A DNA stretch of 64,000 bases from an uncultured Pseudomonadota bacterium. GTDB taxonomy: Bacteria; Myxococcota_A; UBA796; GCA-2862545. The notes below the pieces were generated by a model that saw nothing but the letters and a program-made list of their open reading frames with translations, was not told the origin of the DNA and ran no database searches. Below are positions 1 through 64,000 of the stretch, in pieces (the first letter of the stretch is position 1; every line of letters starts with the position of its first letter). The position numbers were made by a program, and so were the translations under genes. Location of the stretch: the NCBI GenBank assembly GCA_913061235.1, contig CAJXTB010000007.1:62001-126000 (forward strand), in the 5' to 3' direction.

Positions 1-3000
1 AGCTGGTAGACGCCGCCCAAGCGGCCGACCCCTTCCCAGTTCACGTAGTGACAGACGATGAACAGGTCGAGGTCGCCGTCGTTGTTGAGGTCGACGAACT
101 TCAAGGCGCGCGCCTGACAGTCGGGCAGGTCGGGAAGGCGGGTCTCGGTCTGGTCGAAGAACTGGCCGGTACCGTCGTTGAGCCACATGGTGACGCCGAC
201 TTCGGGGTCTTCATGGCCCAAGGCAACGTCGAGGTCGTCGTCGCCGTCAATGTCCGCAAGCTGCACGTCTAGGACGTGGTAGGGGTCTTCTGGGAAGCCC
301 CAGGCGGTGTTGTTGGCCAGGATGCCCACGCCAACGCCTTCTGCGTCTTCGATTGGGATGTCTTCCTTGAGCCCGTCGTTGATCATTAGCCAGTCGGGAT
401 TGTCCTTCTGGAGCAAGAACATGTCGGCCAGCAGGTCGTTGTCGAGGTCGCCGATGGCCATGGCCACGGTGTCTTCGTCACGCCACTCAGGCATGTTCAG
501 CACGCTGACGTCGGTGAAGGCACCGGAGCCGCCTTGGGCGAGGTCGCTAAAGTACAGCGACGGCCAAGACTTGCCGTTCGCACGGCGCTTCTGAATGACC
601 ATGTCCAGGTCACCATCGGCGTCGAAGTCGGCCATGGCGATGGCCTCGCCGTCGGTGTTGTCTTCGGACTGCGGGAACAAGGTGCCGCTGTCGTTGCCGA
701 AGTTGCCGCTGCCATCGTTGAGGTAGATGCGCAGGGACTGGCCGAAGTTGACGAGCACAGCATCGAGCCAGCCGTCACCATTGATGTCGGTGAAGGTAGC
801 GTCTCGGGTGTTGAAGCCAGAGGTCGGGAAGTTGCGGCCGGTACCGTAGTCTGCGTTGATGAAGGCCCAGTCGCTGGGGTCTGCATTCGCACAGTTGTTG
901 TAGTACAGGCGGTTCTGAATGGCGGTGTCGTTGCCGACCATCAGGTCCATGTCGCCGTCATCGTCGACGTCTGCAACGGCGATAGACTCGCTCGGCTCGG
1001 ACTCGGGGGGCAGGGCGTCGCTGACGTCTAGGAAGTTACCGGCGCCGTCACCCTTGAAGATGCGGTTGCGTTGGTTGTCGATGACCAGAGCAATGTCTTC
1101 GAGGCCGTCACAGTCGAGGTCGGCGAAGACAAAGTCGCGGCTGCTGCTGTAGCTGCTGGTGATGGTGCTCCATGTGAAGCCAGCCGCACCGTCGTTGATC
1201 CACACGCCCATGCCACGGTCGTGAACGTGCAACACGTCCATGTCGCCGTCGCGGTCGTAGTCGTGAGCCTGTCCCACGCGGCGTGCGTAGTTGGGCATGG
1301 AGCCCGAGAAGTTGGTCTCGGTCTGGTCTACGAAGAAGCCGGTGTTTCCAGCGTCATCGAAGCTCTGGATGTACAGCTCGTCCGGCTGGTTTGTGGTGGC
1401 GCGCAGAACGAAGATGTCTTCCAGGTTGTCACCGTTGGCGTCCAGAAGGACCACGCCTGTGTCGTTGTGCAGCAGGTCGTTTGGCAAGCGCTGTCCGAAG
1501 GCGTCAAGGACGACGAACGGTCCGAAGGTGAAGCCTTCAGGCAGGATGTCTTCGGTGGGAGCCGGGAAGGTTGGCTGGGTCACGCGAATGTCCACAGTCT
1601 CGTCTTCTGGCCAGTTCGGAACCACGGCACGAAGCAGTGTGGGGCCGAAGCGTGAGACGGACGGGCTTGGCGTCCAGGTGTTGGTGTCTGCGTGTCCCCA
1701 GAACACTTCCACGCCGTCTACGAAGCCCTTGCCGGAGATGCTGACGAGGTAGCCGCCATCACGGGGTCCACGCTCAGGAAGGACGTCGAGGATTTCGAGG
1801 TCAGGCAGGCCTTCGGGAGCAATGTACTCAAAGGCGTCTGTGGCGGTGTCGGTGCGGCCATCGGTGTTGGTGATGACGACGTCGACGATGCCGGGCGTGA
1901 AGGGCGGAGCGAGAATCTGAATGAGCGTTCCTGCGTTGAGCACGCGGGTGCCGGAGCCTCGGGCCCAGCCAACGCCTTCTTTGCCGAACTCAACCCGAAC
2001 GCCAGCGAGGAAGTCCTCGCCGGTGATCTGGACCAAGTATCCGCCGCCGGCGTTGCCGAACTCAGGGGCTACGTCGGTGACGATTGGGGCCAAGGTGACG
2101 TCGCTGTCGCACTCACCGTCGCCATTCTGGTCATCGGGGTTGTCGAATGGACAGGGGTCGTCTGAGTCACAGACGCCGTCACCATCGAGGTCGTCGTTCT
2201 CGTCCACTGGGCAGGGGTCGTCTGAGTCGCACACGCCGTCAAGGTCGGTGTCATCCGGGTAGTCCATGGGGCAGTCGTCGTCGCTGTCGCACACGCCGTC
2301 GCCGTCCGTGTCATCCGGGGCGTCCATTGGGCAGCGGTCGCAGCCGTCTGGCGTACCGTCGCCGTCCATGTCCGCGAAGTCGTCGAAGCCGGGGCACAGG
2401 TCGGTGAGGTCACAGGTACCGTCTTCGTCGCTGTCATCCGGGTTGTCGAGGGGGCAGTCGTCGCAGCCGTCTGGCACGCCGTCGCTGTCTGTGTCTAGGG
2501 CGTCGTTGCTGCCTTCGCAGGCGTCATCGCTGTCGCAGATGCCGTCGCCATCGGAGTCGTTGGGGTTGTCTTCGGGGCACAGGTCGCAGGCGTCGGGGTC
2601 GCCGTCGCCGTCTGCGTCTACGTTGTCATCGAAGTCCGGGCACAAGTCGACCGAGTCGCATGAGCCGTCGCCGTCAGAGTCGTCTGCCACATCGGTGGGG
2701 CAGGGGTCGACGTCATCCGGGGTGCCGTCGGCGTCGAAGTCGTCTTCGTTGTCAATGTCCGGCCACACGTCGTCGGAGTCGCAGATGCCGTCACCGTCGC
2801 GGTCGTCTTGTGCGTCCAGCGGGCAGTCATCACAGCCGTCAGGGGTGCCGTCTTCGTCTGTGTCTACGGTGTCGTCGCTGCCTTCGCAGGCGTCGTCCGA
2901 GTCACACACACCGTCTTCGTCAGTGTCGTCGGGGTTGTCGAGGGGGCAGTCGTCGCACCCGTCTGGGATTCCGTCGGTGTCGTAGTCGGCGCTGTCGTTG

Positions 3001-3394
3001 AACCCGTTGCAGATGTCTGCAGCGTCGCAAACACCGTCACCGTCTGCGTCTGTGGCGGAGCCCGCGTCCGCTGGACAGGCGTCGCAGCCGTTCGGAATGC
3101 CGTCTTGGTCGAAGTCGTGCGTGTCGTCATGACCCGGACAGATGTCGGCGGTGTTGCAGATGCCGTCACCGTCTGCGTCTCCGTCTCCGGGACACAGCTC
3201 GTTGACGTCGCAGATGCCGTTGTTGTTGGCGTCTAAGCAGTCTTCATCTGGGGCTTCTGTTCCGAGGTCGACGTTGTCGAACGGGTCGCAGATACCGTGT
3301 TATTGGCGTCTTCACAGGTATCTGCAGTGACGCGATTAGAGCAGGCCGACGTAGCGGCGACCAGCGCGAGCAAGAGTGTAAACCGATTGGGCAC
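1..3394 (-). CDS. TSP3/IPT/FG-GAP repeat lipoprotein, 3' end outside window, frameshifted near its N-terminus
   Basis: The minus strand begins at GTG 3394 behind GGAGG and encodes a lipoprotein signal ending in the lipobox TSAC. About 30 codons later, near 3298, the frame breaks. Adding one base to the run read as AACACGG restores a CEDANNNGICD-type repeat, and the frame then stays open to the left edge. Downstream come roughly a dozen Asp-rich thrombospondin type 3 repeats (about 3270 to 2110), two IPT/TIG domains (about 2080 to 1550) and FG-GAP/VCBS units such as DYDRDGDMD and DINGDGWLD to position 1. Such proteins are exported, calcium-binding surface or adhesion proteins; a specific ligand cannot be inferred. 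The frameshift is either a sequencing error or an inactivating mutation. The long plus-strand frames here are mirror images of the repeats. Confidence 0.82.
2110..3280 (-). repeat. Thrombospondin type 3 coding repeats
   Basis: Imperfect tandem units of about 36 to 75 bases encode Asp-rich motifs of the form DxDxDGxxDxxDxCP. The repetition is at protein level with wobble divergence, so it is old. Each unit is expected to bind calcium. Confidence 0.85.
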
Positions 3395-3557
3395 TTAGCC
3401 TCCGTGACAGAGGGCGACATTAGCGCAGGGTGGTGGGACTAGCCGGTGAAATCCTGGGTCGGCAGTGGGGGGGGGGCCTGGCGAAGGGGCTGACTGTGTT
3501 GACGGCCCCGGGCGGTGGTGACGACGGGATAGCGGGAGGGTGCTCCTGGAGGGTGTT

Positions 3558-4325
3558 TTGAGCTGGCTACCTTGGGTAAACGCGCGCCGTGGGCGGCTCT
3601 ACGACACCGCCATGTCGCCACAGGAAGATGCGCTGCTCACGCGGAATGTGCCGGCGCGTGGACGGCTCTCATCGGGGCAACGTAGGCGCCTGGATGGGCT
3701 GACCCAGATCTTCCTAAACGAGAAGACCTTTGAGGGGTGCGGTGGGCTCGAGCTCACCGAAGACATGGCGCTGACCATTGCTTGTCAGGCGTGTCTGCTG
3801 CTTGTTGGGCTTGAAGAAGTCGACGTTCCATACCCGCAGCTGGATGTGCTTCGCGTCTACCCGTCTGCTTACCGGGTGTCTGACCCAGAGCGCGATGGTG
3901 AGCTGGAGCATGTGGGGTCGGCCCGTCTCGGAGAGTCGAGCTACCGAGGCTACATTGTCTTGGCCTGGGACCATGTGCTTCAAGGCGGGCGCAACCCGGA
4001 TGACGGTCGCAACGTGGTCTTACACGAGTTCGCCCACCAACTCGACACGGTTGATGGGGCGGGCGATGGGGCGCCGAAGTTGCCAAGTCGAAGCCTGTAT
4101 GCGCCCTGGGCACGGGTCATGGGCGACGCGTTCGAAGCGCTGCGGGCCACGTTGGACGACGGCGGGCGCGCCATGATCGATGGCTATGGCTCGAAGAATC
4201 CAGCGGAGTTCTTTGCTGTGGTGACCGAGCACTTCTTTGAGCAGGGTGAACGCCTGAAAGCCGAGCATCCCGAGCTATTTGAGGTGTTGCGGCGATACTA
4301 CCGGGTAGACCCATCGGTCTGGTGA
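3558..4325 (+). CDS. mtfA: MtfA-type zinc peptidase (family M90)
   Basis: A 255-residue cytosolic zinc metallopeptidase of the MtfA/DgsA-anti-repressor family. It carries the HEFAHQLD zinc site followed by NPAEFFAVVTEHFFE, where the second glutamate supplies the third ligand; this pair is diagnostic of the family. In E. coli MtfA titrates the glucose regulator Mlc and has aminopeptidase activity; whether that role exists here is unknown. I chose TTG 3558 because GGAGGG lies four bases upstream and the protein then begins SWLPW, like its homologues; an in-frame GTG at 3540 has its GGGAGG directly abutting it. The barrel-like gene at 4335 follows after 9 bases, and the divergent neighbour is the TSP3 lipoprotein. 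Confidence 0.9.
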   Translation: MSWLPWVNARRGRLYDTAMSPQEDALLTRNVPARGRLSSGQRRRLDGLTQIFLNEKTFEGCGGLELTEDMALTIACQACLLLVGLEEVDVPYPQLDVLRVYPSAYRVSDPERDGELEHVGSARLGESSYRGYIVLAWDHVLQGGRNPDDGRNVVLHEFAHQLDTVDGAGDGAPKLPSRSLYAPWARVMGDAFEALRATLDDGGRAMIDGYGSKNPAEFFAVVTEHFFEQGERLKAEHPELFEVLRRYYRVDPSVW

Positions 4326-4334
4326 GGGGGCTGC

Positions 4335-5270
4335 ATGGTGCTGTTGTTCGCGTTGACCGCTCTGGCTGGGGACTGGGAGGCCACCGCACTTGTAGGTGGT
4401 GAATTCAACCGGGACTCCCACGGAATCGTGATGGCCGGGCTGCGCTCGGGACCCGTGTCGGTCGTGCTCAATACGGACACGCTGGCTGCGGTTGTGGAGA
4501 ACGAAGGCGAACACGGGCGCTGGTGGGCGCAAGCCAAGGGGCAGTCGGGTGTCGCAGGAATGTTCCTATTTCCGTGGACGGAGGGTGCGAAAGACCCGTC
4601 CATGGGCTTGTCCGCATTCACTCTCGGTGCGGATGTCGGCGCGGTTCGCTACCTGGGACACGGCTTGTATGGCGGTGGCTGGGCCGGCGTTCATTACTGG
4701 CGCTTTGGCGGGACGGATGCCACGGTCATCGACGTTCCCGATGCCCGACCCGTGCTCACGTCCCGTGCTGTCGTCGGCTACTGGTCCGAGCGGTTGAGTG
4801 TGGATGCACAGGGCGGCGTGTCGATTGATGCCGGGGAGCTCGTGCCGCAGCTGTCTGTCGTTGTCGTCGCCCGAACCAAAGGGTTTTTCCGACCTGTAGC
4901 GGAGCTTCGTGCTGGGGTGTCGTCGAATGTGACGCCGATTACCGCAACGCGACTCGGCGGACTCAATCCGTACGTCATCCCCCTCGCTGGGGCTGCTTGG
5001 GCCGAGTTTCGTGTAGACGACTACGCGGTGGCGCGAGTGGGACCGGGTGTGGCCATGGAGCACTGGCACGCCGCGGCATTCACGGACCTTGCGTGGTTTG
5101 ACGGCCGAGGGGCGGTGGGAATCGGCGGTCTGGGCACGTACATGACGGGACCGTGGACGGTCACGTTGATTGGAGGCGTCTCGCCGTGGTTGGACAGGCC
5201 ACAGGGCCTTGCCGGCACGGTGTATGCGTCAGTGGGGCATGACTGGCGGGGGTTTGGAAAGGGGGGATGA
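4335..5270 (+). CDS. Exported beta-barrel-like protein of unknown function
   Basis: A 311-residue protein with a short signal peptide (about residues 1-11, cleaved after ALAG). Alternating hydrophobic, Gly-rich and aromatic stretches look like antiparallel outer-membrane strands (for example GLYGGGWAGVHYWRFGG). It starts 9 bases after mtfA and probably shares its transcript. I do not recognise a family. No catalytic motif, lipobox or cysteine pattern is visible. Confidence 0.6.
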   Translation: MVLLFALTALAGDWEATALVGGEFNRDSHGIVMAGLRSGPVSVVLNTDTLAAVVENEGEHGRWWAQAKGQSGVAGMFLFPWTEGAKDPSMGLSAFTLGADVGAVRYLGHGLYGGGWAGVHYWRFGGTDATVIDVPDARPVLTSRAVVGYWSERLSVDAQGGVSIDAGELVPQLSVVVVARTKGFFRPVAELRAGVSSNVTPITATRLGGLNPYVIPLAGAAWAEFRVDDYAVARVGPGVAMEHWHAAAFTDLAWFDGRGAVGIGGLGTYMTGPWTVTLIGGVSPWLDRPQGLAGTVYASVGHDWRGFGKGG

Positions 5271-5417
5271 CGGGCCTGGGGTGGCTTGCGGTTCCCCGGA
5301 TTCCTTTTGGGTCGTAGTCCGCCTGTACACGGTCTTCGACCCCGTGTGAGTACTGCCGTCGACAGTGCGAAAAAGCGGCTGTTCCACTGGGTTGCTGGTG
5401 TCTCTGGCTCGTAGAAG

Positions 5418-5434
5418 TTGGCCCGCATCTTGCA
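5418..5434 (+). promoter_or_regulatory. Sigma-54 (-24/-12) promoter for the porin-like gene
   Basis: TTGGCCCGCATCTTGCA fits the sigma-54 consensus TGGCACG-N4-TTGCA with one change. The GG (5420-5421) and GC (5432-5433) are exactly ten bases apart. Transcription would start near 5445, inside the palindrome at 5441-5458 and about 50 bases before the ATG at 5498. Confidence 0.65.
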
Positions 5435-5440
5435 GTCACA

Positions 5441-5458
5441 GCGGACATGCAGGTCCAT
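5441..5458. promoter_or_regulatory. Palindromic operator, denitrification motif
   Basis: GCGGACATGCAGGTCCAT contains the perfect core GGAC-N6-GTCC, placed 7 bases after the sigma-54 -12 element so that it covers the predicted start of transcription. That position suits a repressor. The same core recurs near 14.1, 14.7, 17.7 and 25.2 kb. Confidence 0.6.
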
Positions 5459-5497
5459 TAATTGCACTGTTCCCCATGGGCCTGTGACGGAGAACCC

Positions 5498-7066
5498 ATG
5501 TTTTCGCTATTGACGCTCAGTCTGCTCGCCGCGTCCGCGTTTGGGCAGGAGCCCCAGGCCGCCCCCGCAAGCGCAGAAACTCCCGCCGCACCTTCAGAAC
5601 CGGCTGGTCCTGTAGAAGCAACTGCCGAAGAAGCCCCCAAGCCATTCAAGCTGTCGGGCGTGTACACGGTGTGGGGCCTGACCCAGAACAACTTCCTCTT
5701 CGGCGCAGCGCACCCATTGGACGATGCTGCCTACACTGTTCAGATGCTGCGATTGAGGTTCGAGGCGCAGAAGCCGACATACGGTGTGGTCGCTCGCGTG
5801 GACGCCGCCCAGGGATGGTGGGGTGCGGACAACTCGCCGAACACTGAGACCGTCACGGGTGTGGACGCAGACGGAAACCCGACCACCAACACCATCTACA
5901 ATCCCAACGCCTACTTCACGGACAAAGACACCAACTACGCCATTCATGTTGACCGCGCGTACGGTTGGGCCAACCTGGATCTTGGCATTCCGGTGCAAGT
6001 CCGTTTGGGACGCATGGGCTACCAGATCGGCCAGAAGCTCGTGCTGGACATGGACTTCGACGGCGTTCAGATTGAGGCCACGGCCACCGAAGACGTTCAC
6101 ATCTCCTTGTGGTGGGCCAAGATTAGCGAAGGCTTGGGTGCTTTCACCCAGCCCCGAGGCTTGCTGATGAGCGACGAAGACGTCAATGCCGACGCCGACT
6201 TGCTGGCTCTCATCGGAACATTTACCCCTGGCGAACACCAGATCGATGCGTTCGCCATTGCCTACTGGGACCGCTCAGGCGACGGCACGGCCACCTACTA
6301 CCCACAGGGCCTCGGCTACCTTCGGTCGCGCTGGCAGCCGAACATCACTCAGGTGCTCGCTCTGGGCGTCTCCGCTGACCTGAAGTTCGATGTTGGCGAA
6401 GGCTTGGAAATCCAGGGAGAAGCAGACGTTCTCGTGGGTAATGACGACGTTGCCAACACCGACCACAGCGCTGGAATGCTCGACATCAACAACGGCAATC
6501 TGTTCGGCTGGAACGGCTATCTACGCGCTAATCAGCACGTCTCCGAGCCGCTCTCACTGGGATTGGCCTTCGGTATCGGCTCTGGCGACCCCGACAAGAC
6601 CAGCGGCTCGGGCAACATCAACAAGGTCCAGACGATGGGCTTCTTCCCGCTGACCAATGTGTGGGAAGACTCGGTCATGCCGGACATCGCGGGCATCTCG
6701 CCGCAAGGCTTGGGTTCACCGGTCAGTCGCGGCTACCGCGAGCTCGAGAACACGACGGCACTTCAGCTGTTCTCAACCCTTCAGCCGATTGAGAAGCTCA
6801 AGCTGATGGTCAGTGGCACCTACCTGCTCGCGACCACTCCGATTCAGGGCTTCGATGCGACGGGAGCACCTGCGGGAGACGGGGCCACGGACCTGGGCTT
6901 TGAGGTCGACCTGAACGGTACCTACACCATCGCTAAGGGACTCTCAGCCACCGCGCTCACGGGCGTCTTTGTCCCCGGTGCCGCTGCTGCAAACTTGATG
7001 ACCGGTGACGATACGAACCGAGACATTGCTTGGGAAATCAAGCTCGTCGCCGTCGCGAAGTTCTAG
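5498..7066 (+). CDS. Outer-membrane porin-like protein, likely denitrification-linked
   Basis: A 522-residue exported protein starting at ATG 5498 (GGAG six bases upstream). It has a signal peptide ending at AFGQ, a Pro/Ala/Glu-rich linker of about 30 residues, and then many amphipathic strands with Trp/Tyr girdles (LSGVYTVWGLTQNNFLFG, a FQIEATATEDVHISLWW-like stretch and others), closing in a terminal phenylalanine as outer-membrane barrels do. It resembles alginate-export/porin-type barrels. A sigma-54 promoter and the palindrome shared with the nitrogen-oxide genes precede it, so I infer a role in passing nitrate or nitrite through the outer membrane. The substrate is not shown by the sequence itself. 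Confidence 0.72.
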   Translation: MFSLLTLSLLAASAFGQEPQAAPASAETPAAPSEPAGPVEATAEEAPKPFKLSGVYTVWGLTQNNFLFGAAHPLDDAAYTVQMLRLRFEAQKPTYGVVARVDAAQGWWGADNSPNTETVTGVDADGNPTTNTIYNPNAYFTDKDTNYAIHVDRAYGWANLDLGIPVQVRLGRMGYQIGQKLVLDMDFDGVQIEATATEDVHISLWWAKISEGLGAFTQPRGLLMSDEDVNADADLLALIGTFTPGEHQIDAFAIAYWDRSGDGTATYYPQGLGYLRSRWQPNITQVLALGVSADLKFDVGEGLEIQGEADVLVGNDDVANTDHSAGMLDINNGNLFGWNGYLRANQHVSEPLSLGLAFGIGSGDPDKTSGSGNINKVQTMGFFPLTNVWEDSVMPDIAGISPQGLGSPVSRGYRELENTTALQLFSTLQPIEKLKLMVSGTYLLATTPIQGFDATGAPAGDGATDLGFEVDLNGTYTIAKGLSATALTGVFVPGAAAANLMTGDDTNRDIAWEIKLVAVAKF

Positions 7067-7094
7067 CGGGCGAAACCACCCATCACCTGTATCA

Positions 7095-7112
7095 TTGGAC
7101 CCATGTGTCCAT
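7095..7112. promoter_or_regulatory. Palindrome matching the denitrification motif, between convergent genes
   Basis: TTGGACCCATGTGTCCAT carries the perfect GGAC-N6-GTCC core but lies between the 3' ends of the porin and the nap operon, with no start codon served by it. It may be a spare regulator site or chance. Confidence 0.35.
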
Positions 7113-7215
7113 TGATGCAGTGTGGTTTCCTACCCAAACGAACCAAGCCGCTGGCGTCCCGAAGAACGGGGCACTAGCGGCTTTGTTGTTCGCTCTGCGG
7201 CGTGGACGCGAACGA

Positions 7216-7515
7216 CTACCGAAAGTCAATCTTCATGCGAACCAAGCGGACGCCGCCGGGGACTGCGAACAGGGTGTCCCGCCACTCGTCGCCGTCCCAG
7301 TTGTAGCGAACTTGTACGCCGCGCACGCTGCCGGCGCGCATCATCTCAACCGCTTCGGTCAGGGGTACGGGCTTGCCGTCGGTGCGTTGAGTTGCAGCGC
7401 CTTTGACCAGCACATCGAGCACGTCAGCGTGCGTCTGTAGGTCGCTGACGAGCGCATCAAGGGTGGCCGCATCTAGGACCGATTCGTTGAGCTCGGCGAG
7501 TTCTGGGGCGTTCAT
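7216..7515 (-). CDS. Small protein at the end of the nap operon, unknown function
   Basis: A 99-residue soluble protein beginning at ATG 7515, whose ATGA overlaps the stop of the NapF-like gene, so it is translationally coupled to the nap operon. The N-terminal half is helical and Leu/Asp-rich; the C-terminal half has the polar stretch RYNWDGDEWRDTLF and ends KIDFR. There are no cysteines, so it is not a redox carrier. I do not recognise a family; a role in NapA maturation or regulation is only suggested by position. Confidence 0.7.
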   Translation of the reverse strand: MNAPELAELNESVLDAATLDALVSDLQTHADVLDVLVKGAATQRTDGKPVPLTEAVEMMRAGSVRGVQVRYNWDGDEWRDTLFAVPGGVRLVRMKIDFR

Positions 7516-7886
7516 TTGCACTCCGCTAGGGCAATAGCTGGCTTGGGTGCTGGGCAGGCCAGGACACAGTCGCCGCAGCCGGTACACACATTCGGGTCAA
7601 TTCGGGGGGCATGTGTTCCGGTGGCGATGAGCGCTCCGGGCTCTGGGCAGCGCTCGACACAGCTTGTACAGCTTGCGCCCATTGTAATCAGGCAATCGAA
7701 CGTCAAGACCCGAGCCACTTGGGCCCCGGGCTTGAGCACGGGGCTGGCGGCTTCCCACGGCGCGCGGTTGCGTGACCGGGACAGAAGGTCGGTCACGGCA
7801 GACGCAGCAGCCTCGGCGTCGCGTGTGGGCACGGCGTCTCTGATCAGTCCGCCAAACAGCAGACTGCGCCTGGACATCTTGCTCAT
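7512..7886 (-). CDS. napF: NapF-like [4Fe-4S] ferredoxin
   Basis: A 124-residue protein with two [4Fe-4S] sites: a NapF-style first site (C-x7-CTSCVERCP) and a canonical second site (CTGCGDCVLACP). It opens with SRRSLLFGG, a twin-arginine-like stretch also seen in NapF relatives. NapF is thought to help load or activate NapA in the cytoplasm. Start ATG 7886 overlaps the stop of the tetraheme gene (ATGA); the longer in-frame extension to 7934 would run inside that gene. It is the seventh gene of the nap operon. Confidence 0.85.
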   Translation of the reverse strand: MSKMSRRSLLFGGLIRDAVPTRDAEAAASAVTDLLSRSRNRAPWEAASPVLKPGAQVARVLTFDCLITMGASCTSCVERCPEPGALIATGTHAPRIDPNVCTGCGDCVLACPAPKPAIALAECK

Positions 7887-8650
7887 TGGCGTCCACCGGG
7901 CCGCTGTTCCAAGGGCGCCTGTGGCACATGGCACTGCTCACAGTTCTGGCGGTCTGGATGGGTGGACCGAAGCGCGTCGCGTCCGTTGGGGCCGTGACAG
8001 CTCATGCAGCGTTCATGCATGAAGGTGGGGTGTGCGATGGCCGGTGGCGCGATGCTGGTCCAGCGTGGACCTGCCTCGGGTGCGGCACTGCCCAAGAAGC
8101 TGTTTGGCACATCTCGCGGGTCGACAGCGACGCCTTCCGATGGGTTCGCCCAAGGCATTCCCGGCTCCGCCATTGCATGGCACTGCGTACAGACGGTGTA
8201 CGCCTCGTGGGGAATGGGGGTGGCCCGCAGTAGGCCAAAGCGAATGCCTGTGTCATGGCAGGCCATGCATTCCGAGGCCGTTGCCTGGCCCACGACATGC
8301 GGAATCACCGGTGGAGCCCCGTGGTACGCGCGGCGCTCAGACCTCACTGCGAGGTCGTCCGCTTTGGACGTCCCAGTGAGGTCGACCGCATCTGTGCGCG
8401 ACGGCACGCTGGCAGCGAGTCCAGCGAGCGCATCTGGCAATACCGCGGTTCCGCGGGGAGCATCACGCATGGCCAGATAGGTCCGCGCAGGTCCGATGTC
8501 GGCGTGTGAGGCTTGTTCCTCGAGGGTGCGTAGGGGCACCTCGAAGTCATAGTCGTCATGCGATGTGGCTCGCATGAAGCCCACTATTGCAATGCCGAGC
8601 ACGATGGCACTGGCCACGGCAAAACTTGCGCGCGTGCCTTCCGGTGTCAT
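7883..8650 (-). CDS. Membrane-anchored tetraheme NapB-like cytochrome c
   Basis: A 255-residue protein with one N-terminal membrane segment (about residues 10-28) and a periplasmic domain with four CxxCH motifs: CMACH, CTQCH, CMSCH and CEQCH. The two halves look like copies of the NapB diheme unit: each has APPxIxH, then CMxCH, a further His, then CxQCH, the last followed by VPQ as in NapB. NapB passes electrons to NapA, and this protein, sitting directly after napA, should do the same. ATG 8650 overlaps the napA stop (ATGA). Ordinary NapB is soluble with two hemes, so the anchor and doubling are unusual. Confidence 0.8.
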   Translation of the reverse strand: MTPEGTRASFAVASAIVLGIAIVGFMRATSHDDYDFEVPLRTLEEQASHADIGPARTYLAMRDAPRGTAVLPDALAGLAASVPSRTDAVDLTGTSKADDLAVRSERRAYHGAPPVIPHVVGQATASECMACHDTGIRFGLLRATPIPHEAYTVCTQCHAMAEPGMPWANPSEGVAVDPRDVPNSFLGSAAPEAGPRWTSIAPPAIAHPTFMHERCMSCHGPNGRDALRSTHPDRQNCEQCHVPQAPLEQRPGGRQ

Positions 8651-11052
8651 GTTGCAACCTTGCGTACACGTACTGCACACTTCTTGTAGTCGGGCTGCTT
8701 ACTGAAGGGGTCGTGAGCGTCCAAGGTCACGTAGTTGATGAGCAGGCGCTCATCGAAGAAGGGGACGAACACGCTTCCCGGCGGTGGTGAGCCGCGACCG
8801 TCAATCCACACGGGAAGGTCGATGTGACCGCGGCGCGACTCCACGCGAACTTGGTCGCCATTTCCAACCCCAAGCGCTGTCGCGTCTTGGCGGTGCATCT
8901 CGATGTACGCCTGTGGCATGGCGCGGCGAAGCTGTGGAATCCGACCGGTCATGGTGCCTGTATGCCAGTGCTCAATCACACGGCCGGTACACAACCATAG
9001 CGGGTACTCGTCGTCTGGCATCTCGGGTGGGTCCACGTACGGTGAGGACCAGATCTGCGCACGGTCGTCGCCAGAGGTCGAGTGGTAGAAGGCGTGCTCG
9101 GCGCCTTGTGGAACGTAGGGGTCGTCGAACTCTGCAAAGCGGTAGCGGGTCTCGCGCCAGGTGCCGTCTTCCTGCTCGACTACCGGCCAGCGCAGGCCGC
9201 GGCTCTTCACGTACTCGGTGTACGGCGCGAGGTCTTTGTGCTTGAGGCGCGAGAACAGTCGGTACTCCTCAAAGAGCTGCTGGTCGACGTTGATGTCGTA
9301 GTACCGGTTCCAGTCCCACACGGGGACTTCGTTGCCGGCTTCGTCGGTCATCTTGAACAGGAACTCGCCGTCCTTGTCCATCATGCCTTCGTAGCCGCGC
9401 TCGAACAGCTTGCGCGCCAGAGCGATGGTCTGCCAGCAGTCGTCGCGGGCCTGGCCTGGGGGCATGACCTGACGGAACCACTGCTGGGTCCGGCGCTCTG
9501 AGTTGCCGAACATGCCGTTCTTCTCAACCCAAAGGGCAGCGGGTAGCACCAGGTCGGCAATCTCGGTTGTTGCCGTTGGGTAGACGTCGCTCACAATCAT
9601 GAACTTGTCTGGGTCTGCTACGCCGGGATCGATGAGCTTGGCCCGGTTGGGCATGGTCTGGCCTGGATTGGTGACCTGGACGAAGATGGTGTGAATCGAC
9701 TCTGGGTCTTCACTCTTGGGGGTACACCACGACTCGAACATGGCCACGGTGTGCTTGCCTGGCTTTGCGTTGACCCGCCCAGCAGGCACGTTCCAGTACT
9801 CTTCGGACTGAGCACGATGGGCGTCATTTGCCACAACGCGTCCACCGGGAAGGGCGTGGGCGAGGGTGCCGACTTCGCGAGCTGTGCCACATGCCGACGG
9901 TTGGCCGGTGAGGCTGGTCGGATTGTCGCCGGGACGGCCAATGTGACCTGAGAACAGATGAACACCGTGCACCAATGTGTTGATGGCGGTGCCGCGTGTG
10001 TGCTGGTTCATGCCCATGCACCACAGGCTCGTAATCTTCAGGTCCGGGTTGCCGAAGAGGTCCGCGAGCATGCGAATCTTATCCGCTGAAACGCCGCTAA
10101 TTCGAGCAACCTCGTCTGGCGTGTACGGCTCTAGACCTTCCTGGAACTGCTCGAACGTGATGGCCTCGCCCTTGAGGGTAGGACTGTCTGCCTCGTGGCC
10201 ACGGAAGTTGCAGTGCTTCTCCACGAAGTCGCGGTTCCACGTTCCGTTTCGCAGCAACAGATGCAGGATGCCGTTGGCGATGGCCAGGTCACTCTGCGGG
10301 GTGAACTCGAGGTACTCGTCGGCGTGAGCTGTGGTCCGCGTACGCCGCGTGCCAATGTCGATAAGCGTGACGGTCTCGCCGCGTGAGCGCCGGTCGATGA
10401 ACCGGGAGAACAGCACAGGGTGCATCTCTGCGGGGTTGTTGCCCCAGGTGATGATGACGTCGCACTCATCGAGGTCCTGGAAGCATCCGTTCGGCTCATC
10501 GACGCCGTAGGTCGCAATGAACCCGGTCACGGCAGACGCCATGCACAGCCGCGCATTGGGGTCGATGTGGTTGTTGCCAAGGCCACCCTTCATGAACTTC
10601 TGTGCGGCGTAGCCTTCGGGAATCGTCCATTGGCCACTGCCGTAGAAAGCGAAGCCAGCGGGGTCGAGCATGACGCGGTCGGCCATGACTTCGAGAGCCT
10701 CGTCCCAGGACACGTCTACGAGAACGCCGTTCTTGCGTAGCTGTGGCGTGGTCAGGCGGTCTTCGCCGTACAACACGAGGCCGACGTGGTAGCCCTTCAT
10801 GCACAGAAGGCCCTTGTTGACGTCCGCTTCGCGGTCACCGGCAATGGCGACAACCTTGCCGCCCTTGGTGCCCACTTGGACGTGGCAGCCTGTGCCACAG
10901 AAGCGACAGGGGGCTTTGTCCCAGTTGATTCCGTCACCGGCCTGTAGGCGCGGGTCTGGCGCGTCCACCGGGGTGCCTGTGGCACGCGAGGCGGCGAGAG
11001 TGGCTGCGGTCATTGCAGAGAGCTTGAGAAATGTGCGGCGGTCAGTGGCCAT
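8647..11052 (-). CDS. napA: Periplasmic nitrate reductase catalytic subunit NapA
   Basis: An 801-residue molybdopterin oxidoreductase that reduces nitrate to nitrite in the periplasm. The N-terminus has a Tat signal (DRRTFLKLSA). The [4Fe-4S] site is Cys49, Cys52, Cys56 and Cys84, and the molybdenum ligand is Cys170 in NARLCMAS, the serine-protease-like spacing typical of NapA rather than NarG (Asp) or formate dehydrogenase (Sec). Length is usual for the family. Its ATG overlaps the napD stop by one base (TGATG). Neighbours napD, a NapB-like cytochrome and napF confirm the identity over assimilatory nitrate reductase. Confidence 0.95.
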   Translation of the reverse strand: MATDRRTFLKLSAMTAATLAASRATGTPVDAPDPRLQAGDGINWDKAPCRFCGTGCHVQVGTKGGKVVAIAGDREADVNKGLLCMKGYHVGLVLYGEDRLTTPQLRKNGVLVDVSWDEALEVMADRVMLDPAGFAFYGSGQWTIPEGYAAQKFMKGGLGNNHIDPNARLCMASAVTGFIATYGVDEPNGCFQDLDECDVIITWGNNPAEMHPVLFSRFIDRRSRGETVTLIDIGTRRTRTTAHADEYLEFTPQSDLAIANGILHLLLRNGTWNRDFVEKHCNFRGHEADSPTLKGEAITFEQFQEGLEPYTPDEVARISGVSADKIRMLADLFGNPDLKITSLWCMGMNQHTRGTAINTLVHGVHLFSGHIGRPGDNPTSLTGQPSACGTAREVGTLAHALPGGRVVANDAHRAQSEEYWNVPAGRVNAKPGKHTVAMFESWCTPKSEDPESIHTIFVQVTNPGQTMPNRAKLIDPGVADPDKFMIVSDVYPTATTEIADLVLPAALWVEKNGMFGNSERRTQQWFRQVMPPGQARDDCWQTIALARKLFERGYEGMMDKDGEFLFKMTDEAGNEVPVWDWNRYYDINVDQQLFEEYRLFSRLKHKDLAPYTEYVKSRGLRWPVVEQEDGTWRETRYRFAEFDDPYVPQGAEHAFYHSTSGDDRAQIWSSPYVDPPEMPDDEYPLWLCTGRVIEHWHTGTMTGRIPQLRRAMPQAYIEMHRQDATALGVGNGDQVRVESRRGHIDLPVWIDGRGSPPPGSVFVPFFDERLLINYVTLDAHDPFSKQPDYKKCAVRVRKVAT

Positions 11053-11303
11053 CAGTCCACCTCCGGTTCGGTATGAATGTCGGAGAAATCAGCGAATGCG
11101 AGCTCGATGAACCGCACGTCAGGATGCTTTTCAATCTTGCGCCAGACGTCTTTGTCGCCGTGGCGGTCGGCTGTGCAGGCAACGACGGGAATGCGGTCGC
11201 GGTCTACCGCTCCCACGGTGAGACGGGGGTCTTCGGAAAACTCACGAAGAATGCTAGGAATGTGCTCGGGCGCAACATGAACAACGGCGGAGACAACAGG
11301 CAT
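11052..11303 (-). CDS. napD: NapD, NapA signal-peptide chaperone
   Basis: An 83-residue protein from ATG 11303, starting MPVVSAVVHVAPEH, with the beta-alpha-beta pattern of the NapD family (pairs of short strands around VVACTADR and RFIELAFAD). NapD binds the Tat signal of NapA so that cofactor insertion precedes export. It overlaps the upstream NrfD-like gene and napA by one base each (TGATG), consistent with tight coupling to its client. Its small size and position immediately before napA make the call fairly secure despite low sequence conservation in this family. Confidence 0.82.
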   Translation of the reverse strand: MPVVSAVVHVAPEHIPSILREFSEDPRLTVGAVDRDRIPVVACTADRHGDKDVWRKIEKHPDVRFIELAFADFSDIHTEPEVD

Positions 11304-12583
11304 CAGTGGGCCTCCTCTGAGACGTGCATGTCGCCGCGGAACACGGCCACGGCAATCTTCAGGCCGAGTGTGAAGACAATCAGTCCCATGGCCCACACAC
11401 CCAGAGAGACCTTCCACTCCAGCGCATTGGGAAGGTACTCAACGATTTCGTGCAGTGTGGAGGGGACGAATCCAGGCACAATTAGGCCCAGTCCCTTCTC
11501 AACCCACAAGCCGAAGAGCGTGAGTACACAGGCAATGTCAATCAGCCACATGTGCTTGCCGGGGCGGGCGAAGATGAAGACGCCTGCCGCGATGGTGTTG
11601 AAGGATAGGGCGGTCCAGATCCAAGGAACCAGCGCGTTCTTTCCGTGTAGGCCGAAGTACAAGTACTGGGCGGATGCTGTGTGAGAGCCACCCGTGTACA
11701 GCTCAGTGAAGAGCTCGGAGCCGACCAAGAACAGGTTGAGGATGGTGGTCACGCGGAGGATGTTCAGCAGCGTGCGGATGGCGCCGTCTCCCACATGGAA
11801 GTCGGAGAATCGACGGATAATCTGCAGCGCGAGCACAATGAAGGCCGGCCCGCTGACGAAGGCGGAGACGATGAACCGCGGCGCGAGGATGGCGGTGTTC
11901 CAGAAGGGCCGTCCACCCAGGCCGCTGTACAAGAATGCCGTGACGGAGTGAATCGACACCGCCCACAAGATGGAGAGCAGCACGATGGGGATGTAGAACT
12001 TCGGGTTCGGCTTTCGCCCCAAGAAGCGCTGGTGCAGTAGGTAGCCGACCACATGCAGGTTCAACAGCAGGTAGCCATTGAGAACGATGACGTCCCACGT
12101 CAGCATGGAGATGGGCCAGTTGAACCGTCCGATGAACGGAATCATGTGCCAGACGCGGTCCGGGCGGCCAATGTCGACCGTCACGAACGAGATAGCGACA
12201 GCAACGGAGGCAATCGCTAGGATTTCTCCTACGATGACGACGTCATGCATTTCCTTGTCTTTGTACAGGTAGGCCGGAATCACCATCATCACAGCACCGG
12301 CAGCGAGGCCGACCGCGAAGGTGAAGTTGCCGATGTACATGCCCCAGGAGACGTGGTCGGTCATGGCTGTGACGCCCTGACCATTGACGACCTGGTGTAC
12401 GAAAGCATTGATACCAACAAGCCAGACCGCGGTCAGGACTGTCATCCAGACGTAGAACAGGGGGCCGCCATCCGTTGCAACGCCCAGGGCCTTCCAGATG
12501 AACTGCGGGTAGGACAGCACGGTCTCGGAGACACCGGCGGTGCCCTCTCCCTCGTGTGCATCACTTTGTGGTGTGGAACTCAC
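11303..12583 (-). CDS. NrfD/PsrC-type quinol-oxidising membrane subunit
   Basis: About 426 residues with eight to ten hydrophobic helices, related to NrfD, PsrC, DsrP and ActC. These proteins hold the quinol site and exchange electrons with a four-cluster iron-sulfur partner, here the gene just upstream. I chose GTG 12583, four bases after that gene's stop; an ATG at 12631 would overlap it by 44 bases and add a Ser/Thr-rich tail. Within this nap operon it occupies the place of NapC or NapGH, so I infer that it feeds electrons from the quinol pool toward NapA. Confidence 0.85.
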   Translation of the reverse strand: MSSTPQSDAHEGEGTAGVSETVLSYPQFIWKALGVATDGGPLFYVWMTVLTAVWLVGINAFVHQVVNGQGVTAMTDHVSWGMYIGNFTFAVGLAAGAVMMVIPAYLYKDKEMHDVVIVGEILAIASVAVAISFVTVDIGRPDRVWHMIPFIGRFNWPISMLTWDVIVLNGYLLLNLHVVGYLLHQRFLGRKPNPKFYIPIVLLSILWAVSIHSVTAFLYSGLGGRPFWNTAILAPRFIVSAFVSGPAFIVLALQIIRRFSDFHVGDGAIRTLLNILRVTTILNLFLVGSELFTELYTGGSHTASAQYLYFGLHGKNALVPWIWTALSFNTIAAGVFIFARPGKHMWLIDIACVLTLFGLWVEKGLGLIVPGFVPSTLHEIVEYLPNALEWKVSLGVWAMGLIVFTLGLKIAVAVFRGDMHVSEEAH

Positions 12584-12587
12584 GGTG

Positions 12588-13493
12588 TCACTCGTCGAAG
12601 AAGTAGAAGAAGCGGGGGAGCGTGCCAACATCCTCTTTGAGGACGAAGACGCGCTTGTTCTCGAGGACCCAGCGAATCTCGCTGTCCGGGTCGGCCAAGT
12701 CGCCGAAGACGCGAGCGCCAGTCGGGCAGGCCTCTAGACACGCTGGCAGGCGGCCCTTGCGGGTGCGGTGCAGACAGAACGTGCACTTCTCCATGACGCC
12801 TTGCGGGCGTACGCGGTTGGACAAGTAGGCTTGGTCCGGGTTGATTTCCTCTGCGGGAATCTCCGGCTTGGTCCAGTTGAAGCGACGTGCGTGGTACGGG
12901 CAAGCCGCTTCGCAGTACCGGCAGCCGATGCACCAGTCGTAGTCCACGACAACGATACCGTCGGACTCCTTCCAGGTGGCCTCAACAGGGCAGACCTTTA
13001 CGCACGGTGCGTTGTCGCACTGGTGGCACTGCACGGGCATGTAGAACTTGCCGGGCTTGGGCACGGGACCGTCGTAGTTGACCGTTCCGTTCTCCAGACT
13101 CATGCTTCCGTTGTCCATCTCCAACACGCGGATGTAGCTGTTGTTGGTGGGACGGTCGTGGTTGTTCTCTTCGTGGCAGGCCTTGCTGCAGTTGCGGCAA
13201 CCAATGCACACCGACAGGTTCAGCGCGTAGGCGAACTGCACGCCTGGAGTGGGGCGGACGTCCTCGACATGTACGGTAGCGCCGTACTCTTCGAGGGTCT
13301 TGGCCTCAATGCGGCGAAGGACCTTGTTCATGTCCTCGCGCGACATCTCTTTGTAGTGCCTCTGGATGAACTCATCGACGGACAGGTCGGCGGTCCACTC
13401 GGTGATGGGGGCAATCGCGCGAGCAAAGGCAGCGGCGCCGAGTGTGGCTCCACCGGCTTTCATTACGTTGCGGCGGGATGGGTCAAAGGCCAT
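12588..13493 (-). CDS. Periplasmic four-[4Fe-4S] protein (NrfC/PsrB type)
   Basis: A 301-residue protein with a Tat signal (SRRNVMKAGGATLG) and 16 cysteines in four groups: CIGCRNCSKAC, CHQCDNAPCVKVC, CIGCRYCEAAC and CTFC...CLEAC. This is the standard electron-wire partner of NrfD-type membrane proteins. Start ATG 13493 overlaps the stop of the lipoprotein cytochrome (TGATG). With the next gene it should form the quinol dehydrogenase module of this nap operon. It is longer than NapG-type ferredoxins and has no HEEN-type NapH partner. Confidence 0.9.
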   Translation of the reverse strand: MAFDPSRRNVMKAGGATLGAAAFARAIAPITEWTADLSVDEFIQRHYKEMSREDMNKVLRRIEAKTLEEYGATVHVEDVRPTPGVQFAYALNLSVCIGCRNCSKACHEENNHDRPTNNSYIRVLEMDNGSMSLENGTVNYDGPVPKPGKFYMPVQCHQCDNAPCVKVCPVEATWKESDGIVVVDYDWCIGCRYCEAACPYHARRFNWTKPEIPAEEINPDQAYLSNRVRPQGVMEKCTFCLHRTRKGRLPACLEACPTGARVFGDLADPDSEIRWVLENKRVFVLKEDVGTLPRFFYFFDE

Positions 13494-14092
13494 CAGTGAC
13501 CCTCCTGGTGCGAATCGTCTAGGTCGAGGTAGCGGTCGCGTGGTGGATGAACGGGCATCACTTGCTCGTAGGCAGGTGAGTGCGGGAAGTGGCAGTCGAC
13601 GCAGTTGTTGCGGTCGCGTCCGCCGCGCTGAAGGTCCCAATGGCCGGTCATGCCGCCGTGGGAGCCGTGGGTGTAGTCGCGGTACTGAACGCCATGGCAT
13701 TGAGCGCACAGGGTCATTGCGTCTGTGATGTCCAGCAGCTCGCCATCTGCGAGGTGCAGCTTGGTTCGGTCGTCAGACTGATGGCACGAATCGCAGCTTA
13801 GAGTGCCGTGCTCCAGTGCGACGTTTCCGTGGAAGTCCTGCGGAGCATCGTCGCGTTCCACCCAGGGGCCCTCGGCGTTGTCGCCGTGGCAGGTCGCACA
13901 GGGGACGCCAAGGCGAACTCCACGTGCGTCGGCCAGGTCAACGTCGGCGACGCCAAGACCGGGTGGCTGGTGGATGTGGACCGCGTGCGGCGCACCCTCT
14001 GTGGGACGCTCTGGGCCGAACTCACGGGACGGGTCTGTAAAGCCAGAGCCCGAACCACAAGCAGCGAGTAGTAGGAAAAAGATAGTGGACAT
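13493..14092 (-). CDS. Tetraheme cytochrome c lipoprotein, first gene of the nap operon
   Basis: A 199-residue lipoprotein (lipobox LAAC, cysteine at residue 12) with four CxxCH sites: CATCH, CDSCH, CAQCH and CVDCH, and extra histidines that could be distal ligands. It should receive electrons from the iron-sulfur/NrfD pair and pass them to the NapB-like cytochrome or NapA in the periplasm. An in-frame stop lies four codons before ATG 14092, so the short signal peptide is real unless an internal start is used. A sigma-54 promoter at 14106-14121 puts the transcript start only a few bases before the ATG. Confidence 0.83.
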   Translation of the reverse strand: MSTIFFLLLAACGSGSGFTDPSREFGPERPTEGAPHAVHIHQPPGLGVADVDLADARGVRLGVPCATCHGDNAEGPWVERDDAPQDFHGNVALEHGTLSCDSCHQSDDRTKLHLADGELLDITDAMTLCAQCHGVQYRDYTHGSHGGMTGHWDLQRGGRDRNNCVDCHFPHSPAYEQVMPVHPPRDRYLDLDDSHQEGH

Positions 14093-14102
14093 GAAGGTCG
14101 CC
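14085..14102. promoter_or_regulatory. Palindromic operator at the nap operon start
   Basis: On the plus strand GTGGACATGAAGGTCGCC: core GGAC-N6-GTCG, one mismatch from GGAC-N6-GTCC. It is very close to the porin site (shares GGACATG and AGGTC). It begins three bases after the sigma-54 -12 element and covers the predicted transcription start and the start codon. Confidence 0.5.
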
Positions 14103-14105
14103 TAA

Positions 14106-14121
14106 GCAGAAATCGTGCCAA
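14106..14121 (-). promoter_or_regulatory. Sigma-54 (-24/-12) promoter of the nap operon
   Basis: On the minus strand TTGGCACGATTTCTGC, matching TGGCACG-N4-TTGC except for one T to C. The GG and GC are ten bases apart. Predicted transcription start is near 14094, giving an almost leaderless message for the first cytochrome gene. Confidence 0.68.
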
Positions 14122-14232
14122 CTCTGGCAGCAGAATCTGGGGTGAAATCGTACAATCGAGGTCGTCAAACGGGGGAGAAGGCACATGGGGGTGTGCGGTT
14201 TGCCACAGCCGGATGCGTGGCATCTGACGAGG

Positions 14233-14649
14233 TCAGCCTTCGACGTGAACAGCGGGTACGACCGGTTTCCGGCGACTGGCCTTCGTTGCGCAAGGGCCCG
14301 GTTCCCCGACGAATGCCCAGTGCCTCACCGCACCGGGGGCATGGCTGATCACCGAGCCAACGACGACGGCTGCAATCAGACAGGTCAACGTCCACTCGGG
14401 CTGAAGTAGGGCGAATCCGAGCAGCGAGATCTTGCTGACCGCCGCCCAAAAATGCAGGTAGCGGAACACATCTGAGCCGTAGCGAACAACGTCATCACCA
14501 AGCAGCGCGAAGCCACTTGCGAACAGCACAGCCACGGCCCCCTCGTCGAGAGGCTGGCCGATAACGGCGTTGCCACCAACGAACATCACCGACACTAGGT
14601 GGACTGTTCGCGCGCCGATTCGAAACCAGCGTTGCCCGCGGTACTTCAT
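14233..14649 (-). CDS. Small integral membrane protein of the denitrification island
   Basis: A 138-residue protein with about four hydrophobic helices (around residues 10-30, 38-55, 62-80 and 85-108) and a polar, basic tail. Conserved-looking polar motifs include [11 protein letters not shown] and [10 protein letters not shown], with histidines in or near the membrane that could bind heme or metal. I chose ATG 14649: GGAG sits six bases before it, and the upstream ATG at 14661 lies in the operator. It has its own sigma-54 promoter and shares a 17-base leader with nnrS. I do not recognise a named family; the co-regulation suggests nitrogen-oxide metabolism. Confidence 0.65.
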
Positions 14650-14659
14650 TCCAAACTCC

Positions 14660-14677
14660 ATGGACTTTAAAATCCAG
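14660..14677. promoter_or_regulatory. Palindromic operator between the small membrane gene and nirK
   Basis: ATGGACTTTAAAATCCAG: core GGAC-N6-ATCC, one mismatch from the perfect form. It directly follows the -12 element of the minus-strand sigma-54 promoter and covers its start site. The flank AAAGTCCATGGAGTTTG (minus strand) is identical at nnrS. nirK starts 173 bases away on the other side. Confidence 0.55.
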
Positions 14678-14691
14678 CAAGTTTCATGCCA
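14677..14691 (-). promoter_or_regulatory. Sigma-54 (-24/-12) promoter of the small membrane gene
   Basis: Minus strand TGGCATGAAACTTGC: GG-N10-GC spacing is exact, and the only departure from TGGCACG-N4-TTGC is one C to T. Transcription would begin near 14665, about 16 bases before ATG 14649. Confidence 0.65.
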
Positions 14692-14849
14692 CGGTGGTGG
14701 AGCGGTTGTGCTGGCCATGCCTTGCCCGCTGGGAACCGCGAAACACAGATGCGGCGGGGCAAGAAAAAGTGGGGGTGGCGAAGGTCTGCTACAGCAACTC
14801 TCTGGGCGAGCGTGTTAATAGATGTCGTTATCCACTAAGAGGAAATGTC

Positions 14850-16331
14850 ATGCGTTCCATCCTTCTTGCCCTCGCAACTCTCACGGCTTGCCAGGCTCCG
14901 CCTGCTGCCGTGGCTCCAGTCCCCTTCACTACGGGGGGCTCCGCTGCCGGTGACTTTGGACCGCCTGTTGGTGACCCGATTATCGCCGAGCTGACCAACG
15001 CTCCGAATGTTCCGCCCCCCATTGATCGGGACGAACCCGCTACGGTTGTGGTCAACCTCGAAGTCGTTGAAAAGGTCATGCCCATTAGCGAAGGCGTGGA
15101 CTACACCATGTGGACATTTGGCGGCGAAGTTCCTGGAAAGTTCATCCGCGTTCGGCAAGGTGACACGGTGGAGTTCCATCTTCAGAACCACCCTGACAAC
15201 CGCATGCCGCACAACATCGACCTGCATGCTGTGACCGGTCCAGGCGGTGGTGCTGCCAGCAGCTTTACCGCTCCGGGTCATGAGTCACAGTTCACGTTCC
15301 AGGCACTTAATCAAGGCATCTACGTCTACCATTGCGCCACCGCGCCGGTAGGCATGCACATTGCCAACGGCATGTACGGCATGATTCTCGTGGAGCCGCC
15401 CGAAGGACTTCCGCCGGTAGACCGCGAATACTACGTCATGCAGGGCGACTTCTACACGGTCGGCAAGTATCGCGAGAAGGGCTTGCAGCCGTTCGATATG
15501 CAGAAGGCCATTGAAGAGAACGCGACCTACGTTCTGTTCAATGGTGCAGAAGGCTCACTGACCGGAGACAACGCGCTTCAAGCGAATGTAGGCGAGACGG
15601 TTCGGTTGTTCGTCGGTAACGGCGGGCCCAATCTTGTCTCTTCGTTCCATGTCATTGGCGAGATCTTCGACCGCGTCTACACCGACGGCGGCACCTTCCC
15701 GCAAGAGAATGTCCAGACAACGCTTGTGGCCTCGGGTGGCGCGACCATGGTGGAGTTTGATGTTGAAGTTCCTGGCACCTACGTGCTCGTGGACCACAGC
15801 ATCTTCCGCGCGTTCAACAAGGGTGCCATTGGCATGCTGAAGGTGGACGGACCGGAATCGCTGGGCGTGTACTCCGGACTGGAGCTCGACAGCATCTACG
15901 TGGGTGACCTTGGCGACCACGAAGGCATCATTGCCGCCGTCACCGAGGCCGAAGCCGGAGGTACCGTTACGCTCGAGCAACAGATTGCCGCTGGTGAAGC
16001 GTTGTTCGGCGGAAGCTGCTCCGCATGTCACCAGACGACTGGCACGGGTGTTGAGGGTGTGTTCCCGCCACTCGCTGGGTCCGACTTCTTGATGGCCGAC
16101 AAAGAGCGTTCGATCGGTATTGTGCTGAACGGACTCACCGGGCCGGTCACCGTCAATGGCAGCGACTACAACAGTGTCATGCCGCCAATGCGTCAGCTCA
16201 ATGACGACGAGATTGCCCATATCCTGACCTACGTGCGCAACAGCTGGGGCAACTCCGGTGACGCTGTGACCGCCGAAGAAGTCGCGACCGTCCGTTCCAC
16301 TACAGATGCTCCAGCAGGCGCGGCGCACTGA
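14850..16331 (+). CDS. nirK: Copper nitrite reductase NirK with C-terminal cytochrome c domain
   Basis: A 493-residue lipoprotein (lipobox LTAC, residue 12) that reduces nitrite to NO. Two cupredoxin domains carry a complete set of ligands: type 1 copper His121, Cys162, His170, Met175; type 2 copper His126, His161, His316; catalytic Asp124 and His267. After about residue 350 a linker leads to a class I cytochrome c domain with Cys390-Ser-Ala-Cys393-His394 and a later Met (MPPM). Such fused NirK proteins carry their own electron donor. Start ATG 14850 has AAGAGGAA upstream. The gene overlaps nirV (TGATG). No clear sigma-54 element precedes it. Confidence 0.95.
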
Positions 16332-17071
16332 TGCTGTGGTGGTTGGCCATTGCTGCGGCAGGGGACGGAGTTGCGATACAGGCCGGTTCTTATGAGCCGC
16401 TGTATCCAGTAGACCCCGCCGTTCCGCGCACGTTCGTCTCGTCGTTCATTCTGGACGCGACCCCTGTCACCCGCGCCGATTTTTCGGCATTTGTGGCAGA
16501 GAACGAACGTTGGCAGCGGGAGCGCGTTCCCGCCGTACTGGCTGACCCCGGCTACCTCGCGTCTTGGTCGGGACCGACCGAACCACCTGCACCCTTGGAC
16601 ACCCCCGTGACCGAGGTGAGCTGGTTCGCGGCTCGCGCGTACTGTGAGTGGCGAGGTGCTCGTCTGCCTACCGAAGATGAGTGGGAGTACGTGTCCCGGG
16701 CGTCTGAGGACAGCCTTGACGCGAGCAAGGATGACGCCTGGCTTGCCAGGACGTTGGCTTGGTATGGCTCACCGCGAACGGCGGGAAGTGGCCGAGTAGG
16801 CCAACATGCGCCCAATGCCCACGGCGTGCATGACATGCATGGTTTGGTGTGGGAATGGGTCGAAGACTTCAACAACACGCTGTTTGGTACAGACGTTCGC
16901 GAGGGCGGAGACGCCGAGACCTTGCGCTTCTGCGGCTCGGGTACGCTGTCGGCCACGGATGTGAGTGACTACGCGACCTTTATGCGCATTGCCTACCGAA
17001 GCTCGCTGCAAGGCAAGTACACAACGCGCGGCATGGGTTTTCGCTGCGCAGCTGACCAGGAGTCGCCATGA
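16331..17071 (+). CDS. nirV: NirV, FGE-sulfatase-domain protein
   Basis: A 246-residue exported protein of the SUMF1/formylglycine-generating-enzyme fold: it has VTEVSWFAARAYCEWRG, LPTEDEWEYVSR, HGVHDMHGLVWEWVED and the closing GMGFRCA, all hallmarks of the fold. Proteins of this type beside nirK are named NirV; their exact role is unsettled, perhaps NirK maturation. It has a short signal peptide (LAIAAAG). It overlaps nirK by one base and the SCO gene by four (ATGA), so the three are one translational unit. Confidence 0.85.
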   Translation: MLWWLAIAAAGDGVAIQAGSYEPLYPVDPAVPRTFVSSFILDATPVTRADFSAFVAENERWQRERVPAVLADPGYLASWSGPTEPPAPLDTPVTEVSWFAARAYCEWRGARLPTEDEWEYVSRASEDSLDASKDDAWLARTLAWYGSPRTAGSGRVGQHAPNAHGVHDMHGLVWEWVEDFNNTLFGTDVREGGDAETLRFCGSGTLSATDVSDYATFMRIAYRSSLQGKYTTRGMGFRCAADQESP

Positions 17072-17649
17072 TTCGCGCCGTCTTTGCTCTAGTCTGCATG
17101 GCTGGATGTTCCCCGGCACAGCCCGTGCCAGAGCGCGCTCCGTACGACGCCACAGCCCCGCTACCTAGCGCGTCTCTGTACCATCTGGACGTGGCGCTGG
17201 TGGACCAGGATGGTCAGCCGACTACGCTTGCAGAGCACCGCGGGCATCCCACCGTCATCTCCATGTTCTACGCGAGCTGCCCCACGGCCTGTCCGCTGCT
17301 GATCGGGGATGTCCTGGCGCTGGAAGACGCACTTCCACCACAGGTGAGGGACGACACCCGAGTCTTGTTGGTCAGTCTGGACCCCGCGCGGGACACCCCG
17401 GAGAAGATGTCGCAGGTGGTTGCTGACCGCGCGTTGGACACGAGCCGATGGACGCTCAGTCGGGCCGAGCTCGATGACGTTCGTGTCGTGGCCGCCGCCC
17501 TCTCTGTCAGCTACCGCGCGCTGGATGACGGCGAGATGAACCACTCGTCGACTCTCACCGCCCTCGACCGAGACGGCGTGCCCGTGTTTCAGCTCGAAGG
17601 CCTCCGACAGGACCCAACAGCTCTGGTTGCTGCGCTGTCGGAGTTGTAG
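17068..17649 (+). CDS. SCO1/SenC-type copper chaperone lipoprotein
   Basis: A 193-residue lipoprotein (lipobox MAGC) with a thioredoxin fold. The copper motif CPTAC and the later His in MNHSS are both present, as are the RVLLVSLDPARDTPE strand-loop features of SCO proteins. SCO proteins load or reduce copper sites in the periplasm. As the third gene of the nirK-nirV unit, a plausible client is NirK rather than cytochrome oxidase CuA. A second, different SCO gene lies near 35 kb. Confidence 0.9.
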   Translation: MIRAVFALVCMAGCSPAQPVPERAPYDATAPLPSASLYHLDVALVDQDGQPTTLAEHRGHPTVISMFYASCPTACPLLIGDVLALEDALPPQVRDDTRVLLVSLDPARDTPEKMSQVVADRALDTSRWTLSRAELDDVRVVAAALSVSYRALDDGEMNHSSTLTALDRDGVPVFQLEGLRQDPTALVAALSEL

Positions 17650-17729
17650 GCCGCTGGGCGGGCGCGCCAACTCAGCGACGCACAGATTGACTTGCGGCGT
17701 GGACCCCTAAACCGCTGCGAGGTATGTCA

Positions 17730-17747
17730 GCGGACTTGGAGGTCCAC
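17730..17747. promoter_or_regulatory. Palindromic operator overlapping the norE ribosome binding site
   Basis: GCGGACTTGGAGGTCCAC has the perfect GGAC-N6-GTCC core and matches the nnrS site at 14 of 18 positions. The GGAGG ribosome binding site of norE lies inside it and the ATG follows two bases later, so bound protein would cover the very start of the gene. No sigma-54 element was found upstream. Confidence 0.55.
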
Positions 17748-17749
17748 TG

Positions 17750-18319
17750 ATGAGCAGTACGGCACAGACATCACACGTGGAGCTGCCCGGTGGGGGAGTG
17801 ATCTGGGTGGTCTTGGCCAGTGAGCTGTTGACGTTTGGCCTGTTCTTCCTAGCGTACGCCGCCGCCTACGGAGCCGAGCCTGAGGTCTTTCAGTCCGCTC
17901 AGGCCAACCTGCATGCCGGCTGGGGCACGATAAATACGGCGGTGTTGTTGACGGGGAGCTGGCTTGCGGCCCGTGCTGTCCAGGCGCACCCCGCCGGTAA
18001 GGCACGACCCTGGCTTGCCGCCGCAGCCCTGTCCGGCGTCGCATTCACCGGCATCAAGCTGTTTGAGTATGTTCACGTCTTCGAGCTCGGCATCACGCTG
18101 TCCACGAACACGTTTTGGTTTAGCTACCTCTTCCTCACCGCGATTCACTTGCTGCACTTGTTCGTAGGTGTGGGTGTCTTGGGCTGGTTGGCGGCGACCT
18201 ACGACCGAACGCAGACGGACGACTGGGCCGACACCATTGAGGCCGCTGCCGTCTATTGGCACATGGTTGACCTCATCTGGATTGTGCTCTTTCCGGCTTT
18301 GTACTTGGTGCATCCATGA
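17750..18319 (+). CDS. norE: NorE, cytochrome oxidase subunit III-like protein
   Basis: A 189-residue membrane protein with five hydrophobic helices of the heme-copper oxidase subunit III family: WVVLASELLTFGLFF, the TGIKLFEYVHVFE helix, and HLLHLFVGV followed by YWHMVDLIWIVLF. The short five-helix form beside norCBQD is NorE, which supports but is not essential for cNOR activity. It overlaps norF by four bases (ATGA). Confidence 0.88.
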   Translation: MSSTAQTSHVELPGGGVIWVVLASELLTFGLFFLAYAAAYGAEPEVFQSAQANLHAGWGTINTAVLLTGSWLAARAVQAHPAGKARPWLAAAALSGVAFTGIKLFEYVHVFELGITLSTNTFWFSYLFLTAIHLLHLFVGVGVLGWLAATYDRTQTDDWADTIEAAAVYWHMVDLIWIVLFPALYLVHP

Positions 18320-18573
18320 AGACTCCGCTGTCGCCAAGGCTGATCGATGCCGCTTGGCTGTTGCTGCTGTTGACCACGGGCACCGCATGGCTGGTGTTTG
18401 ACGGCGCTGTGAGCACCACTCACCAACCGGCATTGCTGATGGCGCTGATGGTCGTGAAGAGCTTTCTGATCCTGGCCATATTCATGGACCTCGTTCGGAA
18501 TTCCCGGCTCATGCTCGCAGCAGTGTTGGCGTTCATGGCACTCATTGGAGTGGGCATCGTCGTGCAGATTTAG
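18316..18573 (+). CDS. norF: NorF-like small membrane protein
   Basis: An 85-residue protein with three hydrophobic helices resembling CtaF/cytochrome oxidase subunit IV: it has ALLMALMVVKSFLILAIFMDL, in which a Lys and an Asp are embedded in the helix as in this family. Position immediately after norE with an ATGA overlap supports the NorF call; NorF is reported to promote assembly or full activity of NO reductase. Confidence 0.78.
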   Translation: MKTPLSPRLIDAAWLLLLLTTGTAWLVFDGAVSTTHQPALLMALMVVKSFLILAIFMDLVRNSRLMLAAVLAFMALIGVGIVVQI

Positions 18574-18600
18574 GCTGCGCTTGACGCGATTGTCCTTTCA

Positions 18601-18618
18601 ATGGACATTGATGTAGAT
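18601..18618. promoter_or_regulatory. Degenerate palindromic operator before norC
   Basis: ATGGACATTGATGTAGAT keeps the left arm ATGGAC but the right arm has two mismatches. It also overlaps a second inverted repeat, TGTCC-N7-GGACA, at 18591-18607. It ends 35 bases before the norC ATG. Weak on its own; noted because it is in the regulon position. Confidence 0.35.
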
Positions 18619-18653
18619 TGAAATAAGACCACGATTCACAGGGGGGTCCCGAT

Positions 18654-19352
18654 ATGCTCTCAAAGTCCCAGGCGCGGCTGTTTTTTGCCGTAGCAACGGG
18701 CGGTTTCTCGTTCGTATTCCTAGGGTTGACGGTCGATACCGTCATGCAAGTACCCGAACGTTCTCACAGTGAAAACATTACCGAAGAGGTGATTCACGGT
18801 AAGGAATTGTGGGAGTCCAACAACTGCATGGGTTGCCACACTCTGCTCGGTGAAGGAGCGTACTACGCCCCCGAACTGACAAAGGTAGTGGACCGCCGAG
18901 GCGCCGAGTGGATGCGCATCTTCCTGCGCGACCCGCAGGCGATGTTCCCCGGCCAGCGCAAGATGGTCCAGTACGACTTCACAGAAGACGAGATCAGCGC
19001 GTTGATCGCGTTCTTCGACTGGAACGGTAAGATCGACACCAACGGGTTCCCAGCGGAGCACGACCTGGCGCCGCCCGCTCCCGTCGTCGTTGCAGCCACC
19101 TCTGGAGCCGACGCAATGGCGACTGCGCCAGCCATGGTCGCTACCGTGTGTATGGCGTGTCACGCCGTTGGCGGAAACGGTGGAAACATCGGTCCGGCCT
19201 TCGAAGGCGTCGGCAATCGCTACACAGAAGATGAGCTGGACCGTTGGCTTGCAGACCCTGCGTCCGTCAAGCCCGGCACTGCCATGCCTAACCTCGGCCT
19301 CGCCGACGACGTCCGTGGTGACCTCGTCGAGTGGCTCATGACCCTAGACTAA
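18654..19352 (+). CDS. norC: NorC, NO reductase cytochrome c subunit with a second heme domain
   Basis: A 232-residue protein. Residues 1-150 are a standard NorC: an N-terminal membrane anchor (about 9-27), heme site Cys58-Met-Gly-Cys61-His62, and the YYAPELTKV...FPGQRKMVQYDFTEDE section. A Pro/Ala linker then leads to a second cytochrome c domain with Cys166-Met-Ala-Cys169-His170 and a Met ligand in GTAMPNLGL. Ordinary NorC ends before the linker. The extra heme could receive electrons from soluble donors. A GGGGGG run precedes ATG 18654, and norB follows after 12 bases. Confidence 0.92.
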   Translation: MLSKSQARLFFAVATGGFSFVFLGLTVDTVMQVPERSHSENITEEVIHGKELWESNNCMGCHTLLGEGAYYAPELTKVVDRRGAEWMRIFLRDPQAMFPGQRKMVQYDFTEDEISALIAFFDWNGKIDTNGFPAEHDLAPPAPVVVAATSGADAMATAPAMVATVCMACHAVGGNGGNIGPAFEGVGNRYTEDELDRWLADPASVKPGTAMPNLGLADDVRGDLVEWLMTLD

Positions 19353-19364
19353 GGAGAGCCGATT

Positions 19365-20726
19365 ATGAAGTTCCGTACTCAACGCATTTCGTGGCTCTTT
19401 TTCGCCACCTGCATGCTGCTGCTCTGCCTTCAAATCGTCTATGGCTTCATCATGGGCTTTGCCCACATGGGCTACGACGTTCTGCACGACTACATCCCGT
19501 TCAATACGGCTAGAGCGACACATACCAACGTGCTCGTCGTCTGGCTTCTCTGCGGATTCATGGGGGCGGCGTACTACATCGTTCCCGAAGAATCCGGCCG
19601 GGAACTGTGGAGTCCAAAGCTCGCGGTGGTCCAGTGGGCCTCCCTGCTCTTGGTTGCAGTCACCGCCGTCATTGGCTTCCACTTTAACTGGTGGGAAGGT
19701 CGTAAGTTCCTCGAGATTCCCCGCCCGCTCGATTACCTCGTCGTAATCAACGTGCTTTCCTTTGTTCTCAACATCGGCATGACCACGTTCACGGGCAAGC
19801 GCTACACGACCACGGGCATGGTGCTGCTTGTCGGCCTTGTATCGGCGGCCCTTCTGTACTTGCCAGGCATGATCTGGTTTGACTCGCAGGTCATGGACTC
19901 GTACTTCCGTTGGTGGGTTGTTCACTTGTGGGTTGAGGGCGTGTGGGAGCTCATCATGGGCGCCATCATGTCCTACCTGCTCATCAAGCTGACCGGCGTA
20001 GACCGCGAAGTCATTGAGAAGTGGCTGTACATCATTGTGGGCCTGACCTTCGTGTCAGGAATCCTCGGGACCGGGCACCATTACTACTGGATTGGTGCTC
20101 CTGAATACTGGCTGATTGTCGGTGGTGTCTTCAGTGCGCTTGAACCCCTGGCGTTCTTGGGCATGGCTCTGTACGGCGTGACCATGGCTCGCCGTGGTGG
20201 CCGTAAACATCCCAACAAGATTGCCATGTACTGGACCGTCGGCTGCGGCATCATGAGCTTCGTCGGTGCTGGATTCCTTGGCTTTGCGCACACCTTGCCT
20301 TCCGTGAACATCTACACACACGGCACGCTCGTCACCGCAATGCACGGACACTTGGCCTTCTGGGGCGCTTACGCCATGATTGTCTTGGCAATCATCTCGT
20401 ACGCCATGCCACAGATGACCGGTCGCAAGTTCTTCGATACCTGGGTTCCTGAATGGGCATTCTGGATTTCGAACATCGGCATGCTGTCGATGACCTGTGC
20501 CTTCGCCGTTGCTGGCGTGACCCAGGTGTACTTGGAACGCCGCGTTGGCATGGACTTCCTAGAAGTTCAGGCAGCCGTCGCTGTTCACTTCACCGCCTTG
20601 GTACTGGCAGCCTCGCTGTTCACCCTCGGTATTCTGTTGTTCATCTACGACTTCATTCGTTACGGATTTCCGTCGGACGAAGCTGTAGAAGGCGCTGCTG
20701 AACCTGAAGCTGCTGCAGCAAAGTAG
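19365..20726 (+). CDS. norB: NorB, cytochrome c-type nitric oxide reductase large subunit
   Basis: A 453-residue protein of twelve helices that reduces NO to N2O at a heme b3/FeB centre. Family signatures are present: HTNVLVVWLLCGFMGAAYYIVPEE, the helix with HLWVEGVWELIMG (His ligand to FeB and the conserved Glu pair), GTGHHYYWIG (two FeB histidines) and HGHLAFWGAYAM (heme ligands). Lack of an N-terminal quinol-oxidase extension and the adjacent norC mark it as cNOR rather than qNOR. AGGAGAG precedes the start. Confidence 0.96.
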   Translation: MKFRTQRISWLFFATCMLLLCLQIVYGFIMGFAHMGYDVLHDYIPFNTARATHTNVLVVWLLCGFMGAAYYIVPEESGRELWSPKLAVVQWASLLLVAVTAVIGFHFNWWEGRKFLEIPRPLDYLVVINVLSFVLNIGMTTFTGKRYTTTGMVLLVGLVSAALLYLPGMIWFDSQVMDSYFRWWVVHLWVEGVWELIMGAIMSYLLIKLTGVDREVIEKWLYIIVGLTFVSGILGTGHHYYWIGAPEYWLIVGGVFSALEPLAFLGMALYGVTMARRGGRKHPNKIAMYWTVGCGIMSFVGAGFLGFAHTLPSVNIYTHGTLVTAMHGHLAFWGAYAMIVLAIISYAMPQMTGRKFFDTWVPEWAFWISNIGMLSMTCAFAVAGVTQVYLERRVGMDFLEVQAAVAVHFTALVLAASLFTLGILLFIYDFIRYGFPSDEAVEGAAEPEAAAAK

Positions 20727-20732
20727 GGAAGT

Positions 20733-21515
20733 ATGTGGACATTACCTGCCCCGTTCTACCAGCCCGTCAATGACGAGGTTGCTCTGTTCAAGACAGCATT
20801 TGAGCAGCGGCTTCCGCTACTGCTCAAGGGCCCTACGGGGTGTGGTAAGTCTCGCCTTGTCGAACACATGGCGGCCACTCTCGGCCGTCCGCTGATTACC
20901 GTTGCCTGCCATGACGACACCAGTGCTGTCGACTTGGTGGGGCGCTACCTGATTCGTGGTGGCGAGACGGTCTGGCAAGATGGCCCGCTCACCCGTGCAG
21001 TACGCACAGGTGCCATCTTGTACTTGGACGAGATTGCGGAGGCCCGCGGTGATGTTGTGGTGGTCATTCACCCGCTGACCGACCATCGGCGTACGCTCAT
21101 TGTTGAGCGGCACGATGAGGTCCTTCGCGCCCCGGAGCCCTTCATGTTGGTGTGTAGCTTTAACCCTGGCTACCAGCGTTCGTTGAAGGAACTGAAGCCG
21201 TCTACCCGACAGCGCTTCATCGCCGCGCACATGGACTACCCGAGCAGTGAGCTCGAGCGAAAAATCGTTGAGGTAGAGACCGGTGTAGACGTCTCTACGA
21301 GCAAGCGGCTGGTCGCGCTCGCCAACAAGATTCGTGAGGTCGACAACCTGGGCTTGGCCGAGGTGCCGTCCACGCGTTTGTTGGTTCTCACCGGAAATCT
21401 CATTGCGGCAGGAATGCCACCAAGGCGTGCCTGTGAAGCGGGTCTGGTGCAGGCATTGACCGACGACGCTGCGCTGGCACAAGCGCTGCGTGACCTGGTT
21501 GCTCTGGCCTTCTAA
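20733..21515 (+). CDS. norQ: NorQ, MoxR-type AAA+ ATPase
   Basis: A 260-residue cytosolic AAA+ protein with Walker A GPTGCGKS (about residues 34-41), Walker B ILYLDEI and the sensor region SFNPGYQ. NorQ works with NorD to insert the non-heme iron FeB into NorB. It begins 6 bases after norB, and its TAA overlaps the norD ATG, so the pair is translated together. Confidence 0.94.
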   Translation: MWTLPAPFYQPVNDEVALFKTAFEQRLPLLLKGPTGCGKSRLVEHMAATLGRPLITVACHDDTSAVDLVGRYLIRGGETVWQDGPLTRAVRTGAILYLDEIAEARGDVVVVIHPLTDHRRTLIVERHDEVLRAPEPFMLVCSFNPGYQRSLKELKPSTRQRFIAAHMDYPSSELERKIVEVETGVDVSTSKRLVALANKIREVDNLGLAEVPSTRLLVLTGNLIAAGMPPRRACEAGLVQALTDDAALAQALRDLVALAF

Positions 21516-23389
21516 TGGCCGCACCTAGCCTAGATTTTGATTGGGAAGTCGGTCTCTTTCGGGCAGTGCGGTCCTTGTGGCGGCGTGTGGTCCCCACGAA
21601 GGACGCGTTCGACGCCGACCGTGCTGCCCAGCTGACAACGAGCTTGGAGAGCCTCACGCCGCTCGCACAGTTGGTTGCTGGCGAGTCGGTGCGCGTCATG
21701 ACCGCCCGCGACGACGGTGGTGTACGCGGCCGAGACCTGCTGGTGCCCGCGTATGTGGACCTCGCAGAAGACCCCGAAGCCAACCGTGCTCTGTTGGTTC
21801 TTCGTGTAGTTCATGCCGCGACCATTCGAAAGCTCCGCCGTGGTCTGGCCCCTCCCACAGACCCCGTTGAGCGTCTGAAGTGTGAGCTTCTGGTGGCATT
21901 GCAGGCTGCTGAGTGCCTAAGTGACGAGCTGGGTCGCTTTGAGTCGGCCTGGCGTGAAGCCTGCCAGGCCGTCCTTGCCTTGCGTCCCGAGCTGTCCACT
22001 CTGGGGCCCCGGGCTCGTGGCATCGAGACCGCCCGACGTGCGGTTCTTCGCGGTGAGCATCCGTCAGAAGACGTGTGGCAGCAGATTCGCAAGGCCCGCA
22101 ACGCCGGCACGCCCTCGCCCCCCGTTGTGCTGTGGGGAGGCTTGCTGACCAGCGACGTTGACGACCAGACCCAGGGAGCATCGCCTCATGACGCCCAGGC
22201 GCCGGACGGTACCGAAGCCACAGCTCCGCCCGTCGAAGACATCAAGCGCGTGCTGCTCGACCCCAAAGAGCAAGAGAAGAAGGTGCTGCAACACACCTTT
22301 GAGAAGGTGGAGACACTGGACAGCACCGAAGGCAACACACTCAAGGCCGATGGGTCGGACGAGCTTGAGGAACACCTAGAGGCCCTTGAGGAAGTGGACC
22401 TGCGGGAGCTTCTGCGAGGTGGCGACGACGCCCACTCGATCTTCAGGGCAGACCTGGACCTGGGCGCCAACATCCCAGACGTCGAGTCGATTGGACCCAA
22501 TGAGCGCGGCGTTCCGTATGACGAGTGGAACCACCGAGCGCGCTCGTACAAGGTGGGCTGGTGCACGGTGTACCCGAGCCGAATTGTGTCTCGGGACCCC
22601 AACTGGGCGCGAGAGCCTCTGCAGCGCCATCATCGGCTCATCGAGAACCTTCGTCGTCGTCTTCAAGACCATCGCTCCCGCCTTCAGCACATGGACCGGC
22701 AGCTGGACGGCGAACACCCGGACATTGCCGCCCTCGTCGACCACCAGGCAGAGGTGCTCGCGGGTCACTCAGGCTCACAGCGTCTGTACACCCGGCAGCA
22801 GCGCCAACGGCGAGACATCAGCACGACCATTCTGCTGGACCTTTCTCTATCTTCGGACGCCTGGGTCGATAATCGGCGTGTGCTGGACATCTCGCGTGAG
22901 GCCGTTCTTGTCTTAGGAGAGGTCGCTGCGTCTCTGGGCGACAACATCCAGGTCCTGGCCTTTGCAACGAGCACGCGCAATCGCTGCCGTGTGTGGACCG
23001 TCAAGGGGTGGAAGGAGGCCTGGCCGACGGGACGCGACCGTTTGGGAGTGCTCGAACCACAGGGATATACGCGCATTGGTGCGGCGTTGAGACATGCGAC
23101 GGACGACCTGGCCCGCACACCCGCAGACCAGCGACTACTGCTGCTGATCAGCGATGGCAAGCCGAGCGATTACGACCGATATGAGGGGCGATACGGTATT
23201 GCCGACGTGCGGATGGCGTTGCGCGAGGCCGACCGTGATGGCGTTCACATTCACGCCTTAGCAATCGACAAGACCGCGAGTGCCACACTGCCAGCGATGT
23301 TCGGTCCCGGCCGCTGGCATGTCTTGCCCACCCCAGACCATCTACTCAGCACCCTGACCACCATCTACGGACGGCTCACCAGTGGGTAG
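21515..23389 (+). CDS. norD: NorD, VWA-domain partner of NorQ
   Basis: A 624-residue protein with a helical N-terminal half, a charged acidic middle section (about 210-330) and a C-terminal von Willebrand A domain. The metal-binding MIDAS motif is DLSLS after the strand TTILL, with the later Thr and Asp (LLISDGKPSDYD) also present. It is the adaptor that couples NorQ to NorB for FeB insertion. It overlaps norQ by one base and ends 36 bases before the convergent Rrf2 gene. Confidence 0.94.
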   Translation: MAAPSLDFDWEVGLFRAVRSLWRRVVPTKDAFDADRAAQLTTSLESLTPLAQLVAGESVRVMTARDDGGVRGRDLLVPAYVDLAEDPEANRALLVLRVVHAATIRKLRRGLAPPTDPVERLKCELLVALQAAECLSDELGRFESAWREACQAVLALRPELSTLGPRARGIETARRAVLRGEHPSEDVWQQIRKARNAGTPSPPVVLWGGLLTSDVDDQTQGASPHDAQAPDGTEATAPPVEDIKRVLLDPKEQEKKVLQHTFEKVETLDSTEGNTLKADGSDELEEHLEALEEVDLRELLRGGDDAHSIFRADLDLGANIPDVESIGPNERGVPYDEWNHRARSYKVGWCTVYPSRIVSRDPNWAREPLQRHHRLIENLRRRLQDHRSRLQHMDRQLDGEHPDIAALVDHQAEVLAGHSGSQRLYTRQQRQRRDISTTILLDLSLSSDAWVDNRRVLDISREAVLVLGEVAASLGDNIQVLAFATSTRNRCRVWTVKGWKEAWPTGRDRLGVLEPQGYTRIGAALRHATDDLARTPADQRLLLLISDGKPSDYDRYEGRYGIADVRMALREADRDGVHIHALAIDKTASATLPAMFGPGRWHVLPTPDHLLSTLTTIYGRLTSG

Positions 23390-23425
23390 TCGGCTTGCTC
23401 ACATCGGCACCGCCAGCTGACGCCC

Positions 23426-23872
23426 TTACTTAGGGTCCGCTTGGGTGTCAGGCAGACACCAAGTCGCCGTCTCCATCTCAGCCAGGGAGTGCCGGGTCAT
23501 CCAGTCTAGGTAGCCCCGCTTCAGCTCCATCCAGGCATCGTGTAGTGGGCATGGATTGTCGGGGTCGCACTGAGGGACTCCGAATGCACACCGATTCGTT
23601 GGCAGTGCGTCGACTGCTGCAAGCACGTCTTGCAGCGTGATCTGATCGGCCGCCAGAGCCAGTCGGAACCCGCCGTGGTGGCCCCGTTTGGCTTCAACCA
23701 GGTTTGCCACGACCATCTTGCGCAGAATCTTCGACAGGTAGGCCTTGGGAACCTGCGACCCTTGCGACAGCTCTTCCGCACGAACGAAGGTGTCTTGCGT
23801 AGTGGCCAGACAGCTCATTGCACGCAGCGCATACTCGGCAGTCTGGGTAATGAGCGGACTTGAGGGGGTCAT
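23426..23872 (-). CDS. Rrf2-family iron-sulfur regulator, NsrR/IscR type
   Basis: A 148-residue winged-helix DNA-binding protein. The N-terminus has the Rrf2 pattern (YALRAMSCLA, then VPKAYLSKILRKM as recognition helix and the GHHGGFRLA wing). Three cysteines, Cys95, Cys102 and Cys108, sit in the cluster loop as in NsrR and IscR. Convergent to norD and inside the denitrification island, it is best read as the NO-sensing repressor NsrR, whose [Fe-S] cluster is destroyed by NO. It is the only transcription factor in the island and the natural candidate to bind the GGAC-N6-GTCC palindromes. An imperfect palindrome just upstream (about 23875-23891) might allow autoregulation. Confidence 0.85.
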   Translation of the reverse strand: MTPSSPLITQTAEYALRAMSCLATTQDTFVRAEELSQGSQVPKAYLSKILRKMVVANLVEAKRGHHGGFRLALAADQITLQDVLAAVDALPTNRCAFGVPQCDPDNPCPLHDAWMELKRGYLDWMTRHSLAEMETATWCLPDTQADPK

Positions 23873-24081
23873 CGTATGGTCCTAGATTCCAAGCGGCCGT
23901 CCGCCTGTAGAACGGGTTCACCAATCGAACATGTAGCGGGTCGTGGAGAACAGATCGAACCATTGTGAACGATGGTGACAGACGTAAGCCCACTCGCTCT
24001 CTGGCCCGCTGACTCCCAAGTGAATCCACTTTCGCTCGGTGGCCTGTGGGTCTGGATGCCGGTTCTGGTCGATGAAACTTC

Positions 24082-25212
24082 CTATCCTGGACGTCCATCG
24101 GAGCGAGGTGACAACAATACGACGGTGTTTCCGACCAAGAACAACACAAAGGCGACCGAGAACGCCGCCGCTGCGGCAATGAGGGCGTGCGTACTAGGCG
24201 ACACACCGGCCCAGATGCGAAACACCACGGCGATGCTGACCATGACATACGATGCGATGGTGACGCGACCGGCGACAATCGGTCGCCCGGTATGACCGAG
24301 CGATACCCGGGAGACCATGCCGAGAGTGAACGCTCCAAGCGCGCCGACGGTGAACAGATGTGTTGGAACGGTTGCCGCCATCGGCACGCCCAAGTCTACC
24401 GCCGCGCGGGCTAACAACGACACGCAAATCCAGACGTATCCAGCGTGAAGAATGGCGAGCATGGGCCGTGTCAGCGCCTTGGCAGAGCCCCAGGTCGACA
24501 TACGAACAAGGTGAGCAATCCCCGCCAGACCAGCAATCAGGGCAACGAGCAAGGGGATGTCTACGACCACCGAGAGGGCGTCGACACCGAGTAGAGCCCA
24601 GGTCAATGCCAGCGCTATGCGGTCGATGGAAGGTCTCTTGTGGGCGCCGGATTCCGGCAGTGCGTTGCGAGTGAACATAGGCACGATGCGCCCGCCTACA
24701 ATCACAATGAACAGCACGACAGCGTCCAATGTGAGGCGGACGGCCACAGTCTGGGAGAGCCAGCCTAGATGCCACGCTAGATCCACGGCGGACAAGCCCG
24801 CGAGTAGGCCAACAAAGGGATAATTCCGCCGGCTACCGGCAGCGATGAGCGGCCGCCCTACAGCCACCGCGAGTACCAGCGGAAAGGCAACGTCCAACAC
24901 CAGTCCCACCACCCCAAGGTCCACCACAGCCGCAACCCGTCCAGCGAGCCACAGCCCAAACAGAGCGCCGAGAAGCGGTCCTGTAGCCGTGGTACGTCCT
25001 GTCCAGTTCTGGGCTGCGGTCAGCAAGAAGCCGGCGACGATGGCCAAGGTGAAGCCGAACACCATCTCGTGGGCATGCCAGTGAAAGGGATTTAGCGGCC
25101 CGACCCACGACAGTTGACCGCCCAACACCAATGCCCAAGCGGCCATAGCGACCGATGCAAGCAGTGCTGCGCCTAGGAAGAACGGGCGAAAACCTGTGCC
25201 TAGCAGCACCAA
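24082..25212 (-). CDS. nnrS: NnrS family membrane protein
   Basis: A heme- and copper-containing membrane protein family linked to NO stress, about twelve helices and 376 residues here. Diagnostic are GTGFRPFFLGAALLA at the N-terminus, PFHWHAHEMVFGFTLAIVAGFLLTAAQNWTG, and the later RIVPMFTRNAL and HLFTVGALGAFTLGMVSRVSLGHTGR. The first ATG (25224) lies in the operator; GGAG of ATGGAG is spaced correctly for TTG 25212 (or GTG 25209), the arrangement used by the gene at 14649, so I prefer the later start. It is divergent from a methyltransferase gene, with the palindrome in between. The 209 bases between it and the Rrf2 gene hold nothing I recognise. Confidence 0.92.
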   Translation of the reverse strand: MVLLGTGFRPFFLGAALLASVAMAAWALVLGGQLSWVGPLNPFHWHAHEMVFGFTLAIVAGFLLTAAQNWTGRTTATGPLLGALFGLWLAGRVAAVVDLGVVGLVLDVAFPLVLAVAVGRPLIAAGSRRNYPFVGLLAGLSAVDLAWHLGWLSQTVAVRLTLDAVVLFIVIVGGRIVPMFTRNALPESGAHKRPSIDRIALALTWALLGVDALSVVVDIPLLVALIAGLAGIAHLVRMSTWGSAKALTRPMLAILHAGYVWICVSLLARAAVDLGVPMAATVPTHLFTVGALGAFTLGMVSRVSLGHTGRPIVAGRVTIASYVMVSIAVVFRIWAGVSPSTHALIAAAAAFSVAFVLFLVGNTVVLLSPRSDGRPG

Positions 25213-25222
25213 AACAAACTCC

Positions 25223-25240
25223 ATGGACTTTGAGGTCCAT
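25223..25240. promoter_or_regulatory. Perfect palindromic operator at nnrS
   Basis: ATGGACTTTGAGGTCCAT has six-base perfect arms and is the best copy of the motif in the window. The minus-strand flank AAAGTCCATGGAGTTTG is identical to that at 14653-14669. It covers the leader of nnrS and lies 141 bases before the divergent methyltransferase. Confidence 0.68.
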
Positions 25241-25380
25241 GAATATCACGCCGAGCCTCTATGGCAGGTCGAGCCTGACCATTGGTTGCACAACCTTGTA
25301 CGAACCGGGACTCGCCTTGGCGGAATGGTCGCGGTGTGTATGTGCTCAGAGCACGCCGATGTGGCAAGCACGGGGGGATA

Positions 25381-26016
25381 ATGTCCGGTCAAAAGCATTG
25401 GGAGGACGTCTACAACACCAAGGCGACCGACCGGGTGAGTTGGTACCAATCGACTGCAGACACGTGTTTGCGACGCATCATGCGGACGCAAGTGGACCTA
25501 GACGAGGCGGTCGTCGACATTGGAGGTGGTGCCTCTGTGCTGGTAGATGCGCTGCTCGAGCACGGGTTTACCGATGTTACGGTGCTTGATCTGTCGAGCG
25601 CTGCACTCCGGTTGTCCCAAGCCCGGCTTGGCGAACGGGCGAGCACTGTTCGGTGGCTGCATCAGAGCGTCTTGGACGCCGACTTTCCGGTAGGTGAGGT
25701 GTCGGTCTGGCATGACCGCGCAGTCTTCCACTTCATGACGACCCCCGAGCAGCGCCAAGCGTACTACGACGCGATGGCCTCAGCAGTTCGGCCCGGTGCC
25801 CACGCCATTGTTGCGACATTCGCCGAAGACGGACCTACGAAGTGCAGTGGTCTAGCGGTGGCTCGGTACACCGCTGAGGAGCTGGCGGCTGCCTTTTCAC
25901 CGGCGTTTGCCTTGGTCTCGTCAGAGAGGGAGCTTCACACCACTCCAGGCGGCAGCACGCAGTCGTTCACGGTGTGCCATCTGCAGAGAGCGAGTTCGTC
26001 GCCCAACGCAAAGTGA
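25381..26016 (+). CDS. Class I SAM-dependent methyltransferase
   Basis: A 211-residue protein from ATG 25381. It begins SGQKHWEDVYNTKATDRVSWYQ, typical of a small methyltransferase family. The SAM site is DIGGGAS (motif I), followed by VLDLSSAAL and WHDRAVFHF. The substrate is unknown; the family includes thiol and small-molecule methyltransferases. Two upstream stretches (to 25282) are in frame but give non-conserved sequence. It shares its upstream region with nnrS. Confidence 0.82.
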   Translation: MSGQKHWEDVYNTKATDRVSWYQSTADTCLRRIMRTQVDLDEAVVDIGGGASVLVDALLEHGFTDVTVLDLSSAALRLSQARLGERASTVRWLHQSVLDADFPVGEVSVWHDRAVFHFMTTPEQRQAYYDAMASAVRPGAHAIVATFAEDGPTKCSGLAVARYTAEELAAAFSPAFALVSSERELHTTPGGSTQSFTVCHLQRASSSPNAK

Positions 26017-26131
26017 CCCTGTCATGGCGTTCAACCCACACGAGCGGGTCCAGGACGTGAACGGTGGCGTCTCGGTTTGACGATGATGGAATACTCTGCG
26101 GACCTGCGCGTACACTGCGGCGGGAGGCCTC

Positions 26132-26569
26132 TTGGCAGACGAGTCCATCACACATCTCTACGGCATGCCCGCCGACAAGGCCTTCGACGCTGTCTGCACT
26201 GCGGTGTCTGATCTGTCCGAGTACAGCGTCAAGCAGATTCAGGCGGAGGCCCTGTGGGGACATTGGGTGTCCCGGAGTGGCAATCAGGCCTTTCTAGAGA
26301 TTCAAGTGAGTCCAGAAGGTACTGGGTGTCGCATTGACCTGGAGCTGCGAAACTCGGACATGCGAGACCGGGTGGGGCTTCTGCGCCGAGAAGCCAAGCG
26401 CGTTGCGGGTCGTATCCAACAGCGGATGGAGGGGCAGGTGACGGGTCTTGAACCACCCCCGCCACAGCGAGCAATCACCGACCGGATGGTCATTGTCGGC
26501 GCGCTAATCGCGGTGTTTGCGACCGGCGCGCTGTACTCGGTCTACTTACGGGTAGCGGCGCTGTTCTAG
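26132..26569 (+). CDS. Tail-anchored protein of unknown function
   Basis: A 145-residue protein with a soluble N-terminal domain of about 100 residues and one C-terminal membrane helix (about 118-140, VIVGALIAVFATGALYSVYL). A TTG start at 26132 is supported by GGGAGG five bases upstream. The N-terminal part resembles small START/cyclase-like alpha-beta folds in pattern only; I do not recognise it. It is convergent with the gene ending at 26589. Confidence 0.6.
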   Translation: MADESITHLYGMPADKAFDAVCTAVSDLSEYSVKQIQAEALWGHWVSRSGNQAFLEIQVSPEGTGCRIDLELRNSDMRDRVGLLRREAKRVAGRIQQRMEGQVTGLEPPPPQRAITDRMVIVGALIAVFATGALYSVYLRVAALF

Positions 26570-26588
26570 GGCCTGCTTTGCACCCGAT

Positions 26589-27128
26589 TCAGTCGCGAAA
26601 GCGGTACTCGACGAAGCCACCCACTGCGGTCCGCACCGCTGGCGCACCGGACACCACAAGTGTGCCGCCGGCCTGTCCTCGGCATCCGAGCCACAGGGGC
26701 CCAAGACGTGCCGCGAGACGGAGCTCCAGACCCAGTGGAATGGCGAGCTCGGGAGGCGCATCGACTCGTAGAGCCAAGGGGACGACCAACCCCAGAGTGG
26801 CTTGGCCATTGTCGTTGCGAAGCCCTGCGCGGAGCTCTCCGGTGGCAATGAGAGCGACGCCTGGTGTGGCCAACAATCCGGCAATTCCAACGGCCCCCAC
26901 CGCGTCAATTCCCCACAACCGGTCCTCGCCAGCAAGCGTCCTGCCGAGTCCGACGTGAACGGCGACGTTGGCGTGTGGTGCGTATTGAGCGCTCAATCGC
27001 ATGGGGCCAATGTCTGCGGCGACGGCCAGTGCTTCGGTCCCTACGTCGACCACCGCCGTGCCCTCATGAACTTGGCGTAGCGCTACTGGGTCAGATGCGA
27101 AGGCTGCGGCGATGAGCAGGCAAATCAC
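26589..27128 (-). CDS. Exported protein, possible outer-membrane barrel
   Basis: A 179-residue protein with a short signal peptide (CLLIAAAFAS) and alternating Val/Ala/Gly/Leu strands ending VEYRFRD, a terminal aromatic as in small barrels. The GTG start overlaps the stop of the hydrolase gene (GTGA), so the two are coupled. No family recognised. Confidence 0.6.
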   Translation of the reverse strand: MICLLIAAAFASDPVALRQVHEGTAVVDVGTEALAVAADIGPMRLSAQYAPHANVAVHVGLGRTLAGEDRLWGIDAVGAVGIAGLLATPGVALIATGELRAGLRNDNGQATLGLVVPLALRVDAPPELAIPLGLELRLAARLGPLWLGCRGQAGGTLVVSGAPAVRTAVGGFVEYRFRD

Positions 27129-28006
27129 GGTGTCTCCCGGATGCCTGGGAAGGTGCGCGCGTCCATGGCTGCTTGAGCGTCTGCATCCTCACGCAAGATG
27201 GCGTCTAGCCAAGCGTCCAGCACTCGCAGTGCATCTCGCCGCGTCTCCACCATCGGACGGGTTGGCGTGCCGTCACCTCGTAGGTTTGCGTCTGTTGCGC
27301 CGTCGGCCCAGTCGTAGTGGTTCATGCCGTCAATGACGCCGAACCACGCTGGCTGTGGGAACCGCGCGTAGTTCTCGAAGGCGGTCTGAGTCGCCTCGCC
27401 GCTCTTGTCCTCGCTGCCGATAAGCGACAAGGACGGTCTGCCGACGAGGTCTTCGACCGGTGTGGCCTCGCTGGGCCAAGATGCGAGCAAGGCAATGCCC
27501 TCGAAGCGCTCGTCTGCGACCCATCGGAAGCTTGCCACAGCGCCGCCCAGGCTGTGACCCATCACGACCGCAGTGTCTAAGGTCACGTCAGCGAGGGCAC
27601 CTCGGGGGCGCTGTTCAAGGTCATCGAGGGCAATGGACGCATTGTCGGACTCGGTGATGGCGAGGTCGAGTGCATGCTCAGGGCTGACGACGCAGTACCC
27701 GCGACTCGCAAAGTGTGTGGCGAGCCAGCGGTATTGGTCGGCGTCGACAAGGCCACCATGAATGAACATCACCAGCGGACAGGCGCCTACGGATGTATCG
27801 AAAGCGCCCTCTTGTGTGGCTGGCCAGGACACCTCATAGGTGACGACGTCCGTTGCTCGTGCCTGCGCGTGGAAGGTCTGATGCACCACACCGAACGGTC
27901 CTGAGGCGCCGTCCACGCCGGTGCGAGCGTTGTCTGGGATCAGGTCCATGACTGGAGTGGTCTGGCAGGCAATGAGACCCACCAGAGTCACTAGAGCAAC
28001 GCGCAT
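27125..28006 (-). CDS. Lipoprotein alpha/beta hydrolase
   Basis: A 293-residue lipoprotein from ATG 28006 (lipobox LIAC). The fold is the PET-hydrolase/chlorophyllase-like alpha/beta hydrolase: oxyanion HGG in VMFIHGGLVD, nucleophile GHSLGG, acid in IGSEDKS and histidine in GMNHYDW. It should cleave esters at the cell envelope; the substrate is unknown. It starts 12 bases after the helicase gene. The in-frame extension to 28051 would overlap that gene. Confidence 0.82.
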   Translation of the reverse strand: MRVALVTLVGLIACQTTPVMDLIPDNARTGVDGASGPFGVVHQTFHAQARATDVVTYEVSWPATQEGAFDTSVGACPLVMFIHGGLVDADQYRWLATHFASRGYCVVSPEHALDLAITESDNASIALDDLEQRPRGALADVTLDTAVVMGHSLGGAVASFRWVADERFEGIALLASWPSEATPVEDLVGRPSLSLIGSEDKSGEATQTAFENYARFPQPAWFGVIDGMNHYDWADGATDANLRGDGTPTRPMVETRRDALRVLDAWLDAILREDADAQAAMDARTFPGIRETP

Positions 28007-28017
28007 AGGGAGACCGC

Positions 28018-29472
28018 TCACTCTTCGGATGACCGCGAGCTGAAGACCCACCCCGATGCCTCGGGAGACTCGACAGGAGCGTCTACGGGAGCCTCCACAG
28101 CCGTGTCATTGGGAGTGGCGACGGGAGCGTCTACGCGAGTCTCCACAGCCGTGTCATCGGGAGTGGCGACGGGAGCGTCTACGCGGGGCTCGACTGCAGT
28201 CTCAACGACAGTCTCAACGACGGACTCCACGGGAGCCTGCAAGCGCGCCTTGGCTTCCCGGAGCTTGTCCTTCTTGCTCTTCCGCTTGCCCTTGACCGGC
28301 TGGGGGCCCTTGGCTTTCTGTCGAGCTTCGCCGGTCATTTCGAACCCGGGAACGCTCTGACGAGTCAGCCTGATGCCAGCTTGCTTTTCAATAATGCGAA
28401 AGTGGTGAGCGCTGTCCTGGTCAATGAAGGAGACCGCTCTGCCGGAAGCCTGGGCACGTCCTGTTCGTCCGACCCTGTGGACATAGTCGAGGGGCGAGCG
28501 TGGGAGATCGAAGTTGACCACCGTGTCCACGGCGGGAAAGTCGATGCCTCGTCCGGCCAAGTCGGTCGCAATGAGAACATCAATACTCCCGCGCTTGAAC
28601 CGCTTGAGGGTGTTCGAGCGCACGGTCTGTTCCTGTCCACCGTTCAATGCCGCAGCGACGAACCCCGAAATTCGCATCTTCGCAGCTATGTTTTCCGTTG
28701 CGCGTTGCGTCGCAGTGAAGACCACGGTCTGGCCCCAGGATTCTTCGCGGATGAGATGCTGCAAGAGCAGGCGCCGGTTGGACGCGTCGACCTCAATGAC
28801 CCGCTGGTCAATGGCCGCCACCGGAGTGGGAACCGCGTCTATGCGGACGGTCTGAGCGTTAGTCATGACGGCTGCGGCGAACTCGACCACTTTGTCGGGC
28901 AGTGTGGCGCTGAACAGCAAGGTCTGGCGCTGCATGGGAAGCGTTGCGACAATGCTGCCAAGGGCGTCCTGAAAGCCGAGGTCCAGCAGCTTGTCGGCTT
29001 CGTCTAGGACTAGGGTCTTCACAACGTGCAGGCGAATGGCTTGGCGGGCGAGAAGGTCCGCGAGGCGCCCTGGAGTCGCAACGACCACGTCTACGCCGGC
29101 AGCGAGTGCGACGAACTGGTCTTCAATCGGCTCTCCACCAATGATGGCGACGGTCTTGAACGGCAGCTTGGCGAGTGTGGCAATCTTCTTGAAGGACGCC
29201 GCGACCTGTATGGCTAGCTCCCGCGTGGGAACGATGGTGAGCACGCGGATGCGCCGGTCGCCAGGCTCTGTGGATGCGGCCAACAGCTGGAGCACGGGTA
29301 GGGCAAATGCCGCCGTCTTGCCGGTTCCGGTCTGGGACTCACCCGCAACGTCTCCACCCGCCAGGATGAGCGGAATCGTGCGAGCCTGAATGTCAGTGGG
29401 GGCGGGGTACGACAGCGCAGTTGTTGCACCGACAAGGGCTGCGGAGAGGCCGAGGGAGTGGAAGTCGATCAT
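28018..29472 (-). CDS. DEAD-box RNA helicase (RhlE-like) with repetitive tail
   Basis: A 484-residue ATP-dependent RNA helicase. Motifs in order: Q motif at the N-terminus, SQTGTGKT, PTRELAIQ, TPGR, DEAD, SAT, ARGIDFP-type motif (LAGRGIDFPAV) and HRVGRTGR. The core ends near residue 370; then a Lys-rich stretch (KGKRKSKKDK) typical of RhlE tails is followed by a Val/Asp/Pro-rich region with 16-residue repeats. Such enzymes aid ribosome assembly and RNA decay. It probably leads an operon with the hydrolase. Confidence 0.93.
   Translation of the reverse strand: MIDFHSLGLSAALVGATTALSYPAPTDIQARTIPLILAGGDVAGESQTGTGKTAAFALPVLQLLAASTEPGDRRIRVLTIVPTRELAIQVAASFKKIATLAKLPFKTVAIIGGEPIEDQFVALAAGVDVVVATPGRLADLLARQAIRLHVVKTLVLDEADKLLDLGFQDALGSIVATLPMQRQTLLFSATLPDKVVEFAAAVMTNAQTVRIDAVPTPVAAIDQRVIEVDASNRRLLLQHLIREESWGQTVVFTATQRATENIAAKMRISGFVAAALNGGQEQTVRSNTLKRFKRGSIDVLIATDLAGRGIDFPAVDTVVNFDLPRSPLDYVHRVGRTGRAQASGRAVSFIDQDSAHHFRIIEKQAGIRLTRQSVPGFEMTGEARQKAKGPQPVKGKRKSKKDKLREAKARLQAPVESVVETVVETAVEPRVDAPVATPDDTAVETRVDAPVATPNDTAVEAPVDAPVESPEASGWVFSSRSSEE
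28093..28188 (-). repeat. 48-base tandem repeat in the helicase tail
   Basis: Two nearly identical 48-base units (28093-28140 and 28141-28188), with partial copies on both sides, encode the 16-residue motif VETRVDAPVATPDDTA. The low divergence suggests recent slippage or gene conversion. Confidence 0.8.
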
Positions 29473-29662
29473 GGGATCCGGGAGGGTGCGAAGGTGGCGT
29501 GAACGCTATGTAAAAGGGCTATCTCAACCATTGGTGTTGAATGTGACAGCACCCTATCAGGCAGTCAAGATGATTCGTCTCTGGGGCCAAGGCGGCCGGC
29601 CAGTTTTGGGTCTCGCAGTGCAGAAGACGCACTGTGCGACGCCAGTGGATTGCGTGTCCGGC

Positions 29663-30730
29663 TCACTTCGCCTTCAGGACGCCTTCGTCCACGAGCTGCT
29701 GGAAGAAGTCGTTCATGGTCTCTGACAACGGGCGGTAGGTCACGCCCAGCTCAGCCTTGCTCTTGCTGTTGTTCGCTATCCATGGGCGCCCGATGCTTCG
29801 GCTGACAAAGCGTCGAGTGATGGTGCTGTTGACGAACGGACCGATGAGCCACAGTAGAAACTTCGGCAAGGTGCGGGTCGGGAGTGGAAAGGCGTCCCCG
29901 AAGCGCTCGCGAAGCGTGGCGGCCATCTCGGAGAAGTTGGTGTTGTGACCGCTAATGATGTTCCGACCGTTAGCTTTTGGCAGGAATCCAGCATTGACGT
30001 GCGCGGTGGCGAGGTCGCGAACATCCACCACCCCAATACTAAGGGCAGGTACACCCGAGCTGAAGGTTCCATCACCGAGCTGTTTGGTGGTGATGAAGCT
30101 CTCGGAAGTACTGTGAATGCGCACGCCTGGTCCTAGAACAAAGCTAGGATTGACAGTGACAAGCCTCCAGCGGTCCTGTGCATCATGGATGGCCCAGGCT
30201 TCCTTCTCAGCGAGCGTCTTTGAGTACGAGTAGGCGTTGTGGGCGAGGGATGATGTGGTGTTCCACACCTCTTCCGTGAACTCGCCATTGGGGGTGCTGT
30301 CCAGGTCGATGTTGTCGCCGTAGATAGCTGCACAGCTACTGGTCACGACTACCCGGGTGACGCTTTCTGTCTGATTGGCCTGCTCAAGAACGTTGCGAGT
30401 CCCGTTCACGGCGGGGTCGACTAGGTCTCTCTGTGGGTTCTTCACGCCGCTGGCGAACGGAGAGGCAATGTGAAAGACGACCCCGCATCCGGCCATGGCC
30501 TCGGCAAAGCTGCCAGGCTCGATGAGGTCGGCACCGAAGAACTGCAGGGTTCCCGGATGGGCGTCTGCGAGGTCCGTCAGGTAGGTCAGTCGGTCGGTCT
30601 TGGACGGGTCGCGGACGGTGGCGTGAACGGTCAGGCCAGCTGCGAGCAGTTGCTCGACCACCCGCCCGGCGACATAGCCGGTTGCACCCGTGACGAGGAC
30701 GGGCTTGGACGTGTCGATGGTTGGCGTCAT
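29663..30730 (-). CDS. NAD(P)-dependent epimerase/reductase (dihydroflavonol-reductase-like SDR)
   Basis: A 355-residue extended short-chain dehydrogenase. The nucleotide site is TGATGYVA near the N-terminus; the catalytic residues are Ser in TSSCAAIYG and the YxxxK pair in YSYSKTLAEKE. The C-terminal half (GVPALSIGVVDVRDLA and later) matches the aldehyde/dihydroflavonol reductase subgroup. Start ATG 30730 has GGGAG upstream. Bases 29473-29662 before the helicase hold only a weak hairpin near 29612-29638. Confidence 0.85.
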   Translation of the reverse strand: MTPTIDTSKPVLVTGATGYVAGRVVEQLLAAGLTVHATVRDPSKTDRLTYLTDLADAHPGTLQFFGADLIEPGSFAEAMAGCGVVFHIASPFASGVKNPQRDLVDPAVNGTRNVLEQANQTESVTRVVVTSSCAAIYGDNIDLDSTPNGEFTEEVWNTTSSLAHNAYSYSKTLAEKEAWAIHDAQDRWRLVTVNPSFVLGPGVRIHSTSESFITTKQLGDGTFSSGVPALSIGVVDVRDLATAHVNAGFLPKANGRNIISGHNTNFSEMAATLRERFGDAFPLPTRTLPKFLLWLIGPFVNSTITRRFVSRSIGRPWIANNSKSKAELGVTYRPLSETMNDFFQQLVDEGVLKAK

Positions 30731-30883
30731 GGTGACTCCCTGGTTCAGCGGGACTGCGGTGTAGCCTCTCGTTGGACCTCGTCGACTCCAAGGGAACACA
30801 TTGCCGGCAAATGGGTCGGTGTAGGTCTACCAAGTGTCTACTTTCGCTACACTGCTTGCCACACACCTGTTCGAGGTCCGTCT

Positions 30884-32242
30884 ATGCCCAGCCACCGCAT
30901 CACCACTGCTCTGTCCATTGCCCTTGCGTCGGGGCTCGCGCTGGGCGCCTGTCGTCGAACCCCTCCGATTGACCCGGGCGAAAACGCCACGCCAGCTGAA
31001 CCTGCTACGCCAGAGCCCGTGGATACAACGCCGGAAGTGAGCGAGCTTCCGGCGACTCCCACGGACCCGTCTGCCCTGTGTACTGCCGGAAGCCTGCTCG
31101 ACCAGTTGGTGCCGCGGCAAGCGGTCGACACCATCATCTTGCGCACGTCGTTTCGGCCGGCACCGAATGACGGTCCAGGCCAAGATGTGGCCCAGACGGG
31201 CGAGTCCTGCGCCACAGCCGCAGACGCTGCTGACTGTCTGGGCAAGCTGGCCTCGATGTCCCCCGAGGGCTCCGGGTGGGGCTACTGCGGCATGGGCTGC
31301 TCGGACTCTGGCCTTGTGACCACGAGCGGACAGCAGGTTGAACTGCACGACAGTCCCGCAGAGATTGCTTCCTTCCTGGGCGATATCGACGTGCCGGCCG
31401 AAGCATTGCTGCTGGCCATTGCCAATGACTACTCCCCCGTGTGTGACTCCCCCGTGCAGGACGGCAGTGCCTGGACCCTGACGGCAACAATCTTGACCTC
31501 TGACTGCCCAATGACGCACGAACTACGGTCGATCTCGATCGATGCCAACGGTGCCGTCACCGTGTTGGAGACCCTTGAGACCACAAACTCGAACATCTGT
31601 GCAGGTCGGCGGCCAGACGGCATGGTGGAAGCGGGCTGGGTGTGCGACGATGCCGTCGCTGACCACCTCTGTGCGCTCGCCCACCTGGAAGCGGCGGCAG
31701 TCATTGCCTTTGAGCGGCTGGCGCTTGATCTCGAGCACCTCGATGCCCCCTCATCATTGATTGCACGTGCGCGTGCGGCGTCGCTGGACGAGGTGGACCA
31801 TGCTCAGCGCATGGGAGCGATGGCCGCCGAGCATGGGGCGGTCGTTCCAGCGGTCGAGGTGAGCGCCCACACCCGCCGGTCGGTGTTCGACATTGCACTC
31901 GAGAACGCCGTTGAAGGCTGTGTGCGCGAGACCTACGGCGTGGTGGATGCGCTGTACCGTAGTCAACAGGCGCCGAGTGTGGAAGTGCGTGCGTTGTTCG
32001 CGAAGATTGCTGAAGACGAGGCCCGCCATGCAGCCCTGTCCTGGGACGTAGCTGAGTGGCTGCACCCGCAGCTCTCTCCCGCACAGCGTGCCGAGATTCA
32101 GCTCGCCTGCACCCATGCCCACGCCTCATTGCGTGAGGCCCTCGGACGTGGCGCTGTCGATGCGGTGCAACGTGAGCTGGGCGCGCCGCCTTCTCACGCC
32201 GCGGTCGCCATGGCCGAATCGCTTCAGCAGCACCTGTCGTAG
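30884..32242 (+). CDS. Lipoprotein with C-terminal ferritin-like domain
   Basis: A 452-residue lipoprotein from ATG 30884 (lipobox LGAC), with a Pro/Glu/Thr-rich linker, a Cys-containing domain of about 170 residues (paired cysteines such as CGMGCSD) and a C-terminal four-helix bundle. The bundle has ferritin-type ligands: Glu in AHLEAAAVIAFERL, the EVDH pair, a Glu in VRETYG and EDEARHA. These suit a di-iron or heme centre on the periplasmic side of a membrane. Function is unknown; similar ferritin-like lipoproteins are frequent in myxobacteria. Confidence 0.75.
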   Translation: MPSHRITTALSIALASGLALGACRRTPPIDPGENATPAEPATPEPVDTTPEVSELPATPTDPSALCTAGSLLDQLVPRQAVDTIILRTSFRPAPNDGPGQDVAQTGESCATAADAADCLGKLASMSPEGSGWGYCGMGCSDSGLVTTSGQQVELHDSPAEIASFLGDIDVPAEALLLAIANDYSPVCDSPVQDGSAWTLTATILTSDCPMTHELRSISIDANGAVTVLETLETTNSNICAGRRPDGMVEAGWVCDDAVADHLCALAHLEAAAVIAFERLALDLEHLDAPSSLIARARAASLDEVDHAQRMGAMAAEHGAVVPAVEVSAHTRRSVFDIALENAVEGCVRETYGVVDALYRSQQAPSVEVRALFAKIAEDEARHAALSWDVAEWLHPQLSPAQRAEIQLACTHAHASLREALGRGAVDAVQRELGAPPSHAAVAMAESLQQHLS

Positions 32243-32292
32243 GTCCCCGGTGCGCCCGGTGCTCCGGCTGTGAAACTCGTTAGCAGGCGCGC

Positions 32293-33558
32293 ATGACACA
32301 TCGACCCGCTGCAGCCCGCTTCATTTTCATCACCTTATTCCTGGATATCCTGGGATTAGGGCTGGTGATTCCCATCTTGCCGGCGTTGGTGACCGAGTTT
32401 GTTGGGGGCGATGCGAGCCTCGGTGCTGCTTGGTATGGGCCCATTACCGCCTTGTATGCGCTGATGCAGTTTATAGCGGCTCCGTTCTTGGGCGCGCTCT
32501 CGGACCGCTTCGGACGTCGTCCCGTGCTGCTGATTGCGCTGTTGGGCTACGGTCTTGACTACATCATTCTCGGCTTTGCGCCTACGTTGACCTGGCTCAT
32601 TGTTGGCAGAATGCTCGCCGGCATCACCGGAGCCTCGTACACAACGGCAGCCGCCTACCTCGCCGACATCTCCACCCCTGAGACGCGTGCCGCGAACTTT
32701 GGCCTGATCGGCGCTGCGTTTGGCTTGGGGTTCATTGCGGGTCCTGCTCTCGGCGGCCTGCTGGGGGAGCTTGGACCGCGCGTTCCGTTCTTTGTTGCGG
32801 CGGCGCTCGTGCTGCTGAACGTGATCTACGGTGTGTTTGTACTTCCCGAGAGCCTTCCGGTTGAGAAGCGCCGACCGCTAGACGTGCGCGACCTCAATCC
32901 GTTTCGGGCCATTGTGGGCTTGTGGAAGTTCGCTGGGTTGGGCGGCATTGTCGTGACCTTCATCATTGCCGCCATGGCGCAGCGTGGCCTAGAGTCGCTG
33001 TGGGTGCTGCACAATGAGTACCGCTACGCATGGGGCCCGCTGGAGAACGGCCTGTCGTTGGCTCTGGTCGGCGTGAGTGCAGCGATTGTCCAGGGGGGGC
33101 TCATCCGCCGTGTCGTTCCGCGCATTGGCGAGCGTCGCGCTGTGCTGTTCGGGCTGCTGGGAGCGGCCGCTGCACAGGTCATCTTTGGCCTCGCGCCTAC
33201 TGGACCCTGGATTTTGCTCGGCATCCCGTTTGCGGCGCTGAGCGGATTTGCGATTCCCACACTCCAGGGAATTGTGGCCGGTCAGGTGCCGGACAATCGC
33301 CAGGGCACTGTGCAGGGAGCGCTGACATCCGTACTGGCCTTGGTCGCGGTCGTCGCTCCCTTGGTCTCCACGGGCGTGTTCACAGCGACAACAGGCGTGG
33401 GGTCCGTAGAGGTTCCGGGCGCAGCCTTCTTTGGCCATGCAGCGCTGTTTGTACTGGCCGCGGGGGTCAGCGCGTGGGCCCTTCGGAACCTACAGAAAAC
33501 AGAAAAATTGTCTCCAGTGAGTACGCCAAATATTGAAAAAAGCGAGGAACAACAGTAG
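32293..33558 (+). CDS. MFS efflux transporter, TetA-like
   Basis: A 421-residue protein with twelve predicted helices. The N-terminal FLDILGLGLVIPILP and the loop 2-3 motif GALSDRFGRRPVLL are characteristic of the tetracycline/multidrug H+ antiporter subgroup, with AGITGASYTTAAAYLADIS in helix 4. Substrate specificity cannot be read from sequence, so this is not evidence of tetracycline resistance. It starts 50 bases after the ferritin-like gene. Confidence 0.85.
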   Translation: MTHRPAAARFIFITLFLDILGLGLVIPILPALVTEFVGGDASLGAAWYGPITALYALMQFIAAPFLGALSDRFGRRPVLLIALLGYGLDYIILGFAPTLTWLIVGRMLAGITGASYTTAAAYLADISTPETRAANFGLIGAAFGLGFIAGPALGGLLGELGPRVPFFVAAALVLLNVIYGVFVLPESLPVEKRRPLDVRDLNPFRAIVGLWKFAGLGGIVVTFIIAAMAQRGLESLWVLHNEYRYAWGPLENGLSLALVGVSAAIVQGGLIRRVVPRIGERRAVLFGLLGAAAAQVIFGLAPTGPWILLGIPFAALSGFAIPTLQGIVAGQVPDNRQGTVQGALTSVLALVAVVAPLVSTGVFTATTGVGSVEVPGAAFFGHAALFVLAAGVSAWALRNLQKTEKLSPVSTPNIEKSEEQQ

Positions 33559-33652
33559 TGTTCTCGCCATGAGTACACTTTGGTTGTGCACCTAGCGTAC
33601 CTTTCGAGAACACGCGCTACAGCTGGAGGGAACATCAACCCTCGGAGCCACC

Positions 33653-33909
33653 ATGCGCCTAACCCTTCTCCTTCTGCTCTCTGCCTGTGCGGCAGGTCCG
33701 TCACCCTCGCTCGACGCCAGTCGCGATGGCGCCGAACTTAGCGAAGAAGAGTGGGCCTCGTGCAACGAGCAGTTTGACGATTGTGTCGCGGACGAAGCTG
33801 CACAGAGGAACTGGATTACTGCAGCAACGGTCCCGGTAACGACGGCTCAGACGGCGACTGCTACGAGACCTACGACGTCTGTGTAGAGCGCCAACAACAA
33901 GGTCTATAG
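33653..33909 (+). pseudogene. Small Cys-rich lipoprotein, apparently frameshifted
   Basis: ATG 33653 opens a lipoprotein signal (lipobox LSAC) and an acidic stretch with C-x6-C (CNEQFDDC). After about residue 50 the frame turns to low-complexity Thr/Ala and stops at 33886. Shifting frame near 33809 (as if one base were missing) gives a second acidic section with the matching C-x6-C (CYETYDVC) and a stop at 33909, five bases into the convergent gene's end. I therefore read a 85-residue lipoprotein with one missing base, by error or mutation. Confidence 0.5.
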
Positions 33910-34488
33910 GTCTGTTGCGGGGCCTTGCAGTCCGAGAGGGTCGACGGAGGCGCGCAGGCTCGGGGACACGGCACAGCCGAAGATAGGAAAGGGTTTTGGC
34001 GGCACGCCAGAGGTTGTTTCGGCAATGATGCTGGCATCTAGGGGCCGTGTTGCGGATGGGAACCGAAAGTAGCCGCCCACGTAGTCCATTCGATTGCGGT
34101 GACGGACGATTAGCAGCGGTGCTGCTTCAACTCCAGTGCGCTCGGTGAGGTCGCTCTGACTCCATTCGTGCCACTCGAAGCCCACCTGGGCCAGGCGTTC
34201 ATGTCTCGGACGTGGAGTGCCGACAAAGACCACCACCTCGCGCTCGACTAGGGTTGGACCTCGCGCAACCAGATGCTCAACCAAGCTGTCTGTACATGAG
34301 CAGTTGGCATACAGAATGTGGACGACGGCATCACCTCTGCCTAGCCACTCCATCATGCCGTGCTCTACCCGCTGTAGGTCGCTTGGCAGGGGCATTGCTA
34401 TGGTGTGGTTAACCATGAGAAGTGATGTGATGGTGATGGTGACCGGCGCCCAGATACAGAGCGCCACGGCTGCAATCTTCGACTTCAT
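33904..34488 (-). CDS. Membrane-anchored thioredoxin-like protein with CxC motif
   Basis: A 194-residue protein with one N-terminal membrane helix (about 5-28) and a periplasmic domain. A thioredoxin-like fold is suggested by the strand VVHILYANCSCTDSLVEHL, with Cys-Ser-Cys where the redox pair would be, and by EAAPLLIVRHRNRMDYVGGY, in which the cis-Pro position precedes a strand. ATG 34488 overlaps the stop of the SCO-PCuAC gene (ATGA). It probably handles copper or thiols with that partner. Confidence 0.65.
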   Translation of the reverse strand: MKSKIAAVALCIWAPVTITITSLLMVNHTIAMPLPSDLQRVEHGMMEWLGRGDAVVHILYANCSCTDSLVEHLVARGPTLVEREVVVFVGTPRPRHERLAQVGFEWHEWSQSDLTERTGVEAAPLLIVRHRNRMDYVGGYFRFPSATRPLDASIIAETTSGVPPKPFPIFGCAVSPSLRASVDPLGLQGPATDL

Positions 34489-35402
34489 GGGTGTGTGACC
34501 GGCACGCGAATCCACGCTGTAGTGCCGTCATCGAGAGTGAGCTTGAAGGGCACACTCTGTGCTGTCTCCGGGATGTCGAAGACCATGAAGTGTGCGCCGC
34601 CAGGCCGCAGTTCGGCAGTCCCGCCTTGTTCAATCGTCACCATAGTGGGACGCATCCCTGCCATTCTCCCGTCGGTGAACGTCTCGTGCAGCTCGACTTG
34701 AGTAGCAAGGGGGCTGTCAACGCTTACGACCGTCACCGGCTGTAGCCCTCGGTTTTCAAGGACGCCGTACGCAGCTGTGACGCGTGAGCCGGGAATGGCA
34801 GGGCGCACCCAGCCATCGTGAACAGCGATGGCCGGACCATGTGCGGACGTCCACTGCTGTAGGTCGGATGCCAGTGAGGCGCCGTCGCTTGGTCGCAGCT
34901 GGTATCCAGCCACGCGCGCGTTTGCGTCAACGATGAACACGCTGGTCGAGTGGTCGACCGTGGGGCCATCTGGACCGGATGCAATGCGGAATGCCCCTCC
35001 GAGGGTATCCGCTGCTTGAAGCAGAGCCTCCGGCGTCCCTGTGGCGCCGTGTATGTTGGGATGAAAGTGGCGGACGAACTCCGAAAGACCGGCGGTGTCG
35101 CGCTCTGGGTCAATGGCGATGAACAGGCCACGCGCGACGATACCGTCGGCTGCTAGAGCGTCCAGAGCGGTGGCCACACCCGCGAGAGTGGTCGGGCAGA
35201 CGTCTGGGCATGACGTGTACCCGAGGGCCACGATGGTGGTGTGACCGGTGAACCACTGTGTGGTTAATGCCTGACCATCGTCGAGGACTAGAGCGATGCC
35301 TTCGACGGCCCGGTCGCCATCTTGGACCCACGTCTGAGACAAGACCGAAGGTGCGGTTGTGACTTGGCATCCGGCGACAAGCAAGGCAAGTGCAATCCAC
35401 AT
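34485..35402 (-). CDS. SCO1-PCuAC fusion copper chaperone lipoprotein
   Basis: A 305-residue lipoprotein (ATG 35402, lipobox VAGC). Residues about 20-190 are a SCO domain with CPDVC and the conserved His in VDHSTS. Residues about 195-300 are a PCuAC domain with an H-x10-M-x20-H-x-M pattern (HETFTDGRMAGM ... HFM), one residue off the usual spacing. SCO and PCuAC normally act in sequence to deliver copper to the CuA site of cytochrome oxidase; here they are one chain. No oxidase genes are adjacent. Confidence 0.88.
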   Translation of the reverse strand: MWIALALLVAGCQVTTAPSVLSQTWVQDGDRAVEGIALVLDDGQALTTQWFTGHTTIVALGYTSCPDVCPTTLAGVATALDALAADGIVARGLFIAIDPERDTAGLSEFVRHFHPNIHGATGTPEALLQAADTLGGAFRIASGPDGPTVDHSTSVFIVDANARVAGYQLRPSDGASLASDLQQWTSAHGPAIAVHDGWVRPAIPGSRVTAAYGVLENRGLQPVTVVSVDSPLATQVELHETFTDGRMAGMRPTMVTIEQGGTAELRPGGAHFMVFDIPETAQSVPFKLTLDDGTTAWIRVPVTHP

Positions 35403-35531
35403 CGAAGTCTCTCCGGCCGAGTCGCGTGTGGTGTTGTCGGATGCAACGGCCGCCACTTGAGTGTGCACTACATACAAAACCGCTCAATGTTGTTCGCGGT
35501 GCGTCGATAGTGGGCTCGGAGGGTATTGGGG

Positions 35532-37508
35532 ATGAAATTTGCCTTGTCCTATTTGTTACTGCCGAACGTACAGACCAACTTTGAAGACCAACATCTCTTC
35601 CGGATGAACCGGGTGGCACTGGTGTTCTTTTGGTGCAACTTGCCGCTGTTTGCCGCTGTTGCTTGGTGGAACGAGACTGGGCTTCTCTCTGCACTCCTGC
35701 TGACCGCGCTCACATTGTTCGGGTCAACCGTCTCGACATTGGTCTGGAAAAGCTCACGAACCACCTCGGTTATTCATGGAATCACGGCCATGTGTATGGG
35801 AGGACTGCTCGTACATTTCGGTCAGGGACCCATGCAGATCGAGATGCATTTCTACTTCTTTAGCTTGCTGGCCGTCCTGTCCATTTTCGGCAATCCCATG
35901 GTCATTGTGGCCGCCGCAGTGACGGTTACTCTGCATCATACCGTTATTTTCGCCATTATTCCGGATTCGGTATTCAACTATGAAGCGTCATGGTGGGTGG
36001 TTGCGGTGCATGCTGCTTTCGTTGTCGTCGAGTCCGCGGCCGCGGTATTCCTTGCGCGAAGCTACTTCGACAATGTGATTGGTCTTGAGCGCATTGTCGC
36101 CGAGAGAACAAGCGAGCTTGACCGAGCGAACCAGTCCATGCGTCTGGTTCTTGAGAACGTTTCCGAGGGACTGGTAACGGTGGACCGTGATGGGCGTTTG
36201 GCCCGCGAACGCTCGGCGAAGGCCAGTGAGTGGTTGGGTGGAGACAGCACCGCGACTCCGTTGGCCGAACGCATTCGTAGAGTGGACGCCGCCGCAGGTG
36301 AGTGGCTGGAGCTTGGGTGGCAGGACCTCGTGGACGGCATCATGCCCATGAGTGTGACCCTTGATCAGTTGCCGAAGTGCGTCGTTAATGGCGACCAACT
36401 TCTGAAGATGTCCTACATCCCAATCGGTGAAACGAAGGACGGTGATTTCGAGCGGATGCTGGTTGTCATGTCCGATGTCAGCGCTGAGATGGCACGCAAG
36501 AAATCAGAGAGCCAGCAGCGGCAACTATTGGCCCTCATCGAAACCTTCAATGAAGACCGAGTCGGCTTTCAGGCGTTCTATGACGACGCATCGGCTGCCA
36601 TGCAGATGCTTGCCGAGCCAGGCACACAGAGCCAGGAGAACGTGTTGCGCTGGCTTCATACGCTCAAAGGAAATGCGCTCTCGTACAATATGGAGCAGTT
36701 CGGCTACGCCATTCATGGTCTTGAGACTCGGCTCGCTGAAGAATGTCGGCCCATGAGCATGGCGGATTTCCAAGAACTCGATGGCCACTGGAATGGCATC
36801 CGGGATGGTCTTGCCATGATTGTAGGAGTTCGGGCCGAAGGGTTCATTCAGATTTCGTCGGAGCGAGCTATCGAACTTGAACGTGCGGTTTCCGATAATC
36901 GTGATTCAGGCGAAGTGCTCGACATCCTTCGCACGATTGCCTTTCAGCCTGCGACAGTACGGTTGAACAGTATCGCGCAGCAGGCCAAGCGAATTGCCAG
37001 CTTGGTCGGGCTGGACGACCTTCGGGTTGTCGTGGAAGACAATGATATCCACCTACCTCCTGCCGCATGGGCTCCATTCTGGTCGTCCCTTGGTCATGTC
37101 ATTCGCAATGCGTTGGACCACGGCATCGAGTCTGGTAGCGAGCGTTTGGACGCCGGAAAACCTCGAGTTGGTACGTTGACCCTACGATCAGAAGCCGTCG
37201 CTGGCTTTGTAAACATCTCGGTGGCAGACGACGGCCGCGGCATCGACTGGCAGGCTGTCCGGGCAAAAGCGGTCCAGGCTGGGCTCTCCGTCGATGAGCA
37301 CAATGACCTCATCGAAGCCCTCTTCCACGATGGTTTGTCCACGTGCGAAAAGGCGACGGAGCTGTCTGGGCGAGGTGTAGGACTGAGTGCTGTCCGCCAA
37401 GCTTGTTTGGACTGTGGCGGCGTGGTGCATGTGACGACGTCGTTGAACGAAGGCACAACCATCACTTTCCAGTTTCCCCAGCCTCAGCTTGGCGCCGCTG
37501 CCGCCTAG
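35532..37508 (+). CDS. Membrane CheA-like histidine kinase with PAS and HPt domains
   Basis: A 658-residue sensor. Five or six helices fill residues 28-170, followed by a short coiled coil (ERIVAERTSELDRANQSM), a PAS-like domain (about 200-320), an HPt domain with His376 in WLHTLKGNA, and a CheA-type ATPase (HVIRNALDHGIE N box, DDGRGID G1, SGRGVGLSAV G2). The CheW-like P5 domain of CheA is absent and no receptor or CheW gene is near. It should phosphorylate His376 and pass phosphate to the CheY encoded next. GGAGGG precedes ATG 35532. Confidence 0.85.
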   Translation: MKFALSYLLLPNVQTNFEDQHLFRMNRVALVFFWCNLPLFAAVAWWNETGLLSALLLTALTLFGSTVSTLVWKSSRTTSVIHGITAMCMGGLLVHFGQGPMQIEMHFYFFSLLAVLSIFGNPMVIVAAAVTVTLHHTVIFAIIPDSVFNYEASWWVVAVHAAFVVVESAAAVFLARSYFDNVIGLERIVAERTSELDRANQSMRLVLENVSEGLVTVDRDGRLARERSAKASEWLGGDSTATPLAERIRRVDAAAGEWLELGWQDLVDGIMPMSVTLDQLPKCVVNGDQLLKMSYIPIGETKDGDFERMLVVMSDVSAEMARKKSESQQRQLLALIETFNEDRVGFQAFYDDASAAMQMLAEPGTQSQENVLRWLHTLKGNALSYNMEQFGYAIHGLETRLAEECRPMSMADFQELDGHWNGIRDGLAMIVGVRAEGFIQISSERAIELERAVSDNRDSGEVLDILRTIAFQPATVRLNSIAQQAKRIASLVGLDDLRVVVEDNDIHLPPAAWAPFWSSLGHVIRNALDHGIESGSERLDAGKPRVGTLTLRSEAVAGFVNISVADDGRGIDWQAVRAKAVQAGLSVDEHNDLIEALFHDGLSTCEKATELSGRGVGLSAVRQACLDCGGVVHVTTSLNEGTTITFQFPQPQLGAAAA

Positions 37509-37534
37509 AGCCGTGAGTCATCCGAATGAGTGGT

Positions 37535-37570
37535 GCGAGCCCAGCGTGTTTCCGCTGCGGCTCGCGTTTT
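37535..37570 (+). terminator. Rho-independent-like terminator after the kinase gene
   Basis: GCGAGC-C-CAGCG and CGCTG-C-GGCTCGC form a long stem with loop TGTTTC, followed by GTTTT. It sits 27 bases after the kinase stop. Confidence 0.6.
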
Positions 37571-37827
37571 CGTTTGGGCCCAACTGCATTTGATGGTCGA
37601 TCCTGGGATGGGTACGATCGACTTTGGTGTGTTGCCGAAGCCCCACGGATGCTGGGATGACAGGTTGATTGGGTCGCACCCAGAGTCCTCTGTGGAGTCT
37701 GTCGAACGATTTATTTCTGAGGAAACTCAAGTATGCAAGTGAGGATCCGAATCTAGATGCCTGACAGGAGCCTCGCTTGGCTCACCTGCATGAGCATTTT
37801 TTGCCTCCCGTTTTCGGAGTATTCTCA
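37571..37827. other. Intergenic region before cheY
   Basis: About 257 bases without a convincing gene. A GAGCC/GGCTC hairpin (37771-37786) is followed by a T run at 37796-37801, about 26 bases before the cheY start; it could be a leader or attenuator element. No known riboswitch pattern was recognised. Confidence 0.4.
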
Positions 37828-38208
37828 ATGACGACAGCTCGCCCCGTACTCATCATCGACGACTCACTAATGATTCGCAATATGGTCAAGCGCGCGTTGG
37901 TTGGCGCTGGCTACACGGTGCTCGAAGCAAAAGACGGTGTTGACGCTGTCGACACGCTCGCCGCCGGAGCGGATCCCGTACTCATTGTGTGCGACGTCAA
38001 CATGCCTCGTATGAACGGAATCGAGTTCCTGGAGGCGCTGCGCGAAAGTCACGCTGGACGAATTCCGGTTGTCATGCTGACCACCGAGGGCCAGCCCGAG
38101 ATGATTCGAAAGGCGCGAACGCTGGGGGCCAAGGGTTGGCTTGTGAAACCGTTCAAAGCTCCGTTGCTGCTTGCAGCGGTGGACAAGCTCACATCGGCTG
38201 GGGTGTAG
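37828..38208 (+). CDS. CheY-like single-domain response regulator
   Basis: A 126-residue receiver with all active-site residues: Asp11 and Asp12, phosphoacceptor Asp56 in VCDVNMPRMNG, Thr85/Thr86 and Lys107 in VKPF. It has no output domain, so it must act by binding partners. It follows the CheA-like kinase and is followed after one base by the CheX-like gene, so phosphate flow kinase to this CheY and removal by the next protein is the simplest reading. Confidence 0.93.
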   Translation: MTTARPVLIIDDSLMIRNMVKRALVGAGYTVLEAKDGVDAVDTLAAGADPVLIVCDVNMPRMNGIEFLEALRESHAGRIPVVMLTTEGQPEMIRKARTLGAKGWLVKPFKAPLLLAAVDKLTSAGV

Positions 38209-38209
38209 C

Positions 38210-39226
38210 ATGCACATTCTCGTTGCGGGACAAGACCGGAAGGAGTGTGAGGCCTACCGGGCTGTTTTGTGTAGTCTTGGTCATACTGTGGCTGTGGCGC
38301 ATGCGGCCGGGGCTATCGGGCATGCCGTGTCTCAAGGTCAGGCGCTTGATGTTGCAGTCGTATGCGACCCTGTACCGGATTGGGTCTCGCCTTTTCGGGA
38401 CCAATCTGACCGGCATATCTATGTGATTGCATCGCTGGAGCGCATGTCTGGGCGGGAGGTTCGTGCGGCATGGCAGATGGACGTTGACGACATCATGTCG
38501 AGCAAGGCGTCACCAGATGAGATTGCGGGTCGTGTGGATGCACTGGAGCGCATTCGCCATTGGGTGCATTCGATGGGCGATGGCTTTGCGCTTTCCGGAA
38601 CGAACGTGCTCTCTGACCTGAACACGCTGGTTCAGTTGCCGGGTCTTTTGGGGTCAGAGTTTGGACAGATGCTGGGAGCTGACTTCGAGAATGAGGTCGT
38701 CAGTGAGATTCCAAGCATGGAATACGCTGCGGAGATTTGCCTGGCCTTGGTGAGTGATGACGTAGAGCTGACCATTGGCGTTGGACTCGTCAAAGGTGCT
38801 GTGCCGTCCTTTTCGGCGGTTGTTTTTGGTGAGTCCGTTGGTCACGATGTGATGGCAGATGCTCTGCGAGAGTTCGCCAATACAGCAGGCGGTTCCGTCA
38901 AACGCGGCGTCGATAGCGAAGGCCGTACGCTGTCCCTTGGACTGCCCGTCGATGCGATGTACCTGCAGCCTTCGGGCGATGCGCGCGCCTGGCGTCTATA
39001 TGTCGATGAACTTCAGCTCTGGGTATGGGTGAGTGCTCGCGATGAAACCCCGCAGCGTCTGTCAGCATCGATGTTGCGTGAAGGTATGGTCATCAGCAAG
39101 CCAGTGAAGAACGGTGCTGGAGTCCTGTTGGTGCCGGAAGGTACGGTTTTGACGGAACGAACCGTCTCTCGACTCTTGCAGTTGCTCGGCCCCAGTACGC
39201 TGGTCGAGGTGTCCCGTGCAGCATAG
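38210..39226 (+). CDS. Pseudo-receiver/CheX-like phosphatase fusion
   Basis: A 338-residue protein. Residues 1-115 follow a receiver fold (MHILVAGQDRKE, VVCDPVPDW, VIASLE, SSKAS) but lack the acidic pair of a normal receiver. Residues about 140-270 resemble the CheC/CheX/FliY phosphatases: Asp217-x3-Glu221-x2-Asn224-x21-Pro246 matches the active-site pattern [DS]x3Ex2Nx22P within one residue. The last 50 residues (LREGMVISKPVKNGAGVLLVPEGTVL) are a small domain commonly seen with HD-GYP and HDOD proteins. It should dephosphorylate the neighbouring CheY. Confidence 0.72.
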   Translation: MHILVAGQDRKECEAYRAVLCSLGHTVAVAHAAGAIGHAVSQGQALDVAVVCDPVPDWVSPFRDQSDRHIYVIASLERMSGREVRAAWQMDVDDIMSSKASPDEIAGRVDALERIRHWVHSMGDGFALSGTNVLSDLNTLVQLPGLLGSEFGQMLGADFENEVVSEIPSMEYAAEICLALVSDDVELTIGVGLVKGAVPSFSAVVFGESVGHDVMADALREFANTAGGSVKRGVDSEGRTLSLGLPVDAMYLQPSGDARAWRLYVDELQLWVWVSARDETPQRLSASMLREGMVISKPVKNGAGVLLVPEGTVLTERTVSRLLQLLGPSTLVEVSRAA

Positions 39227-40412
39227 TATACGAACTTTGCCGCCTATGGCTGCCAGTTGGTTTCGCGTGGTCTCACACCCTAGCCGGGTCGTTCGCATGC
39301 TGTTGGTCGTGCCGAACGAGATGCCGTTGGTTCAGGCCATTCGCCAAGCGCCACTCCACATTGGATTGACCATTGTTCGGCCGGACAACGTTGACGAGGC
39401 GCTTCAGAAGGGCGCTTACGACGTTGTCGTTACCGATCAGATCAGGGTGTTGAGGCGTGCCCAAGAGCACGCGTCCACCACACGTCGTGTGTGGGTCGTA
39501 GGCGATGCGCTTGCACCGAAAAGTGCCTGGTCCTGCCCTCACCACATCCTGAATTGGACCGCGAACCTGTCCGACCTCACAGCCGTCATTGACAGCTGCT
39601 TGGACGGCAATGGCGTGCCTGAGCTAGCCTTGCCCAAAGACGCAGACGGTCAGCTGCCGAAGATGCCCAGTAGTGCCCTGCATTTGTTCAGTGTGCTCGA
39701 CAACCCAAACTCGAGTGTTGCCAAGATTCGCAAGGCCTTGGAGCAAGACCCCATGATGGTAGCGAAGGTCCTCAAGGTCGTAAACTCACCGTATTTCAAC
39801 CTTCCACGTAGGGTCGCATCCTTAGACCGCGCCATTGCACTGTTGGGAATCAACAAGCTTCGGTCTGCGGTGCTGGCTGGTGTGTGTTTCGACGCCATTA
39901 CGGGGGTTGACCAACGAATCATCACGAGTGTCAGTCAACGTGGCCTCAAGGCGATGAGCTTGGTCCGACGGATGGCAGGCGGCCACGCGGAATCTGCCGT
40001 GACGGCAGCTATCTTGCTGGACATTGGACAGCTGTTGATGTTGAAGACCGATCCGGAGTACCCGCGCCTTTTAGAAGCTGGCCTGAAAAACGGTCTTTCG
40101 CCTATTGAAATTGAGCAGTCACACTATGGATTTACCCACGCCTACCTTGGCGCCCGATTGCTCCATGAGTGGGCGCTACCGGCAGATGTCATTCATGCGG
40201 TCGCCTACAGCCATAGTGGCTATCCACTGCCTAGCCGTCCAAACTCGCCGCGAATGCTGTTGTTCCTCGCGAGCGCACTGATCGAAGCACAGGAAAGGGG
40301 GGGGCCCGTGAATCTGCATCCACAGTGGTTGGAGATGACCGGTTGGGCGCAATCAGTGGAGGAGTGGCAGAACTATCTGGCTGACGCTGAGATGCTGGCC
40401 ATTGCGGGCTGA
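39216..40412 (+). CDS. HDOD-domain protein with degenerate receiver
   Basis: A 398-residue protein from GTG 39216 (GAGG upstream, overlapping the previous stop by 11 bases); ATG 39297 is an alternative. Residues about 28-125 look like a receiver without the acidic pair. Residues about 140-380 are an HDOD domain (LPKMPSSALHLFSVLDNPN, then DPMMVAKVLKVVNSPYFN and DRAIALLGINKLRSAVL; later LDIGQLLML). HDOD domains are signalling modules without HD phosphodiesterase metal residues. It is the likely output of the four-gene relay. Confidence 0.88.
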   Translation: MQHSIRTLPPMAASWFRVVSHPSRVVRMLLVVPNEMPLVQAIRQAPLHIGLTIVRPDNVDEALQKGAYDVVVTDQIRVLRRAQEHASTTRRVWVVGDALAPKSAWSCPHHILNWTANLSDLTAVIDSCLDGNGVPELALPKDADGQLPKMPSSALHLFSVLDNPNSSVAKIRKALEQDPMMVAKVLKVVNSPYFNLPRRVASLDRAIALLGINKLRSAVLAGVCFDAITGVDQRIITSVSQRGLKAMSLVRRMAGGHAESAVTAAILLDIGQLLMLKTDPEYPRLLEAGLKNGLSPIEIEQSHYGFTHAYLGARLLHEWALPADVIHAVAYSHSGYPLPSRPNSPRMLLFLASALIEAQERGGPVNLHPQWLEMTGWAQSVEEWQNYLADAEMLAIAG

Positions 40413-40523
40413 ACCCATCACTGTTGGTTTCGTGGGTTGAGGTTTGAAACTGTCGCAGACTGCTCGTGCGGTTGGTGGACAGCCTGACGACCGGCTACGG
40501 GCGCCGCCATTTAGGAGGGTGCC

Positions 40524-41099
40524 ATGCGTGGGTTGGTTTTTTTGATGATGGTCGGCTGTACAGAAGGGGCCATTGTCGATGACACCTCGGTGGACTCGTC
40601 CACAGACACCGAGGCAGACGACGGCACTGAAGTCGATACCGAAGCGGACACCGAAGCAGATACCGAAGCAGACACGGACCCACCTGCTGCGTTGATCAGC
40701 AACGGCACGTATGACACCTCCAACTTCACCGTCGACAGCGACCCATGCTCGCTTGGCGACTTCCGGGACCCTGCGGAGTTCTTGCCGGCAGCGCTTGCGA
40801 TCACCGACTCTACGTCGGCCAGCTTCGACATGGGCGAGCCTGGCGCTGACTCTCAGGAGTGTACCCTCAATGGCTCGCAGTACACCTGCGGACGCTTTGA
40901 GCGCATTGAAGACAGCGGTTTTGGCGCTGATCTCATCATCGATACGGGCCTGTCCGGAACCGTCTTGTCCACCACGCAATTGGACGGCGTTCTCGACCTC
41001 AGCATGACCTGTAGTGGCGGTGGCTGTGCGTTGTTGGAGCTGGGCGGTCTGACCTTCCCATGCGCCTTCGAAGGTTCTTTCGAGCTCGACTTACAGTAG
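40524..41099 (+). CDS. Lipoprotein with acidic repeat linker
   Basis: A 191-residue lipoprotein (lipobox MVGC, residue 12) preceded by AGGAGG. Residues 20-53 are an acidic linker of repeated TEAD units, followed by a domain of about 130 residues with three paired cysteines (SDPCSL, QECTLNGSQYTCG, MTCSGGGCALL, TFPCAF). No family recognised. Confidence 0.75.
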   Translation: MRGLVFLMMVGCTEGAIVDDTSVDSSTDTEADDGTEVDTEADTEADTEADTDPPAALISNGTYDTSNFTVDSDPCSLGDFRDPAEFLPAALAITDSTSASFDMGEPGADSQECTLNGSQYTCGRFERIEDSGFGADLIIDTGLSGTVLSTTQLDGVLDLSMTCSGGGCALLELGGLTFPCAFEGSFELDLQ

Positions 41100-41122
41100 A
41101 ACGACACGGTCTTGTTGTGCAT

Positions 41123-41175
41123 GTAGGGTGCACTTGTTCTTGCGGGCGGCTCCACACGCTTGTAGGGCACCCTAC
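41123..41175. promoter_or_regulatory. Perfect 9-base inverted repeat before the unknown/SNF2 pair
   Basis: GTAGGGTGC (41123-41131) and its exact complement GCACCCTAC (41167-41175) are separated by 35 bases and lie 16 bases before GTG 41191. The right copy is part of a smaller near-palindrome, TAGGGCACCCTA. It could be a pair of operator half-sites or an RNA stem. Confidence 0.4.
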
Positions 41176-41190
41176 GCCTGGAGTGTGCCC

Positions 41191-42180
41191 GTGAAACAGT
41201 CTGCTGCCGTCCGTCCTGAAGCGACCTTTCACCGCAAGGCTGCTGTTGCCTATGGAGCGGCTCTTGATCACGCTGGCAAGGTGCAGATCAAGGGCATTGA
41301 CAACTTCGACCTCGACCGCACCATCTTCCAGACGTTGGAAGGAAAGCTGGCCCGCTACGTGATGCGTAAGCGCGTCGCGAAAGAGGTCTTCTGGACGGAC
41401 TCCGCCGCCGGTTCTGTTCAAAAGGCGTACGACGCCATCTGTGATGCGAAGGCCCTTCCGGAAGTGGACCCGGTCCTCGTTCAGTTCTTGGTAGATGAGT
41501 GCGACTTCGATGTCGAGCACGCAGACGGCTCCTTTCTCGACCACCTGTACTTTGGCTTTGAGTACTCCGCCCGGCACTACCCACAGCACTCCCCGCTGGT
41601 CATGCTGCTGCACTCTATCCTTGGAACAGGCACCAATACCTTCGCCATGGAAGCGTCGAAGATCCCAGCCCTTGAAAAGCTGATGAACCCGTTTGAGTGG
41701 CGGCAAACCGAAGCGTTTCCGTCCATTCTCCGCCTGCTGTACACGGGGGACTTGCTCCGAGAGCTGCACGAGAACGGGTCGCGCGCGAAGAGTCTGAAGT
41801 CGGTCCGCATGCACCGGGTCATTGACAACGCTCCCATTGAGATGAGCGGGGAAGACTTCTGGATTGCGATGAACTACCAGCTCATCCACCTGATCGACTT
41901 CTTGCCAGTGGCTAACTGGTCGGCAAACCAGAGCGACTCGTCGTTCATCCTGTTCCGCAACGTGTACGCCATGATGCAGGACGCGGGTCAGCTGGAAGCG
42001 CGCATCGACTACACTCCGGCGTCGGGCTCTGGCGGCCGACTGGGCGAGAATAACGGCCTAGGAGGCTGGCTGACCACGAAGATTCCGGTCAGCTTAGCAG
42101 AGCGCCTCGCCTCCAAGTCGATTCGCAACTTCTCAGACCGTATCGGGCACTCGCTTGACTACACCCTTGTCTGGGAATGA
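41191..42180 (+). CDS. Conserved-looking protein of unknown function, paired with SNF2 ATPase
   Basis: A 329-residue soluble, mostly helical protein from GTG 41191 (GGAG seven bases upstream). Noticeable segments are GIDNFDLDRTIFQTLEGKLARYVMRKR near the N-terminus and ARHYPQHSPLVMLLHSILGTGTN in the middle, and it ends YTLVWE. There is no signal peptide, membrane helix or metal motif. Its end overlaps the likely start of the SNF2 gene by 26 bases, so the two should be co-expressed. Confidence 0.72.
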   Translation: MKQSAAVRPEATFHRKAAVAYGAALDHAGKVQIKGIDNFDLDRTIFQTLEGKLARYVMRKRVAKEVFWTDSAAGSVQKAYDAICDAKALPEVDPVLVQFLVDECDFDVEHADGSFLDHLYFGFEYSARHYPQHSPLVMLLHSILGTGTNTFAMEASKIPALEKLMNPFEWRQTEAFPSILRLLYTGDLLRELHENGSRAKSLKSVRMHRVIDNAPIEMSGEDFWIAMNYQLIHLIDFLPVANWSANQSDSSFILFRNVYAMMQDAGQLEARIDYTPASGSGGRLGENNGLGGWLTTKIPVSLAERLASKSIRNFSDRIGHSLDYTLVWE

Positions 42181-45100
42181 CGCGAAGGCCCTTGACCGGC
42201 TCATTCTCGATAGTCTAGCGGCGAGCGCAGGAAGCATGGATATGACAGCCTTAACAAAGGTTGTCCGTTCACTATCGCCAGAACCCGTCTCGGTCATGGA
42301 GGCCTCTGTTCGTGTAGCAGCGCTGGCATCCCGCGGGCGGCTCATACACAAGAACCGGCTCTGGGTTCCTCGTGCGTCGTCTGAAGAGCGCGTTCGACGT
42401 CACATTCGAGCCGGGACGTATTCGCAGCTGGTCGAGGCGGTCAATGAAGCGGACCCGCGGCGTGGGTTTTATGGGTATGGCTCGTCCAATACAGACTTGA
42501 GTCGTCGTCAATCTCGCGTGGCTCTTCACCAGGGAGACACGGCCCGCTGGGATGTCCTGTCCGCCAATATCTTGCCGGTGGATATTGCCGACTGGTTCAT
42601 TGAGCCCTTTGCTAGCGACCTACTCGATGGCTTGCTACCGCCGCTTCGTGCCGCCGTTGTGGGAGCCATTGCAGCGCGAGTGTTCCTGTCTGCCAGTCCC
42701 GCACCGGAGTTCTGGGCCTATCTGGCACGGATGTTGGAGCGTGAACCCAGTCTTCCAGTGGTCGTGGCGACCGCTCGTCAGGCCTTGTTCGCTGGGGACC
42801 CAGCCCGTGCAGAGGACTTGCTGGCAGATGTCCCAGAGGCCCATGCCTGGTACGCCCACGCTCAGCTTGCGCTGTTCGCGGGGGACATCAAGACGGCGTG
42901 TAAGCGCTATTCGAAGGGGCTGGCCCAGGCGCGGTCAACGACCCGACATCCGGAACCGTACCCTACAGACCCCGACGCCTACCTGCTGCCTTTGGCCTTC
43001 CTATTGGACTCGGGAGTCTCTCGTCCCAAGCAAGCGAAACGGATGATTGTGCTGCCTTACCAGCGTGATGGCGGCCCCTGGCTGGGATGGCGTCATCTGA
43101 CGCAGCTGGTGGATGCCGAGCAGGTAGTGGACGACTGCTCAGACCATCCGATGGCGGTCTTGCTGCAAGGCTTGATGGCGTGGTGGCGGGGCAAAGAGCT
43201 GGCTGCGGGCCGCGCAGAAGCCGCTGCCGTACACGCGGACGCTATTGGCTGGGGTGGGGTTGCCGAGCAGCTGCGCTTGGGTGTTTCAGGACGCAGTCTG
43301 GTCCGCTTGCGCTCGGTTCAGAGTGATTGGGAGCGCAAGCTCAACGCCATGCACGAAGTCCTGGGACTAGCCGGGGATACGCCGCAGCAGTCGGCGGAGG
43401 GCCGCAAGCGACTTGCCTGGTGGGTGACCGAGCTTCACGGGGAAGTCCAGCTTCAACCCCGTGAGCAAGTTCGCTCCACGAAGGGCTGGTCGCGTGGTCG
43501 GCCTGTGGCTCTGGGCCGAGTGGTGGAGGGACACCCAGACGCGACCTCGGCGGATGCTGCCATTGTTGCGGCCATTCGTGTGGCGAAGACGTCGGCATGG
43601 GGTGGCACCAGCCAAGACGTCTTTTCGTGGAGTGCCATCTCTGTCTGGCCTGCGTTGGCGTCCCACCCCGCTGTGTTCGACGCGTCCGGTAAGCCGGTGA
43701 CCATTGTGATGGCTAAGCCTCGACTTATCGTCAGCGAAACGGCGGAAGGAACGCAGGTGCGTGTGTCGCCAACACCAACACCGGCGGGACTTGCAGTCAC
43801 TCCAGTGGGCAATGGGTTTGAGGTGACGGTGTTCTCGGCGGACCAGCTCCGTGTTGCGTCCGTTGTTGGGGCGGGATTGGTGGTGCCGCCCGAAGGCCAA
43901 GCGTCTCTACAAGCGTTGCTGAGCGCCAGCGAGACACTGTTTGAGCGGACTACCGGCAGCGACCGAGGCCGCTTGCGTGACGTCCCTCCCGTCGTGTGTG
44001 TGCGGCTGTCTCCTGACGGCGGCGGAGTGGTGGCGGAACTGGTGGTGCTGCCCATGGGACCGGACGGTATTGTCCTGGTTCCTGGTGAAGGAAATGCGGT
44101 GGTCTTGGTCCGCGAAGACGGCAATCCACTGCGGCTGAAGCGCGACCGAATGGCCGAGTCGAATGAGGCCGAGCGCCTGTTGAATCTGCCCGGCTTTCTC
44201 GCCGCCGAACCCCACGGCGATGTGTGGCGTCTGCCCAGCGCGGATGCGTGTCTGGAGCTGCTTGAGGCACTGCGCGACCAAGGCATTCAGACCTATTGGC
44301 CAGAGGGTGCGGACCTTCGCTATCGGACACGACTGAATGCGTCGGATGTTTCGGTGTCTGTTCGGGCGGCGGGCAGCTGGTTTGAAGCGAGCGCAGACAT
44401 TCAGGTAGACGACGGACTGGTGCTGACGCTCAAGGAGCTGTTGGAGTCGGTACTCACGTCCAACGGGCGCTTTGTTCAGCTCAAGGACGGTTCGTGGATA
44501 GCGCTGACCACCCAGCTGAAGCGGGACTTGGACTCTGTGGCCCGAACCGTGGCGTCCAAGAAGGGGTCGCTGGCCGTCCACCCCCTCGCGGCCCAGTCTG
44601 TGGTCGAGCTTGCTCAGCGGAGTGGGGGAACGGTCGACAAGAGCGTGCTGAAGCGTGTCGCTGAGCTCGCAGACATCCCAGATGAGGTGGCCGCACCACC
44701 GGCTCTCACCGCCTCATTGCGCGCCTATCAACTCGAGGCCTACCAGTGGTTGGTCCGCCTTGGACACCTGGGTATTGGCGGCATCTTGGCCGACGATATG
44801 GGCCTTGGAAAGACCGTCACCACCCTCGCAGCTCTGTTGTTTCGTCAGCAAGAGGGGCCCGCGCTTGTGATTGCTCCGACCTCTGTGTCGGGTAATTGGC
44901 GGCATGAGACCCAGCGTTTTGCGCCGACGCTTACGGTCCATCTGCTGCGTGATGCCCAAGACCGCGTGGCTGTTGTTCGCGCTGCCGGCCCGGGAGACCT
45001 AGTCATTGCGTCGTATGGACTGCTGATCAGCGAAGTTGCGCTGTTGTCCGAGCAGACCTGGGGCACTGTAGTCTTCGACGAGTCGCAGGCCCTGAAGAAC

Positions 45101-46084
45101 CCGGTCACCCAGCGCCACAAAGCGGCTATCGAGCTTAAAGCTGGACTTCGCATTGCGTTGACGGGCACGCCCATTGAGAATCACACGGGTGAGCTGCACG
45201 CACAGGTATCAGTTGTAAACCCTGGAATGCTCGGTTCGAACAGTCAGTTCCGAAAGCGTTTTCAGCGTCCGATTGAGCGCGGCGACCCGGCAATCCGACG
45301 TCAGCTCCGGGCGATGGTCAGTCCGTACTTGCTACGGCGGACCAAGGAACAGGTCTTAAGCGAGCTTCCGCCGCGCACGGACATTGATGTACCGGTTCCG
45401 CCCAACGATACCGAGGCTGCCCTGTACGAAGCGCAGCGTCTGAAAGCGATTGAAGACATGGAGTCGTCTGAAGAGGCACGCCGGCCCGTTGCTGTGTTGG
45501 CGCACCTGTCTCGACTGCGCATGCTGGCCTGCTCACCTGCACTTGTACTGCCCGACTACCCGCACGCAAGTACCAAGCTGATTGCCTTTGCCGGTATCGT
45601 TGACCGCATGATTCGTGGCGGGCACCGCGGGCTCGTTTTCTCCCAGTTCATCAAGCACCTCGATCTGCTCAAAGCGTACTTGGATGGTGAAGGAATTTCC
45701 TACCAGTACCTAGACGGTGCTACGCCTTCTCGTCAGCGAGACCGCGCGGTACATACATTCCAGACGGGCACGGACCCGTTGTTCCTCATCAGCACACGCG
45801 CAGGTGGCCAGGGTATCAATCTGACGGCGGCCGAGACTGTGATTCACATGGATCCCTGGTGGAACCCGGCGGTCGAGGACCAAGCAAGTGACCGGGCGCA
45901 CCGCATGGGGCAACGTCGTCCCGTCACGGTGTACCGCTTGTTCGCCCAAGGCACGGTCGAAGAAGAGATTCTCAAGCTTCATCGCACCAAGCGCGACCTT
46001 GCGGATGGGTTGCTTGAGGGGGCTGATGCAGCAACCCGTCTGACGTCCGAGCAGCTGTTGGGCCTGATGACCAAAGGCATCTGA
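42155..46084 (+). CDS. SNF2-family (HepA/RapA-like) DNA-translocating ATPase
   Basis: About 1,309 residues. An N-terminal winged-helix-like segment and a helical region of about 400 residues precede a beta-rich section; the SNF2 ATPase begins near residue 850. Motifs: ILADDMGLGKT (Walker A, about 880), DESQALKNP in place of DEAH, LTGTPIENH, and the C-terminal half with LVFSQFIKHLD, RAGGQGINLT and SDRAHRMGQ. It should move along DNA to remodel protein-DNA or RNA polymerase complexes. TTG 42155 keeps the winged-helix segment whole; ATG 42236 is an alternative. Confidence 0.92.
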   Translation: MTTPLSGNDAKALDRLILDSLAASAGSMDMTALTKVVRSLSPEPVSVMEASVRVAALASRGRLIHKNRLWVPRASSEERVRRHIRAGTYSQLVEAVNEADPRRGFYGYGSSNTDLSRRQSRVALHQGDTARWDVLSANILPVDIADWFIEPFASDLLDGLLPPLRAAVVGAIAARVFLSASPAPEFWAYLARMLEREPSLPVVVATARQALFAGDPARAEDLLADVPEAHAWYAHAQLALFAGDIKTACKRYSKGLAQARSTTRHPEPYPTDPDAYLLPLAFLLDSGVSRPKQAKRMIVLPYQRDGGPWLGWRHLTQLVDAEQVVDDCSDHPMAVLLQGLMAWWRGKELAAGRAEAAAVHADAIGWGGVAEQLRLGVSGRSLVRLRSVQSDWERKLNAMHEVLGLAGDTPQQSAEGRKRLAWWVTELHGEVQLQPREQVRSTKGWSRGRPVALGRVVEGHPDATSADAAIVAAIRVAKTSAWGGTSQDVFSWSAISVWPALASHPAVFDASGKPVTIVMAKPRLIVSETAEGTQVRVSPTPTPAGLAVTPVGNGFEVTVFSADQLRVASVVGAGLVVPPEGQASLQALLSASETLFERTTGSDRGRLRDVPPVVCVRLSPDGGGVVAELVVLPMGPDGIVLVPGEGNAVVLVREDGNPLRLKRDRMAESNEAERLLNLPGFLAAEPHGDVWRLPSADACLELLEALRDQGIQTYWPEGADLRYRTRLNASDVSVSVRAAGSWFEASADIQVDDGLVLTLKELLESVLTSNGRFVQLKDGSWIALTTQLKRDLDSVARTVASKKGSLAVHPLAAQSVVELAQRSGGTVDKSVLKRVAELADIPDEVAAPPALTASLRAYQLEAYQWLVRLGHLGIGGILADDMGLGKTVTTLAALLFRQQEGPALVIAPTSVSGNWRHETQRFAPTLTVHLLRDAQDRVAVVRAAGPGDLVIASYGLLISEVALLSEQTWGTVVFDESQALKNPVTQRHKAAIELKAGLRIALTGTPIENHTGELHAQVSVVNPGMLGSNSQFRKRFQRPIERGDPAIRRQLRAMVSPYLLRRTKEQVLSELPPRTDIDVPVPPNDTEAALYEAQRLKAIEDMESSEEARRPVAVLAHLSRLRMLACSPALVLPDYPHASTKLIAFAGIVDRMIRGGHRGLVFSQFIKHLDLLKAYLDGEGISYQYLDGATPSRQRDRAVHTFQTGTDPLFLISTRAGGQGINLTAAETVIHMDPWWNPAVEDQASDRAHRMGQRRPVTVYRLFAQGTVEEEILKLHRTKRDLADGLLEGADAATRLTSEQLLGLMTKGI

Positions 46085-46096
46085 TGACCCGCGGTG

Positions 46097-46116
46097 GCAC
46101 TGGAGCGTTCCAGTGC
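46097..46116. terminator. Hairpin between convergent genes
   Basis: GCACTGGA and TCCAGTGC form a perfect 8-base stem with loop GCGT, 13 bases after the SNF2 stop. There is no T run, so it may be a weak bidirectional terminator. Confidence 0.45.
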
Positions 46117-46128
46117 GATGCGCGTGGA

Positions 46129-46764
46129 CTAGCTGTCTAGAGCGCGGCGGACGGCCAGTGTGAGAGCAGCGACCGATTCATCGGTGACGTCGCGCGCCCG
46201 TGCTGTTGGGGGGGGCGTTCCCTCTGTGACGCACTGGGCGAGCAGCTCGCCGGTGACATCGGGTGCACACAAGATGACCGTTGAGGGGCGCCGAAGATGG
46301 GCTTGGTCACGGGCTAGTTGCCGGTTGACCATCCGCGTAAACGCATCGGTCAGGTGGCTGTTTGCACCCTCTGCTGGAACAAGGAGGAGGCGTGCGCTGC
46401 CAGCAAAGTGGGGAACGAGGCGTCGGATCCATGCAAACTGACGGCTGATGGTCTGGATTTCGAGCGGTGAAGAATTGTAGAACCCTTCCAGCGCGCACAC
46501 CACAACATCCAGCTGTGGGTCGAACCAAGGCGTGCGTTGACCCTCTAGATGGGCCACAATGGCCGAGTACGCGTCATCTGCGCCTTGCGGCTCGTCGTGT
46601 CGGAGCGCGAACTGTGGATACTCCTGCGCAACGCCCACTTCCTTTGGACTTGCAACCCTCAAGACAGACCATTCGGAGTCGGCCATCAAATGACGGATGG
46701 CGTCGGCAATCAACGGACTCATTGGACCCGTGACCAGACACGTCAGATTGGGTGTTTCAAGCAT
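46129..46764 (-). CDS. Rossmann-like protein of unknown function
   Basis: A 211-residue protein with alternating strands and helices: LTCLVTGPMSPLIADAIRHLM at the N-terminus, LDVVVCALEGFYNSS, ARLLLVPAEGAN and TVILCAPDVTG. This resembles a short-chain dehydrogenase scaffold, but the glycine-rich loop and YxxxK catalytic pair are not present, so activity is doubtful. It is convergent with the SNF2 gene. The 232 bases upstream of it (46765-46996) contain nothing I can identify. Confidence 0.6.
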   Translation of the reverse strand: MLETPNLTCLVTGPMSPLIADAIRHLMADSEWSVLRVASPKEVGVAQEYPQFALRHDEPQGADDAYSAIVAHLEGQRTPWFDPQLDVVVCALEGFYNSSPLEIQTISRQFAWIRRLVPHFAGSARLLLVPAEGANSHLTDAFTRMVNRQLARDQAHLRRPSTVILCAPDVTGELLAQCVTEGTPPPTARARDVTDESVAALTLAVRRALDS

Positions 46765-46996
46765 GACTACCCCACGTTGGTTGATGGTTTATTGGGAATG
46801 TGAATCGCCGTCCACTCTACGTACAAACTTGGTTTTCGGTGGTTCAGCGTGGGATGCATGCTTCAAATAACCCTTTCACGGATCGATTGATGGGGTAGTT
46901 GCATCGTTTCGTTTCACCCCATCTTGCTGTATGTCGACACGAACCGACGTCTCACTTCGCAGTGCGGGTTTCCGGCCTCGCTGAAACCAGTGCGGT

Positions 46997-47581
46997 ATGT
47001 CTGCGACTATGATTCCCTGCGTTGTGCTCGACACTGAAACCACCGGGTTCCCGAACAATGGTTCTGGGTTCTGCGGACGGGTGATTGAGGTTGGCGCTGT
47101 TGTGGTGACGGAAGACTGCCGGATTGTGTCTCCCGTGTCCTTCTTGGTGCGTCAGCCTCGTGCGCATCTGTCGTCGTACCAGGCGAAGCGCGCGATGGGG
47201 GTTCACGGCATCAGCGTTGCGGAGGTCTTGGAGGGGGGACATCCGCCGGAACAAGCGGGCCCTCGGTTTCGTACCTGGCTGGACCGGGTGCAGGAACGCT
47301 TTGGTGCTCGTCACATCCGTGCCTACAACCAGGCCTTTGACTTTTGGTTCTTGGAACAGGACCCGTGGTCGGTGTTCGAGTCGGCGGCGTGGGAGCCAGG
47401 AGAGGACGTACAGCAGACCTGTCGTGCGGCAATGGGTGGAAAGGGACGTGGCCCTAAGCTGTCCGCAGCAGTGACCTTTGCCCAAGAACAAGGGCACGGA
47501 CTGGCATGGTCGTCTGTGGCTCACCGGGCGCTCGAAGATGCTCGAATGGCCGCTGAGCTCGCTATCTGCTTGTCTGGCTAG
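46997..47581 (+). CDS. DEDDh 3'-5' exonuclease (DnaQ-like)
   Basis: A 194-residue nuclease of the DnaQ/epsilon superfamily. Exo I is VLDTETTGF, Exo II is AYNQAFDFWFL and Exo III is HRALEDARM, giving the Asp-Glu-Asp-His-Asp set. It is a stand-alone exonuclease, not attached to a polymerase. ATG 46997 or 47009 could be the start. Its stop codon shares the palindrome CTAG with that of the convergent transporter. Confidence 0.88.
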   Translation: MSATMIPCVVLDTETTGFPNNGSGFCGRVIEVGAVVVTEDCRIVSPVSFLVRQPRAHLSSYQAKRAMGVHGISVAEVLEGGHPPEQAGPRFRTWLDRVQERFGARHIRAYNQAFDFWFLEQDPWSVFESAAWEPGEDVQQTCRAAMGGKGRGPKLSAAVTFAQEQGHGLAWSSVAHRALEDARMAAELAICLSG

Positions 47582-48843
47582 GTACTCGTGTTTACCGGGT
47601 CTTGTGCGTCTTGCTCAGCCTGCATTGCCACCTGGATGAAGCTCCTGCGGCCTCCCTCAGAAGATACTCGGCCGGTGTACCAGCTACTGCTCTTGTACAC
47701 GGCAATGACGTCTGGCATCAGCACGTTGACAGCACCGGCAATCGGCAGTGCGAGAAGCACGCCGAGTAAGCCCAAGAGCTCTTGTCCGAGCAGCAGGGCA
47801 ATGATGACGACGACGGGGGACAGACCGACTTTGTCTCCGACAATGCGTGGCGTGATGACCCAGCCTTCGAGTCCCTGAACGACTGCGAAGACGACGACGA
47901 CGCCAACCACCGGGCCCACGCCGCTCCACTCCAGCAAGACCATCAGGATGGACAGCACGAATCCCACGGCAAAGCCGAAGTATGGAATGATGTTCAGCAG
48001 GCCAGCGAGCACACCAATGGCAAGCCCGATGCCGATACCCACGCCAGCCCAGCCAAACACAATGCCCAGGCCAATGGCGTACATCACAGCCAGGATGAGG
48101 GCGACCTCCACCTGACCACGAAACCAGGCACCGATGACCGTGTCGACCTTGCTGATTCGGCTCTTGTAGAAACTGCGGTTTGAGGTCGGCAGATACGAGC
48201 CCACCGTCGCCGTCAGCCTGTCGAAGTCTCGCAGGAAGTAGAAGGTGAAAAAGGGAATCATCACCGCGTTGATCAGGCTGGACGCGACCGCACCGACCTG
48301 TGTGACCAAGCCACCCGCGGCTGAGCTGATAGCCCGTGCGACTGTTGGAAGCTGGGCTTGTAGGGTGGCGCCGTACTCGGAAATGGCTGCTGAGGCGGTC
48401 TCTGGGATCTGGTACCCCGTCTTTTCCTGGACCCACGGCAACAGGTCGGTCTGCATGGTGTTGAAGGCCTGTGGGACGCCCTCGATGAGCCCGCCAAGCT
48501 TCTGAATCAGCGAAGGAACCAGGAAGACCAAGAACAGCCCCAACACGCCGAAGCCCATGGCCAGCAGCAGGAAGATGGCGCGCGTTCGTGACCATCCACG
48601 CTCTTCGAATCGGTCAACAACGGGGTCGAGCAGGTAGGCGATGAGCAGGCTTGCGAGAACTGGAAACAGAACGGCTTGGACGCTGTGAAAGAGGGCGTAG
48701 ACACCCAGGATGGCAACAGCGAAGAGGGCGTACTTTGCCAGCAAATAGGGGTAGCGTTCATAGCTATGCCAAGCCACAGAGGCGGGCTCGCCGCTCGGAT
48801 GGGGCTTGCCAGAGTCTGGGGTCTGTGGATTGGGCTCTGACAC
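47578..48843 (-). CDS. AI-2E family transporter (PerM/YhhT type)
   Basis: A 421-residue protein starting at GTG 48843 with about eight hydrophobic helices. A Pro/Ser-rich cytoplasmic N-terminus is followed by paired helices, a central soluble region (residues about 120-210, including VQEKTGYQIPETASAAIS) and the hallmark GLLNIIPYFGFAVG and EGWVITPRIVGDKVGLSPVVVIIALLLG. The family includes Na+/H+ antiporters and the TqsA exporter; the substrate here is unknown. Confidence 0.88.
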   Translation of the reverse strand: MSEPNPQTPDSGKPHPSGEPASVAWHSYERYPYLLAKYALFAVAILGVYALFHSVQAVLFPVLASLLIAYLLDPVVDRFEERGWSRTRAIFLLLAMGFGVLGLFLVFLVPSLIQKLGGLIEGVPQAFNTMQTDLLPWVQEKTGYQIPETASAAISEYGATLQAQLPTVARAISSAAGGLVTQVGAVASSLINAVMIPFFTFYFLRDFDRLTATVGSYLPTSNRSFYKSRISKVDTVIGAWFRGQVEVALILAVMYAIGLGIVFGWAGVGIGIGLAIGVLAGLLNIIPYFGFAVGFVLSILMVLLEWSGVGPVVGVVVVFAVVQGLEGWVITPRIVGDKVGLSPVVVIIALLLGQELLGLLGVLLALPIAGAVNVLMPDVIAVYKSSSWYTGRVSSEGGRRSFIQVAMQAEQDAQDPVNTST

Positions 48844-48890
48844 GTGGAGGCTCCCTGAGGCGTTGGCACCCTACCGCAGTTGCGAAAGCA

Positions 48891-50210
48891 CTACAGCGTC
48901 TTCAGGTACTCCATGACCGCGGCTCGCTCGCTGTCGCTCAACACGTCGCCGTAGGTGTGTCCGCCATTGCCAAAACCCGTGATGGTTGTGTCGTAGACCT
49001 CTACATCTCCGGAGCCGGCTTCGTCTGGCGTCCACTGCCACCCCATCGTGGTGAGGTCATAGTCGTTGCTGTTGAAGGTCCGCCGCCAGGCTGTCGGTCG
49101 GTCGGTGCTCGACAAGAGGGTCTCAACATCTGGAACGGAGCCGTTGTGTAGGTAGGGAGCGGTGGCCCACACGCCGTCCAGCGGAGGCGCCACATAGCCA
49201 CGTTCGGGCTGGAAGATGGCGCGCCCTTTGCCTTGGGCGAGGAAGCTCTCCTGTAGCCATGGGGTGAACCCGCCCTCCAAGAAGCCCAGGGCGTAGGTGG
49301 GGTCGGTGCCAATGTCCTCCAGGGGCTCAATCCGCTCTGGGTAGGTCCAGTCGTCTCCGTAGGTTCCGTGGCATTCTTCGCAGTGCTCGGTGAACAGGGC
49401 CGCACCTTGGTCTGCGAGTGTTGAGTCAATGTCGGCCGGGAAGACTGGCGGCTCAATAGATGCGGCAAAGGCCAACAGGTCGGCCATGCTCTCCTCGATG
49501 GCCAGGTAGTGCTCGGCGTCCTCAATGGCGACCAAGCCGACCTGTGAGACGAGTCGCGCGTGGTTTCCACGGCCAGCCCCTGTGTAGTACAGCCGGGTCT
49601 TCTTCTTGAGGTGCCACCATGGCGGGACATCGCTGGCCAGAATGGTGTCGGGAATCGGGAAGGCCAGCTCGTCCTGCCAGGCCCCAGTCTGTGGGTCGCG
49701 GTTGGCGGCAGCGGCGCGCTCCATGGAGAAGGCGGTGTTGACCCCTATGAACGGTGTGACGATGTGGTCGCTGATGGCCTCTGCACCGCGCAGCAATGGG
49801 AAGAATGCGTCGTACTCTGCGCTGTCTTCCCCATAGCGATTTTCAACGGCCAGACCCGCGATTTCGAATGTGCTGAGGTCGACCTCCGTGTAGTCCGACC
49901 GATGGTTGCCGAGGCCAATGATGATCTCGCCGCGAAGTTGGGCAACATGGCAGCCAGCGCAGGTGACACCGCCCACAACGTCAATGCCGTTGGGTGCGGT
50001 GAAGAGGTTGAAGGAGGACGGCACCCCGGCGGCATCGCCTTCGCGGTCGAGGATGTTGCTGGTCGTGGGGGGAACCAGATCGAACCACACGTCTTTGGGT
50101 ACGCCAGCGCCGATGTAGTCGCCGTAGCGAAGGGTGTCCCAACCAACGGCCGGGTCACCCTCAGGCGTAGTGGGACCACAAGCGACCAACAGCATGACAA
50201 GTGGGCGCAT
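48891..50210 (-). CDS. Diheme cytochrome c lipoprotein, RoxA/cytochrome c peroxidase-like
   Basis: A 439-residue lipoprotein (lipobox LVAC; AGGAGG four bases before ATG 50210). Two heme sites, CAGCH near residue 80 and CEECH near residue 277, and the motif APYLHNGSVPDVETLL belong to the diheme group that includes cytochrome c peroxidases and rubber oxygenase RoxA. The long insertion before the second heme is more RoxA-like. Substrate is uncertain: peroxide or an organic compound. It follows the TSP3/MYXO-CTERM gene by 18 bases, likely one operon. Confidence 0.82.
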   Translation of the reverse strand: MRPLVMLLVACGPTTPEGDPAVGWDTLRYGDYIGAGVPKDVWFDLVPPTTSNILDREGDAAGVPSSFNLFTAPNGIDVVGGVTCAGCHVAQLRGEIIIGLGNHRSDYTEVDLSTFEIAGLAVENRYGEDSAEYDAFFPLLRGAEAISDHIVTPFIGVNTAFSMERAAAANRDPQTGAWQDELAFPIPDTILASDVPPWWHLKKKTRLYYTGAGRGNHARLVSQVGLVAIEDAEHYLAIEESMADLLAFAASIEPPVFPADIDSTLADQGAALFTEHCEECHGTYGDDWTYPERIEPLEDIGTDPTYALGFLEGGFTPWLQESFLAQGKGRAIFQPERGYVAPPLDGVWATAPYLHNGSVPDVETLLSSTDRPTAWRRTFNSNDYDLTTMGWQWTPDEAGSGDVEVYDTTITGFGNGGHTYGDVLSDSERAAVMEYLKTL

Positions 50211-50228
50211 CAGGCCTCCTTCGACGGT

Positions 50229-51761
50229 CTAGCCCGGTGGCCGACGCCGCCGACGCAATGCCAGCAAGAGCATCACTCCCGGCAATGCGGTCCACGGTCC
50301 ACCCGAGGTGCTGCACTGCCTCCGGACGTCCGTCGATTCACAGTCGATGCACTGTGTGGCTAAGCAGCGGTCCGCCAGGTCATCTGGGCACGGGTCGCAG
50401 GTGTCTGGTGTTCCGTCTTGGTCGCGGTCGGCAGTGTCGTCGCCGTCTGGGCAGATGTCATCGGCAGCACAGACGCCGTCAGTGTCACTGTCGTTGTCGG
50501 GGTCTGTAGGACAGAGGTCGCAGCCGTCGGGAATACCGTCATTGTCGGCGTCATTGGAGTCGCGCATGCCCTGGCAGGCGTCGTCACTGTCGCACACGCC
50601 GTCGTTGTCGCTGTCGTCTTGCGGGTCATCGGGGCATCGGTCCGCGTCGTCGCACACCCCATCGAGGTCTCGGTCGTTCTCCGGAGGGCAGTCTTCGCAG
50701 TCATCCGGAACGCCGTCATCGTTGATGTCGAGGGTGTCTGGGAATCCGATGCACTGGTCGTCGCTGTCGCACACGCCGTCATCGTCCGTGTCATCGAACA
50801 GGTCGTCCGGACAGACATCGCAGTCGTCAGCAACGCCGTCAGAGTCGCGGTCGATTCCGTCAGGGAATCCAGGGCACTGGTCGACAAGGTCGCACACGCC
50901 ATCCTCATCGGAGTCGCCGCCTGCCATGTCTGGGCAGGGGTCGCAGGCGTCTGGAATGCCGTCACTATCGGTGTCAGCCTGGTCATCGCCGCCCGGGCAG
51001 CGGTCGTCGCAGTCGCACACACCGTCGCCGTCTGCGTCGTCTGAAGGGTCTTCAGGGCACTCGTCACAGGCGTCTGGAATGCCGTCATCGTCCGAGTCGA
51101 TGGCGTCATTGCCGTCTGGACAGATATCGTCCACGTTGCACACGCCGTCCGAGTCGATGTCGTTGATGAGGTCTGACCCCGCACACGCATCCAGGTCATC
51201 GCAGAAGCGGTCGGTGGTGTCCGTGTGGCCGTTCGCATCGTCACCAATGCACAATCGGTCCAGTGATGACAGGCCCGTATCCGCGATGGTGAACCAGCCT
51301 TGCAGACGATTGTCAGTGTCGAAATGAGACCCGTCGAGGCGGAAACCGAAGGTATCGCCTGCTTGGACAGTGAACACAGCGGTGTCGGAATACGAAAAGC
51401 CGTTGGACGGGGCCGCGCAGCAATCGACCGGACCCGCAGCTTGCAGCAGAGTCTCGGTCTGGACGCCGTCATGAATGACAATCGCGTACGTGCTGACAGT
51501 GGCCTGGAACATGCCGTGAAACCCTTCGTAGGTGTAGGGCAGGGTCAGTGTGACATCGGCCAGTGCGCGCGTGGTGAAGCTCCAGTCACCGGAGGAGCCG
51601 ACTTCGTTGTACGTCATGGACGGGTCGGAGCCGCTTCCATCGCTCTGCACCACGACCGTACCGGACCCTTCCGCGCGCCAGCCATCCACGGGTACGCCAG
51701 CGAGAGCGAGCGACGGTGTGAACAGCCCTAATAGTAGCAACGAGCGCAACACCGAATCCAA
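50229..51761 (-). CDS. Secreted TSP3-repeat protein with MYXO-CTERM-like tail
   Basis: About 510 residues: a signal peptide (ends LALAG), a beta-rich domain of about 150 residues, about twelve thrombospondin type 3 repeats, and a C-terminal Cys, short hydrophobic helix and Arg cluster (CSTSGGPW ... LLLALRRRRRP), the layout of the MYXO-CTERM sorting signal. It should be calcium-binding and surface-anchored. The start is uncertain: TTG 51761 lies two bases after GGGGAGG, and GTG 51752 is an alternative. The 250 bases upstream (to 52011) hold no gene I can support. Confidence 0.85.
   Translation of the reverse strand: MDSVLRSLLLLGLFTPSLALAGVPVDGWRAEGSGTVVVQSDGSGSDPSMTYNEVGSSGDWSFTTRALADVTLTLPYTYEGFHGMFQATVSTYAIVIHDGVQTETLLQAAGPVDCCAAPSNGFSYSDTAVFTVQAGDTFGFRLDGSHFDTDNRLQGWFTIADTGLSSLDRLCIGDDANGHTDTTDRFCDDLDACAGSDLINDIDSDGVCNVDDICPDGNDAIDSDDDGIPDACDECPEDPSDDADGDGVCDCDDRCPGGDDQADTDSDGIPDACDPCPDMAGGDSDEDGVCDLVDQCPGFPDGIDRDSDGVADDCDVCPDDLFDDTDDDGVCDSDDQCIGFPDTLDINDDGVPDDCEDCPPENDRDLDGVCDDADRCPDDPQDDSDNDGVCDSDDACQGMRDSNDADNDGIPDGCDLCPTDPDNDSDTDGVCAADDICPDGDDTADRDQDGTPDTCDPCPDDLADRCLATQCIDCESTDVRRQCSTSGGPWTALPGVMLLLALRRRRRPPG
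50370..51200 (-). repeat. Thrombospondin type 3 coding repeats
   Basis: Imperfect tandem units encoding DDDGxxDxCDxCP-type Asp-rich loops. They resemble the array at 2.1-3.3 kb in pattern but with independent wobble changes. Confidence 0.85.
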
Positions 51762-52011
51762 TTCCTCCCCAGATCAGTATGCGGCTTGTTCCAAGTTGGT
51801 CAACGAACTGTGGTCCACAGACTGCGTGCCGTGGCCAGTTTGAGGTCATAGAGGGGCTTCATCCGCTGGTGGAAGGTCTCAATTGACAGACTTCGGACAG
51901 CGACGTTGGATCCTGGCAATGGCGCGTTTGTCATGCCTAATCGGTATTCTTCCTTGGAGGTGTAAGTCGGCCGTGGGGGCGTCGTTGGTCTCGCACTGAA
52001 CTGGAGTTGAG

Positions 52012-55000
52012 ATGCGAGTACCTTCGATTGTGGTGTTGTTGGCTTGTTCTTGTGGCGTTCGGGGTGAGCTGATCGACGAGCCTCATCCGTCGTCTGCGGA
52101 AGTGAGTGATGTGCCGTCACCGGAGGCGCCGCCAGCCTTCGAGCAGGCTCCGGACCCGTCGGCTGAGCTGCCCGAGTCCGAGCTAGATGCTGACCTACCG
52201 GGAGACGTAGACAGCTACTTCGCACACTCTGGCAGCCGCCGTGTCTATGTTCAGCTGGACCGTCCAATGTACCGGCCGGGGGAGTCGGTGTGGGTCAAGT
52301 CGTTTGGCGTGCTGACCCGTGGACTCACGGCGGACACCTATCCGCAAGTCACTTACGAGCTGCTCAATCCGCGGCGTCAGGTCGTGCAGACCAAGCAGGT
52401 GACGCAGTCCTCTGGCACAGCCCACAACGACTTTGTACTCGATGCCGGTGCACCGGGTGGGCGCTGGACCTTGCGCGCTCGCTTGGCGACGGGGGAGACG
52501 CATGAACGGGCGTTTGTCGTGTCGTCCTACCAGACGCCGCGACTGCACAAGTCGATGGACTTTGTCCGAGAAGCGTACGGTCCCGGAGACACCGTAGAGG
52601 CGTTGGTACAGATCAAGGGACTCACCGGCGAAGCCCTAGCGAACCACCCGGTATCGGCCATGTTGCAGGTGGATGGCGAGTCGGTGTTCAGTGAGTCGTT
52701 GACCACGGATGCGACGGGAGCGGTGTTTATCCAAGCCCGATTGGCAGACGCCTTGACCTCTAGTGATGGCCTACTGACGGTGTTTGTCGAGCAGGGCGGA
52801 ATCACCGAGTCGATCAGCCGCTCGGTCCCCATTGTGGTCGCAGATGTGGGTGTGGAGTTCTTTCCCGAAGGCGGCGACTTGGTCGCTGGGCTGCCCGCGC
52901 GGGTCTACTTCCGAGGCCGCAATCAACACGGTGAGCCGGCCGATGTTCAGGGCATTGTACGAGACGACCGGGGGCAGGAAGTCGCGACCTTTGAGAGTCT
53001 GCACGATGGCCTGGGACGCTTCGCCTTCACTCCCGAGGCAGGGCGTTTGTACAGCGCCGAGATCACTTCAGCGGGAGCCGATGGCATGGCGTTTGCTCTG
53101 CCGCAAGCGGTGGCAGACGGCTGTGTCTTGCGCAGCTACGATGACGTAGACAGCGCCCTTGACGCCGTTCGAGTGGCGGTTCGCTGCACAACGCCAACAG
53201 ACCTTCGCGTGCTCGGCGTTCAGCGCGAGACCGTGTTGGATGACGCGTCTATTACTGCCGGACCCACAACCGACACGGTGGTCTACCTGTCCGCCGATGA
53301 CGCCTCCGCTCAGGGGGCCGTTCGGGTCACGGCATTCAATGCACAAAATCACCCTGTTGCTGAGCGGCTTGTGTACCGGAACGCGGGACGCGACCTGCAG
53401 GTCGTGCTGACGGTCGATGCGGACAGCTACGGGCCTCGCGACGAGGTCGTAGTGGGTATTCAGACCACGGATTCGTCCGGTACGCCGGTAGCGGCGGAGC
53501 TTGCACTGTCGGTGGTCGATGACGCAGTAGTCAGCCTTGCGGATGACAAGTCGGGCCACTTGTTGAGCCGCCTGTACATGGAGACAGAGCTCTCGGAAGT
53601 CCCGAAGGAGCCTGCCTTCTACTTTGATGCGGACGAAGAGCTGGCGTCTCGTGGCCTAGATCTGGTCATGGGGACCTACGGATGGCGTCGCTTCGATTGG
53701 GCTCCCGTGTGGGCTCCGTCAGTTGTCGACACCCGGACCACCACTGGGTTTGGCGGCATGGGCATTCGAGGCGGGGGAGATTTTGCGGCGTTTATGCCCG
53801 AGACCGAAGGCGTCTTTGTCGATGACCTGCTCGCGATGCCGAGGAACATGGACCAGAGCGGTGTTGAGATGGCGGAGAGTGCGGTCCCACACGCAGGACC
53901 GATGGCTGTGCCGCCTCAGGAGGCACAGGCCAGGCTCGCACGTGTCAATGGAGACATGCCACAGTTCGACATGGCGTTCGATTTGGTCGGAGAGCTAGCC
54001 GATGAGGTGATGGGTGGAGGCGAATGGAGAAGCCAGTCCATCGTGAGTCCGGTCCGGGTGTTTCCGAAGCCAAACTATGCAGCCGGATTCACGGGAACCC
54101 GTACCGACTTCCGCGACACCGTTCACTGGGAGCCTGTCGTGACCACAGACGAAGCCGGTGAAGCAACCGTTCGCTTCTACTTATCGGACGCGCTGACCCA
54201 GTTTCGGGTGACGGCTGAAGGCATTGGTGGGGGACTGGCCGGTCATGCTGAGACGACGCTCTCGAGTACCTTGCCCATGTCGTTGTCTACGACATTGCCA
54301 ACCGTTGTGGCCTCTGGCGACACCCTCTGGCTGCCGATGACCGTGCAGAACACGCGAGATACGGCGCTCTCAGTGGACGTCAGCGCAGATATTGAGAGCA
54401 CGCTGCTGACCGTCTCAGAGGCACAGGCCAGCGTTCAGCTTGCTGGCACGGACACACAGACCCACTGGGTACAGATGGTGGTCGGTGAGGGGACGGAGAC
54501 GGCGTCCATCACCATGCGAGCTCTTGGGGGCGGACTGTCGGACGTGTTGGAGCGAGAGCTTGAGATTGTTGCGCCGGGCTTTCCGCGCTCATGGTCAGGC
54601 GCCGGCGAGAGTGCTGAGTCGGTTGTGCAGACCGTCATGGTGGATGAATGGGTCACTGGAAGTCTGACCGCAACCGTGTCGTGGCAGCCGTCTCCAACGT
54701 CGACCCTCATCACCGGCATGGACGCTTTGATTCGTAAGCCTGGAGGCTGCTTCGAGCAGACGAGCAGCACCAACTGGCCGAATGTGGCCATTCTCAAGTA
54801 CCTCGAAGCGCACGATGGTGACCCGCGGCTTCGCCTGGCCAGCAGCCAAGCGCTGGACCAGGGATACGGCCTTCTCACTGGCTACCAGGTAGTCGGTGGT
54901 GGCTTTGAGACCTTTGGAAGCGGACCGGGTAAGGAAGCGCTGTCTGCGTTTGGCCTGCTCCAGTTCCAAGACATGTCGGATGTCTACGACGTCGACGAAG

Positions 55001-56154
55001 CGGTGTTGCAGACGGATGCCACCTACTTGCTGGGCCAGCGAAATGGGCGGGGTGGCTTTGAGAACACCGGCGAGAGCTCGCATGGCTACGGCAGTGCCCC
55101 GGCAGATGTGCTCGACGGATTTATCACCTGGGCGCTCGTGGCTTCGGGCTACGGCGACCAGCTGACCGAGGAAGTTGCTCAACAAGCTGCGACAGCCGAG
55201 ACGTCGAGCGACCCGTATGTCCTGGCGTTGGCTGCGCGGACCTTGGTTCATCTGGACCATCCCGGTGCGTCGTCCGCAGTGCGTCGTCTGCTTACCTTGC
55301 AGTCGGAAGACGGTAGCTTTCCGGGGGCGCAGAGTAGTATCACTCGAAGCTATGAGGCCAACCTACTGGTAGAGAGCACCGCACTCGCTGCCCTGGCTCT
55401 GATGGAAGCTGGGGCCCCCACCGCGTCGTGGGATGCAGCCGCGGACTGGCTGGTCAATGCACGGCAGGGTGTCGGTTCGTGGGGGGCTACCCAAGCCACA
55501 GCGTTGGCCTTGGGAGCACTGACCGAACATGCGGATCGAAGTCGTCGTCCACAGGTGCCTGGCCGGTTTGAGGTGGTTGTGAATGGTCGCACGGTGGGCT
55601 CGGTGGACTACAAGGCCGGTCAGACGGAAGCGCCCGTGCTGACGGGGTGGGAAGATAGTCTTCGTCCTGGAGAAAACACGGTGGAGCTGCGCCAGCTGAG
55701 CGGCACGCCCATCCCGTTTACCGTCGACGTCGCGTGGACCTCGGTGACTCCGGACTCCTCTCCGGGAGCCGAACTGAGCCTGGCCACATCGCTGGCATCC
55801 GACCACGTGTCCATGGGAGACACGGTTCGTCTGACCGCGACCATTGGCAATGACATGGACCGGGTGGTGCCCAGTCCGATTGCGCGTATCGGCCTGCCCG
55901 CCGGCCTCGAGGCTCAGACCTGGCAGCTTCAGCAGATGCAGGACCGGGGCGAGATTGCCTTCTTCGAGACCCGACCACGCGAGGTCACCCTGTACTGGCA
56001 GGGTCTGCTCGAAGGGGATTCGCACGAGGTCTCGTTGGACCTTCTGGCCGCAGTCCCGGGCTCATTCACCGGTCCCGCCAGCAGCGCCTACCCGTACTAC
56101 AATGACGATGAGCCGGCCTGGCAGCAAGGTCTGACCGTGACTATCGACCGGTAG
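52012..56154 (+). CDS. Alpha-2-macroglobulin family lipoprotein with thioester
   Basis: A 1,380-residue lipoprotein (lipobox LLAC). After an acidic linker come MG domains (VYVQLDRPMYRPGESVWVKS is MG2), a middle section with a bait-like disordered stretch (about residues 575-680), the A2M domain, and a thioester domain with Cys913-Phe-Glu-Gln916 in PGGCFEQTSS, then alpha/alpha-barrel repeats and a receptor-like end. Such proteins trap attacking proteases by covalent capture. The usual partner PbpC is not encoded here. A strong terminator follows. Confidence 0.93.
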   Translation: MRVPSIVVLLACSCGVRGELIDEPHPSSAEVSDVPSPEAPPAFEQAPDPSAELPESELDADLPGDVDSYFAHSGSRRVYVQLDRPMYRPGESVWVKSFGVLTRGLTADTYPQVTYELLNPRRQVVQTKQVTQSSGTAHNDFVLDAGAPGGRWTLRARLATGETHERAFVVSSYQTPRLHKSMDFVREAYGPGDTVEALVQIKGLTGEALANHPVSAMLQVDGESVFSESLTTDATGAVFIQARLADALTSSDGLLTVFVEQGGITESISRSVPIVVADVGVEFFPEGGDLVAGLPARVYFRGRNQHGEPADVQGIVRDDRGQEVATFESLHDGLGRFAFTPEAGRLYSAEITSAGADGMAFALPQAVADGCVLRSYDDVDSALDAVRVAVRCTTPTDLRVLGVQRETVLDDASITAGPTTDTVVYLSADDASAQGAVRVTAFNAQNHPVAERLVYRNAGRDLQVVLTVDADSYGPRDEVVVGIQTTDSSGTPVAAELALSVVDDAVVSLADDKSGHLLSRLYMETELSEVPKEPAFYFDADEELASRGLDLVMGTYGWRRFDWAPVWAPSVVDTRTTTGFGGMGIRGGGDFAAFMPETEGVFVDDLLAMPRNMDQSGVEMAESAVPHAGPMAVPPQEAQARLARVNGDMPQFDMAFDLVGELADEVMGGGEWRSQSIVSPVRVFPKPNYAAGFTGTRTDFRDTVHWEPVVTTDEAGEATVRFYLSDALTQFRVTAEGIGGGLAGHAETTLSSTLPMSLSTTLPTVVASGDTLWLPMTVQNTRDTALSVDVSADIESTLLTVSEAQASVQLAGTDTQTHWVQMVVGEGTETASITMRALGGGLSDVLERELEIVAPGFPRSWSGAGESAESVVQTVMVDEWVTGSLTATVSWQPSPTSTLITGMDALIRKPGGCFEQTSSTNWPNVAILKYLEAHDGDPRLRLASSQALDQGYGLLTGYQVVGGGFETFGSGPGKEALSAFGLLQFQDMSDVYDVDEAVLQTDATYLLGQRNGRGGFENTGESSHGYGSAPADVLDGFITWALVASGYGDQLTEEVAQQAATAETSSDPYVLALAARTLVHLDHPGASSAVRRLLTLQSEDGSFPGAQSSITRSYEANLLVESTALAALALMEAGAPTASWDAAADWLVNARQGVGSWGATQATALALGALTEHADRSRRPQVPGRFEVVVNGRTVGSVDYKAGQTEAPVLTGWEDSLRPGENTVELRQLSGTPIPFTVDVAWTSVTPDSSPGAELSLATSLASDHVSMGDTVRLTATIGNDMDRVVPSPIARIGLPAGLEAQTWQLQQMQDRGEIAFFETRPREVTLYWQGLLEGDSHEVSLDLLAAVPGSFTGPASSAYPYYNDDEPAWQQGLTVTIDR

Positions 56155-56167
56155 CATCAAACAAAAA

Positions 56168-56201
56168 AAAGCGCGGAGTCACCAGAGTGGCTCCGCGCTT
56201 T
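56168..56201. terminator. Bidirectional terminator
   Basis: AAAGCGCGGAGTCAC and GTGGCTCCGCGCTTT form a 15-base stem with a CAGA loop; one pair is a wobble. A runs on the left and T runs on the right serve both the alpha-2-macroglobulin gene and the convergent lipoprotein gene. Confidence 0.9.
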
Positions 56202-56218
56202 CTCGTTGGACTCAACGA

Positions 56219-56755
56219 CTAGAAGCTGTTGTCGTCTAGGCCCCAGTTCAGATCGACGTCTTTCACTTCGGAGCCGAAGAAATCGGCGGTACCGGTGCAG
56301 GAACGGTTCTGCGAGTCGTCGCAGTCGGCGCCGGTGCAGGTCGTGGTGCTCTCGCTGACCTGACGGCCAATGATGGAAGCGCCGCTGACCGTGAAGGTAA
56401 CGGTGAGCTCTTCGCGGTCTTCGATGCGGTTTTCGCTGTCGCCACCGAAGAAGTCGATGTCGATGGTCTCGCCACTGAAGCGGAACTCGCTGCCGTCCTT
56501 GGTGCCACTGATGGCTCGGTTGCCGAAGTCCATGTAGTAGACGTCAGCGACGCGGTACAGGGCGAACGCCGAGGAGGCCAAGAAGTCGGTCTCGTCCAGC
56601 TCTTGGTTGGGGTCTTCGCCGAACTCGCCGAAGCAGTCTGCGCTAGAGGACGACTCTGCGAAACCGATGCGGTAGACGTTGTAGTCGCCTGGAGCGACAG
56701 TGGTGCAACCAGCGAGAGCACCGATGAAAGCGGCAGTAAGGGCAATCTTGTACAT
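56219..56755 (-). CDS. Lipoprotein of unknown function
   Basis: A 178-residue lipoprotein (lipobox LAGC) with an acidic beta-rich domain and three disulfide candidates near the C-terminus (TTTCTGADCDDSQNRSC). Sequence such as VADVYYMDFGNRAISGTKDGSEFRF suggests a lipocalin-like or small beta-barrel fold, but I do not recognise it. It is convergent with the alpha-2-macroglobulin gene. Confidence 0.8.
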   Translation of the reverse strand: MYKIALTAAFIGALAGCTTVAPGDYNVYRIGFAESSSSADCFGEFGEDPNQELDETDFLASSAFALYRVADVYYMDFGNRAISGTKDGSEFRFSGETIDIDFFGGDSENRIEDREELTVTFTVSGASIIGRQVSESTTTCTGADCDDSQNRSCTGTADFFGSEVKDVDLNWGLDDNSF

Positions 56756-56893
56756 GTTGGTCTCCTACGACTCGACCGGCGCATATGCCTGCTTGCGCTG
56801 GTTGTCGAGTCGAAGGACAAACGGAAAAACACTCGCCAGTCCCACGGCTATCGGGTACATCGGGCGCCTTACTCCTATTCATGAGAGGTTCTG

Positions 56894-57892
56894 ATGCGTT
56901 CATTGTTTGCCCTAGCGTCGATCACCGCCCTAGCTACTCTTTCCGCCTGTGGCGGTGAAACCTGCGCCGACGGTAGCGACCCGGTCGATGACGAATGTCC
57001 CTGCGAAGACGGAACCTACCCGTCTGACAACGCCGATGGCGAGTGTGTGACGGATCTCGATTGCGCCGTTGGCGAAATCGAATCGAACGGCGTTTGCCAG
57101 TTCCAGTGTGCGGATGGAAGCCTCGCACCTGACGAAGCCGATTGTCCCATCAACCTCGACCCCGTCGCGGTTGGCTTTGAGTTCGACGGTGTCTTTGACG
57201 GTGCAGGCCTCATCGGTCCGACCATCGACGGCGAAGAGTACCCACCCTACGTCGTCATCACCTTCACCAGCGCTGACTACTTCACCGCTGGCGGAAACGA
57301 AGAGGGCAACCTCAACTCGTGCGAAGCGTTGGCCCTGTTTGACATCGTCACCGCAGAGTCCGTGCTCGACTCAGATGGCGAGACCGTCTGGACCGACTTC
57401 GACACCTCGCTCAGCATCGTTGCTGGCTCGTGGGACGCTGATGAGTTTGCCTGCGCCTCGGCGTTGGACCCGGAAATCTGGGGCGACGACGGTGTTGACC
57501 TGCTCGACGCGTTCACCCTGTTCCGCTTCGGCATGGGCTTCGGTCCTCACACTCAGTACCTGGCAGACGCCTGGCAGGATGACGCTGGCGAGTGGGCCAG
57601 CCCAGAGATCGAAGAACTCTCTGTCGGCTTCCTGACCGAGTTTATCGGTATCAACGACTCCACCGGTGCTTTCGTCATGGAAGACTGGACCACCGCGTTG
57701 GCCTTTGAGTGGGACAGCGAGACCGGTGAGCTGGTTGTGGACGACGAGGACCTGCTCCAAGTCATCGACGTGACCGATGCCACGGACATCCCCGTGTCCT
57801 ACCTTCGTTCGTTCGCGTACTGGTACCAAGACTTCCCCCTCTTGGACCTCGCGAACTTGAGCGACGGCCGTCCGGTTGACGGCGCTCGCTAG
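56894..57892 (+). CDS. Acidic Cys-rich lipoprotein of unknown function
   Basis: A 332-residue lipoprotein (lipobox LSAC). Residues 20-90 hold a Cys-rich region (CPCEDGTYPS, CQFQCADGS) resembling small EGF/TIL-like modules. A globular acidic domain of about 230 residues follows with Phe/Trp-rich strands (YVVITFTSADYFTAGG, SYLRSFAYWYQDFP). The pI must be very low. Terminator at 57912. Confidence 0.8.
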   Translation: MRSLFALASITALATLSACGGETCADGSDPVDDECPCEDGTYPSDNADGECVTDLDCAVGEIESNGVCQFQCADGSLAPDEADCPINLDPVAVGFEFDGVFDGAGLIGPTIDGEEYPPYVVITFTSADYFTAGGNEEGNLNSCEALALFDIVTAESVLDSDGETVWTDFDTSLSIVAGSWDADEFACASALDPEIWGDDGVDLLDAFTLFRFGMGFGPHTQYLADAWQDDAGEWASPEIEELSVGFLTEFIGINDSTGAFVMEDWTTALAFEWDSETGELVVDDEDLLQVIDVTDATDIPVSYLRSFAYWYQDFPLLDLANLSDGRPVDGAR

Positions 57893-57911
57893 TTCGAGCG
57901 GATTGATGAAG

Positions 57912-57944
57912 AGGGGTCACGACCATTGGTCGTGGCCCCTTTTT
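57912..57944 (+). terminator. Rho-independent terminator
   Basis: AGGGGTCACGACC and GGTCGTGGCCCCT form a 13-base stem (one wobble) with loop ATT, followed by TTTTT. Confidence 0.9.
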
Positions 57945-57993
57945 GTTTGTGGCGATGGACCGATGAGTGGGCTGTACAACTCACGGAGGTACC

Positions 57994-58428
57994 ATGCGCC
58001 CGCTACTTTTTCTGATGTTGCTTCCACAAATGGCGTTGGCAAGTGGCTTAAGCAACGATTCCTGTGCGGATACGTGGGAGCGGTACTTCGATGCCGAGAA
58101 CGAAGTCCGCTACCGTACTCGCGTGGTGCCGGTGGTTGGACGAGGCCTACAGCGCGCTCCAGCGGCGACCCTGGTCGCCTCGTGTTCAGTGGGCGACGAG
58201 AACAGCTCGGACGTCCTAGAGTGGAACGGCTTTGCCCAGCTGGATGTCACCGGAACGCCCCAAGTTGTGGGCACGTGCACCGCGATTGTTGTTGTTGAGC
58301 TGTACGGCAAGGCCCAAGACCGCTGTCGTCGCTACCGCAATGCGCGAATCTGCCGCAACGTGGATGACCCCTCGCTTGTGAGCATTGAGCGCGGAGAGTC
58401 AGACAGCGTACGCTGCCCTGGAGACTGA
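57994..58428 (+). CDS. Small secreted protein of unknown function
   Basis: A 144-residue exported protein from ATG 57994 (GGAGGT upstream). It has a signal peptide (MLLPQMALAS) and six cysteines that could form disulfides (DSCADTW, ASCSVG, GTCTAI, DRCRRYRNARICRN, VRCPGD). No family recognised. Confidence 0.75.
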   Translation: MRPLLFLMLLPQMALASGLSNDSCADTWERYFDAENEVRYRTRVVPVVGRGLQRAPAATLVASCSVGDENSSDVLEWNGFAQLDVTGTPQVVGTCTAIVVVELYGKAQDRCRRYRNARICRNVDDPSLVSIERGESDSVRCPGD

Positions 58429-58443
58429 TGCGAGCGGGTCTGC

Positions 58444-59886
58444 CTACTTGTTGAAGGCAGAGACCGAGAGCTGAGTTGGGTCTCGCAGTGGGGGCTCGGT
58501 GTCTGCGACCTCAACAATGCGGGTCAGCGCGTCATGTCCGATTGTGGTCAGCGCTTCCCGCACCATCGTTGCGCCGAGGGGGTGTCGCTTCGGTGCGTCT
58601 CGTAGCTCAATCATCGCGGTTCCAACCCCAAAGACGCCTGTGCTTGCTGTGGCTGCAATCTGAGCACGCTGACCACTTCCTTTGCGGAAATCGCTCGCCC
58701 AGCGCAGGCTGCTCGAGGCTGAGCCGCTGGGCTGTGTGGTCCCTAGGTCTTGGCCGGTCTGCCCGTCGATGATCTGAAACAGGGACCCGAAGCGCACTGC
58801 ACGGGTGGAGTTGTTCTCCATCCACCGGATTGGCACTTCTTCGGTACACGGCCCGCTCTCTCCTTCGTTGCAGTCTCGTAGGTTTGTGCCTCGTAGGACC
58901 TGCTCGACGGCCGTGGCCTCGGGCTCGTCGACCTGTGCGTCTCGAATCGTTCCGCGGACCGAGATGGTGTTGTGTGTTCCCCGAACCACACCGGGAGCGA
59001 CCAGGTAGGTGAACTCGCCGGTGGCCTCGTCGAAGCGCTCGCGAATGTACTCTTCCACCCAGTCTCCAGCATCGATTCCATAGACGTTCTCTCCGGAGCG
59101 GAAGCGCTCTAGGGAGACGGCGGTAAAGGCGCAGGCCTCGGCCTGCTGCATGTCACCCGCGAGGTCTTGGGCGTACACGGCGTGAGCGATGCGCAGGTCT
59201 CGTACCGCTTGCCGGCAGGTGCCGATGGCTAGGTGGTGTCGACCCAAAGCGGCGTACAGCTCCAGAGCGCGGTCCTCCGCGTCTTGAAACGGGCCCATGC
59301 TGCTCTTCATCGCTTCTTGGAAGCGTCCGGCGGCAACGCGGTACTGTCCAGAGGACACGTCTTGCTCGCCCCAGCTGTAGTGGACCTCTGCAATGCTCAG
59401 GTCTGCATCCTTGAAGTTGGGCACGATGTGTTGGGACTCGTCGAACCTCTCAATGGCGTCTTCCCACTGCCTCTGGACCAGGGCTCGCTCACCGTCGGCG
59501 TAGGCTTCGAATGCGGCTGCCGCGCGCATCTCCGAGATTTTGCCGGGCAGGTCGACCGTCGTCGTCAGGCTCAGGTTTGCAGTTGTCTGCACCCGCTGCG
59601 TGTACTGAAGGGCTTGTTCGTACCAACTGACCGCATTGAGGAAGTCTTCGCTGGTCTCCTCGCGTTCTGCGGATGAAATCGCCTGGGACAGGGCGTCGTC
59701 TCCAACACGGCGAATGGCGAGGTTGGCGTCTTCATGGCGTGGTTTGCGGTCGAGAGCGTCCAGGTAGTGCTGTGCTGCCGACCAGTGGTCTCCGGTGGAC
59801 TCGGCTGCGGTACCCTGTTGGATGGACTTCTTGAAGGCGCAGCCGGTCAGAAGAGCCGCGAGTAGAACAACGGTACAAAGTCGCAT
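58444..59886 (-). CDS. TPR-containing lipoprotein
   Basis: A 480-residue lipoprotein (lipobox LTGC). Residues about 25-260 form helical pairs of tetratricopeptide type (GDHWSAAQHYLDALDRKPRHEDA, QWEDAIERFDESQHIVPNFKDA, GQYRVAAGRFQEAMKSS). The C-terminal part (about 290-460) is beta-rich. TPR lipoproteins act as scaffolds in envelope complexes. Partner unknown. Confidence 0.82.
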   Translation of the reverse strand: MRLCTVVLLAALLTGCAFKKSIQQGTAAESTGDHWSAAQHYLDALDRKPRHEDANLAIRRVGDDALSQAISSAEREETSEDFLNAVSWYEQALQYTQRVQTTANLSLTTTVDLPGKISEMRAAAAFEAYADGERALVQRQWEDAIERFDESQHIVPNFKDADLSIAEVHYSWGEQDVSSGQYRVAAGRFQEAMKSSMGPFQDAEDRALELYAALGRHHLAIGTCRQAVRDLRIAHAVYAQDLAGDMQQAEACAFTAVSLERFRSGENVYGIDAGDWVEEYIRERFDEATGEFTYLVAPGVVRGTHNTISVRGTIRDAQVDEPEATAVEQVLRGTNLRDCNEGESGPCTEEVPIRWMENNSTRAVRFGSLFQIIDGQTGQDLGTTQPSGSASSSLRWASDFRKGSGQRAQIAATASTGVFGVGTAMIELRDAPKRHPLGATMVREALTTIGHDALTRIVEVADTEPPLRDPTQLSVSAFNK

Positions 59887-60027
59887 GACGAGACCTCTGC
59901 GAAGGTGGAAGCACGGGACGGTGCCAGGCCCGAGTTATGTCTCAGGGGGGCTCTTCCGGCTATTTCAGCCCGTTTCAGACCCTGCTGGAGCGCCGCTGTC
60001 GGCGCATTGGTTTGGTGGAGAACTGCG

Positions 60028-60678
60028 TTGACCTGTCCGTCCTGTCCGTTGTGCAACGCTGTTGGTGGACCGTTCGTAGCGGTGGAAGGCAAGACGTATT
60101 GGCGCTGTCCAACCTGCGAGCTGACCTTTCTGGACCCGTCACACCGGCTGTCTGCGGCGGATGAGTGCGCGGTGTACGACCTGCATGACAATCGGGTGGA
60201 TGACCCGGGGTATCGACGGTTCCTAGCGCGACTCACCGAGCCCTTGCTCGAGAGGCTGAACACCCCCAGTGTGGTACTCGACTATGGATGCGGTCCTGGA
60301 CCGGCGCTCGCCGCCATGATGTCCGAGGCGGGGCATGACTGTCGCGTGTACGACCCGTTCTATGCGCCCGATGAACAGGTACTCTCGGTGGCCTACGACG
60401 CTGTCACCTGTACCGAAGCCGCCGAGCACTTCTTTGCGCCTGGCACCGAGTTTGACCGACTCGCACGTCTGCTGAAACCCGGCGCATGGCTCGGCGTGAT
60501 GACCTGTCTTCAGACCGACGACGCGGCGTTCGCGAACTGGCACTACCGGCGAGACCCAACCCATGTGTGCTTCTATCGACAGGCCACCTTGCGTTGGTTG
60601 GCCCAGCATTATGGGTGGGAGCTGACCCTTCCGCGGAAGGATGTCGCGTTGTTTCAACGGCCCAGCGGGTCTCGTTAG
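60028..60678 (+). CDS. Zinc-ribbon class I SAM methyltransferase
   Basis: A 216-residue protein from TTG 60028, supported by GGAG seven bases upstream; the frame before it is not conserved-looking. An N-terminal zinc ribbon (CPLC ... CPTC) precedes a methyltransferase domain with VLDYGCGPG (motif I) and a TCTEAAEHF loop. The family methylates varied substrates, including O-antigen sugars; the target here is unknown. Confidence 0.85.
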   Translation: MTCPSCPLCNAVGGPFVAVEGKTYWRCPTCELTFLDPSHRLSAADECAVYDLHDNRVDDPGYRRFLARLTEPLLERLNTPSVVLDYGCGPGPALAAMMSEAGHDCRVYDPFYAPDEQVLSVAYDAVTCTEAAEHFFAPGTEFDRLARLLKPGAWLGVMTCLQTDDAAFANWHYRRDPTHVCFYRQATLRWLAQHYGWELTLPRKDVALFQRPSGSR

Positions 60679-60786
60679 CGGAGCCAGTCCCTTTCGACCT
60701 TGTGACGCAGTTCGGCTCAGCATCGTCGCATGCGGTAGGTTGTGTCGGAGTCGCGCACCCTGTGTCGCATCTCGTTGGAGTTTCTG

Positions 60787-61794
60787 ATGCGTTGTGTTCT
60801 TGCACTGTTGGCCCTCTCGCTCTCGTCGACAGCACTCGCCGTGCCGACTCGGGTGACGCACTCGTCGCGCATCTTGGATGCCGGAGGCACGCCCGTACAG
60901 GGAGCGCAGACGATAGTTTTTCGCTTGTACGACGCGCCAAGTGGCGGACAGAGCAACTGGACGGAGACGCACACCGTCACGGTGAACGACGGGTACTTTG
61001 CCGTGGTTCTCGGTTCCGTAACGCCGCTCGATAGCGCCGAGCTGGACGGCACGCCGCGCTATCTAGGCATTGCGGTGGGAGCTGGGGCTCCTGAGTTTGG
61101 GACGCGTCCTGAGCTGACGAGCGCGCCCTACGCTATCCGCGCCGAGACCGCGACGACTGCGGACTCCGCGACGACTGCCGGCTCTGCCACGACTGCCGGC
61201 TCTGCCACGACTGCCGGGTTTGCGACGACAGCGGGCTCCGCAGACTCTGCGACAACGGCGGGCTCTGCGACCACAGCGACAACCGCGACGAACCTGAGTG
61301 GTGGTGTGGTCAACGCAACCGAGATTCGCGTCAACAACAGCGTGGTCATCGACAGCTCCGGCAACCTCACGCAGGCACTGTTCGACGCCGAAGACGCCGT
61401 GGCCGCCATGAACGACGCGCTGACGACCTACCTCCCCAACACCCAGCATGTCCGGCTGTACGGTACGGAGATCACCGGGAACAACAACAGTCCAATCGCC
61501 ACGGCACCACACATCAACCTAACCGTGACGCGTGGAAACACCGTAGCGTCCGCGTTGTTCGAGATGGTTGGCGCGCCTCACTCCAACGGCGCGTACACCT
61601 ATTCAGGTGGTCCAAAGGCGGTCATCTACACGGTCGGCAATGAGACCTTCACCTTTCGAACGGTGAACGGCGAAGTGTATGTGTCCGGAACATCAACGGA
61701 GAACGACTGGAATATTCGCTCGACCTACCCAATGGACACCGCAGCTGTGAGCTCGGTACCGTCGGGGTCGTTGGTGGTTCAAGCCCTCAACTAG
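60787..61794 (+). CDS. Exported tail-fibre-like repeat protein
   Basis: A 335-residue exported protein from ATG 60787 (signal ends TALA). Residues 20-115 form a domain (RVTHSSRILDAGGTPVQGAQTIVFRLYD ... APYAIRAETA) commonly seen at the front of bacterial surface or tail-fibre-like proteins, followed by Ser/Ala/Thr/Gly repeats (about 120-172) and a C-terminal beta-domain (about 180-335). Likely trimeric surface fibre; ligand unknown. Confidence 0.78.
   Translation: MRCVLALLALSLSSTALAVPTRVTHSSRILDAGGTPVQGAQTIVFRLYDAPSGGQSNWTETHTVTVNDGYFAVVLGSVTPLDSAELDGTPRYLGIAVGAGAPEFGTRPELTSAPYAIRAETATTADSATTAGSATTAGSATTAGFATTAGSADSATTAGSATTATTATNLSGGVVNATEIRVNNSVVIDSSGNLTQALFDAEDAVAAMNDALTTYLPNTQHVRLYGTEITGNNNSPIATAPHINLTVTRGNTVASALFEMVGAPHSNGAYTYSGGPKAVIYTVGNETFTFRTVNGEVYVSGTSTENDWNIRSTYPMDTAAVSSVPSGSLVVQALN
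61150..61300 (+). repeat. 18-base tandem repeat
   Basis: Units of 18 bases such as GCCACGACTGCCGGCTCT encode the six-residue motif ATTAGS. At least six units, some broken by a 9-base insertion. The near-identity of the central units suggests recent expansion. Confidence 0.85.
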
Positions 61795-61812
61795 CGGTGC
61801 CCGCGGTTCCCG

Positions 61813-64000
61813 CTACGTTGGCAGCATGCCCGGCCGGAACGGTAGCTCTCGCACGCGCTCACCACTCAGCGCAAACCACGCATTGGCAATGGCTGGAGCA
61901 ACGGGAGGAACACCGGGCTCACCGACACCACCGGGCGCTTCTCCTTCGGTGATGAGCTCGGTGTGGATGTGTCGTGGGCACTCGTGCATGCGCAACAGGC
62001 GGTAGTCGCGGAAGTTGGTCTGCTCGACCGCCCCGTCCTTCAAGGTCACATTGCCGTACAGCGCAATCGTGGCACCAAAGACAAAGCCGCCTTCGAGCTG
62101 GGCGATGACTCGGTCTCGGTTGATGACCCGACCGGGGTCTGCCACAACCCATGCTTCTTCCAGCTTTGGGCCCCCGCGGGGGTCTCGGCTCACCCGTACG
62201 ACAACTGCGACATACGTGTTGAAGCTGGCATGTGCAGCGAAGCCCATCGCTGAGGCATCGTCGGTATCGACGTCGTAGCCGGACATCTCGCGAACGCGGT
62301 CAATGACACGGTGCCAGCGTCCGACGTCGACCGGGTGCTCGTCCAAGTCTCGCCCGTAGTTGGGAATGGGGGCGCCAGTCTCGTCAGACGTCAACGCGCG
62401 TGGCGGCCCGATGATCTTCTTGAGCATGTCCGGAGTCGGTATGCGTGCTTCGGCGGCAAGCTCGTCTACGAAGCACTGGGCTGCGAAGGCGTGGTTGATG
62501 TTGTACACCGAGCGCAGCCAGCCAATGCGTACGTGCTCTTTGGTGCTGTGCGTCTCCATGGAGACATTCGGAATGTCGAGCGGAAGGTCCAGAACACCCA
62601 TGCCAAGCTCAAGATTGAGCAATCCATGGAACACGGGCAGGTAGGTGGTGAGAATGCTCGGAGAAGCGATTCGCTGGCGCCAGGCGGTCACGTTGCCGGC
62701 GTCATCCAGCGCGCCATCCAGCCGTTGAACTGCGCATGCATGGTAGAAGCTGTGCTGAATATCGTCTTCGCGGGTCCACTGTACGCGCACGGGCACGCGC
62801 AGCTTGTTGGACAAGAAGGCGGCTTCAACGGCGAAGTCTGGCTTGCCCTTTCGACCGAAGGCGGCACCTAAGAAGGTCACGTTGACGGTGATGTTGTCCT
62901 TGGGCAATCCAACCACCTTCTTCACCCAGTTTCGCGTGCGCTGTGGTGCCTGGACCGGGGCCCAGACCTCGCAGCTGTCGTCCTTTCGCCAGGCAATCGC
63001 GGCGGGTGGCTCCATAGGTGCGTGAACCAGGTGCGGCACTCGGTACGTCGCTGAGACGGTTCGGGTTGCGGACTCCAAGACGTCGTCGGCCTTTCCGGTG
63101 GCCCGGCGCTTGTTCCCGGGTGTGTTCACGGCCTCGGTCATCGCGTCGTATTCACTGGCCGAGTCAATGCCGGCGTGTGGGCCGTCTTCCCAAGAGATGC
63201 GCAGGGCGTTGCGGCCTTGAATGGCAGCCCAGGTGTGCTCAGCGACCACGGCAATGCCGCCCAGGGGATGGAACCGTCCGGGGGCTGACCACCGGGGCAT
63301 CTCGATGACGTCGATGACTCCTGGAATGGCCCGAGCGGCGGTGTCGTCGTACTGAGAGACCTGACCGCCGAGCTGAGGTGGCCGGGCGATGACGGCGGTG
63401 ACCATGCCGGGCAGTGTGACGTCTGCGCCGTACTGGGCAGCCCCCGTGACGAAGGCCAGGGCGTCTACCAAAGGCAGGTTCGTGCCCATGTGAACGAGCT
63501 CGGACTCTGGACGCAGAACGACATCGTCGGGGTCGGGAACGGTGAGTGCTGCGGCGGCAACGGCAAGGTCGCCAAAGGGAATGGGGACGTCTCCGCCAAC
63601 AACATGATGGTCCTGTGTCGTCAGCCCAGAGGGGTCCACACCAAGCTGCGTTGCGGCGGCTTGTACCAGCAAGGTTCGTGCGACGGCCCCCATGCGTCGA
63701 AGCATGTCGTACTGGGTGCGAATACTGGTCGACCCGTCTGTGTTTTGGTCGCCGTACACCGTGTCGCCGGTGGCCTGGACCACGTGGATTCGGCCGAGGT
63801 CGGCGCCCAACTCGTCAGCAATAAGAGCAGGAATGGAGCTGCGTACACCCTGACCCATCTCGGAGCGGTTGCAGGTCAGGAACAGGGAGCCGTCTGACTC
63901 TAAGCGCACAAAGACGTTGGGAGAGAACGACCCTGCGGCGGCTGATGCTTGTCTGCTGACACCCAAGGTTAGCGCGGTCGCCACGCCGGCGGTTCCAAGC
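61813..64000 (-). CDS. Xanthine dehydrogenase-family molybdopterin subunit (IorB-like), 5' end outside window
   Basis: At least 729 codons; the frame stays open to the right edge and begins within a Tat-type hydrophobic region (LGTAGVATALTLG ... ASAAAG), so the start is beyond it. The order of motifs (NVFVRLESDGSLFLTCNRSEMGQGV, HAPMEPPAAIA, GAAFGRKGKPDF, EGGFVFGATIALYG, GEPGVPPVAPAIANA) fits the isoquinoline 1-oxidoreductase beta (IorB) type of aldehyde oxidoreductases. The active-site Glu is in the GVGEPGVPP segment. A small [2Fe-2S] subunit should lie outside the window. Confidence 0.9.
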   Translation of the reverse strand, partial: LGTAGVATALTLGVSRQASAAAGSFSPNVFVRLESDGSLFLTCNRSEMGQGVRSSIPALIADELGADLGRIHVVQATGDTVYGDQNTDGSTSIRTQYDMLRRMGAVARTLLVQAAATQLGVDPSGLTTQDHHVVGGDVPIPFGDLAVAAAALTVPDPDDVVLRPESELVHMGTNLPLVDALAFVTGAAQYGADVTLPGMVTAVIARPPQLGGQVSQYDDTAARAIPGVIDVIEMPRWSAPGRFHPLGGIAVVAEHTWAAIQGRNALRISWEDGPHAGIDSASEYDAMTEAVNTPGNKRRATGKADDVLESATRTVSATYRVPHLVHAPMEPPAAIAWRKDDSCEVWAPVQAPQRTRNWVKKVVGLPKDNITVNVTFLGAAFGRKGKPDFAVEAAFLSNKLRVPVRVQWTREDDIQHSFYHACAVQRLDGALDDAGNVTAWRQRIASPSILTTYLPVFHGLLNLELGMGVLDLPLDIPNVSMETHSTKEHVRIGWLRSVYNINHAFAAQCFVDELAAEARIPTPDMLKKIIGPPRALTSDETGAPIPNYGRDLDEHPVDVGRWHRVIDRVREMSGYDVDTDDASAMGFAAHASFNTYVAVVVRVSRDPRGGPKLEEAWVVADPGRVINRDRVIAQLEGGFVFGATIALYGNVTLKDGAVEQTNFRDYRLLRMHECPRHIHTELITEGEAPGGVGEPGVPPVAPAIANAWFALSGERVRELPFRPGMLPT

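Follow-up and report, generated by a model that had tools for sequence, protein, structure and literature searches.

In well-studied denitrifiers, control of the nap, nir and nos genes has mostly been attributed to regulators of the CRP/FNR and NarXL/RegSR types, while NorR, which senses NO through a GAF domain, places a nitrogen-oxide gene under sigma-54. In NmpRSTU of Myxococcus xanthus, a protoglobin histidine kinase controls an NtrC-like regulator; the system uses sigma-54 promoters and regulates itself (PMC11841059, PMC6211767), and its regulon contains a CBS-domain protein, a universal stress protein (Usp), the cbb3 oxidase and nmpR itself (PMC11841059). The word nitrate is absent from the 2025 NmpRSTU paper, and the Anaeromyxobacter genes under Nmp control are described as unknown (PMC11841059). 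From Anaeromyxobacter sp. Fw109-5, the kinase AfGcHK has been described, in which an N-terminal globin with a proximal-His segment is followed by the kinase (PMC8697598; PDB 5ohe). FixLJ/FixK2 of Bradyrhizobium is a haem-based oxygen two-component system over cbb3 and nap/nir/nor/nos with a second, NO-linked layer (PMC6710368).

Here we describe a denitrification cluster in a 64-kb stretch of DNA, referred to as the window, that is probably under two inputs, namely activation by an NmpR-like regulator and repression by an Rrf2-type protein, a joint explanation to which we assign a probability of roughly 70 %. A description of nitrate respiration controlled by a globin oxygen sensor and sigma-54 was found nowhere in the literature.

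Results and Discussion

The cluster comprises the following genes:

5498–7066 (+): porin-like outer-membrane protein; weak Alginate_exp match, E 3.6e-4, under the Pfam cut-off
7883–8680 (−): NapB-like multihaem cytochrome c (NapB E 6.7e-7)
8647–11052 (−): NapA, periplasmic nitrate reductase (NapA models E 4.6e-266 and 3.6e-255, slightly below the equivalog cut-offs)
11303–12631 (−): NrfD-type membrane subunit (PF03916 E 1.4e-37)
12588–13709 (−): 4Fe-4S ferredoxin subunit (PF13247 E 7.3e-21; 73–88 % identical in relatives)
13493–14092 (−): multihaem cytochrome c lipoprotein, gene 1 of the nap operon
14233–14649 (−): orf139, small membrane protein of a family without assignment
14850–16331 (+): NirK, copper nitrite reductase with C-terminal cytochrome c domain (TIGR02376 E 2.6e-107, above the cut-off)
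17750–18319 (+): norE-like gene
from 18654 (+): norC
24082–25224 (−): nnrS

Porin counterparts in relatives are 47–57 % identical and neighbour nap/nirK, and orf139 adjoins nnrS in two related loci (L038 and L039).

A sequence-only reading of this DNA had claimed three sigma-54 promoters with exact GG-N10-GC spacing, and all three were confirmed in place, in agreement with the −24/−12 consensus:

5418–5434 (+): sigma-54 −24/−12 element S1, TTGGCCCGCATCTTGCA; porin gene downstream; score 24.6, the maximum
14105–14121 (−): sigma-54 −24/−12 element S2, TTGGCACGATTTCTGCT (TTGGCACGATTTCTGC at 14121–14106); nap operon; score 23.4
14676–14692 (−): sigma-54 −24/−12 element S3, GTGGCATGAAACTTGCT (TGGCATGAAACTTGC at 14691–14677); orf139; score 22.9

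Because one-mismatch matches are common in the window (110 against 73 expected), the loose consensus by itself is weak evidence. By the weighted −24/−12 score, five sites in the 64 kb reach at least 22.9, compared with a mean of 0.28 in first-order Markov copies; three of them are S1, S2 and S3, and the other two (34383 and 53081) lie within long open reading frames. In 60 simulated windows, a sigma-54 site scoring 22 or more was never accompanied by a palindrome scoring 13 or more at a distance of up to 30 nt. rpoN is encoded in the genome (PF04552 E 2.5e-59), and the genome-level objection raised beforehand, a lack of this gene, therefore fails. The three predicted sigma-54 promoters look real. 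The nap operon ATG at 14092 stands 14 nt after the −12 C of S2, and the predicted nap mRNA leader of about 0–2 nt is unusual for a sigma-54 promoter and counts against our main explanation.

On the coding strand, up to about 350 nt before the nap cytochrome gene, high-scoring sigma-54 sites are present in seven of 17 windows of the same order (0.012 expected each) and in 8 of 66 from other taxa (0.004 expected each); the S2 element is conserved upstream of nap in L038, L039, L043, L044, L048, L049 and L051. High-scoring sites were likewise detected before porin genes (three of seven; the orthologues in L038, L041 and L077 carry such sites) and before nirK (two of six; nirK of L041 and of L077 has one), although the nirK of the window has no full-score site; orf139 of L041 also carries a sigma-54 element. 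None of 14 napA genes of the same order has a high-scoring site upstream, and the nap-positive relatives L045, L046, L042, L047 and L050 show no full-score site upstream of nap.

Upstream of S2, an inverted repeat of the type TGTG-N8-CACA was found:

14192–14207: inverted repeat of enhancer type, TGTGGCAAACCGCACA as read on the minus strand; about 71 nt ahead of S2

With a matrix built from cbb3 and regulator loci only, it is the top match of the whole window (18.6; next 14.8), the second best, at 6135, lying within the porin gene and probably being due to chance. A forward matrix built from eight nap, porin and nirK sites and run on 686 kb of other loci gave matches of at least 15 only adjoining regulator, kinase and cbb3 genes, and no match of at least 19 was obtained in 2.7 Mb of random sequence. 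Promoters that carry the motif include that of the cbb3 oxidase and that of an NtrC-type regulator whose gene adjoins one for a globin-coupled histidine kinase; in many relatives, the ccoN, regulator and kinase promoters carry a sigma-54 element, TGTG-N8-CACA, or both. It mostly lies 50–120 nt upstream of sigma-54 elements, including the regulator's and the kinase's own. In pattern searches, on which the genome-wide statistics are based, the module has four matches in the 7.2-Mb genome, the enhancer at 14192–14207 among them, and 58 genomes yielded 39 module matches against 13 for a reversed control. Strong matches precede CBS, Usp, ccoN, regulator, nap, porin and NosZ genes, a set that, as judged by motif, combines the NmpR regulon with denitrification.

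For S1 and S3, neither matrix revealed a recognisable enhancer (best scores 2.5 and 0.4), and in relatives the motif is carried or shared by porin and orf139 promoters (L038, L039, L041, L077). The Nmp consensus GCGCA-N5-TGCGC was found upstream of nap elsewhere, perfect in L097 and L108 and with one mismatch in L111, the locus of Archangium violaceum Cb vi76, which also carries the nap sigma-54 site; at the Planctomycete nap loci with sigma-54-like sites (L127, L133), neither enhancer type was found.

None of the nap/nir/nor loci examined encodes an enhancer-binding protein. The search for NtrC/NorR-type activators in the rest of the genome that the sequence-only reading had called for revealed 18 full-length sigma-54 activator domains, including that of a regulator on contig C10:

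C10:68328–69797: globin-coupled histidine kinase (Protoglobin E 3.6e-32)
C10, about 66917–68281: NtrC-type response regulator, convergent with the kinase (receiver, AAA+, Fis-type HTH)

The nearest solved globin to that of the kinase is AfGcHK, with the proximal-His segment kept, and the regulator has GAFTDA where GAFTGA is usual. The kinase is present in 15 of 16 nap-positive and 16 of 42 nap-negative relatives, counted without phylogeny; Archangium matches to the regulator reach 45–46 %, among many paralogues. Instead of NorR or a generic NtrC, as had been considered before, the motif shared with the regulator and cbb3 promoters suggests that the activator is probably an NmpR-like response regulator with its globin-coupled kinase, encoded elsewhere in the genome.

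As in NmpRSTU, an NtrC-like regulator under a protoglobin kinase would act at sigma-54 promoters, with autoregulation and a regulon of cbb3 oxidase, CBS-domain protein and universal stress protein, assigned here by motif only. Unlike in NmpRSTU, the site in this taxonomic order is TGTG-N8-CACA in place of GCGCA-N5-TGCGC, and the predicted regulon reaches nap, porin, nirK and nosZ; an NmpS-like hybrid kinase was not seen in the immediate neighbourhood of the C10 pair. The kinase shares its N-terminal globin with AfGcHK and features a PAS_4 domain between globin and kinase, a possible difference from AfGcHK. In contrast to NorR, the likely activator carries a receiver domain and is paired with a globin kinase; high-scoring sigma-54 elements are absent from norC and norE. 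The layout resembles FixLJ/FixK2, whereas globin haem, an NtrC-type regulator and sigma-54 are found here instead of the PAS haem of FixL, FixJ and CRP/FNR proteins.

The claimed palindromes directly downstream of the −12 elements were also borne out, their cores beginning about 1 to 9 nt after −12. They are of the type GGAC-N6-GTCC and belong to six candidate Rrf2-type operators:

5440–5459: predicted operator at S1, core GGACATGCAGGTCC (5443–5456); over the predicted start; score 21.7, 18.4 if left out of the matrix
14084–14103: predicted nap operator, core GGACATGAAGGTCG (14087–14100); over the predicted start and the start codon; score 19.1, 15.1 if left out
14659–14678: predicted operator at S3, core GGACTTTAAAATCC (14662–14675); directly after S3; score 19.5, 13.9 if left out
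17729–17748: predicted operator of the norE-like gene, immediately 5' of it; score 21.3
18600–18619: predicted norC operator, upstream of the gene; score 19.1, site absent from the matrix-building set
25222–25241: predicted nnrS operator, over the start codon; score 21.9

These are the six sites of the window that score at least 19, all at gene starts of the nap/nor region (next best 12.3), and random window copies gave no match of at least 17. A candidate repressor is encoded nearby:

23426–23872 (−): Rrf2-family regulator (NsrR-like) with Cys95, Cys102 and Cys108

This protein passes the Rrf2 superfamily cut-off (97.2 against 73.3 bits) and misses that of the NsrR family (44.4 against 182 bits); the pattern of its three putative cluster-ligand cysteines is kept in L308, L309, L319, L323 and L324. 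In relatives, the palindrome also precedes the Rrf2 gene, in G020 (L324, 18.6 and 15.7) and in G028 (L308, 15.0 and 13.9), and G020, G024 and G033 have it close to nap/porin starts. Judged by co-location, the palindromes are most likely bound by this protein. It shares with NsrR the Rrf2 fold, three cysteines, a NO-metabolism neighbourhood and the putative targets nor and nnrS, but differs in its C-X6-C-X5-C spacing, in the predicted operator, in passing no equivalog cut-off, and in putative targets that include nap and a porin with sigma-54 promoters. The operator also differs from the gamma-proteobacterial NsrR consensus. In L039, the operator sits about 135 nt in front of the nap promoter, beside the enhancer, and a block at the start site is therefore not general.

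From the computed sigma-54 elements and their conservation, the palindromes, the shared enhancer motif and the gene families, we infer the pairing of proteins with sites, the signals, whether control is positive or negative, and which activator serves S1 and S3. At low oxygen, the globin kinase and the NtrC-type regulator (NmpU/NmpR-like) would act at TGTG-N8-CACA enhancers, the regulator driving sigma-54 RNA polymerase at the cbb3 oxidase, the CBS-protein gene and the nap operon (S2). The Rrf2 protein, as an NsrR-like Fe-S repressor, would bind GGAC-N6-GTCC over the predicted starts of nap, porin and orf139 and also act at the norE, norC and nnrS palindromes, to be released when NO meets its Fe-S cluster. 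With one oxygen and one nitrogen-oxide input, nap would behave as an AND gate that requires both low oxygen and NO, giving positive feedback once denitrification begins. The two-input design proposed earlier, a sigma-54 activator combined with a start-site repressor, is supported by conservation and statistics, with the enhancer found at nap only.

Other assignments have to be weighed against this explanation. Real promoters and palindromes would also be compatible with a different activator at S1, S3 and perhaps S2, e.g. the regulator at C3:57967–59388 or a NorR-type NO sensor. This is unlikely but deserves consideration, as the genome holds many activator domains, S1 and S3 lack the TGTG-N8-CACA element, and the C3 regulator is common in the order; the motif at the relatives' porin and orf139 promoters speaks against it. 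As a nap-specific activator, the C3 protein was rejected: a whole-genome search showed it to be widespread, with many nap-lacking genomes among those that have it, and no enhancer-motif match occurs at its loci in relatives. A GAF-domain activator has no reciprocal match in two nap-positive genomes compared. A C9 activator, likewise rejected, tracks nap in four genomes compared, but its sequence reads as an RtcR-like RNA-repair regulator. That TGTG-N8-CACA is bound by a CRP/FNR-type protein, with the sigma-54 activator binding elsewhere, is very unlikely: the CRP consensus TGTGA-N6-TCACA has the same spacing and similar symmetry, and such proteins control denitrification in many Proteobacteria (PMC1274295), but the element is mostly placed upstream of sigma-54 elements including those of regulator and kinase, and such autoregulation with the same core regulon was shown for M. 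xanthus NmpR (PMC11841059).

The palindromes could belong to a non-Rrf2 regulator or be activator sites, with no repressor over sigma-54, since the Rrf2 protein is tied to them by co-location only and passes no equivalog cut-off. Their position before the Rrf2 gene and near nap/porin starts in relatives, and their coverage of starts, typical of repressor sites, make this quite improbable. Finally, chance matches in GC-rich DNA, with the genes on ordinary promoters, would agree with the abundant one-mismatch matches and the two full-score sites inside open reading frames, but are barely credible given how specifically the sites keep to position, strand and gene across relatives and given the joint module statistics.

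Conclusion

Beyond the two-input explanation for this cluster, we tentatively propose, at somewhat less than even odds, that across the order, and with a diverged site in other Myxococcota, the globin two-component/sigma-54 system acts as the principal switch of denitrification (nap, nirK, nosZ, porin) and cbb3, to which some promoters would add an Fe-S NO repressor over the start codon of a nearly leaderless transcript, an O2 AND NO gate of a kind not described. If true, this would add one more regulatory solution, sigma-54 control with a globin as the sensor of oxygen, in a deep lineage of bacteria. A physiological role is thereby also suggested for AfGcHK-type kinases, whose biochemistry is well studied, and in nitrate-respiring Myxococcota the promoters of nap and nosZ are predicted to depend on rpoN and on an NmpR-like regulator.

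Sigma-54 elements of the nap region

Re-checking bore out the positions of the three sigma-54 −24/−12 elements reported in the sequence-only reading (S1, S2 and S3), as well as those of the GGAC-N6-GTCC-type palindromes just 3′ of them. The features concerned are as follows.

5418, plus strand: S1
5498-7066, plus strand: porin-like protein, behind S1
14121, minus strand: S2
nap operon, minus strand, behind S2: cytochrome c lipoprotein, ferredoxin, NrfD, NapA, NapB-like protein
14692, minus strand: S3
orf139, behind S3
beyond the nap region, in order: nirK, FGE-like protein, sco, norE, norC, norB, norQ, norD, Rrf2 regulator, nnrS

An ORF at 7516-8022 is convergent with napB and overlaps its 3′ end, with same-place counterparts in relatives that are 39-45% identical. 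NirK (14850-16331) carries a fused C-terminal cytochrome c domain, and the FGE-sulfatase-like protein (16331-17071) sits between nirK and sco, as in several relatives.

By a weighted −24/−12 score, five sites in the window reach at least 22.9, versus 0.28 in Markov copies; three are S1, S2 and S3, and two lie inside ORFs. A sigma-54 site with a palindrome close behind occurred in 0 of 60 simulated copies of the window. The genome (7.2 Mb in 72 contigs) encodes one rpoN, on which the sequence-only reading had made its proposal depend, and 18 full-length sigma-54 activator domains.

The source organism's order is represented here mostly by metagenome bins, its near relatives being labelled Proteobacteria, Deltaproteobacteria or Myxococcota. 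Full-score sigma-54 sites recur upstream of nap cytochrome orthologues, which were found in 17 of 58 genomes searched, including the window's own and one weak, probably spurious match. Within 19-kb loci, the strong sites are correctly oriented and precede nap, porin, nirK and orf139; none precedes napA inside the operon. In four genomes (window 14090-14106; loci L038, L039 and L043), the nap start codon (ATG in three of them, GTG in G038) lies exactly 14 nt past the C of the −12 GC, so that the leader of a sigma-54 transcript would measure only about 0-2 nt. Outside the order, nap promoters of several Myxococcota, including Archangium violaceum and a Lujinxingiaceae bin, also show sigma-54 sites.

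A candidate activator

Upstream of the sigma-54 sites we noticed by eye, and then captured in a matrix, an inverted repeat TGTG-N8-CACA (the enhancer). Applied to the loci of the genome's 18 activators and to activator loci from four relatives, this matrix scored high beside a single group, made up of orthologues of an NtrC-type regulator. In the window's own genome this regulator is encoded on contig C10, convergent with a histidine kinase and adjoining a cbb3 oxidase operon. The kinase carries an N-terminal protoglobin domain, to which AfGcHK is the closest of the solved structures and in which the proximal-His segment is retained. The sigma-54 contact loop of the regulator (L258 4917-6281) reads GAFTDA rather than the usual GAFTGA, likewise in G020 and G001.

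Across the order, regulator, kinase and ccoN promoters have one or both of the two elements (sigma-54 site and enhancer), and a matrix built from these loci alone finds its best match in the entire window at 14192-14207, upstream of nap. Exact matches to the module of enhancer plus sigma-54 element number four in the whole genome; the two scoring high on both elements belong to nap and to the gene of a CBS-domain protein on contig C6. Neither matrix revealed a recognisable enhancer upstream of S1 or S3, which may depend on a remote or degenerate site, or on a different activator.

Palindromes and a candidate repressor

Six palindromes mark the starts of porin, nap, orf139, norE, norC and nnrS. 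Sites used for the palindrome matrix score 13.9-18.4 when left out of it; the sixth, at norC, was found by the matrix though not among its building sites. Random copies held no match of at least 17, and 751 kb of other loci a single one of at least 15. Encoded among the six marked genes is an Rrf2 protein with three cysteines, NsrR-like by its context and below the cut-off of the NsrR family model. In G020 and G028 the same palindrome precedes Rrf2 genes, and in G020, G024 and G033 it lies close to nap or porin starts. The sequence-only reading placed the operator over the transcription start, which holds for the predicted starts of this genome, whereas G020 has one near the enhancer instead. 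In G054 the porin and nirK promoters (L041 10372, 1709) read GGAC-TGGCAC/T-GTCC, which would put an operator-like palindrome across the −24 element. For enhancer and palindromes alike, it is inferred which protein binds, to which signal it responds and whether it activates or represses.

Relation to NmpRSTU

NmpRSTU of M. xanthus pairs a protoglobin kinase with an NtrC-like regulator, its sigma-54 regulon comprising the cbb3 oxidase, a CBS protein, Usp, HemN/hemerythrin and its own genes (PMC11841059). That paper contains nothing on nitrate, and in the open-licence literature we found no report linking a protoglobin kinase to denitrification. The globin kinase is present in 15 of 16 nap-positive versus 16 of 42 nap-negative relatives (Fisher p 1e-4, phylogeny ignored). 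In L344 (G052), a NosZ gene lies behind an enhancer and sigma-54 module (TIGR04246, E 2e-176 over a stretch within the locus).

Searching 58 genomes for the module returned CBS, Usp, ccoN and regulator genes, and also nap, porin and a NosZ. From this set, a system of the NmpRSTU kind appears to be present here, alike in its protoglobin kinase, NtrC-type regulator and CBS, Usp, ccoN and regulator targets, but with a changed binding site and an enlarged regulon. The published NmpR site, perfect or with one mismatch, precedes the nap sigma-54 site in L097, L108 and L111, which suggests that the connection between Nmp and nap extends beyond this order.
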